A stretch of 64,000 nt of DNA from Pseudomonas sp. N3-W. Lineage in GTDB: Bacteria > Pseudomonadota > Gammaproteobacteria > Pseudomonadales > Pseudomonadaceae. The notes under the pieces were generated by a model. That model made no database searches. It was not told the DNA's origin and worked only from the letters and a program-made list of their open reading frames with translations. A program made the translations under genes and the position numbers. The first letter of the stretch is position 1; every line of letters starts with the position of its first letter. Positions 1 through 64,000 of this stretch are shown piece by piece. The stretch lies in the NCBI RefSeq assembly GCF_024970185.1, contig NZ_CP103965.1, forward strand, positions 4,088,001 through 4,152,000, in the 5' to 3' direction.

Positions 1-2760
1 CAGCGCGAACGGAATGCCGGTGAACACCACCAGCCCATCCTTGAGGTTGTTGAACATCATGAACAGCAGCGCGAACACCAGCAGCAACGCTACCGGCACC
101 ACGATCTGCAAGCGCTTGGCGGCGGACTGCAATTGCTCGAACTGCCCGCCCCAGTTGATCCAGTAACCCGGCGGGATCTGCACCTGTTGCTCGATGGCGC
201 GACCCGCATCCTGCACAAACGAGCCAATGTCGCGCCCGCGTACGTTGGCGCTGACGATCACCAGCCGCTTGCCGTTTTCGCGACTGACCTGGTTCGGCCC
301 CAGCACCAGATCGAGCGTCGCCACTTCCGACAATGCAATGAAGCCGATCTGATCAGCACTGCCGCTGCGCAACGCCGGCACCGGAATCAACAGCGCCGAC
401 AAGCCCTCGACGTCCTTGCGCATGGCATCGGACAAACGCACCACCATGTCGAAGCGGCGGTCGCCTTCATACAGCGTGCCGGCCTGCCGTCCACCCACGG
501 CCACGGCAATGGTGTCCTGCACGTCGCCCACGTTCAGCCCGTAGCGGGCAGCCTTGTCACGGTCGATATTGATGGTCAGCACCGGCAACCCGGTGGTCTG
601 CTCGACCTTGACCTCGGAGGCGCCCGCCACTTGCTGCATCGACGCGGCAATCTTCGCCGCCGTGGCATTGAGCACCGCCATGTCATCGCCAAAGACCTTG
701 ACCGCGACATCGCTGCGCACGCCGGAAATCAGTTCGTTGAAGCGCAATTGAATCGGCTGCGACAGCTCGTAGTTGCTGCCCGGCAGCGTCGCGGCGGCAC
801 TCTGGATTTCGGCGGTCAGCGTCTCGCGGGACTTGCCCGGGTCCGGCCATTGCGCCTTGGGCTTGAGCATCACATAGCTGTCGGAGATGTTCGGCGGCAT
901 CGGGTCGGCGGCGATTTCGGCGGTGCCGGTGCGGGCGAACATGCGCTCGACCTCCGGCACTTTCGCCAGCACCAGTTGCTCCAGGCGCTGCTGCATTTCC
1001 ACCGATTGCGTCAGGCTGGTGCCCGGTACACGCAAGGCTTGCAGGGCAAAATCACCTTCGCTGAGACTCGGCACAAACTCGCTGCCCATGCGGCTGGCGA
1101 CCACACCCGACAACGCCACCACGGCCACCGCCAGCGCGAACGCCATGGCGCGATGGCCCATGACCCACTCCAGCGCCGGCGCATACATCCGGCGGGCGCC
1201 ACGCATGATCACGCCCTCTTCTTCCTTGACCTTGCCGGTGACAAACATCGCTATCGCCGCCGGCACAAACGTCACCGACAACAGCATCGCGCCGAGCAAG
1301 GCGATGACCACCGTGAAGGCCATCGGGTGGAACATCTTCCCTTCGACGCCACTGAGGGCAAAGATCGGCAGGTACACGACCATGATGATCAACTGGCCGA
1401 AAATCAGTGGCCGGCGCGCTTCTTTTGCCGCCGCAAACACCTCATGAAAACGTTCCGAGCGTGTCAGGATGCGCCCGTGGTGTTGCTGTGCGTGAGCGAG
1501 ACGGCGGATGGCGTTTTCGACGATCACCACCGCGCCGTCGACGATGATGCCGAAGTCCAGCGCCCCGAGGCTCATCAGGTTGGCGCTGACCTTGTTGGTG
1601 AACATGCCGGTGAAGGTGAACAGCATGGCCAGCGGAATCACCATCGCGGTGATCAGCGCCGCACGAATATTGCCCAGGAACAGGAACAGAATCGCGATCA
1701 CCAGGATCGCGCCTTCCACCAGGTTTTTCTTCACCGTGGCGATGGCTTTGTCCACCAGGTGCGTGCGGTCGTACACCGTCACCGCCGTCACGCCTTTGGG
1801 CAGCGAGCGGTTGATCTGCTCAAGCTTGGCGGCCACGGCCTGAGACACGGTGCGGCTGTTTTCGCCGATCAGCATGAACACGGTGCCCAGCACCACCTCG
1901 CGACCGTTTTCAGTGGCAGCGCCGCTGCGCAGTTCGCGGCCGATGTCGACGGTGGCGACGTTCCTGATGCGGATCGGCGTGCCATCGACATTGGCCATGA
2001 CGATGTTGGCAATGTCGTCGATGTTCGCCACCTGGCCCGGTGCGCGGATCAGCAACTGCTCGCCGCTGCGTTCGATGTAACCGGCGCCGACGTTGGCGTT
2101 GTTGCGTTCAAGCGCAGTCACCAGATCGCCGAGGGTCAGCTTGTAGGCCGCCAGGCGCTTGGGGTCCGGGGCAATCTGGTACTCCTTGGCGAAACCGCCA
2201 ATGGTGTTGATTTCGGCCACGCCCTGCACGTTGCGCAGTTGCGGCTTGATGATCCAGTCCTGGATCGTGCGCAGGTCGGTCGGCGTGTAAGGGCTGCCGT
2301 CGTCTTTGACCGCGCCCTCTTCGGCCTCGACCGTCCACAGGAAAATCTCCCCGAGCCCGGTGGAGATCGGGCCCATCACCGACTCTACGCCTTCGGGCAA
2401 TTGCTCCTTGGCGACCTGCAAGCGTTCGTTGACCAGTTGCCGGGCGAAGAACAGGTCGGTGCCTTCCTTGAAAATTACCGTGACCTGCGACAGGCCCGAG
2501 CGCGACAGCGAACGGGTCTGCTCCAACGCCGGCAAACCGGCCATGGCGGTTTCAATGGGAAAGGTGATGCGCTGCTCGGTTTCCAGCGGCGAGAATCCGG
2601 CGGCGCCGGTGTTGATTTGCACCTGGACGTTGGTGATGTCGGGCACCGCGTCGATCGGCAGCTTCTGATAGCTGGCGATGCCGAGCCCGGCCATGAGCAG
2701 CACGGCGAGCAGCACGATGATGCGCTGCTCGATGGCAAACTGAATGAGACGTTCGAACAT
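1..2760 (-). CDS. czcA: CzcA-type heavy-metal RND efflux pump (partial, C-terminus beyond window)
   Basis: Inner-membrane proton/metal antiporter subunit of a tripartite zinc/cobalt/cadmium efflux system. About 920 of the roughly 1050 residues expected for the family lie in the window; the end runs off the left edge. The N-terminus (MFERLIQFAIEQR) and first membrane helix fit the family. The transmembrane-4 signature DFGIIVDGAVVIVEN carries Asp402, Asp408 and Glu415, which matches the HME1 (Co/Zn/Cd) pattern rather than Cu/Ag pumps. It is the third gene of a czcC-czcB-czcA operon read leftwards. A REP element sits in the 172 bp between czcB and czcA. The start is the ATG at 2760, with only a weak GAGA ribosome site. 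The substrate range is inferred from the signature. Confidence 0.93.
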   Translation of the reverse strand, partial: MFERLIQFAIEQRIIVLLAVLLMAGLGIASYQKLPIDAVPDITNVQVQINTGAAGFSPLETEQRITFPIETAMAGLPALEQTRSLSRSGLSQVTVIFKEGTDLFFARQLVNERLQVAKEQLPEGVESVMGPISTGLGEIFLWTVEAEEGAVKDDGSPYTPTDLRTIQDWIIKPQLRNVQGVAEINTIGGFAKEYQIAPDPKRLAAYKLTLGDLVTALERNNANVGAGYIERSGEQLLIRAPGQVANIDDIANIVMANVDGTPIRIRNVATVDIGRELRSGAATENGREVVLGTVFMLIGENSRTVSQAVAAKLEQINRSLPKGVTAVTVYDRTHLVDKAIATVKKNLVEGAILVIAILFLFLGNIRAALITAMVIPLAMLFTFTGMFTNKVSANLMSLGALDFGIIVDGAVVIVENAIRRLAHAQQHHGRILTRSERFHEVFAAAKEARRPLIFGQLIIMVVYLPIFALSGVEGKMFHPMAFTVVIALLGAMLLSVTFVPAAIAMFVTGKVKEEEGVIMRGARRMYAPALEWVMGHRAMAFALAVAVVALSGVVASRMGSEFVPSLSEGDFALQALRVPGTSLTQSVEMQQRLEQLVLAKVPEVERMFARTGTAEIAADPMPPNISDSYVMLKPKAQWPDPGKSRETLTAEIQSAAATLPGSNYELSQPIQLRFNELISGVRSDVAVKVFGDDMAVLNATAAKIAASMQQVAGASEVKVEQTTGLPVLTINIDRDKAARYGLNVGDVQDTIAVAVGGRQAGTLYEGDRRFDMVVRLSDAMRKDVEGLSALLIPVPALRSGSADQIGFIALSEVATLDLVLGPNQVSRENGKRLVIVSANVRGRDIGSFVQDAGRAIEQQVQIPPGYWINWGGQFEQLQSAAKRLQIVVPVALLLVFALLFMMFNNLKDGLVVFTGIPFAL

Positions 2761-2814
2761 GGGAAATTTCTCGGGCAGATGAAATACGGATCAGCTCAGG
2801 ATGAACACGGCCTC

Positions 2815-2906
2815 TGTGGCGAGGGAGCTTGCTCCCGCTGGGTTGCCAAGCGACCCCTCTCGAATGGGACTGCTGCGCAGTCCAGCGGGAGCAAGCCCCC
2901 TCGCCG
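2815..2906. repeat. REP pair (REPIN) between czcB and czcA
   Basis: Two inverted REP-like arms, GGCGAGGGAGCTTGCTCCC on the left and GCGGGAGCAAGCCCCCTCGCC on the right, enclose about 45 bp with a small inner palindrome (CTGCTGCGCAGTCCAG). It lies inside the czcBA operon, so it would be transcribed as a hairpin and could affect the relative amounts of the two messages. Confidence 0.8.
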
Positions 2907-2932
2907 CAGGTAGGCATGACAGGCACATGGCA

Positions 2933-4126
2933 TCAGTGAGCGTGTTCAGCCGAGGCCTTACCCAGCTCCGATTTGAGAATGAAGCTGCCGGCGGTGGCGA
3001 CTTGCGTGCCCGGCGCCAAGCCTTCGCTGAGTTCAACCAACCCAGCCGCACGGTTGCCGGTGAGCACCGGTTGCGCCTTGAAGCCGTCATCGGTGCGCAC
3101 GAAAACGGTCGGTTTGCCTTCCACGGTTTGCAGCGCGGTTTCCGGCACCGCGACCTTGACCTGACGGGTTTCGGTGTCGACCTTCACCGTCACGAACAAC
3201 CCCGGCCGCCACGCGCCTTGTGGGTTTTCCAGGGTCACACGGACAGTGGCGGTACGGGTCTGCTCGCCGAGCAAACTGCCGACATAGGCCACGATGCCGG
3301 TGACTTCGGCATTCAGTTCCGTGGCACTGACCGTGACCGTTTTACCCACCCGCACCTGATTCAAATCCTTGGGCGAAACGCCGAACGTCACCCACACCCG
3401 AGACAAGTCCGAAAGCGTGAAGGCGTTGGTGGTTTCGTTGACCACCTCGCCCAGTGCCAGGTGTTTTTCCACCACCACGCCGTCGAACGGCGCACGCAAT
3501 TCGTAGCGATTGCCGCCGCTGGCCAACACGCTGCCGCTCAGCGCACTGATTTTCTGCCGGGCGTTGGCGGAAGCGATTTCAGCCTCCTGCAACGCCTGCC
3601 GCGCCTGAAGGAAATCCTGCTCGGCAGAGATCTTGTCCTGCCACAACTGGCGTTCGCGTTCGTAGGTGGTCCGCGCCAGTTCCAGGCGCCGTTGTGCAGC
3701 GGCCTGTTCGCTGCGCTGATCGGAAATCTGCTGGCTGGCAATCACCGCCAGCAACTGGCCTTTTTTCACCGCTTGCCCGAGGTTGGCGTGCACCGACTCC
3801 ACCACTCCCGCGACACGCGGAACGACGTGGGAGGTGCGGTCTTCGTCGAAACGGATTTCACCGGGAAAGGGCAACGACAGGCTGATGTCTTGCGCACTCG
3901 CCGTGGCCATCTGAATGCCGGCGGCATCGATCTGTTCGACGCTCAATGTCAGGTGCCCTTCTTCACTGTCACCTTCGGCATGCGCGCCTTCATCGCCGTG
4001 ATCGTCACGGCCTTCTTCGGCATGCGCGGCGGCGGTCGGTGCCGAGGTTTTATCCACCCAGAATGAGCCAATGCCGATGCCCGCTGTCAGGGTCAGTACG
4101 GCAACCAGCAGTTGTTTTTTATCCAT
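2933..4126 (-). CDS. czcB: CzcB-type periplasmic adaptor (membrane fusion protein)
   Basis: Links the CzcA pump to the outer-membrane channel. It has 397 residues. It begins MDKKQLLVAVLTLTAGIGIG, a single N-terminal membrane or signal segment. A His/Asp/Glu-rich patch around residues 35-58 (HAEEGRDDHGDEGAHAEG) is typical of metal-binding adaptors of this group. After it come a biotinyl-lipoyl-like half, a coiled-coil hairpin at about residues 120-175 (rich in Q, E, R and A), the second lipoyl half and a beta-barrel. The C-terminus ends HAEHAH-like (ASAEHAH), another possible metal ligand cluster. The GGGAG ribosome site lies 5 bases before the ATG. It sits 66 bp after czcC in the same operon. 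Confidence 0.92.
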   Translation of the reverse strand: MDKKQLLVAVLTLTAGIGIGSFWVDKTSAPTAAAHAEEGRDDHGDEGAHAEGDSEEGHLTLSVEQIDAAGIQMATASAQDISLSLPFPGEIRFDEDRTSHVVPRVAGVVESVHANLGQAVKKGQLLAVIASQQISDQRSEQAAAQRRLELARTTYERERQLWQDKISAEQDFLQARQALQEAEIASANARQKISALSGSVLASGGNRYELRAPFDGVVVEKHLALGEVVNETTNAFTLSDLSRVWVTFGVSPKDLNQVRVGKTVTVSATELNAEVTGIVAYVGSLLGEQTRTATVRVTLENPQGAWRPGLFVTVKVDTETRQVKVAVPETALQTVEGKPTVFVRTDDGFKAQPVLTGNRAAGLVELSEGLAPGTQVATAGSFILKSELGKASAEHAH

Positions 4127-4192
4127 GGAAACTCCCAGTGCGGCTCATGGCATCGCCTGCCGAACCGCCGTTCAAAAAATGCGACGTGAAAT

Positions 4193-5467
4193 TCAAGGGG
4201 TACGGGTCAGCGCCTCGACATCGCCGAAGATTCGTTCGATGCGAACCCAGGCGTCGGTCGCCTCGGCGATGGCCTGGATGTACTGGCTGCGGGCACTGAT
4301 CAAGGTGCGCTGGGCGTCGAGCACGTCGAGAAAGTTGAACTTGCCCATTTCGAAGCCGCGGGTGGCGGTGTCGACGGCGCTTTGCGCGGCGGGCAGGATG
4401 GTCTGGTTGAACGCGCTGACTTCGGTGTTGGCGGTCAGCCATTGATCGAGAGTGGTCTGGGTTTGCGTGCGCAACCGCAGTTCGCTGGCGTTGCGCAGGT
4501 CCCGGGCCTGATCGGCGCGGCGCGCAGCGGCCAGGACATTGCCCTGATTGCGGTTGAACAGCGGAATCGGCATCGACAACCCGACCACGTTCACCCGCTC
4601 GCGCTCCAGTTCACTGTATTGGCTGCCGACGCTGACGGTGAGATCGGGGATGCGCTGTGCCTTCTCCAGACCCAGGCTCGCTTCGCGCTGAGCAATCTGT
4701 AATTCGGCCAGGCGCATCTCTGCGGTTTCACCGATGCGTGTCAGCAGACGTGGCGCAGTCGGCACAGCTGGCATCGCCGGCGGCGCCTGCGCGATGCGAG
4801 CGAACGCCGGCAACGGCGCCCCCATGACCTGAGCCAATTGTTGATACGCGCTGGCTTCGTCGCGCTCGGCACGTCGCCGTTCCAGGCGTACTTCAGAGAG
4901 CTGGACCTGCGCCCGCGTGCCCTCCACTGGCGCCGATTTACCGCTGTCGATGCGCCCTTGGGCCACGCGCACGCCGCGCTCGGCCAAGACCTGAGACTGA
5001 CGGGCCAACTGCAACCGTTGCTGTGCGGTGGCGGCGCCGTAAAACGCCTGAATGACATCGGCACGCAGCACGTTGCGTTTGCGCTCAAGCTCGATGGCGG
5101 CGGCGTCCTGCGCCCGGCTGGCGACGTCGATCCGCGCCCCGCGCTTGCCGCCCAACTCGATCGGCTGATTGAGCATCACAGTGGTCGTGCGTGAATTGCG
5201 TCGTGTGTCCTCCGCTTCCCACGACACCTCAGGGTTGGGCATCAAACCAGCCTGTTGCCGGTCGCCCTGCGCGATGCCGATGTCCCATTGCGCGGCCGCC
5301 AGATCCGGGTTGTTGGCCAACGCCGTTTGCAGGGCCTGATCCATGGTCAGCGTTGTCGAGACCGAGGCGATGGCAAGGCCGGTGCCTGACAAGACGCCAT
5401 ATAACCCGACAACGTGTAAAGACCTGATAATCGTTAAGGGAACGTTAAAACTTCGATGCCAATGCAC
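4193..5467 (-). CDS. czcC: CzcC-type outer-membrane efflux channel (TolC family)
   Basis: Outer-membrane duct of the CzcCBA pump, first gene of the operon. It has 424 residues with two repeats of the outer-membrane-factor fold; the first begins MDQALQTALANNPDLAAAQ and the second near LLTRIGETAEMRLAELQIA. The most upstream usable start is a GTG at 5467 with AAGGA about 9 bases ahead. The N-terminal segment to about residue 36 is hydrophobic and ends ASVST, plausible as a signal peptide. It is divergent from the czcR/czcS genes across a 429 bp regulatory gap. Family assignment is firm; the exact start is less so. Confidence 0.88.
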   Translation of the reverse strand: MHWHRSFNVPLTIIRSLHVVGLYGVLSGTGLAIASVSTTLTMDQALQTALANNPDLAAAQWDIGIAQGDRQQAGLMPNPEVSWEAEDTRRNSRTTTVMLNQPIELGGKRGARIDVASRAQDAAAIELERKRNVLRADVIQAFYGAATAQQRLQLARQSQVLAERGVRVAQGRIDSGKSAPVEGTRAQVQLSEVRLERRRAERDEASAYQQLAQVMGAPLPAFARIAQAPPAMPAVPTAPRLLTRIGETAEMRLAELQIAQREASLGLEKAQRIPDLTVSVGSQYSELERERVNVVGLSMPIPLFNRNQGNVLAAARRADQARDLRNASELRLRTQTQTTLDQWLTANTEVSAFNQTILPAAQSAVDTATRGFEMGKFNFLDVLDAQRTLISARSQYIQAIAEATDAWVRIERIFGDVEALTRTP

Positions 5468-5896
5468 TTTCCTGTTTCCTTCAAAGTACCAAGAGTCGAG
5501 ATGGCATCAATGTAGGGTTTTGCACTTATCGTGAAGGTTGCTGGAACATTACAAATCCGTTATCCACCGGCTTATCGGACTCTTTTGCAATAACATGGCA
5601 AACATGCACAGCCATTTCCGGTTATTAGCAATATGGCGAAACAAATACCAAGACAATATCTGCCGAACAGCACTTGTCGGTTTAATACATCTCTGCTCGC
5701 TGTTCAGCACAGGTAACGCGAACTGCGACATGTTGTCGCAAAGACCGGTCCAGAGGGCTCAACAATCAGCTTCCCGGCTTGACCCTGAAGCCGCTACAGG
5801 CTTTACCGTGGCAACTACTTTCAGCCAGAAGCCCTGATAACAACATCCATTTCTGAATGATTTAATTAATTGTTATTTGAAGAAGGTAAAAACGCC
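5468..5896. other. Divergent regulatory region between czcC and czcR
   Basis: This 429 bp gap holds no convincing gene. It contains a 7-bp inverted repeat TGCGACA/TGTCGCA at 5724-5740, a MerR-type promoter at 5779-5809 (listed separately) and an AT-rich segment (5855-5880) just before the czcR ribosome site. The repeat at 5724-5740 is a possible CzcR or other operator. That role is inferred from position only. Confidence 0.5.
5779..5809 (+). promoter_or_regulatory. MerR-family-type promoter (long 19-bp spacer) upstream of czcR
   Basis: A -35 box TTGACC at 5779-5784 and a -10-like TACCGT at 5804-5809 are separated by 19 bp, longer than the usual 17. The spacer contains a dyad, CCTGAAG and CTACAGG. 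This layout is typical of promoters twisted open by metal-sensing MerR proteins such as CadR, ZntR or CueR. It points rightwards into czcR. No merR-type gene is in the window, so a regulator would act in trans. Confidence 0.55.
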
Positions 5897-6571
5897 ATGC
5901 GAATCCTTGTCGTCGAGGACGAGCTTAAAACTGCCGAATACTTGCATCAGGGATTGACTGAAAGTGGCTATATCGTGGACCGGGCGGCAACGGGCGCTGA
6001 CGGTCTTCATCTCGCGCGTCAACACAGTTACGACCTGATCATCCTGGACGTGAATCTGCCGGAAATGGATGGCTGGGGCGTGCTGCAAAACCTGCGTCAG
6101 AGCAGCAATACCCGGGTAATGATGCTGACCGCTCGCGGGCGGCTGGCGGACAAGATCCGTGGCCTGGACCTGGGCGCCGACGACTATCTGGTCAAGCCGT
6201 TCGAGTTTCCGGAGTTGCTGGCCAGGGTCCGCACCTTGCTGCGGCGCAGTGAACATATTCCGCTGCCGCAGGTGCTGCGGGTAGCCGATCTGGAACTCGA
6301 TCAGGGCCGGCACCGGGCCTTTCGCGGCGAGCAACGCATCGACCTGACGACCAAGGAGTTCGCGCTGCTGCACCTGCTGATGCGCCAGTCCGGGGAAGTG
6401 CTGTCACGCACGCAGATCATCTCGCTGGTCTGGGACATGAATTTCGACTGCGACACCAATGTGGTCGAGGTGTCGATCCGCCGGCTGCGGGCCAAGATCG
6501 ACGACCCGTTCGACAGCAAACTGATCCACACCCTGCGCGGTGTCGGCTATGTACTGGAGGCTCGGGAATGA
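5897..6571 (+). CDS. czcR: Heavy-metal response regulator (OmpR/CzcR/CopR family)
   Basis: DNA-binding response regulator of 224 residues. The receiver domain (1-115) has the acidic pair E7/D8, phospho-acceptor Asp51, Thr78 and Lys100. A winged-helix output domain (about 125-222) carries the motif family of OmpR ([36 protein letters not shown]). The ATG at 5897 is chosen over an upstream in-frame TTG at 5870 because GAAGAAGG lies at normal distance before it and the protein then starts MRILVVEDE. The 3' end overlaps the sensor gene by 4 bp (ATGA). Placement next to czcCBA says it controls that pump. CopR is the alternative name for close relatives. Confidence 0.88.
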
Positions 6572-7968
6572 AGCCCGCCAGCCTGTCGCTGCGCCTCGGC
6601 CTGACGGTAAGCCTGCTCGGCGCGGTGCTGGTGCTGCTGCTGGCGGTACTGGCGTTCTTTGCCTTGAGCCATGAGCTCAATACGCTGTCCAGGGACAGCC
6701 TGGCGACGAAAATGCAGCAGGTCGAGCATAGCCTTTCGCTGTATGAGAACCCGCTCGATATCACCACCGAGCCGCACTCGCTGCTGGATCAGGTGATGGG
6801 CCATGACAACCTCACGCTGACCCTGTACGACCTGAACAATCCACGCACGCCGCTGTTGAAATCCGGCTCGGGACTGCAAGACCCGAGGGTGGAACTGAAG
6901 GCTGCGAACAGCGCTGCCGATACCCTGACGTACTCGCGAAGTACCGATGCCCAGGGGCGTCATTTCCTGACCGCGTCGCGGCTGATCGCCCTGAAAAACG
7001 GCAGCCGTGTATCGGTATTGTTGTCGATGGACAACGCCAATGACGACGCGTTGCTCAGCGCTTATCTGCAATCAACGGTCATTGCCCTGCCCCTGTTGTT
7101 GCTGCTGATCGGCCTCAGCGCCTGGGCGGTGGTGCAACGCGGGCTGGCGCCGTTGCGCGAGTTTCGCAAGGTCGCGGCGAGAATCTCGACCCAGGACCTC
7201 GATCATCGCCTGTCGGTGGACAACATGCCTCAAGAACTCAGCGAACTGGCGCACGGCATCAACTATATGTTGCACCGGCTCGACAGCGGCGTGCAGCAGC
7301 TGTCGCAGTTCTCCGATGACCTGGCCCATGAACTGCGCTCGCCCATCACCAACCTGATGGGCAAGGCGCAGGTGACACTGTCCCGGGAGCGACCGAACGA
7401 GGAATATCGGGCAGCGCTGGAATCCTGCATCGAAGAGCTGGGCCGGGTGAACCGCATCGTCTCGGACATGCTGTTTCTGGCGCAGGTCCGCGACCCGGCA
7501 GCGGGGGTACTGCTGGAACCTGTCTGCATGGAAGATGAAGCGTTGAAAGTCGTCGAGCTGTTTTCACTGTCGGCGGAGGAAAAGCGCATCAGCCTGAACG
7601 TCACCGGCAACGGCCGGACCCTCGGTGACCGCTTGATGATTCAGCGGGCGATTTCCAATCTGCTGTCCAACGCTATCCGCCACTGCCCTGCCGGCGAGGC
7701 CATTTCGGTGATCATCGAACACCGCGCCAACCTCGTTTCGCTGCGAGTCAGCAACCCCGGCGCCGGGATAGAAGCGCAGCATTTGCCCCATGTCTTCGAC
7801 CGTTTCTATCGCGTGGACAACAGCCGTACACGTTCCCAGGGCGGGACCGGACTTGGGCTGGCCATCGTGCGTTCGATCATGAGCCTGCACCAGGGCAGCG
7901 CCGAGGTTCAGAGCACACCGGGCGGCTTGACCGTTTTCCGATTGAGCTTTCCGGGCATGGTTCGTTGA
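6568..7968 (+). CDS. czcS: Heavy-metal sensor histidine kinase (CzcS/CopS/CusS type)
   Basis: Inner-membrane sensor kinase of 466 residues paired with the preceding regulator. Two membrane segments (about 11-33 and 168-190) bracket a periplasmic sensing domain of about 135 residues. HAMP-like sequence follows (191-240). The phosphorylated histidine is His254 in [10 protein letters not shown], the N box is [10 protein letters not shown], and the G boxes are in [18 protein letters not shown] and [10 protein letters not shown]. Translation is coupled to czcR by a 4-bp overlap. The periplasmic part contains few obvious metal ligands, so the sensed metal cannot be read from sequence. Confidence 0.88.
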
Positions 7969-8294
7969 ACCTGTGGCGAAAGCGCTTGCTCCCTCGCCAC
8001 AATCCATCATGTGCGTGACGGCCACCGCCAACGGTGTTTTGTACTTTTAAAGTGGCAAAACCCACACACAAGCTAATAGCTATAACGGTTATGAAGAAAA
8101 GCAAAAACATCAACGCTGATCGCTATTCTTAATATAAAACCACCGTACATAAAACACTTCGCTATCAATCAAAAAATTATCAGAAATTTAATGTCATCGG
8201 GCCACTTCCGGGCATTGCATATTTATCCGCAAATGCTTAACTGCAAACGCTGCCGTTCAAGGCAGCGTTCGCAAATACCACGGAAGGAGTCGCT
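7969..8294. other. Intergenic: REP, AT-rich stretch and leader hairpin before the DUF1843 gene
   Basis: A single REP palindrome (TGTGGCGAAAGCGCTTGCTCC then CTCGCCACA) occupies about 7972-8003. The stretch 8045-8220 is unusually AT-rich for this genome and probably holds the promoter of the following cluster, though I could not choose one -35/-10 pair. A perfect 9-bp hairpin (AACGCTGCC, loop GTTCAA, GGCAGCGTT) spans 8246-8269, 12 bp before the GGAAGGAG ribosome site of the next gene. It lacks a T-run and so is a leader structure rather than a terminator. Confidence 0.6.
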
Positions 8295-8483
8295 ATGAGC
8301 CCCCCAAACTCCCATTCCATCCCGCCCTACGGGACGGCCATTCATGAGGCGATCAAGAAAGACGATCTGCAGCAAATGAAGGCCTTGTTGAAACAACGCG
8401 ATGCATCCAAACCAGAAAACAGTGAGCTTAAATCGGCTTACGAAAAACTGGCTCAGGAAGTTACCCGCCGGGAACAGCGCTAG
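8295..8483 (+). CDS. Small DUF1843-like protein (GDL-type motif, here DDL)
   Basis: A 62-residue soluble protein made almost wholly of one DUF1843-like domain: a PPYG turn, then a helix (IHEAIKKDDLQQMKALLKQ) and a second charged helix ending VTRREQR. The same motif, Y-x-x-x-I-x-x-A-x(3,4)-D-L-x-Q-M/L-K, forms the C-terminus of the next two proteins, where it reads SGDL. Here the glycine is replaced (KDDL). It has a strong GGAAGGAG ribosome site and lies 37 bp before the next gene, so all three are likely one transcript. It could be a substrate or partner of the radical SAM protein downstream; function is not established. Confidence 0.75.
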   Translation: MSPPNSHSIPPYGTAIHEAIKKDDLQQMKALLKQRDASKPENSELKSAYEKLAQEVTRREQR

Positions 8484-8520
8484 TTCTGTTCCCCCCTTAT
8501 TGCAACGGAGGCAATAAATC

Positions 8521-9156
8521 ATGTCTGGTTCTCTTCAACAGAATGTCGGCCTGTTCCCGCTTAGCTATCGAATTGGCACGTCGGCGCCTGGCGCACAAAC
8601 CCTGTCACTGAATCTGTTGGTCTCGACCCCGCAACAGGAGGTCACTGGCACGGCGTCGGTGACGCAGGCGATCAACCCGCCGCTGGACCTGCACTTCGAC
8701 GTCTGGGGTGAGTACAGCTATCTCACCGTCATGTCGCCCGGTGTCAGCAAGATCCTGATCACCGTGGATGGCAATCAGGGCGGTCCGCACTCGAACTCGA
8801 TGACGGGCCTGGAAGTGCGGCTGGTGGTGGGCACGGACTGGCAGAACGGTGTCGCCAACTATCGCTACTTTGACGGGCAACGCTGGCACGAAGTCAACGG
8901 TGTCCCGGCCCAGCAGGTCGAGTCGGTGTCCTCCAGGGTGCAACTGCCGCCGCTGGAGCCCGGGCCGGTCATTCTACCGCACCCGCCGATCATGCCGCTG
9001 TATGCCGCGCCGATTCAGTCCGCGATTGCCAGCGGTGATCTGGCGCAGATGAAAAACCTGGCGAGCCAGGCCAAGCAGCAACTTGATCAGCACCCGCAAT
9101 TGCAGAGCGCGCTGGAAGCCGCCAAGGGCGAAATCAGCCGGCTGGAACGCCGCTGA
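8521..9156 (+). CDS. DUF1842 + DUF1843 two-domain protein, copy 1
   Basis: A 211-residue protein without signal peptide. Residues 1-130 form a beta-rich DUF1842-like domain (LSLNLLVSTPQQEVTG, FDVWGEY, VGTDWQNGVANYRY). A proline-rich linker (about 138-158, LPPLEPGPVILPHPPIMP) leads to a C-terminal DUF1843 helix pair with the GDL motif (LYAAPIQSAIASGDLAQMK, then a helix ending ISRLERR). It is a paralogue of the next gene over its whole length. GGAGG lies 9 bases before the ATG. Domain names are from memory of Pfam. The molecular role is unknown, and the tail looks like a recognition or modification segment carried on a folded domain. Confidence 0.8.
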   Translation: MSGSLQQNVGLFPLSYRIGTSAPGAQTLSLNLLVSTPQQEVTGTASVTQAINPPLDLHFDVWGEYSYLTVMSPGVSKILITVDGNQGGPHSNSMTGLEVRLVVGTDWQNGVANYRYFDGQRWHEVNGVPAQQVESVSSRVQLPPLEPGPVILPHPPIMPLYAAPIQSAIASGDLAQMKNLASQAKQQLDQHPQLQSALEAAKGEISRLERR

Positions 9157-9209
9157 ACCGACCATTGAATGTGTCTGGCTTGTCCTGAACTCAAACAAGG
9201 AGTTGCACC

Positions 9210-9788
9210 ATGTCAATCGGACTTTTTCACACGCGCCTCAACATCAGCAATGGGCTGTTGGGCGCACCGGTTCTGACCCTCGACCTGCTGGTGAATACCG
9301 TCACCAAACAAGTCAGCGGTATCGCCAGTGTGTTTGTCGCCACCTGGCCGACCGTCAACTTTCGCGCCCGTGTCTGGGGTGATTACTCGGAAGCCAAATT
9401 GACCTCCTCGGTGGAGAATCATCTGATCCTCACGCTGGAAGGCAGCCCGAGCGGGCCGCTCAGCCAAATCGCCGAGACCTTCCACCTCAGGGGCATTCTG
9501 GGCGCGGACTGGGCCAGTGGTTTTGTCGACTATCGCTACCAGGAGCAAGGCCAGTGGCACGTGGTCAGGCATGCGGCGGTCAGCCAGGCCTCGACGCAGC
9601 CCGTACAGCCGCCGCACCATGTGCAACCGCTCTACGCCGTCGCAATTCAGCAGGCGCAAACCAGCGGTGATCTGGCGCAACTGAAATCGGTGGTGAGCCA
9701 GGGCGAACAGCAACTGGCCCACGCCGGCACCCTGCGCAGTGCGCTGGATCAGTTGAATGCGGAAATCGCGCGTCTGGAAGCTCGCTAG
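9210..9788 (+). CDS. DUF1842 + DUF1843 two-domain protein, copy 2
   Basis: A 192-residue paralogue of the preceding protein. The DUF1842-like part shares L-x-LLVNT, SGIASV, RVWGDY, LGADWASGFVDYRY. A short proline/histidine linker (TQPVQPPHHVQP) precedes the GDL tail (LYAVAIQQAQTSGDLAQLK, ending IARLEAR). The start has AAGGAG 8 bases upstream. The 53 bp gap to copy 1 and the matching architecture point to a local duplication followed by divergence; the linker is shorter and the first helix has changed (QAQTSGDL versus SAIASGDL). Its position before the radical SAM gene suggests they work together. Confidence 0.8.
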   Translation: MSIGLFHTRLNISNGLLGAPVLTLDLLVNTVTKQVSGIASVFVATWPTVNFRARVWGDYSEAKLTSSVENHLILTLEGSPSGPLSQIAETFHLRGILGADWASGFVDYRYQEQGQWHVVRHAAVSQASTQPVQPPHHVQPLYAVAIQQAQTSGDLAQLKSVVSQGEQQLAHAGTLRSALDQLNAEIARLEAR

Positions 9789-9798
9789 TCAGCGCAAA

Positions 9799-9893
9799 AC
9801 CTGTGGCAGCGAGCCTGCTCGCGAAAGCGCTGGGTCAGTCAACATCAACGTTGAATGCACCGACCCCTTCGCGCGCAAGCTCGCTCCCACATC
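9799..9893. repeat. REPIN between the DUF1842 genes and the radical SAM gene
   Basis: Inverted REP arms TGTGGCAGCGAGCCTGCTCGC and GCGCGCAAGCTCGCTCCCACA enclose a loop with its own palindrome (ATCAACGTTGAT-like). It separates the two DUF1842 genes from the radical SAM gene and could set a transcript-processing point inside the presumed operon. Confidence 0.75.
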
Positions 9894-9928
9894 AGAGGTG
9901 TGCTGACCTCAAAGAGGTGAACACTCCC

Positions 9929-10003
9929 ATGGATTCGTGCCGCGCACATGGCTGTGCGCAAGGATCTCCCCCATGTCAGACAATCGCCCCGCTCGCTACC
10001 TGA
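9929..10003 (+). CDS. Possible 24-codon Cys-containing leader ORF overlapping the radical SAM start
   Basis: An ATG at 9929 follows a very good ribosome site (GAGGTGA at 9914-9920, 8-base spacer). It opens 24 codons starting MDSCRAHGCA and ending QTIAPLAT, with three cysteines (positions 4, 9 and 16). It ends with TGA at 10001-10003, 31 bases inside the radical SAM gene in another frame. It may be a translational-coupling leader or a tiny peptide. It is too short for codon statistics to decide, and conservation is the needed test. Confidence 0.35.
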   Translation: MDSCRAHGCAQGSPPCQTIAPLAT

Positions 10004-11436
10004 CCGACACCGACCTCAAACGCTACGTGCCGGTGCATGTGGTCTGGGAAATCACCCTGGCCTGCGACCTCAAATGCCTGCATTGCGGCTCACGCGCCGG
10101 CCACCGACGCCCCGATGAACTGAACACCCGTGAATGCCTGGACGTCATCGATGCACTGGCCGCGCTCGGCACCCGCGAGATCACCCTGATCGGTGGCGAG
10201 GCCTATTTGCGCAAGGACTGGACCCAACTGATCAAGGCCATTCATGACCATGGCATGTACTGCGCCATCCAGACCGGTGGCCGCAACCTGACGCCGGCAA
10301 AAATGCAGGCGGCAGTGGATGCCGGGCTAAATGGCGTCGGTGTTTCCCTCGATGGCCTGGCACCGCTGCACGATGCGGTGCGCAATGTGCCGGGCTCGTT
10401 CGACAAGGCCGTGGACACCCTGCGCCGCGCCAAGGCATCGGGGCTCGCGGTAAGCGTCAACACCCAGATCGGCGCCGCCACATTGCCCGATTTGCCGGAA
10501 CTGATGGACCTGATCATCGGCCTTGGCGCCACCCACTGGCAGATCCAGCTCACGGTGGCGATGGGCAATGCGGTCGATCACCCGGAGCTGCTGCTGCAGC
10601 CTTACCAATTGCTGGAAGTCATGCCACTGCTGGCGCGTCTGTACCGCGAAGGGGTTGATCGTGGCCTGCTGATGAACGTGGGCAACAACATCGGTTACTA
10701 CGGTCCGTATGAACACATGTGGCGCGGTTTCGGCGACGAGCGCGTGCACTGGAGCGGCTGCGCGGCAGGTCAAACGGTACTCGCACTGGAAGCCGACGGC
10801 ACGGTAAAGGGCTGCCCTTCCCTGGCCACCGTCGGGTTTTCCGGCGGCAATGTGCGCAACATGAGCCTGCACGACATCTGGCATTACAGCGAAGGCATCC
10901 ACTTTGGCCGCCTGCGCTCGGTCGATGATCTGTGGGGCTATTGTCGCGGCTGCTATTACAACGATGTCTGCCGTGGCGGCTGCACCTGGACGTCGCACTC
11001 GTTGCTGGGCAAACCGGGCAACAATCCGTATTGCCATTACCGCGCTTTGGATCTGCAAAAACGCGGGCTGCGCGAGCGCATCGTCAAGCTCGAAGACGCG
11101 GCGAAGGCGTCGTTCGCGGTGGGACGTTTCGACCTGATTACCGAACGCATCGACACCGGCGAGACGGTCCACAGCGTCAGCGACAGCGGTCAGGTGATCA
11201 AGCTGGCCTGGGCGAATCAGGGTCAGAAAACGCCGGACGAAGGCCGTATCCCACCGGTGCTGGCGCTGTGTCGGGCCTGCTTGCAGTACATCCACGCCCA
11301 CGAAGTGACCTGCCCGCACTGCGCTGCCGATGTCGCCAGCGCCGAAGCCGGGCATCAGGCCGATCGTGCCAGGCAGCAGGCAATCATGAACACGCTGACG
11401 GGGTTGTTGGGGTTGCCGCAGAACAGGTTGATGTAG
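9973..11436 (+). CDS. Radical SAM/SPASM maturase-like protein with C-terminal zinc ribbon
   Basis: A 487-residue radical SAM enzyme. The 4Fe-4S cluster motif is C31-x3-C35-x2-C38 (CDLKCLHC), followed by IGGEAYLRKD, the SAM-binding 'GGE' strand. A SPASM-type auxiliary-cluster region has cysteines at about 263, 281, 324, 327, 333, 337 and 354 (GC, GCP, YCRGC, DVCRGGC, YCHY). After a linker comes an unusual tail with C433-x2-C436 and C447-x2-C450 (CRAC/CPHC), a zinc-ribbon-like knuckle. The ATG at 9973 has AAGGA upstream and is preferred to an in-frame GTG at 9937. Relatives mature peptides or quinohaem-type proteins; I recall an NCBI family described as GDL-motif-peptide-associated, which fits the upstream genes. 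Substrate and chemistry are inferred. Confidence 0.85.
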   Translation: MSDNRPARYLTDTDLKRYVPVHVVWEITLACDLKCLHCGSRAGHRRPDELNTRECLDVIDALAALGTREITLIGGEAYLRKDWTQLIKAIHDHGMYCAIQTGGRNLTPAKMQAAVDAGLNGVGVSLDGLAPLHDAVRNVPGSFDKAVDTLRRAKASGLAVSVNTQIGAATLPDLPELMDLIIGLGATHWQIQLTVAMGNAVDHPELLLQPYQLLEVMPLLARLYREGVDRGLLMNVGNNIGYYGPYEHMWRGFGDERVHWSGCAAGQTVLALEADGTVKGCPSLATVGFSGGNVRNMSLHDIWHYSEGIHFGRLRSVDDLWGYCRGCYYNDVCRGGCTWTSHSLLGKPGNNPYCHYRALDLQKRGLRERIVKLEDAAKASFAVGRFDLITERIDTGETVHSVSDSGQVIKLAWANQGQKTPDEGRIPPVLALCRACLQYIHAHEVTCPHCAADVASAEAGHQADRARQQAIMNTLTGLLGLPQNRLM

Positions 11437-11461
11437 CCGACATCTGTGGACTGCATATAAC

Positions 11462-13453
11462 CCTGTGGGAGCGGGCTTGCTCGCGATGGGGCAGTGTCAG
11501 TCATCATCATTGCCAATGACACACCGCCATCGCGGGCAAGCCCGGCGCCCACAGTTGATCTTCAGTGAACACAACATTGGCGTTCGACCGCGATCCACTG
11601 TGGGAGCGGGCTTGCCCGCGATGGGGCCGTGTCAGCCACCATCACTGCTAATGACCCACCGCTATCGCGGGTAAGCCCGACTCCCACAGTTGATCTTCAG
11701 TGAACACAAAATTGGCGCTCGACAGTGATCCAGTGTGGGAGCGGGCTTGCCCGCGATGGGGCCGTGTCAGTCACCATCATTGCCAAATGACCCACCGCTA
11801 TCGCGGGCAAGCCCGGCTCCCACAGTGGATCTTCAGTGAACACAAAATTGGCACTCGGCAGAGATCCAGTGTGGGAGCGGGCTTGCCCGCGATGGGGCCG
11901 TGTCAGTCACCATCCCTGCTGAATGACCCACCGCCATCGCGGGCAAGCCCGGCTCCCACAGTTGATCTTCAGCGAGCACAAAATTGGTGTTCGACCGCGA
12001 TCCAGTGTGGGAGCGGGCTTGTCCGCGATGGGGCCGTGTCAGTCATCATCCTTGCTGATGATCCACCGCTATCGCGGGCAAGCCCGGCTCCCACAGTTGA
12101 TCTTCAGTGAACACAAAATGGGTGTTCGACAGCGATCCAGTGTGGGAGCGAGCTTGCTCGCGATGGGGCCGTGTCAGTCACCATCACTGCCAATGACACA
12201 CCGCTATCGCGGGCAAGCCCGGCTCCCACAGTTGATCTTCAGTGAACACAAAATTGGCGCTCGGCAGAGATCCAGTGTGGGAGCGAGCCTGCCCGCGATG
12301 GGGCCGTGTCAGCCACCATCACTGCCAATGACCCACCGCTATCGCGGGCAAGCCCGGCTCCCACAGGGGATTTTCAGTGAACACAAGATCGGCGTTCGAC
12401 AGCGATCCACTGTGGGAGCGGGCTTGCCCGCGATGGGGCCGTGTCAGTCACCATCATTGCCAAATGACCCACCGCTATCGCGGGCAAGCCCGGCTCCCAC
12501 AGTTGATTTTCAGTGAACACAAAATTGGTGTTCGATAGCGATCCACTGTGGGAGCGAGCTTGCTCGCGATGGGGCAGTGCCAGGCACCACCATTGCCCAA
12601 TGACCCACCGCTATCGCGGGCAAGCCCGGCTCCCACAGTTGATCTTCAGTGAACACAAAGTTGGCGATCCACACAGATCCAATGTGGGAGCGAGCTTGCT
12701 CGCGATGGGGCCGTGTCAGCCACCATCACTGCTAATGACCCAACGCCATCGCGGGCAAGCCCGGCTCCCACAGTTGATCTTCAGTGAACACAAAAATGGG
12801 TGTTCGGCAGCGATCCAGTGTGGGAGCGGGCTTGCTCGCGATGGGGCCGTGTCAGTCACCATCCTTGCTGATGATCCACCGCTATCGCGGGCAAGCCCGG
12901 CTCCCACAGTTGATCTTCAGTGAACACAAAATCGGCGTTCCACACAGATCCAGTGTGGGAGCGAGCTTGCTCGCGATGGGGCCGTGCCAGGTACCATCCT
13001 TGCCAAATGACCCACCGCTATCGCGGGCAAGCCCGGCTCCCACAGTTGATCTTCAGTGAACACAAAAATGGGTGTTCGGCAGCGATCCAGTGTGGGAGCG
13101 GGCTTGCCCGCGATGGGGCCGTGTCAGCCACCATCACTGCTAATGACCCACCGCTATCGCGGGCAAGCCCGGCTCCCACAGTTGATCCTCAGCGAGCACA
13201 AAATCGGTGTTCTACCGCTATCCACTGTGGGAGCGGGCTTGCCCGCGATGGGGCCGTGTCAGTCACCATCATTGCTGAATGACCCACCGCCATCGCGGGC
13301 AAGCCCGGCTCCCACAGAGATCTTCAGTGAATACAAAAATTGGCGCTCGGCAGAGATCCAGTGTGGGAGCGGGCTTGCCCGCGATGGGGCCGTGTCAGTC
13401 ACCATCACTGCCAATGACACACCGCCATCGCGGGCAAGCCCGGCTCCCACAGT
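11462..13453. repeat. Tandem array of 15 REPIN units, 135-137 bp period
   Basis: Units begin with TGTGGGAGCG at 11464, 11599, 11734, 11870, 12006, 12141, 12276, 12411, 12547, 12683, 12819, 12954, 13091, 13226 and 13362. In each, a left arm (GGAGCGGGCTTGCCCGCGAT) pairs with a right arm (ATCGCGGGCAAGCCCGGCTC, then CCACA) across a loop of about 40 bp. A conserved spacer of about 44 bp (TTGATCTTCAGTGAACACAA core) joins units. Many reading frames stay open because the period is near 135, but they carry no gene signals. No transposase (RAYT) gene is in the window. Confidence 0.95.
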
Positions 13454-13554
13454 TTTTGCGGCTTAACTGACGAATCCTTAACTGGCCCGCCGCCATCCTC
13501 CTGTGTATTAATGCGCGAATCCCTGCCCAGCCCTCAGCGGAGCACAGTCGCTCA

Positions 13555-14940
13555 ATGACTCAGCCAGCCGTCCTGCCCTCCCTGCCCGCCGCCAATAAAC
13601 TCACACCCCGTGAATTGCGTGGCCTGCTGGCGATTCTGGTGTCCATCGCCCTGGCGGTACTCGACACCGCCATCGCCAACACTGCATTGCCGACCATTGC
13701 CGCCGACCTGCACGCCTCTCCCGCCGCGTCAGTGTGGATCATCAACGCCTATCAATTGGCGGCCGTGGCGACGTTGCTGCCGTTTGCCTCGCTGGGCAAT
13801 ATCGTTGGGCATCGCAAGGTGTTTCTCGGCGGCATCATTTTGTTTGTGGTGTCGTCGGCACTGTGCGCACTGGCCTGGTCGCTGCCGACGCTGACGGTCG
13901 CCCGTGTGCTCCAAGGCGTCGGGGCGAGCATGATCATGAGTGTCAACGCGGCGCTGATCAGCCTGATCTTCCCGCCCGAACGCCTGGGTCGCGGCCTGGG
14001 TATGAATGCGTTGGTGGTCGGCACGTGTTTCGCCGCCGGCCCGACCATTGCCTCGCTGGTGTTGTCGGTGGCCAACTGGCCGTGGCTGTTTGCGATCAAC
14101 TTGCCGCTCGGCCTGTTTGCGCTGTTCTTCGCCTGGAGCTCGCTGCCGGTCGGCAAGCCGCAAGCCATCAAATTCGAACGAATGACCGCACTGCTCAATG
14201 TCGTCACGTTCAGTGCGTTGATCTTTGGCTTGGGTCAGGCGGCGCAGCTGGGTTCGATGACCAGCGTGTTGATTGCCCTGGCGGTATTTGTGATTGCAGG
14301 CACCGTGATGGTGCGCCGTGAGGCCGGGCATCCGTCGCCGATGTTTCCCCTCGATCTGCTCAAGCGGCCGTTGTTTGCCCTGTCGGCGCTGACGGCATTT
14401 TGTTCGTTCACCGCTCAAGGGTTGGCGTTTGTCTCGCTGCCATTTTTCTTCGAAACGACACTGGGGCGCGATCCGATCCAGACCGGCTTCCTGATGACCC
14501 CGTGGTCGGTGGTGGTCGCCGCCATCGCGCCGGTCGCCGGGCGCCTGTCCGACACCTATGCACCGGGCCTGCTGGGTGGGATCGGCCTGGCGGTACTGAG
14601 CGCGGGCATGGTCTCGCTGGCACTGCTGCCCGGCGATCCCGGTGCACTGGACATCGTGATCCGCATGATCATCTGCGGCATCGGCTTCGGTTTTTTCCAG
14701 GCACCCAACCAGAAAGCCCTGATGACCAGCGCCCCCCGTTCACGCTCCAGCGGCGCCAGCGGCACCATTGCCATGGCGCGGTTGATCGGTCAGGCGACCG
14801 GGGCGGCGCTGGTGGCGTTGAGCTTCGGCATTGCCGGCCGTCATGGCCCGGTGTTGGCGTTGAGCATCGGAGCCGGGTTTGCGGCGGTGGGCAGCGTGGC
14901 GAGCGGGTTGCGGCTGGTGACGCGCAATACCGTGGTGTGA
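13555..14940 (+). CDS. MFS drug/multidrug exporter, DHA2 type
   Basis: Proton-driven inner-membrane exporter of 461 residues. Repeated hydrophobic helices run from residue 22 to the end. The early motif LAVLDTAIANTALPTIAADL is the DHA2-type 'LDxTIVNVALP' signature with conserved Asp in the first helix. G-x-x-x-G-H-R-K (GNIVGHRKVF) is the loop 2-3 motif A of the superfamily, and RVLQGVGASM matches motif B/C. It is about the size of 14-helix family members. The start is the ATG at 13555 with a weak GCGGAG site. It follows the REPIN array directly (102 bp), and no regulator is adjacent. Substrates cannot be told from sequence. Confidence 0.85.
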   Translation: MTQPAVLPSLPAANKLTPRELRGLLAILVSIALAVLDTAIANTALPTIAADLHASPAASVWIINAYQLAAVATLLPFASLGNIVGHRKVFLGGIILFVVSSALCALAWSLPTLTVARVLQGVGASMIMSVNAALISLIFPPERLGRGLGMNALVVGTCFAAGPTIASLVLSVANWPWLFAINLPLGLFALFFAWSSLPVGKPQAIKFERMTALLNVVTFSALIFGLGQAAQLGSMTSVLIALAVFVIAGTVMVRREAGHPSPMFPLDLLKRPLFALSALTAFCSFTAQGLAFVSLPFFFETTLGRDPIQTGFLMTPWSVVVAAIAPVAGRLSDTYAPGLLGGIGLAVLSAGMVSLALLPGDPGALDIVIRMIICGIGFGFFQAPNQKALMTSAPRSRSSGASGTIAMARLIGQATGAALVALSFGIAGRHGPVLALSIGAGFAAVGSVASGLRLVTRNTVV

Positions 14941-15000
14941 CGACGCCGTTCATAGCACCTGGCCATCCGGTTTAAAAACGCTCACCCACAAACGTACAAG

Positions 15001-15059
15001 CCTCGTCGAAAGGCCACGCGTTACCGTTGGAACACGTGGCCTTTCTTGCTCTGACGAGG
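15001..15059 (+). promoter_or_regulatory. Hairpin sequestering the lysE ribosome binding site
   Basis: An 11-bp perfect stem (GAAAGGCCACG 15008-15018 with CGTGGCCTTTC 15035-15045) is stacked on a 7-bp stem (CCTCGTC 15001-15007 with GACGAGG 15053-15059). A 7-base bulge lies on the 3' side. The second strand of the outer stem contains the GAGG ribosome site of the LysE gene that starts at 15067. In this form translation should be blocked. Part of the inner stem could also act as a weak terminator for the upstream exporter gene, but the T-run is short. Confidence 0.6.
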
Positions 15060-15066
15060 TGAACCG

Positions 15067-15684
15067 ATGGAAATTTTTCTCTATGCATTCAGCGTGATGT
15101 ACAGCCCGGGACCGGTGAACGTGATGGGCCTGAACGCGGGTCTGACCGGCCAGTTCCGCCGCACCGTAGGGTTTTTCCTTGGCGTTGGCTGCGCGATGTT
15201 TGTCATGTTCATTGTCTTCGGCTTCACCGGCGAAGCGCTGATTTCCAGATCGGTAGTGCCGTACCTGGCGCTGGTGGGCGGGCTCTATACCGCCTACCTC
15301 GGCTACAAGGTCTATAACGCCCGGGTCGATCTTGCGGACAGCCAGGGTCAGCCAGTCGAGTCTGAACAACAGCAACTGACGTTCAGCAACGGCTTTCTGA
15401 TTCAGGCCCTCAACCCCAAAGGCATGATGGTCGTGCTACCGGTCACAACGGTGATGTTCCCCGCCGCGCACGTCACAGGCGGCGCGATTGTCGCGGTATC
15501 GGCGCTCATCGCCATCGGCAGCGCCGGGGCGCCCAGCTTCTATTCGTTTCTCGGTGCGGTGCTGGGACGACGGATGACACACAGCGCCCACCTTGACCGG
15601 TTCAATCGCCTGATGGGGCTGGTATTGTTCGTGTGTGCAGGCTTCATGTTTTATGACTTCTTCATCCATCTTCACAAAAGCTAG
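15067..15684 (+). CDS. LysE/RhtB-family amino-acid exporter
   Basis: Inner-membrane exporter of 205 residues, the normal size for the family. It has about six hydrophobic segments. The N-terminal family motif is present as SPGPVNVMGLNAGL (usual form GPxxxxxxxxGxxxG), and FLIQALNPKGMMVVLPV is the conserved NPK segment of the middle helix. The start has GAGGTG 7 bases ahead, inside a hairpin (see that entry). The stop overlaps the ribosome site of the following araC-type gene, so the two are an operon and the regulator probably controls the exporter. The exported amino acid or metabolite is unknown. Confidence 0.88.
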   Translation: MEIFLYAFSVMYSPGPVNVMGLNAGLTGQFRRTVGFFLGVGCAMFVMFIVFGFTGEALISRSVVPYLALVGGLYTAYLGYKVYNARVDLADSQGQPVESEQQQLTFSNGFLIQALNPKGMMVVLPVTTVMFPAAHVTGGAIVAVSALIAIGSAGAPSFYSFLGAVLGRRMTHSAHLDRFNRLMGLVLFVCAGFMFYDFFIHLHKS

Positions 15685-15695
15685 AGGTGGGCCCC

Positions 15696-16508
15696 ATGTC
15701 AGATCTCCCCTCGCCCCACGACTGGGTCAAACGCTCTGCGCAATCGCTGAAGGTCGAGCGTCTGGAGGCTTTTTTCAGTGGCCATGCGTTTGATGCGCAC
15801 AAGCACGACACCTATGCGATTGGCAGAACCCTTTCCGGGGTCCAGCGATTTCGCTACCGGGGCGTCAGTAAAAACAGCCTTCCCGGGGAAACCATGATCC
15901 TGCACCCGGACGTGGAACATGACGGGCATGCCGGGAGTGCTTCGGGGTTCCGCTACCAGATGCTCTATATCAGTCCGGCACTGGTGCAGCAGGTTCTCCA
16001 CGGCAAGCCGCTGCCGTTTTTCAAGGACGGCGTTTCCCACGACCCGCGTCTTTCGGCAGCCACTGCAGCGCTGCTGAACTCGATGGAAGACGAGCTGGAC
16101 CCGTTGGAGGAAGACGACAGCCTTTACGGCCTCGTGACCACACTGCAAGCAGTCTGCGGATACAACCAGGCGCATGGAACGACTCATGACTACGCGGCAG
16201 CAGCCCTTGCACGCGAATACATCGATGACTGTATCGAGCAGGCGATCACCCTGGATGACCTGGCAAAATGCGCCGGTCGCGATCGATGGAGCCTGTCCAA
16301 GGACTTCCGCGCCTATTTCGGCACCAGCCCCCATCGCTACATGACCATGCGCCGGCTGGATCGCGTCAAGGCGGCAGTGTTTGCGGGGCGCACGCTGGTG
16401 GATGCGTCGGTGGAGGCGGGTTTTTTCGATCAGAGTCATATGACCCGCCACTTCAAGAAGGCCTTTGGTATTTCACCTTCTCGGTGGTGTTTGTCGCTGG
16501 GTGAGTGA
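15696..16508 (+). CDS. AraC-family transcriptional regulator
   Basis: A 270-residue regulator. An N-terminal cupin-like sensor domain (about 20-150) has FSGHAFDAHKHDTYAIG and a GETMILHPDVEHDGHAG turn typical of AraC ligand pockets. The C-terminal double helix-turn-helix (about 172-268) has the recognition segment SLSKDFRAYFGTSPHRYMTM and the family end motif ASVEAGFFDQSHMTRHFKKA-FGISP. The ATG at 15696 is used because AGAGGTGG (15683-15690) lies before it; an in-frame GTG at 15687 sits inside that site. It is co-transcribed with the LysE exporter. Confidence 0.88.
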   Translation: MSDLPSPHDWVKRSAQSLKVERLEAFFSGHAFDAHKHDTYAIGRTLSGVQRFRYRGVSKNSLPGETMILHPDVEHDGHAGSASGFRYQMLYISPALVQQVLHGKPLPFFKDGVSHDPRLSAATAALLNSMEDELDPLEEDDSLYGLVTTLQAVCGYNQAHGTTHDYAAAALAREYIDDCIEQAITLDDLAKCAGRDRWSLSKDFRAYFGTSPHRYMTMRRLDRVKAAVFAGRTLVDASVEAGFFDQSHMTRHFKKAFGISPSRWCLSLGE

Positions 16509-16533
16509 GGGATGACCTCTATGGTCCACCGCA

Positions 16534-16573
16534 GATCAAACTGTGGGAGCAGGCTTGGTCCCACAGTTTGATC
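16534..16573. terminator. 15-bp perfect inverted repeat between convergent genes
   Basis: GATCAAACTGTGGGA (16534-16548) pairs with TCCCACAGTTTGATC (16559-16573) around a 10-base loop with a REP-like core (GCAGGCTTGG). It lies between the end of the AraC gene (16508) and the end of the leftward propeller gene (16584). A transcription end for both strands is likely, although there is no long T-run. Confidence 0.5.
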
Positions 16574-16583
16574 GGTGGTGAGT

Positions 16584-17216
16584 TCACTGACGAGGGCGGC
16601 GCACCGCGCGGATCTTGCCGCTGCCGCCACCGCCGCAGAAGAACCGGTCGGCACCGTCGAATTCCAGCCCTGAGACACCAACGCCTTCGGGCATCTTGAT
16701 CGCTTCCAGCACCTCGCCGCTGCGCGCATCCACGCGCCGCAGTTCGCTCTCATCCCCTTCCCAGGTGCCATGCCACAGCTCGCCTTCGACCCAGGTCACG
16801 CCGGTGACAAAGCGATTGGATTCCAGGGTGCGCAGAATCGCGCCGGTGTCGGGGTCGAGCTGGTGAATCCGCCGGTCGCGGTAGCCGCCGACCCAAAGCG
16901 CGCCTTCAGCCCATGTCAGCCCGGAGCTGCTGTCGCCGGGGGCCGGGATGGTGTTGAGAATGTGGCCGGTTTGCGGGTCGATTTTCTGGATGCAATCGGC
17001 CGTGATCTGGTACAGGTGCTTGCCGTCGAACGCCGTGCCGGCATCGGCGACGACATCCAGCGAGCGCAGGGTCTGGCCGCTTGCCGGGTCCAGCGTGTTG
17101 AGCTTTTTGCCGGACGCGAACCACACCTGCCGGCCGTCCCAGCTGACGCCGTGCACGGCGTCGACGCCTTCAAAGGGACCGTATTCACGGAGTATTTCTG
17201 CGTTTGAAGTTTTCAT
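16584..17216 (-). CDS. Small beta-propeller-like protein (PQQ/SMP-30/Vgb-like repeats)
   Basis: A 210-residue cytoplasmic protein with repeated W-x-x-G-x-L-W-x-G-x-x-x-x-x-x-x-x-x-LDP units (for example GVSWDGRQVWFASGKKLNTL, LTWAEGALWVGGYRDRRIHQ, VTWVEGELWHGTWEGDES). These are blades of a YVTN/Vgb/SMP-30-like propeller, here only about five. Translation probably begins at the ATG at 17216, where AGAGG lies 9 bases ahead, not at a GTG 14 codons upstream. It follows the HTH regulator gene by 34 bp on the same strand. Such proteins can be glutaminyl-cyclotransferase or lactonase relatives; I see no decisive active-site set. Confidence 0.65.
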   Translation of the reverse strand: MKTSNAEILREYGPFEGVDAVHGVSWDGRQVWFASGKKLNTLDPASGQTLRSLDVVADAGTAFDGKHLYQITADCIQKIDPQTGHILNTIPAPGDSSSGLTWAEGALWVGGYRDRRIHQLDPDTGAILRTLESNRFVTGVTWVEGELWHGTWEGDESELRRVDARSGEVLEAIKMPEGVGVSGLEFDGADRFFCGGGGSGKIRAVRRPRQ

Positions 17217-17250
17217 GGTGAGCTGCCTCTTCACGGGTGGTGAAGTGATC

Positions 17251-36550: not shown

Positions 36551-36898
36551 ATGCAACTCAGCCGCGCCAACCTGGCCGACTTCGTGTATTTCCTGGCCAT
36601 CGTCCGCCATCAGAGTTTCAGCCGCGCAGGACTTGAAGTCGGCATCAGTGCCTCGGCCCTGAGTCATGCCATCAAGGGCCTGGAAGCCCGACTCGGCGTA
36701 CGCCTGCTCAATCGCACCACCCGCAGCGTCACGCTCACCGCTGCCGGCGAAGAACTGCACGCGCTGATCTGCCGCCCCATCGACGAGATCGGCCAGGCCA
36801 TGCAGGTGCTCAACCGCTTTCGCGACAAGCCCACCGGGCGCATTCGCCTGAATATCCTCAGTGACGCCGCCGACCTGCTGCTCGGGAACCGAGGCTGA
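36551..36898 (+). pseudogene. Truncated LysR regulator (N-terminal DNA-binding half only)
   Basis: The first about 108 residues are a normal LysR start (FVYFLAIVRHQSFSRAGLEV, ALSHAIKGLEARLGVRLLNR, TTRSVTLTAAGEELH, RFRDKPTGRIRLNI). The frame then reaches DAADLLLG and stops three codons later (NRG, TGA at 36896-36898), where about 290-310 residues are expected. From about 36878 the sequence continues in another frame as a short-chain dehydrogenase. A deletion has joined two genes on the same strand. The HTH could still be made as a small DNA-binding protein. Confidence 0.8.
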
Positions 36899-37517
36899 TG
36901 CGCTGGTTGCCGCCGGCCACAAAGCCATCGGCATCCAGTGCGATGTCGCCGACATTGATCAGGTCGAGGCGATGATCAAGGAAACCGTCGCCACGTTCGG
37001 CCGGCTGGACGCAGCCTTCAACAACGCGGGCATTCAGAATCAGTTGGTCGAGATCGCGGATGCAACAAGCGAGGACTACGACAACGTCATGTCGGTCAAT
37101 CTGCGTGGTGTCTGGGCCTGCATGAAATTCCAGTTGCAGCAGATGCGGCGCCAAGGCAACGGCGCGATCGTCAATTGCTCGTCCCTGGGCGGTCTTGTCG
37201 GCGGCGCCGAACGGGCGAATTATCACGCGGCCAAACACGGCGTGATCGGCCTGACCAAGAGCGCGGCGCTGGAATACGCGAAGCGAAATATTCGGGTGAA
37301 TGCAGTGTGCCCTGGCCTGATCTGGACGCCGATGGCCGAACAGATGGCCGCTAGCGGTCAGCGCGAAGCACTGGAAGCGATGGTCCAGAGCATCCCCATG
37401 GGCCGGCATGGTCGCGCCGAAGAAATTGCCGATGCGGTGCTGTGGTTGTGCAGTCGCAGCGCCAGCTATGTGACCGGGCAATCGATCTCGGTCGATGGCG
37501 GATTTGTCATGCGTTAA
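36878..37517 (+). pseudogene. SDR-family oxidoreductase missing its N-terminus (joined to LysR fragment)
   Basis: From about 36878 the frame reads TEADALVAAGHKAIGIQCDV, then FNNAGIQNQLVEIAD, NCSSLGGLVGG, the catalytic Y-H-A-A-K, and a normal C-terminus (SASYVTGQSISVDGGFVM). It lacks about 35-40 N-terminal residues including the TGxxxGxG dinucleotide-binding turn. No good start codon or ribosome site precedes it; an ATG at 36861 lies in LysR-derived sequence. About 210 residues remain. It is most likely non-functional, the second half of the same deletion. Confidence 0.8.
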
Positions 37518-37674
37518 GCGACAGCCAATGTGAAAAGGTGCCCGCCCACCGGCCCAATCCCGTGTGCCATAAACTCCCCTGGTGGGCGGGCGCGGCTATA
37601 GTAAAAGCTTCGACCGTTCAAAGCTTTAAGGCAATTCTGAAAAAATCTGCACATCCTCCAAGACTTGCCCGAAT

Positions 37675-37733
37675 CCCGCAGGCTGCGATCTTTTGATCTT
37701 GCTTTGAAAGATCAAAAGATCGCAGCCTGCGGG
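37675..37733. repeat. 26-bp perfect inverted repeat (non-REP family)
   Basis: CCCGCAGGCTGCGATCTTTT followed by GATCTT (37675-37700) pairs exactly with 37708-37733 around the 7-base loop GCTTTGA. It lies just past the end of the leftward alcohol dehydrogenase gene. Its core GATCGCAGCCTGCG differs from the REP cores in this window, so it belongs to another palindrome family and may end transcription. Confidence 0.8.
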
Positions 37734-37754
37734 GGGTTAGTCAGCGCTCATTGA

Positions 37755-38822
37755 TCAGGCAACCTTCGCCTCTTTCTTCAAGCTGTCCATATCAATCACG
37801 AAGCGATATTTCACATCGCCCTTGAGCATCCGCTCATACGCCTCGTTGATGTTCTGGATGTCGATCATTTCGATGTCCGACACGATGCTGTGCCTGGCGC
37901 AGAAATCCAGCATCTCCTGGGTTTCCTGAATCCCGCCAATCAACGAACCTGCCAGGCTGCGGCGTTTGAAGATCAGGTTGAACACCGAAGGCGACGGGTG
38001 CGGGCTGTCCGGGGCGCCGACCAGGGTCATGGTGCCGTCGCGTTTGAGCAGGTTGAGGAACACGTCCAGATCGTGCGGGGCAGCCACGGTGTTGAGGATG
38101 AAATCCAGGCTGTTGGCGTGTTTGGCCATTTCATCCGGGTTTTTCGACACCACCACTTCATCAGCGCCCAGGCGCAGACCGTCTTCGCGTTTTTTCGGCG
38201 AAGTGGTGAACAGCACCACATGCGCGCCCATGGCATGAGCGATTTTCACCGCCATGTGCCCAAGACCACCGAGGCCGACCACACCGACTTTTTTGCCGGG
38301 GCCGACTTTCCAGTGATGCAGTGGCGAGTAGGTGGTGATACCAGCACACAACAGCGGCGCGACGGCCGCGAGGTTGGCATCGCCGTGGGAAATGCGCAGA
38401 ACGAATTTCTCTTTGACGACGATATTGTCCGAGTAGCCACCGAAGGTATTTTCACCACCGAACACCGGGCCATTGTAGGTGCCGGTGAAGCCATTCTCGC
38501 AGTATTGCTCGTCGCCTTCGGCGCAGGACGCGCAGTGTTGGCAGCTGTCGGCCATACAGCCGACACCGGCCAGATCGCCCACTTTGAATTTGCTGACGTT
38601 GGCGCCGACCGCAGTCACCCGCCCGACAATCTCATGGCCCGGCACCGACGGGTACAGGGTGTTGTGCCATTCGTTACGCGCCGTGTGCAGGTCGGAGTGG
38701 CAAACGCCGCAGTAGAGGATATCGATCTGAACATCATCAGCGCCGGGGGCGCGACGTTCGAAGGTGAATGGCTTGAGCGAGTCCTTGGAGCCCTGCGCGG
38801 CGTAGCTGTAGGTCTTGGTCAT
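37755..38822 (-). CDS. Zinc-dependent NAD(P) alcohol dehydrogenase (cinnamyl-ADH/YahK type)
   Basis: A 355-residue medium-chain dehydrogenase. Catalytic zinc ligands are in CGVCHSDLH and PGHEIVGRV. The structural zinc has four cysteines in CMADSCQHCASCAEGDEQYC. The coenzyme fold shows GVVGLGGLGHMAVKIAHAMG. It resembles broad-range aldehyde reductases such as E. coli YahK. The ATG at 38822 has AAGGCG-type sequence before it. It is transcribed alone; a 10-bp GC-rich inverted repeat (38916-38943) lies upstream. The natural aldehyde is unknown. Confidence 0.9.
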   Translation of the reverse strand: MTKTYSYAAQGSKDSLKPFTFERRAPGADDVQIDILYCGVCHSDLHTARNEWHNTLYPSVPGHEIVGRVTAVGANVSKFKVGDLAGVGCMADSCQHCASCAEGDEQYCENGFTGTYNGPVFGGENTFGGYSDNIVVKEKFVLRISHGDANLAAVAPLLCAGITTYSPLHHWKVGPGKKVGVVGLGGLGHMAVKIAHAMGAHVVLFTTSPKKREDGLRLGADEVVVSKNPDEMAKHANSLDFILNTVAAPHDLDVFLNLLKRDGTMTLVGAPDSPHPSPSVFNLIFKRRSLAGSLIGGIQETQEMLDFCARHSIVSDIEMIDIQNINEAYERMLKGDVKYRFVIDMDSLKKEAKVA

Positions 38823-38915
38823 TACGATCGCCTTTTGAGTCGGATGTTGAATACAAGAGGAGTAGCGTAGTTGCTGAAACGTTCAACTGAATGATCGTGG
38901 CGGCTCATTCGATGG

Positions 38916-38943
38916 CCGGCCGCCATGAAACCCTGGCGGCCGG
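38916..38943. repeat. GC-rich inverted repeat upstream of the alcohol dehydrogenase
   Basis: CCGGCCGCCA and TGGCGGCCGG form a 10-bp stem around TGAAACCC. There is no T-run. It is 94 bp upstream of the dehydrogenase start, so an operator is possible. Confidence 0.4.
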
Positions 38944-39076
38944 GTAACTACGCTTTGCGCACAGGATAAGACGCGGGCAGGTGGGGCCGATGGCTGCATC
39001 CTGCCGATCTATTGCCTATTCCTGTCAGATTGGGTCGGCGTCATTCCCCAATCGGTGCTCCGCAAAGAGGCCTGCA

Positions 39077-39733
39077 TCAGCCCAGTCGCATTGACAGCTC
39101 AATGTCGTGCGCAAACGGCACGGACAGATAACCGTTCTGCGGCGCACGCACGTAAGCCAGGTATTCAGGGCAATAGTCCGTGTTATCCGCAACCACCAAC
39201 GCGCCCGGTTTCAGGTGTTTTTCGACCAGGCTCAACACGTCGCCGTACAACGCCTTGGCGCCATCGAGCAGAAGCAAATCGATGGACGGCGGCAGATCGG
39301 TAGCCAGGGTCAGGAGCGCATCACCTTCGCGAATCTGCACCAGGTCGCTGACGCCTCCTTCGACGAAATGATGGCGCGCCAAGGCAATCTTCGACGGCTC
39401 GAATTCGCTGCCGATCAGCACGCCGCCGCCGTTGTCCCGTAACGCTGCCGCCAGGTGCAGGGTGGACAGGCCGAACGAGGTGCCGAACTCGACGATTGCC
39501 TTGGCGTTTACATTGCGCGCCAGCATGTACAGCAGCTTGCCGGTGTCGCGTGAGACTGGCAGCCACAGGTCTTTGAGCAGCCCATAGAGAGCCAGGTAGT
39601 CGGTCTTGCTGTGCATCAGGCGGTCGCGTTCTTCGCCAGACACCGTGTCCAGTATCGGGCTGGTGGCGGCGCTGGCTTGGGTGTAGAGGCGTTCGATCAG
39701 GCTCGCCAATGGCTCAGTGGTCAAGGTTGTCAT
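39077..39733 (-). CDS. Class I SAM-dependent O-methyltransferase
   Basis: A 218-residue methyltransferase of the catechol/caffeoyl-CoA-type fold. Motif I is VEFGTSFGLSTLHLAAAL, followed by IGSEFEPSKIALARHHF, the acidic ribose-binding strand. Motif with LLLLDGAKALYGDVLSLVEK and GALVVADNTDY matches the metal-dependent group. It is divergent from a TetR gene with an operator-like repeat between them, so it is probably the target of that repressor. The methyl acceptor is not known. Confidence 0.85.
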   Translation of the reverse strand: MTTLTTEPLASLIERLYTQASAATSPILDTVSGEERDRLMHSKTDYLALYGLLKDLWLPVSRDTGKLLYMLARNVNAKAIVEFGTSFGLSTLHLAAALRDNGGGVLIGSEFEPSKIALARHHFVEGGVSDLVQIREGDALLTLATDLPPSIDLLLLDGAKALYGDVLSLVEKHLKPGALVVADNTDYCPEYLAYVRAPQNGYLSVPFAHDIELSMRLG

Positions 39734-39759
39734 GATTGCTTTCCGTCAGAGGGGGATTA

Positions 39760-39783
39760 AAATGCGACTGATTCATCGCATTT
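39760..39783. promoter_or_regulatory. Candidate TetR operator between O-methyltransferase and TetR genes
   Basis: AAATGCGA (39760-39767) and TCGCATTT (39776-39783) form an 8-bp inverted repeat with an 8-base gap. A further half-site GATGCGA follows at about 39788. Its location in the short divergent gap fits repression of both genes. Confidence 0.5.
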
Positions 39784-39845
39784 AAATGATGCGAGAGATT
39801 CACAACCTCCGCTATTCGCGTTTCCCCTCGACGCCCGAGCCGCCC

Positions 39846-40505
39846 ATGACCGACCGCCAGACCGCCCGTATTTCCTCACGCAAACAGCCGCAGCAGGCAC
39901 GCTCCACTGATCTGGTGGCGGCGATTTTGCAGGCGGCTATTCAGGTTTTGACCGAGCAAGGCGCCACCCGTTTTACCACCGCACGGGTCGCGGAAAAGGC
40001 AGGCGTGAGCATCGGCTCGCTGTACCAGTACTTCCCCAACAAGGCCGCGATCCTGTTCCGCTTGCAGAGTGATGAATGGCTGCACACCACGCAGATGCTG
40101 CAGCGGATCCTGGAAAACCTCGAAGAACCACCACTGCATCGCCTGCGCACATTGGTGCATGCGTTCATTCGTTCGGAGTGCGAGGAAGCACAGATGCGCG
40201 GCGCGCTGAACGACGCGGCACCGCTCTATCGCGATGCACCCGAGGCCCACGAAGTGCGCGCGGCAGGACGGCAGATCTTCGCCGCCTTCATGCTTGAATT
40301 GCTGCCGGAAATCGGCGAGTCAGCGCGCACAGCAGCCTGCGATCTGATCCTGACCACACTCAGTTCCGTGGGGAAAGACTTTTCCGGCAGCCCGCGTAAC
40401 GAGGTGCAAATCACTGTGTGCGCCGACGGGTTGGCGGACATGTTCAGCGCTTATATTGGGGTGCTTAATCAGCGGGATGATGTGCAGGCGTTGACCGATG
40501 TATAA
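39846..40505 (+). CDS. TetR-family regulator (next to O-methyltransferase)
   Basis: A 219-residue repressor. The N-terminal HTH (about 15-65) reads RSTDLVAAILQAAIQVLTEQ, FTTARVAEKAGVSIGSLYQY and FPNKAAILFRL, typical of TetR. The ligand-binding half follows and ends at VLNQRDDVQALTDV. I use the ATG at 39846; the ribosome site is weak, and an upstream in-frame ATG at 39786 overlaps the candidate operator. It is divergent from the methyltransferase gene, and its inducer is unknown. Confidence 0.82.
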   Translation: MTDRQTARISSRKQPQQARSTDLVAAILQAAIQVLTEQGATRFTTARVAEKAGVSIGSLYQYFPNKAAILFRLQSDEWLHTTQMLQRILENLEEPPLHRLRTLVHAFIRSECEEAQMRGALNDAAPLYRDAPEAHEVRAAGRQIFAAFMLELLPEIGESARTAACDLILTTLSSVGKDFSGSPRNEVQITVCADGLADMFSAYIGVLNQRDDVQALTDV

Positions 40506-40611
40506 GTGAAATTGCTGGGGTCTGCTTCGCAGCCCAACGGGGGACAAGTCCCCTCTCCACAAGGTGACTGGCAGAGTCAGATAGTGTGTTGCTTGCACGA
40601 GCATTCGTACT
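40506..40611. repeat. Short GC-rich palindromic repeat after TetR gene
   Basis: GGGGTCTGCTTCGCAGCCC and GGGGACAAGTCCCC are two small palindromes at about 40519-40555, unlike the REP cores. They may be a different intergenic repeat of this genome. No gene is present. Confidence 0.35.
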
Positions 40612-40649
40612 AAAAGCCCACTGACCATCTCCGGGTCAGTGGGCTTTTT
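40612..40649 (+). terminator. Rho-independent terminator (TetR gene side)
   Basis: AAAAGCCCACTGACC (40612-40626) pairs with GGTCAGTGGGCTTTT (40634-40648) with a short loop and a T-run. It lies between two convergent tetR genes and can serve both strands. Confidence 0.88.
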
Positions 40650-40729
40650 ACTGCAATCGCCTGCACCAGATTGCACTGCGTTAACCCGTCGGCCCATGCT
40701 GGAAAGTAGCGGGCTGCATCACGCGATTT

Positions 40730-41347
40730 TCACTGTTGGCTAATCGACCGCCACGCCGCGTCTGCCAGAAAGTCCCTGTACTCACTCGGGCTCTTTTTCA
40801 CCCTTGCGGAAAGCCAGGCGCGGGAATAGCTGTCCGCGGCGCCGATGATGAGCGAGGGCAAAAGCTCTGCGGGAATATGGCTGAAATGCTCTTTGCGCCC
40901 CTCAATGCCTAGCCATTCCATCAGTTGTCTGTTGCGCTGCTTGTTGCGTGAAAGCAACTCATCCTTGAACGGGCCGCTTGAGACCGCGAAGCGACTTTGG
41001 TAAACGAATCGCGCCCAATCCGGCTGCTCGCTGACCCATTCAACATAGCTATGGACCAGCGCCACGACGCCTTCCTGAGCGGTGTGTGCCTTGTGCAAAT
41101 AACTGTCTCGAAGCGTGCCCTGATCCTCCAGCGCCGCAAAAAACAGCGCGGCAACGATGCCTTCCTTGCTGCCGAAGTGGTGATAGATGGCGCCCACGCT
41201 GGTATCGCACTGTGCGCGGATGGTTTCGATATTCGTCGCCTCGATACCCACCTCGTTAAAGCAGGCCAGCGCCTGTCGCAGAATGCTGCGCTTGAGCTCG
41301 GAGCGCCTGCCGGGGAACGTACGCTCGATCAGATCGTTTGAGTGCAT
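40730..41347 (-). CDS. TetR-family regulator (next to hotdog protein)
   Basis: A 205-residue repressor. The HTH occupies about residues 10-60 (RSELKRSILRQALACFNEVG, ATNIETIRAQCDTSVGAIYH, HFGSKEGIVAALF). The C-terminal half resembles the YCII/TetR_C group with WARFVYQSRFAVSSGPF. The ATG at 41347 is favoured because MHSNDLIERTF leads straight into the domain; the frame is open 40 codons further upstream through the presumed operator. It is divergent from the hotdog gene at 41483 and probably represses it. Confidence 0.8.
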   Translation of the reverse strand: MHSNDLIERTFPGRRSELKRSILRQALACFNEVGIEATNIETIRAQCDTSVGAIYHHFGSKEGIVAALFFAALEDQGTLRDSYLHKAHTAQEGVVALVHSYVEWVSEQPDWARFVYQSRFAVSSGPFKDELLSRNKQRNRQLMEWLGIEGRKEHFSHIPAELLPSLIIGAADSYSRAWLSARVKKSPSEYRDFLADAAWRSISQQ

Positions 41348-41425
41348 GAAGAGAATCGCCAAATCAGCGGAGTTTAAAGGTACATCGGTTAGCAGAGAAA
41401 GCGCTGCTTGACAGCCTTCGAATAT

Positions 41426-41459
41426 ACAGAATATTGTTCCGTTACAGAATATTATTCTG
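41426..41459. promoter_or_regulatory. Candidate operator: repeated ACAGAATATT and palindrome
   Basis: ACAGAATATT occurs at 41426-41435 and again at 41444-41453. The second copy is part of a perfect 15-bp palindrome CAGAATA-T-TATTCTG (41445-41459). It lies 23 bp before the hotdog gene and in the divergent gap with tetR, a good position for repression of both. Confidence 0.6.
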
Positions 41460-41482
41460 CAAACCAATCACGAGGGTATCCC

Positions 41483-41923
41483 ATGAGCCAGGCTCTAAGC
41501 ATGTTCAACAGTGTCGGTCCCGCTGCGTTCAGCCAGCTGGCGTGCCAAATGGCACCGTACTTCAGCACCATCTCCCCAGAGATTTCTGAGCTCAGTCCAG
41601 GCCACGCAGTGGTCAATGTGCCGTTCCGTAAGGAAATCACCAATCACCTGGCCTCGGTGCACGCCATTGCTCTGTGCAACGCTGCCGAATTAGCGGGAGG
41701 AATGATGACCGACGTTTCCATCCCCTCAGGCGCCAAATGGATTCCCAAAGGCATGACTGTCGAATACCTGGCGAAGGCCAAGTCAAGCATCCGCGCCGTC
41801 GCAGAGGGTGGGGACATTGATTGGAAAACCGCCGGTGACAAGATTGTCGCGGTTGATATTTTCGATGAGAGCGGTACGAAGGTCTTCACTGCAAAAATCA
41901 CGATGAACGTGAAGATTGCCTAG
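41483..41923 (+). CDS. Hotdog-fold protein (DUF4442 / PaaI-like thioesterase)
   Basis: A 146-residue protein of the single-hotdog size. SPGHAVVNVPFRKEITNHLA followed by SVHAIALCNAAELAGGMMTD is the DUF4442 pattern, with Asn/His in the usual active-site helix start. The following strands include WIPKGMTVEYLAKAKSSIRA. Family members hydrolyse acyl-CoA thioesters or bind acyl chains. GAGG lies 7 bases before the ATG. It is controlled, by position, by the divergent TetR. A terminator of mqo lies beyond its end. Confidence 0.8.
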   Translation: MSQALSMFNSVGPAAFSQLACQMAPYFSTISPEISELSPGHAVVNVPFRKEITNHLASVHAIALCNAAELAGGMMTDVSIPSGAKWIPKGMTVEYLAKAKSSIRAVAEGGDIDWKTAGDKIVAVDIFDESGTKVFTAKITMNVKIA

Positions 41924-42021
41924 GCCTGTATTACGTATGGTATGACGATGAGTGGGATGAGCCCCCCACCACAAGTAACTGCCCACTTGCTGCATTGCCT
42001 GAAGCGCTGAATCCCGGGCAC

Positions 42022-42057
42022 AAAAAAGCCCACGAACCGTCACCGGTTCGTGGGCTT
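42022..42057 (-). terminator. Rho-independent terminator of mqo
   Basis: A 14-bp stem (AAGCCCACGAACCG 42026-42039 with CGGTTCGTGGGCTT 42044-42057), loop TCAC, is followed on the minus strand by six T (AAAAAA at 42022-42027 on the plus strand). Confidence 0.9.
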
Positions 42058-42074
42058 CCTGATCAGGCTTCTGG

Positions 42075-43721
42075 TTACAGAGCCATGTCACTCGCAGCAT
42101 TTGCCTTCGGCGCTTTACCAGCATCAGCCGGAGCAGCAACCGGAGCCGCCGCCTGAGGGATCGCTGGCGGTGGAGTCAGCTGCAATACCTTGGCGGTATA
42201 GGCCCACTCTTCAGCCACTTTCTCAGGGCTGCCATTCAGCTGGGTGCCGTAGCTAGGCACGATCTGGTGCAGTTTTTCCTGCCACGCTGGCGAAGCAACC
42301 TGGTCCTTGAAGACCTTCTGCAGCACGCTCAGCATGATCGGTGCGGCGGTCGATGCGCCTGGGGAGGCGCCCAGCAGGCCGGCGATGCTGCCGTCGGCGG
42401 AGGCGACGATTTCGGTGCCCAGTTTCAGCACGCCACCGGCTGCTTCATCACGCTTGATGATCTGCACGCGTTGGCCGGCTTGCCACAGGCGCCAGTCTTC
42501 GGCTTTGGCGTTCGGGAAGTATTCCTTCAGCGCGTTCATGCGGTCTTCATCCGACAGCATCAGTTGGCCAGCCAGGTACTCGACCAGCGGGTACTCCTTG
42601 ATGCCGACCTTGGTCATAGGCCAGATGTTGTGGGTGGTGGTGCTGGTCAGCAGGTCCAGGTACGAGCCTTCCTTGAGGAACTTGGTGCTGAAGGTCGCGA
42701 ATGGGCCAAACAGGATCACGCGCTTGCCGTCCAGGACGCGGGTGTCCAGGTGCGGAACCGACATTGGCGGTGCGCCAACCGAGGCTTTGCCGTACGCCTT
42801 GGCCAGATGTTGCTCGGCGATGGTCGGGTTATCGGTCACCAGGAACGAGCCGCCAACCGGGAAGCCTGCGTATTCCTTGGCTTCAGGAATGCCGGACTTC
42901 TGCAGCAGGTGCAATGCACCGCCGCCCGCGCCGATGAACACGAACTTGGCGTCGGTTTCGGTTTTGGTGCCGTCTTTGAGGTTTTTGTAGCTGACGCGCC
43001 AGGTGCCATCGGCGTTCTTGGTGATGTCCTGTACTTCGCTGGACAGCTTCAAGTCGAACTTCGGCGTGGTTTGCAGGTGAGCAACGAACTGGCGGGTGAT
43101 TTCGCCGAAGTTCACGTCGGTGCCGATCGGGGTCCAGGTGGCCGCGATTTTCTGGTTCGGGTCACGCCCTTCCATCATCAGCGGGACCCACTTCTTGATC
43201 ACGGCCGGGTCTTCGGAGTACTGCATGCCGGCGAACAGCGGGCTCGCTTGCAGGGCTTCGTAGCGTTTTTTCAGGAACTTGATGTTGTCATCGCCCCACA
43301 CAAAACTCATGTGTGGCGTAGAGTTGATGAACGAGCGCGGGTTTTTCAGGACGCCCTGCTGCACCTGCCAGGACCAGAACTGACGGGAGATCTGGAAAGC
43401 TTCGTTGATTTCAACGGCCTTCGGGATCTGAACCTTGCCGTTCTCGTCTTCCGGGGTGTAGTTCAGCTCGGCCAACGCGGAGTGACCAGTACCGGCGTTG
43501 TTCCAGCCGTTGGAGCTTTCCTGGGCGACGCCATCGAGGCGCTCGACCATTTCCATGGACAGGTCCGGTTGCAGCTCGTTGAGCCACACACCGAGGGTTG
43601 CGCTCATGATGCCGCCGCCAATCAGCAGCACATCAACTTTCTTTGCCTCTTCCGCGTGAACGGAGGTGATCCCCATCGACAAAGTCAGCCCCAGCAGGGC
43701 TGTGTTCAGTTTCTTAAACAT
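42075..43721 (-). CDS. mqo: Malate:quinone oxidoreductase
   Basis: An FAD-dependent membrane-associated enzyme that oxidises malate to oxaloacetate and reduces quinone, replacing or supplementing NAD malate dehydrogenase. It has 548 residues. The FAD-binding turn is [20 protein letters not shown]. Family segments [20 protein letters not shown] and [20 protein letters not shown] are clear. A leader of about 25 residues ([15 protein letters not shown]) resembles a Sec signal peptide, as in other pseudomonad Mqo, so the enzyme may face the periplasm. An Ala/Pro-rich C-terminal tail ([20 protein letters not shown]) is a low-complexity addition. The ATG at 43721 has AGGTG 7 bases upstream. Confidence 0.95.
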
Positions 43722-44170
43722 CTGTAGCACCTATGATAAAACGCCATCCGCCCTGCCCCTCCTCGATCATGAAACCCTGGTTCACAGCGTGCAGGCAGCA
43801 GACTGTGGGCTTTGCATTCACAAGGATGAGAGAGTGGGCACACAAGGCCGACGTGACTCCATCGACCTCAGTTTATATGTCCCTACTGAACTGACTTCTT
43901 ATCATTATTGGCTTCAGCTACTTGAGCGACATTGATTCCGCCGGCGCGCCTCAGGGGCACGCAAACTGAATGGTCTAACCAAGTTGGCGCGAAGAATATC
44001 ACGACACGGCAAACCCGCGCGTCTGTTCGCGACCCGGCAGTTCCGGTTTGTCGGCTTCGTAGTGAAAAACCTGATGCGGGCTCAGCGGTCTGCTTATAGA
44101 CCTTCAAAATAAAAGCCATCAAGATTGTTACTCCCACATTGACCGCATTTTCAATATTCGAGGAAGCGTT
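43722..44170. other. Divergent gap mqo / nudJ
   Basis: This 449 bp gap contains the promoters of mqo (leftward) and the nudJ-mnmA-hflD operon (rightward). AT-rich patches are at 43870-43910 and 44088-44130. CGAGGAAG (44159-44165) is the nudJ ribosome site. I found no gene, REP or clear operator. Confidence 0.5.
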
Positions 44171-44617
44171 ATGGATTGGCTGCCCCACATCACCGTCGCG
44201 ACCATCGTCGAAGACAACGGCCGCTTCCTGATGGTCGAGGAACTCAAGGGCGCACGAGCGGTACTCAACCAGCCCGCCGGTCACCTGGACCCGAACGAAA
44301 CCCTGATCGAGGCCGCCGTACGCGAAACCCTTGAGGAAACCGGCTGGGACGTCGAACCGACTGGCGTCACGGGGATTTACCTGTACACCGCGCCGAGCAA
44401 CGGCGTGACTTACCAGCGGGTCTGCTTCACCGCCAAAGCCCTGAAACACCACCCGGATTATCAACTGGACGACGGCATCGTCGGCGCCAAGTGGCTGACC
44501 CGCGACGAATTATTGGAACAGCGCGACAACTGGCGCAGTGAGCTGATCATCCGTTGCATCGATGATTACCTGGCCGGCAATCACTTCAGTCTCGAACTGA
44601 TCCGTCCTTCTCTTTAG
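44171..44617 (+). CDS. nudJ: NUDIX phosphatase NudJ-type
   Basis: A 148-residue NUDIX hydrolase. The Nudix box is G-x5-E-x7-REUxEExGU: GHLDPNETLIEAAVRETLEE followed by TGWDV. MDWLPHITVATIVEDNGRFL and the C-terminal WLTRDELLEQRDNWRSELII match the E. coli NudJ type, which dephosphorylates hydroxymethyl-pyrimidine pyrophosphate and nucleoside di/triphosphates. It precedes mnmA by 59 bp in the conserved order nudJ-mnmA-hflD-purB, which supports the name. The exact in vivo substrate is not certain. Confidence 0.88.
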   Translation: MDWLPHITVATIVEDNGRFLMVEELKGARAVLNQPAGHLDPNETLIEAAVRETLEETGWDVEPTGVTGIYLYTAPSNGVTYQRVCFTAKALKHHPDYQLDDGIVGAKWLTRDELLEQRDNWRSELIIRCIDDYLAGNHFSLELIRPSL

Positions 44618-44676
44618 CCTTGTGAGCTGCGGCCTGCTAGAATCGCGTCCTTTTTCAAGACACTCATTGAATCCCT

Positions 44677-45801
44677 ATGCGTGATCCAGCCCCTTCTGAC
44701 ACACCAAAGAAGCGCGTCATTGTCGGCATGTCCGGCGGCGTGGATTCTTCCGTTTCCGCCGTTCTGCTCATGGAGCAGGGTTATGAGGTGGAAGGCCTGT
44801 TCATGAAGAACTGGGAAGAAGACGATGGAACGGAATACTGCACCGCCATGGACGACCTGGCGGACGCCCAGGCCGTGTGCGACAAGATTGGCATCAAGCT
44901 GCACACCGCCAACTTCGCCGCAGAGTACTGGGACAACGTGTTCGAGCATTTCCTGGCCGAATACAAGGCCGGCCGCACGCCGAACCCGGACATCCTGTGC
45001 AACCGCGAAATCAAGTTCAAGGCGTTCCTCGACTACGCCATGGTGCTGGGCGCCGACCTGATTGCCACCGGCCACTACGTGCGCCGCCGCGACATCGACG
45101 GCCGCACCGAGCTGCTCAAGGGCCTGGATCCAAACAAGGACCAGAGCTACTTCCTGCACGCCGTCGGCGGTGAACAGATCGCCAAGACCCTGTTCCCGGT
45201 CGGTGAGCTGGAAAAACCCGAAGTGCGCGCCATCGCCGAGAAACACGACCTGGCCACCGCCAAGAAAAAGGATTCCACCGGGATCTGCTTTATCGGTGAG
45301 CGTCGCTTCAGTGACTTCCTCAAGCAATACCTGCCGGCCCAGCCAGGCGAGATCAAGACCACCGAAGGTGAAGTCATTGGCCGTCACCACGGCCTGATGT
45401 ACCACACCATCGGTCAGCGTCAGGGCCTGGGCATCGGCGGCCTGAAAGATGCCAGCGACGAGCCGTGGTACGTGCTGATCAAGGATCTGGAACACAACGA
45501 GCTGATCGTTGGCCAGGGCAACGATCACCCTTACCTGTTCTCCCGCGCCCTGCTCGCCTCTGACATCTATTGGGTCAATCCGATTGATTTGACCGAGCCG
45601 CGCAAGCTGACCGCTAAAGTCCGCTATCGCCAGGGCGACCAGCCCTGCACCCTGGAAAAAACCGCCAACGGCTATCGCGCCACCTTCGATGACCCGCAAC
45701 GCGCAGTCACTCCGGGCCAGTCCGTGGTGTTCTATGACGGTGAAATCTGCCTCGGCGGCGGCGTGATCGAAGTCGCCGAGCCGTGGAGCAGCAAGGCATG
45801 A
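44677..45801 (+). CDS. mnmA: tRNA-specific 2-thiouridylase
   Basis: Cytoplasmic enzyme of 374 residues that thiolates U34 of Lys, Glu and Gln tRNAs using sulfur relayed from IscS/Tus. The PP-loop ATP motif is [13 protein letters not shown]. The two catalytic cysteines are in [12 protein letters not shown] and [10 protein letters not shown]. The C-terminal segment [20 protein letters not shown] is the usual RNA/ATP-binding region. The stop overlaps the hflD start by 4 bp. Confidence 0.97.
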
Positions 45802-46421
45802 GCCCGACTCAGGAGCAATTGACGGCACTCGGCGGCGTGTTTCTCGCCGCCGTGCTGGTCGACCGCATCGCCAAGAGCGGCCAGACCAGCGAAGCCGGCC
45901 TGAGCTGCATGCTCGGCAGCCTGCTGATCCGCGACCCCAAGGACACCCTTGAGGTGTATGGCGGCGACGACCTCAACCTGCGCGAAGGCTATCGCGCGTT
46001 GATCGGCGCCCTGGAGCGCGATCCCAGCACCCTTCAGCGCGAACCACTGCGTTATGCGCTGGCGATGCTCGGTCTTGAGCGGCAATTGGCCAAGCGCGAC
46101 GATATGCTGAACGTGATCGGCAAGCGCTTGCCGCAGATTCAATCTCAGGTCGAACATTTCGGCCCCGCTCACGAAAACGTGATCGCGGCTTGTGGCGCCC
46201 TGTATCAAGACACCTTGAGTACCTTGCGCCAGCGGATTCAAGTCCACGGCGACATGCGCAACCTGCAGCAACCGAGCAACGCCTCGAAGATCCGCGCCCT
46301 GTTGCTGGCCGGGATTCGTTCGGCGCGCCTGTGGCGACAGTTGGGCGGTCACCGCTGGCAATTGGTGATCAGCCGGCGCAAGTTACTCAAAGAGCTTTAC
46401 CCGTTGATGCGCAACGAATAA
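45798..46421 (+). CDS. hflD: High-frequency lysogenization protein HflD homologue
   Basis: A 207-residue helical protein of the HflD/DUF489 family, all-helical with a membrane-associated tendency. In E. coli it modulates lambda CII stability; its housekeeping role is unclear. Family segments: [60 protein letters not shown]. The ATG at 45798 overlaps the mnmA stop (ATGA); the longer frame at 45783 is inside mnmA. A terminator follows. Confidence 0.92.
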
Positions 46422-46458
46422 GTCGTATCGGCAAACTCTTACACCGTGTTACGCGTAA

Positions 46459-47916
<1,458 letters not shown>

Positions 47917-47938
47917 TCGACCGCTGCACCCGTTTGAG

Positions 47939-47963
47939 ACGCCCGGCAGCGCCGGGCGTTTTT
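47939..47963 (+). terminator. Rho-independent terminator of purB
   Basis: ACGCCCGGC (47939-47947) pairs with GCCGGGCGT (47951-47959), a 9-bp stem with a 3-base loop, followed by TTTTT. Confidence 0.92.
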
Positions 47964-48002
47964 ATTCCCGTCTGAAAAGTGCTTTTTTTCAATAGGTTAC
48001 AC

Positions 48003-49172
48003 ATGAATCCTGATATTCCTCTTCAACTTCTGGGCGGCATCACGGCGCGCGAATTCCTGCGCGATTACTGGCAGAAAAAACCGCTGCTGATCCGCCAGGC
48101 AATTCCTGATTTCGAAAGCCCGATCGATGCCGACGAGTTGGCCGGTCTGGCGCTGGAAGAGGAAGTCGAATCGCGCCTGGTGATCGAACACGGCGAGCGC
48201 CCTTGGGAACTGCGTCGCGGCCCGTTCGCCGAAGACGAATTCAGCAAACTGCCGGAAACCGAGTGGACCCTGCTGGTTCAGGCCGTTGACCAATTCGTGC
48301 CGGAAGTCAGCGAGTTGCTGGAAAATTTCCGCTTTCTGCCGAGCTGGCGTGTCGATGACGTGATGATCAGCTACGCCGCCCCAGGTGGCAGCGTCGGTCC
48401 GCACTTCGACAACTACGACGTGTTCCTGCTGCAAGGTCACGGCAAGCGCAACTGGAAAATCGGCCAGATGTGCGACTCCGAGAGCAAGCTGCTGCAGCAC
48501 GCAGACCTGCGCATCCTCGCCGAATTCGAAGCGAGCGAAGAATGGGTGCTGGAACCGGGCGACATGCTCTACCTGCCGCCACGCCTGGCCCATTGCGGGG
48601 TTGCGGTTGATGAGTGCATGACCTACTCGGTGGGCTTCCGCGCGCCGAGCGCCGCTGAAGTGCTGACGCATTTCACCGACTTCCTCAGCCAGTTCCTGAC
48701 GGACGAAGAGCGTTATACCGACGCCGACGCCGTGCCGGCCGTGGACCCGAACCAGATTCAACACGACGCCCTCGACCGCCTCAAAGCCTTGCTGGCCGAG
48801 CACATGAGCGACGAGCGCCTGTTGCTGACCTGGTTCGGCCAGTACATGACCGAGCCACGCTACCCGGAACTGGTAGTCGGCCCGGAAGAAGTCGAAGAAG
48901 AAGACCTGCTCAGCGCACTGGAACAAGGCGCGATCCTGATCCGCAACCCAAGCGCACGCATGGCCTGGTCCGAAGTTGATGACGACCTGCTGCTGTTCGC
49001 CAGCGGCCAGAGCCGCTACCTGCCGGGCAAGCTGCGCGAGCTGCTGAAAATGATCTGTGCCGCCGACGCCCTGCACACCGACAACCTCGGTGAATGGCTG
49101 AACGACGAGGACGGTCGTGGCTTGCTGTGCGAACTGGTCAAGCAAGGCAGCCTGGGGTTTGCTGATGAATAA
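48003..49172 (+). CDS. roxA: Ribosomal oxygenase RoxA (50S L16 arginine hydroxylase, YcfD type)
   Basis: A 389-residue JmjC-type 2-oxoglutarate/Fe(II) dioxygenase. Metal ligands are His134 and Asp136 (GPHFDNYD) and His197 (LPPRLAHCG), with spacing like E. coli YcfD, which hydroxylates an arginine of ribosomal protein L16. The N-terminus has the family motif FLRDYWQKKPLLIRQA, and a C-terminal winged-helix dimer part follows. The ATG at 48003 begins MNPDIPLQLLGG; eight codons upstream the frame overlaps the terminator region. The 3' end overlaps the GNAT gene by 8 bp. Confidence 0.93.
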   Translation: MNPDIPLQLLGGITAREFLRDYWQKKPLLIRQAIPDFESPIDADELAGLALEEEVESRLVIEHGERPWELRRGPFAEDEFSKLPETEWTLLVQAVDQFVPEVSELLENFRFLPSWRVDDVMISYAAPGGSVGPHFDNYDVFLLQGHGKRNWKIGQMCDSESKLLQHADLRILAEFEASEEWVLEPGDMLYLPPRLAHCGVAVDECMTYSVGFRAPSAAEVLTHFTDFLSQFLTDEERYTDADAVPAVDPNQIQHDALDRLKALLAEHMSDERLLLTWFGQYMTEPRYPELVVGPEEVEEEDLLSALEQGAILIRNPSARMAWSEVDDDLLLFASGQSRYLPGKLRELLKMICAADALHTDNLGEWLNDEDGRGLLCELVKQGSLGFADE

Positions 49173-49590
49173 AATCCACGTTCGTGTCGCAGACTGGCAA
49201 AAGGACATCGCCGAGATCCGGCGCATTCGTGAGACGGTGTTCATCGCCGAGCAATCTGTTCCACCTGAACTGGAATGGGATGCCGATGACGCGACAGCGG
49301 TGCACTTCCTCGCGTTCGAAGGCGACTTTCCGATTGGTACCGCCCGCCTGCTGCCCGATGGTCACATCGGCCGGGTGTCGGTCCTCAAGGACTGGCGCGG
49401 GCTGAAAGTCGGTGATGCGCTGATGCAAGCGGTGATCGGCGAAGCCGAGAAGCGCGGGCTGAAGCAGCAGATGCTGAGCGCGCAAGTGCAGGCCACGGCG
49501 TTCTATGAGCGCCTGGGTTTTACCTTGGTCAGTGAGGAGTTCCTGGAAGCAGGGATTCCGCATGTGGACATGGTGCGGCACTCGGCCTAG
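49165..49590 (+). CDS. GNAT-family N-acetyltransferase
   Basis: A 141-residue acetyltransferase. Motif A is GRVSVLKDWRGLKVGDALMQ (R/Q-x-x-G-x-A variant), and the C-terminal LSAQVQATAFYERLGFTLVS is the usual beta5-alpha4 segment. It resembles the ElaA/YjcF group that begins with RRIRETVFIAEQSVP. The start lies inside the end of roxA, so the two are translationally coupled. Substrate unknown. Confidence 0.87.
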   Translation: MNKIHVRVADWQKDIAEIRRIRETVFIAEQSVPPELEWDADDATAVHFLAFEGDFPIGTARLLPDGHIGRVSVLKDWRGLKVGDALMQAVIGEAEKRGLKQQMLSAQVQATAFYERLGFTLVSEEFLEAGIPHVDMVRHSA

Positions 49591-49627
49591 CCCTTGCCAC
49601 AAAAACAGCCTGCGAACACCATCGAAT

Positions 49628-49659
49628 CGCCCCGCCATCCTTGGATGCCGGGGCGTTTT
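49628..49659 (+). terminator. Rho-independent terminator of the roxA-GNAT operon
   Basis: CGCCCCG (49628-49634) pairs with CGGGGCG (49649-49655), followed by TTTT. The 14-base loop itself pairs partly (CATCC/GGATG). Confidence 0.85.
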
Positions 49660-49738
49660 GCTGTCTACGATTCAACTTGCCCCACCCCGGGCCGACAAAC
49701 TGGCAATATCAAGACTTTAGAAAGCGGAGATAACGGAC

Positions 49739-50500
49739 ATGTCCCTACGCACCCTGCTCACCACGCTGCTGCTGACCTGTAGTTTTTCGGTCATGGCCGC
49801 CACCGAGATTGTGCCCCTGAACTACCGCACCAGCGCCGATTTGCTGCCGGTGGCGCAGAATTTCATTGGCAAGGATGGCCAGGTCAGCGCCTACGGCAAC
49901 CAGTTGATCGTCAATGCCGAGCCCGGCAAAATCGACGAACTCAAAGCCCTTCTCGCAAAGCTCGACACCGCCCCCAAACGCTTGCTGATCACCGTTGATA
50001 CCAATGAAAACAACGTTCAGGGCGATCAGGGTTACTCGGTAAACGGCGCCGCGCCGAGCCAGACGCGCATCATCAATCGCAGCACCGACAGTCGCGACGG
50101 TGGCATTCAGCAAGTTCAGGCCAGCGAAGGCACACCGGCGCTGATCCAGGTCGGCCAAAGCGTGCCGCTGACCAGCACCCAGACCGACACGTACGGTCGC
50201 CTGCAGAGCCAGACCAACTATCGCAACGTCACCCAGGGGTTCTACGTGACCGCCAGCGTCACCGGTGACACCGTCCACCTGGCCATCAGCACCAACCGTG
50301 ACCGCATGAGCCAGGAACGTTCCGATGTAGTGAATGTGCAAAGCACCGACACAACTGTCACGGGGCGCCTCGGCGAGTGGATCACCCTGGCCGGCGTGAA
50401 TCGTGAGACTCAGGCCGATAAACAGGCGCTGACCCGCAGCTACTCTACTCAGGGCCGGGATGACATGACGTTGCGGGTGAAAGTCGACACTTTGGACTAA
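49739..50500 (+). CDS. Orphan secretin N-domain protein, periplasmic
   Basis: A 253-residue exported protein. The signal peptide is MSLRTLLTTLLLTCSFSVMA, cut before ATEIV. Residues 24-75 (EIVPLNYRTSADLLPVAQNF, YGNQLIVNAEPGKIDELKAL) form a secretin/NolW N-domain. The rest is a beta-rich domain (LLITVDTNENNVQG, GQSVPLTSTQTDTYGRLQSQ, TLRVKVDTLD) like the C-terminal secretin core but lacking the membrane-spanning portion. No type II/IV or phage secretion gene is nearby. It may assist an outer-membrane complex; the role is unknown. Confidence 0.7.
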   Translation: MSLRTLLTTLLLTCSFSVMAATEIVPLNYRTSADLLPVAQNFIGKDGQVSAYGNQLIVNAEPGKIDELKALLAKLDTAPKRLLITVDTNENNVQGDQGYSVNGAAPSQTRIINRSTDSRDGGIQQVQASEGTPALIQVGQSVPLTSTQTDTYGRLQSQTNYRNVTQGFYVTASVTGDTVHLAISTNRDRMSQERSDVVNVQSTDTTVTGRLGEWITLAGVNRETQADKQALTRSYSTQGRDDMTLRVKVDTLD

Positions 50501-50992
50501 AGCACCAAAAACTGACCGATTAGTCGTATTAGACCAAAGATGTAGTGCTTGAAAAAAAGCACTACAAAACGTTTGACGAGGCAAAAAAGCAGAGGCATGA
50601 TGGCCTCGCTCCCGCTAATCAGAGGCCCTGGCAAGGGCCTTCGAAGCGCTGCCCGCACCCACCCCCGCGAGCCGTTTCGTGTCTGTACCGCCCACAAGGT
50701 GTGTTTGACGAGGTTGCCGACTGGAACGAAGTTGTCCCGAGGGACGGAAGCGTATTTAGGTAACCCGGCACACACCTGATGTTCACATGAAGGCCCACGA
50801 TGCCCGAATGCGCTCGCCAGCCCGCCCTTACCTGCTCACTTCCCCTCGAGCCCATCGTTCATCCCGTCGCCAATCCCGCCGAATCCAACTTGACCGCCTA
50901 AGCTTCTGGTCAGCGAGCAGCCATCTACGCCATGCGTATCTGGCAGGAGCAGGAACTCTCCACCCAAGACCTATGCGACGAGGTTTATCTCC
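50501..50992. other. Intergenic gap before aceA
   Basis: These 492 bp contain a 10-bp hairpin TGTAGTGCTT/AAGCACTACA (50541-50566) just after the secretin-like gene, without a T-run, and a small GC palindrome (GGCCCTGGCAAGGGCC) at about 50624-50640. The last 200 bp lead into aceA, with GAGG 8 bases before its ATG. A 71-codon frame at 50787-51002 overlaps aceA and lacks gene character. No convincing gene seen. Confidence 0.5.
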
Positions 50993-52318
50993 ATGGCACT
51001 GACACGCGAACAGCAAATTGCAGCCCTCGAAAAAGACTGGGCTGAAAACCCACGCTGGAAAGGCGTGACACGCGCTTACTCCGCTGCTGACGTCGTCCGC
51101 CTGCGTGGCTCGGTTCAACCTGAGCACACCTTTGCAAGACTGGGCGCCGAGAAGCTTTGGAACCTGGTGACCCAGGGTGCCAAGCCGTCCTTCCGCCCTG
51201 AGAAAGATTTCGTCAACTGCATGGGCGCCCTGACCGGCGGCCAGGCTGTGCAACAAGTCAAAGCCGGTATCCAGGCGATCTACCTGTCGGGCTGGCAAGT
51301 TGCTGCGGACAACAACTCCGCCGAATCGATGTACCCGGACCAGTCGCTGTACCCGGTGGACTCGGTTCCAACCGTGGTCAAGCGCATCAACAACTCGTTC
51401 CGTCGTGCTGACCAGATCCAGTGGAAAGCCGGCAAAGGCCCGGGCGACGAAGGCTACATCGATTACTTCGCGCCAATCGTGGCTGACGCCGAAGCCGGTT
51501 TCGGCGGCGTATTGAACGCCTACGAGCTGATGAAAAGCATGATCGAAGCAGGCGCCGCCGGCGTTCACTTCGAAGACCAACTGGCTTCCGTGAAAAAATG
51601 TGGCCACATGGGCGGCAAGGTACTGGTTCCAACCCAGGAAGCCGTACAGAAGCTGACCGCCGCCCGCCTGGCCGCTGACGTGGCCGGCACGCCGACCATC
51701 ATCCTGGCGCGCACCGATGCCAACGCCGCTGACCTGCTGACGTCGGACTGCGACCCATACGACCAGCCGTTCGTGACGGGTGAACGTACCCAGGAAGGCT
51801 TCTACAAAGTACGCGCCGGCCTGGATCAAGCCATCGCTCGCGGCCTGGCCTATGCCCCGTACGCCGACCTGATCTGGTGCGAAACCGCCAAGCCGGACCT
51901 GGACGAAGCGCGTCGCTTCGCTGAAGCGATCAAGAAGGAATACCCGGACCAACTGCTGTCGTACAACTGCTCGCCTTCCTTCAACTGGAAGAAAAACCTG
52001 GACGACGCGACCATCGCCAAGTTCCAGCGCGAACTGTCCGCCATGGGCTACAAGCACCAGTTCATCACCCTGGCCGGCATTCACAACATGTGGCACAGCA
52101 TGTTCAACCTGGCGCACGACTACGCCCGCAACGACATGACCGCCTACGTGAAGCTGCAAGAGCAGGAATTCGCTGACGCCGCCAAGGGTTACACCTTCGT
52201 GGCTCACCAGCAGGAAGTGGGCACCGGCTACTTCGACGACATGACCACCGTGATTCAGGGCGGCACGTCTTCGGTCACCGCGCTGACCGGTTCGACTGAA
52301 GAAGAACAGTTCCACTGA
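50993..52318 (+). CDS. aceA: Isocitrate lyase
   Basis: Glyoxylate-shunt enzyme of 441 residues that splits isocitrate into succinate and glyoxylate. The active-site motif is [10 protein letters not shown] with the catalytic cysteine. Other family segments include [20 protein letters not shown] and [14 protein letters not shown]. Its length fits the E. coli-type enzyme and is shorter than the isocitrate lyase of P. aeruginosa as I recall it. It is monocistronic with a strong terminator. It allows growth on acetate and fatty acids, together with a malate synthase that is not in the window. Confidence 0.96.
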
Positions 52319-52384
52319 TCTTCGCCTGAACAAACGGCCGTTGCGGACCGGATAGACAGCTAACCGCAACGTCGCACCTCTGAC

Positions 52385-52411
52385 GCCCCGACTGGTTCGG
52401 GGCTTTTTTTT
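52385..52411 (+). terminator. Rho-independent terminator of aceA
   Basis: GCCCCGA (52385-52391) pairs with TCGGGGC (52397-52403), loop CTGGT, followed by eight T. Confidence 0.93.
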
Positions 52412-52609
52412 GCCCATGATTCAGCACACACCACAAAACCCACAGAGGAATGCATCAGCCTTCAAAATTATGCAAAAGTCATTGATCCAGAGCAGCGCCA
52501 CCCTCAGAAAAATGCGCTAAAACGACCTCACCCGCTACTTGCAGTAACACGCATATAAGACAACTTTCCGGCCACCACCCCGTTAATCAGTTTAAAAACC
52601 CCTGCAAAC

Positions 52610-52628
52610 AATATTGATTATCATTTAG
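52610..52628. promoter_or_regulatory. Fur-box-like sequence upstream of nuoA
   Basis: AATATTGATTATCATTTAG matches the 19-base Fur consensus (GATAATGATAATCATTATC) at 13 of 19 positions by my count. It overlaps the -35 of a likely nuo promoter. AT-rich DNA gives chance matches, so this is tentative. Confidence 0.3.
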
Positions 52629-52876
52629 CTGCAACTATGTTCGTTACATTTCCCACAAAACATAATTCATCAAATGCCGGCTAATGCCCGGACCGCATGG
52701 GCTGCAGAGCTTTGGAGGTGCGCTATGTCCTTATTCCAATAAATAATTTCGCTATAGGAATTTTACTTGCTCGGTGTTTAGCCATAAAATCACCGCGATT
52801 GATTGCTGCGACATATCGTCACTGCTTTGTTTCTATCAAGCTCAGAGACCTTTGCTCTCTGTTAAGGATTACCAGC

Positions 52877-53290
52877 ATGCCCGAAGCGACAGGACTCATG
52901 GCCCACAACTGGGGCTTTGCCATTTTCCTTCTGGGCGTCGTCGGCCTCTGCGCCTTCATGCTCGGCGTCTCCAGCCTCCTTGGGTCAAAAGCCTGGGGCC
53001 GCAGCAAAAACGAACCGTTCGAGTCCGGCATGCTACCCACCGGTGGCGCCCGCTTGCGGCTCTCAGCCAAATTCTATCTGGTCGCGATGCTCTTCGTGAT
53101 CTTCGACATCGAAGCCCTCTTTCTCTTTGCCTGGTCTGTGTCCGTCCGCGAAAGCGGCTGGACCGGATTCGTCGAAGCTCTCGTTTTCATAGCAATTCTG
53201 TTGGCAGGTCTTGTCTACCTGTTCCGAGTGGGCGCCCTTGACTGGGCTCCGGAAGCTCGTCGCAAGCGGCAGGCGAAGCTGAAACAATGA
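52877..53290 (+). CDS. nuoA: NADH-quinone oxidoreductase subunit A
   Basis: A 137-residue membrane subunit of complex I with three helices. [20 protein letters not shown] is the conserved NuoA loop near the quinone site, and [14 protein letters not shown] is the second helix. The ATG at 52877 has AAGGA 8 bases upstream and begins [14 protein letters not shown]. First gene of the nuo operon; nuoB follows after 10 bp. Confidence 0.95.
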
Positions 53291-53300
53291 GGCTTTGGCA

Positions 53301-53975
53301 ATGCAATACAATCTCACCAGGATCGACCCCGATGCTCCTAACGAGCAGTATCCGATTGGCGAACGGGAAACCGTTTCCGATCCGTTAGAAGATCAAGTTC
53401 ACAAAAACATTTTCATGGGCAAGCTCGAAGACGTGCTTAACGGCACGATCAACTGGGGGCGCAAGAACTCCCTGTGGCCGTACAACTTCGGTCTTTCGTG
53501 CTGCTACGTGGAAATGACCACCGCCTTCACGGCGCCCCACGACATCGCGCGCTTTGGCGCCGAGGTTATCCGGGCATCGCCGCGCCAGGCGGATTTCATG
53601 GTTATCGCCGGGACCTGCTTCATCAAGATGGCGCCGATCATTCAGCGTCTCTACGAGCAGATGCTCGAACCGAAGTGGGTCATCTCCATGGGTTCGTGCG
53701 CCAACTCCGGTGGCATGTACGACATCTACTCCGTCGTTCAAGGGGTGGACAAGTTCCTGCCCGTGGACGTCTACGTGCCTGGCTGCCCGCCCCGCCCTGA
53801 AGCTTTTCTGCAAGGCTTGATGCTGTTGCAGGAGTCGATTGGACAGGAGCGTCGTCCGCTTTCCTGGGTCGTTGGCGATCAAGGCGTGTACCGCGCCGAG
53901 ATGCCTTCGCAAAAGGAACAGCGCCGCGAACAGCGAATCGCAGTCACCAACCTGCGCAGCCCCGACGAAGTCTGA
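53301..53975 (+). CDS. nuoB: NADH-quinone oxidoreductase subunit B
   Basis: A 224-residue peripheral-arm subunit that carries the terminal 4Fe-4S cluster N2. Cluster ligands are the tandem cysteines in [10 protein letters not shown], plus MGSCANSGG and [12 protein letters not shown]. The ATG at 53301 has GAGG 8 bases upstream; an in-frame TTG two codons earlier is not needed. The N-terminal 35-residue acidic extension is usual in gamma-proteobacteria. Confidence 0.96.
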
Positions 53976-53997
53976 TCCAGATCTGCTTCTTTCATAG

Positions 53998-55833
<1,836 letters not shown>

Positions 55834-55835
55834 GC

Positions 55836-56333
55836 ATGAATAGCACGCTTATCCAGACAGACCGTTTCACCCTGAGTGAAACCGAGCGCTCGGCCATCGA
55901 GCACGAGCTGCATCACTACGAAGACCCGCGCGCGGCGTCGATCGAAGCCCTGAAGATCGTCCAGAAGGAACGTGGCTGGGTGCCTGACGGCGCTCTGTAC
56001 GCCATCGGCGAGATCCTCGGCATTCCGGCCAGCGACGTCGAAGGCGTGGCGACGTTCTATAGCCAGATCTTCCGTCAGCCCGTTGGCCGTCACATCATTC
56101 GCGTCTGCGACAGCATGGTCTGCTACATCGGTGGCCACGAGTCCGTGGTCAGCGAAATTCAGGGCAAGCTGGGCATTGGCCTGGGTCAGACCACGGCCGA
56201 CGGTCGTTTCACCCTGCTGCCGGTCTGCTGCCTGGGCAACTGCGACAAGGCGCCGGCGTTGATGATCGACGACGACACATTCGGTGACGTGCAGCCAGCT
56301 GGCGTCGCCAAATTGCTCGAGGGCTACGTATGA
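55836..56333 (+). CDS. nuoE: NADH-quinone oxidoreductase subunit E
   Basis: A 165-residue thioredoxin-fold subunit that binds the 2Fe-2S cluster N1a. Cysteines are in [12 protein letters not shown] and [13 protein letters not shown]. It starts two bases after the nuoCD stop and overlaps nuoF by 4 bp, so translation is coupled. Confidence 0.95.
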
Positions 56334-57688
56334 CCCTGACCTCCTTCGGTCCTGCCAACCGCATCAAGCGCTCGGCCGAGACTCACCCCCTGACCTGGCG
56401 TCTGCGTGACGACGGCGAAGCCGTGTGGCTCGACGAGTACCAGGCCAAGAACGGTTACGCCGCTGCGCGCAAAGCCTTCGCCGACATGGCCCAGGACGAG
56501 ATCGTCCAGACCGTGAAAGATGCAGGCCTCAAAGGTCGCGGCGGTGCAGGCTTCCCCACTGGCGTGAAGTGGGGCCTGATGCCCAAGGACGAATCCATCA
56601 ACATCCGCTACCTGCTGTGCAACGCGGATGAAATGGAGCCGAACACCTGGAAAGACCGCATGCTGATGGAGCAACTGCCCCATCTGCTGATCGAAGGCAT
56701 GCTGATCAGTGCTCGCGCACTGAAAACCTACCGTGGCTACATCTTCCTGCGTGGCGAATACACCACCGCCGCCAAGCACCTGAACCGTGCCGTGGAAGAA
56801 GCCAAGGCAGCGGGCCTGCTGGGCAAGAACATCCTGGGCAGCGGCTTCGATTTCGAGCTGTTCGTCCACACCGGTGCCGGGCGTTACATCTGCGGTGAAG
56901 AAACCGCACTGATCAACTCCCTCGAGGGCCGTCGCGCCAACCCGCGCTCCAAGCCGCCCTTCCCTGCCGCCGTTGGCGTGTGGGGCAAGCCGACTTGCGT
57001 GAACAACGTTGAAACCCTGTGCAACGTGCCGGCGATCATTGCCGACGGCGTGGACTGGTACAAATCGTTGGCCCGCGCAGGCAGCGAAGACATGGGCACC
57101 AAGCTCATGGGCTTCTCCGGCAAAGTGAAGAACCCGGGCCTGTGGGAGCTGCCGTTCGGCGTCACCGGTCGCGAGCTGTTCGAAGACTACGCCGGCGGCA
57201 TGCGCGACGGCTTCAAGCTCAAGGCCTGGCAGCCAGGCGGTGCCGGTACCGGCTTCCTGCTGCCGGAACACCTGGACGCACAAATGTACGCCGGCGGCAT
57301 TGCCAAAGTGGGCACCCGTATGGGTACCGGCCTGGCGATGGCGGTGGACGACAGCGTCAACATGGTTTCCCTGCTGCGCAACATGGAAGAGTTCTTCTCC
57401 CGCGAGTCGTGCGGCTTCTGCACCCCGTGCCGTGATGGTCTGCCGTGGAGCGTCAAGCTGCTGCGTGCGATCGAGAACGGTGAAGGGCAAGCCGGCGATA
57501 TCGAGACCCTGCTGGGTCTGGTCGGTTTCCTCGGCCCTGGCAAGACCTTCTGTGCTCACGCACCGGGCGCCGTGGAGCCATTGGGCAGCGCAATCAAATA
57601 TTTCCGCTCTGAATTCGAGGCCGGTATCGCGCCAACCCGCGCGGGCGATCTCAATCAGGTGGTAACAGCGACCATGGTCGGTGCGTAA
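56330..57688 (+). CDS. nuoF: NADH-quinone oxidoreductase subunit F (NADH/FMN-binding)
   Basis: A 452-residue subunit that binds NADH, FMN and the N3 4Fe-4S cluster. The FMN/NADH motif is [18 protein letters not shown], the second glycine-rich site is [19 protein letters not shown], and the cluster motif is [11 protein letters not shown] with a later Cys in TFCAHAPG. The start overlaps the nuoE stop. A 136 bp gap with a hairpin follows before nuoG. Confidence 0.96.
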
Positions 57689-57693
57689 CGCTT

Positions 57694-57726
57694 AAAAAGG
57701 CGAAGGGTCCGTGCCCCTCGCCTTCT
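57694..57726 (+). other. Hairpin in the nuoF-nuoG gap
   Basis: AAGGCGAAGGG and CCCCTCGCCTT form a near-perfect stem around TCCGTG, with only a TCTCGTTCG tail rather than a T-run. Lying inside the operon, it could be an mRNA-stabilising or partial-termination element between NuoF and NuoG. Confidence 0.45.
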
Positions 57727-57824
57727 CGTTCGATGACGCCTTTCGAGGCTGTTTGGATTCGGACGAATAACAAGATTCCATTAGCCACGCCCGCTGACAC
57801 CGGGCCAACGAAGAACTTTGAACC

Positions 57825-64000: not shown

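Follow-up and report, generated by a model that had tools for sequence, protein, structure and literature searches.

In the 64,000-nucleotide stretch of Pseudomonas sp. N3-W DNA analyzed here (the window), a radical SAM/SPASM enzyme is encoded after three small proteins from which it probably excises tyramine, the predicted target being the tyrosine that opens a motif common to the three. We base this reading on the relationships of the enzyme, its co-occurrence with the small proteins, the conservation of the motif and the loss of its tyrosine together with the enzyme.

All features lie on the forward strand. Protein 1 (8295..8483, 62 aa) consists of a DUF1843 domain only (Pfam, E 4.1e-10), while proteins 2 (8521..9156, 211 aa) and 3 (9210..9788, 192 aa) are DUF1842-DUF1843 proteins, with DUF1843 E values of 2.2e-18 and 6.5e-19, respectively. 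The enzyme, harboring the Pfam domains Radical_SAM and SPASM, is read here from the ATG at 9973 (9973..11436, 487 aa), the longest frame starting with the GTG at 9937 (499 aa). The frames and Pfam bear out this composition of the block, which an earlier note on this DNA had described. The note had also seen a shared C-terminal motif: Y-x3-I-x2-A-x4-D-L-x-Q-[ML]-K was indeed found in all three proteins, but in protein 1 it starts already at residue 12 and hence forms no C-terminal tail. No leader family (Nif11, NHLP) was found in proteins 1 to 3 by Pfam and NCBIfam. The genes of the proposed substrates are separated from the enzyme gene by a REP-like inverted repeat (9798..9900; RNA fold, -48.2 kcal/mol) that matches a downstream repeat unit and may keep the enzyme at a lower expression level than its substrates.

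We then assigned the enzyme to a family. Its score of 1038.3 bits, well over the curated cut-off of 591.75, makes it a full member of TIGR03913 ("GDL motif peptide-associated"), which is the real counterpart of the NCBI family that the earlier note had mentioned. An older source name of this family is Y-X(10)_GDL-associated radical SAM protein. In keeping with it, three small Y-x(10)-GDL proteins adjoin the window enzyme, protein 1 reading D-D-L in place of G-D-L. As far as it was seen, the family entry names no reaction, whereas we propose here both a reaction and a target residue. The second-best family was TIGR04103 (nif11-class peptide radical SAM maturase 3), at 429.9 bits, far below its cut-off of 725, and the next one scored 158. 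We take TIGR04103, presumably linked to IPR026482, to be the family of PlpX, and hence of the PlpXY tyramine splicease of Pleurocapsa. The window enzyme is 44.7% identical to one TIGR04103 enzyme across 82% of the query, and in two trees, both built without the row of PlpX itself, TIGR03913 and TIGR04103 formed one clade (support of 98/93 and 99/97) apart from other SPASM families. The two families have 132 identical near-invariant columns; 58 of these are found in no more than 2 of the 11 outgroup rows. They also have in common, in 19/19 TIGR03913 and 13/13 TIGR04103 rows, all ten cysteines of the radical SAM cluster motif C31-x3-C35-x2-C38 (10063..10086) and of the SPASM region (Cys 263, 281, 324, 327, 333, 337, and 354; 10759..11034; Pfam SPASM, E 4.1e-7). 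What sets the window enzyme apart is a zinc-ribbon-like C-terminal part, C433-x2-C436 plus C447-x2-C450 (11269..11322), whose cysteines were present in all 19 TIGR03913 rows and in Aureibacter and in 0/13 TIGR04103 rows. Among solved structures, the enzyme had five matches, all to distant SPASM/radical SAM enzymes, the best being SkfB. A Nostoc enzyme of TIGR04103 is preceded by a Nif11 precursor ending in SIALYGLPPELF, an X-Y-G context; when viral contigs were scanned with this Nostoc enzyme, short matches of 23 to 38% identity turned up at 20 loci.

The survey of genome neighborhoods that the earlier note had suggested tied the enzyme firmly to the small GDL-type proteins. DUF1843 adjoined the enzyme at 81/81 enzyme loci, from Pseudomonas to Acidobacteria, with the DUF1843 protein or proteins preceding the enzyme; since it recurs at every one of these loci, the arrangement is not due to chance. 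Both partners were present in all 14 DUF1843-bearing genomes among 149 Pseudomonas genomes, and the linkage held in 7/7 Burkholderia genomes carrying the tailed pair. The DUF1843 search profile was seeded with Tyr-bearing domains and could therefore have missed strongly altered copies. Three DUF1843-bearing frames per locus were found in 68 of 83 loci. Elsewhere in enzyme-bearing genomes, seven additional DUF1842 copies (L181, L183, L184, L193, L196, L198, and L199) stop shortly past the barrel, without a DUF1843-type tail, indicating that DUF1842 itself needs no Tyr site; three of the seven contain R-Y-A within the barrel.

We next considered which residue of the motif is the target. The tyrosine at its start was constant in 85/85 aligned nonredundant DUF1843 domains, counted from the aligned column and not from the motif pattern, which contains Y and would be blind to its loss. 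The residue before it is Leu in 49 domains, Pro in 29, and Met in 7; the one after it is Gly in 45, Ala in 38, and Met in 2. The corresponding candidate splice sites in the window are P-Y-G at Tyr12 of protein 1 (8325..8333), L-Y-A at Tyr161 of protein 2 (8998..9006), and L-Y-A at Tyr142 of protein 3 (9630..9638). One locus (L056) has a single site only, P-M-Y-A. In eight Pseudomonas genomes that have a DUF1842 pair and no enzyme, the tails, which scored weakly against the Tyr-seeded profile, carry His in place of Tyr in 8/8 cases, probably as the result of one evolutionary event. Conversely, three Chromobacterium loci with the enzyme have kept three X-Y-[G/A] sites while their GDL hairpins have decayed. 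Judging from these sequence patterns, the tyrosine, rather than GDL, probably behaves as the modification target, although structural reasons could also account for its conservation.

Among solved structures, protein 2 has a relative in PDB 8t0b (E 1.3e-45). The entries 8t0b, 8t1m, and 8t1n represent the DUF1842 domain-containing protein Q63NT7 (PMC10994174), which, like protein 2, has a beta-barrel and a flexible linker of about 25 residues and in which proteolysis was located just ahead of the tail. The portion of that paper covered here assigns no function to the protein and does not discuss a radical SAM enzyme. That DUF1842 serves as a carrier, as the earlier note had it, is plausible. 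In our model of protein 2, whose tail is of low confidence (pLDDT of about 50 to 60), Tyr161 ends a stretch with pLDDT below 50 and immediately precedes a helix (residues 162 to 171), and GDL (residues 172 to 174; 9034..9042) sits between helix 1 and helix 2, which we read as a structural or docking position.

The earlier note had placed both recognition and modification at the GDL stretch. The NCBI family is named after GDL, the helix residues around it are conserved (Gly 89%, Asp 80%, and Leu 83% in the aligned columns at GDL), and GDL is a possible docking element; as the modified site, however, it is disfavored by its variability (exact GDL in just 53/85 domains), by its being largely retained in the eight enzyme-less tails (G-D-L in four, G-D-V in three, and Q-D-V in one), by its decay in Chromobacterium and by its interhelical place in the model, so that the reading as a whole is very improbable. 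We also regard it as improbable that the three proteins constitute a self-assembling complex or shell while the enzyme acts elsewhere or merely tunes assembly. Such assembly was proposed in 2009 on the grounds that operons contain repeated paralogues (cited in PMC10994174) and would be in line with the three frames found at most loci, but the part of PMC10994174 covered describes recombinant Q63NT7 as monodisperse, probably a monomer, and not seen in any higher assembly, a result that concerns the unmodified form, the protein having been made in E. coli, presumably with no such enzyme.

A closer competitor to tyramine excision, albeit an unlikely one, is that the enzyme acts on the same tyrosine with another chemistry, for example, tyrosine decarboxylation, a side-chain cross-link, or epimerization, because the TIGR03913 line has diverged from PlpX, seems to lack the partner and frequently carries Ala behind the Tyr. 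Related SPASM enzymes do differ in their reactions, as illustrated by the decarboxylation in mycofactocin formation (PMC8326336, seen in part). Alanine follows the tyrosine in 2/3 window sites, as it does in the 38 domains counted above, whereas the PlpX site is described as X-Y-G. No PlpY-like gene was matched in 83 loci (best E value, 1) with a weak probe, a single 71-aa Nostoc protein that we take to be PlpY by position only. Against another chemistry stand the identity to the TIGR04103 enzyme, the 132 common columns and the X-Y-G context of the Nostoc precursor, which recurs in protein 1.

For tyramine excision, the preferred reading, the enzyme would be related to the PlpX splicease but need no leader, and it would cut part of the tyrosine from the backbone of its three companions and leave a reactive group behind. 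In contrast to PlpXY substrates, those of the window have no Nif11 or NHLP leader and bear folded carrier domains; the DUF1843 helices, with GDL between them, might replace the leader peptide as the docking element, and the zinc-ribbon extension, absent from the TIGR04103 rows, may substitute for PlpY. The resulting alpha-ketoamide, an electrophile, would be borne by a flexible linker, which in proteins 2 and 3 hangs from the beta-barrel, and would remain inside the cell. A 2024 Chem Sci paper, to go by its title, reportedly deals with leader-independent tyramine splicing of protein substrates that have a conserved helix and no leader; this description fits DUF1843, and the paper may already report a DUF1843-type system. 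PlpXY itself is choosy: according to the part of PMC10533398 covered, most tagged FtsZ variants were not accepted, including GGPIRPLYGLPI at the single place tried. The same part gives a tyramine loss of 135.0757, whereas C8H9NO computes to 135.0684. For the untagged window proteins lacking their initiator Met, a loss of 135.07 Da would lower the calculated monoisotopic mass from 6954.62 to 6819.55 (protein 1), from 22583.58 to 22448.51 (protein 2), and from 20666.80 to 20531.73 (protein 3).

In Burkholderia thailandensis, such genes are reported to be strongly induced in stationary phase; in Chromobacterium subtsugae, the reported strong induction occurs at quorum. We tentatively suggest that the modified proteins trap a stationary-phase protease covalently. 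The full picture, which is possible but doubtful, would be a nonsecreted system with one alpha-keto-beta-residue per protein, of two kinds (Pro at P-Y-G and Leu at L-Y-A), formed without leader or PlpY on helical tails and beta-barrel carriers that serve as intracellular stationary-phase protease traps. If tyramine excision is correct, an NCBI family so far named by its neighbors only would acquire both a reaction and a target residue, and so would DUF1842 and DUF1843, two Pfam domains that have had no assigned function. The finding would also widen an established type of protein editing, offer a leaderless splicing tag, connect stationary-phase- and quorum-induced genes to backbone editing, and place electrophilic backbone ketoamides, accessible to carbonyl probes, within ordinary soil bacteria.

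The earlier note had seen no adjacent protease or exporter, which holds in the sense of recurrence: among frames of at least 80 aa, any such family was present at 5 of the 20 diverse loci at most, another difference from PlpXY, and the commonest was an ABC ATPase (5/20). The window does contain an MFS efflux gene, 2.1 kb downstream, as well as metal-efflux parts upstream.

All four genes that the earlier note had proposed, three encoding small DUF1843-bearing proteins and one a radical SAM/SPASM enzyme, were recovered by gene calls and Pfam domains on the forward strand (window 8295-11436). Protein 1 (62 aa, 8295-8483) consists of DUF1843 only, proteins 2 and 3 (211 and 192 aa, 8521-9156 and 9210-9788) are DUF1842-DUF1843 proteins, and the enzyme (487 aa, 9973-11436) belongs to TIGR03913. 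The older source name of this family, "Y-X(10)_GDL-associated radical SAM protein," indicates that the pairing, and the tyrosine, had already been noticed by NCBI.

A neighborhood survey bore out the expected co-occurrence of the SPASM enzyme with DUF1843. Using the enzyme as query, with one genome per species, we kept the best 80 of 181 relatives, 43 of them from Pseudomonas and the remainder from Chromobacterium, Burkholderia and kin, Alphaproteobacteria, and Acidobacteria. DUF1843 was encoded at least once in 81 of 81 loci (these 80 plus the window) and, once the Aureibacter and Azospirillum plasmids were added, in 83 of 83, always on the strand of the enzyme; this count does not extend to the loci of Nostoc, Tropicibacter, and Agathobacter, which are more distant, and the Aureibacter enzyme scored 534.9, under the TIGR03913 cut-off. 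Three DUF1843-bearing frames were present in 68 loci, two in 9, four in 2, and one in 4, the last of them ending a median of 140 bases (range, 17 to 693) before the enzyme gene. Among 149 Pseudomonas genomes, 14 carried DUF1843 over cut-off, in three copies each, and all 14 (12 plus G000 and G130) encoded the enzyme, which was absent from the 12 plus 9 tested genomes without DUF1843 over cut-off. The tailed DUF1842 pair was found in 7 of 65 Burkholderia genomes, all with the enzyme; 13 other tested Burkholderia genomes, three with one tail-less DUF1842 copy, lacked it. In a phylum sample of 299 genomes, the enzyme exceeded its cut-off in two, both with DUF1843. Partial DUF1843 matches in one further genome of this sample, G120 (C8:24526-24639, 27.2 bits, over the Pfam cut-off, positions 13 to 50, 753-aa frame) and, under the Pfam cut-off, in G129, G152, G306, and G361 (frames of 742 to 774 aa, including G120), where the enzyme was not over cut-off, were taken for chance.

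We aligned 85 non-redundant DUF1843 domains (<80% identity). One column was fully constant, a tyrosine just before helix 1 (85/85), preceded by Leu (49), Pro (29), or Met (7) and followed by Gly (45), Ala (38), or Met (2), with Pro-Tyr always followed by Gly (29/29); the site reads P-Y-G in protein 1 and L-Y-A in proteins 2 and 3. AlphaFold modeled protein 2 at a mean pLDDT of 73.4. Most of the DUF1842 barrel was predicted with confidence, and residues 136 to 163 scored below 50. Tyr161 directly precedes helix 162-171, with GDL (172-174) between this helix and helix 174-189, both tail helices being of low confidence (about 50 to 60). This layout agrees with the flexible linker, and the proteolytic cut placed just before the tail, described for a solved relative of protein 2 (PMC10994174).

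Eight of the 149 Pseudomonas genomes carried the DUF1842 pair without a DUF1843 match. The enzyme was absent from all eight (E values up to 1e-60), and neither a DUF1843-only gene in these genomes nor an enzyme remnant in the 7 to 11.5 kb surrounding the pair was found; in one of them, G422, only about 1 kb of contig precedes the pair. The protein-2 orthologues of these genomes kept the tail start, as G-D-L (4), G-D-V (3), or Q-D-V (1), and all eight had histidine in place of the tyrosine. In the protein-3 orthologues, the site and the greater part of the tail are gone. The same histidine was seen in two Pseudomonas database proteins, P0311 and P0312. Since both enzyme-less orthologues lay with the enzyme-bearing Pseudomonas and Chromobacterium rows in the tree (with moderate support, 87/86, for protein 2), we count the replacement as probably one loss. 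The GDL hairpins had decayed in the enzyme-bearing loci of Chromobacterium amazonense, C. sinusclupearum, and C. alticapitis, each of which still held three X-Y-[G/A] sites. Judged from both sets of sequences, it is the tyrosine site that tracks the enzyme, and GDL does not. The proposal that GDL is the modification site was therefore rejected as improbable, the exact motif occurring in only 53 of the 85 domains, decaying beside the enzyme, and being mostly kept where the enzyme is absent. In these three Chromobacterium loci (L046, L047, and L050), which have no separate small gene, the first DUF1842 substrate has P-Y-G at its front and L/M-Y-A at its back. Single tail-less DUF1842 proteins occur away from the enzyme locus in Chromobacterium genomes (L193, L196, and L198), and the C. 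violaceum DUF1842 protein CV_0868 is reported to be raised with iron and to adjoin a putative SodB gene (PMC4216352).

The second-best family of the enzyme was TIGR04103 (429.9 bits, under the cut-off of 725; next family, 158), which we take to be the family of PlpX. The two families grouped at 98/93 and 99/97 in trees built with 18 and with 11 outgroup rows, where the Aureibacter and Tropicibacter rows were unsure in position, and shared 132 identical near-invariant columns, 58 of which occurred in no more than 2 of the 11 outgroup rows. A Nostoc TIGR04103 enzyme (44.7% identity over 82% of the query) lies 3' of a Nif11 precursor ending SIALYGLPPELF and 5' of a 71-aa gene without family match. 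PlpX (IPR026482) is described as excising tyramine from Xaa-Tyr-Gly with its partner PlpY (PMC11002830); of the PlpXY tags reported, PLFPIRPGYGLPI was accepted, unlike GGPIRPLYGLPI at the position of FtsZ where it was tried (PMC10533398), and PPIMPLYAAPI of protein 2 resembles both. From this kinship, the PlpX site, and the likeness of the tags, we infer that the enzyme would excise tyramine at X-Y-[G/A]. The weak points of this reading are the alanine that often follows the tyrosine (38/85), whereas the described PlpX site has glycine, and the missing PlpY: no PlpY-like gene was found in the 83 loci with a weak probe, the single Nostoc 71-aa protein, which we take for PlpY from its position only (best E value, 1). 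A zinc-ribbon extension with four cysteines, present in 19/19 TIGR03913 and 0/13 TIGR04103 rows, may replace the partner; the Tropicibacter enzyme has a similar cysteine pattern at its N-terminal end.

A comparison of low- and high-quorum samples of C. subtsugae reports increases of log2 4.9 to 5.3 at high quorum for two DUF1842 genes and the DUF1843 gene; it describes the enzyme gene as co-expressed and assigns the operon to a different radical SAM system, XYE (PMC12114271). BTH_II2182-2184 of B. thailandensis appear in a table of the transcripts with the strongest stationary-phase induction (values, 8.0, 7.7, and 7.5) (PMC12322963). Protease inhibition is stated for spliceotides (PMC10373908, PMC11002830, PMC11117315), and across 20 diverse loci no exporter or protease family accompanied the enzyme in more than 5; our guess is that the modified proteins act as a covalent protease trap inside the cell. 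The retrieved portions of the literature naming DUF1842/DUF1843 yielded no tie to tyramine splicing, and DUF1843 stood in none of the retrieved titles on spliceases, spliceotides, or tyramine splicing. Richter et al. 2024, on leader-independent tyramine splicing by its title, may already report this system, and we therefore do not claim it as a new kind of editing. The present proposal is tyramine excision, with the tyrosine as target, for an enzyme/DUF1843 pairing itself already known to NCBI.

Several further features were also recorded. In the Bacteroidota version, on the Aureibacter tunicatorum plasmid (L137:5658-9986), the enzyme gene stands between three DUF1843-only genes, themselves preceded by a gene annotated as rimK (S6 glutamate ligase), and a gene for a class I methyltransferase, all in a row. 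The Tropicibacter oceani plasmid encodes an enzyme (L138:7734-9356) that falls close to the splicease clade and has zinc-ribbon-type cysteine pairs at its N terminus; other radical SAM genes and genes for trypsin-like and M23 peptidases share its cluster. The sequence VVLYGADLQ occurs in the protein encoded at L138:11498-12328. In the window, a REP-type tandem array (11464-13454; 136-bp unit, 14.7 copies, 89% match) lies directly downstream of the enzyme gene, and an inverted pair related to its unit separates protein 3 from that gene. Upstream (2933-7968), a heavy-metal response regulator and sensor kinase, both over NCBIfam cut-offs, are divergent from RND-adaptor-like and outer-membrane-factor-like genes, and past the array (13555-14940) stands a DHA2-like MFS efflux gene (211.4 bits, just under the TIGR00711 cut-off of 230.2).
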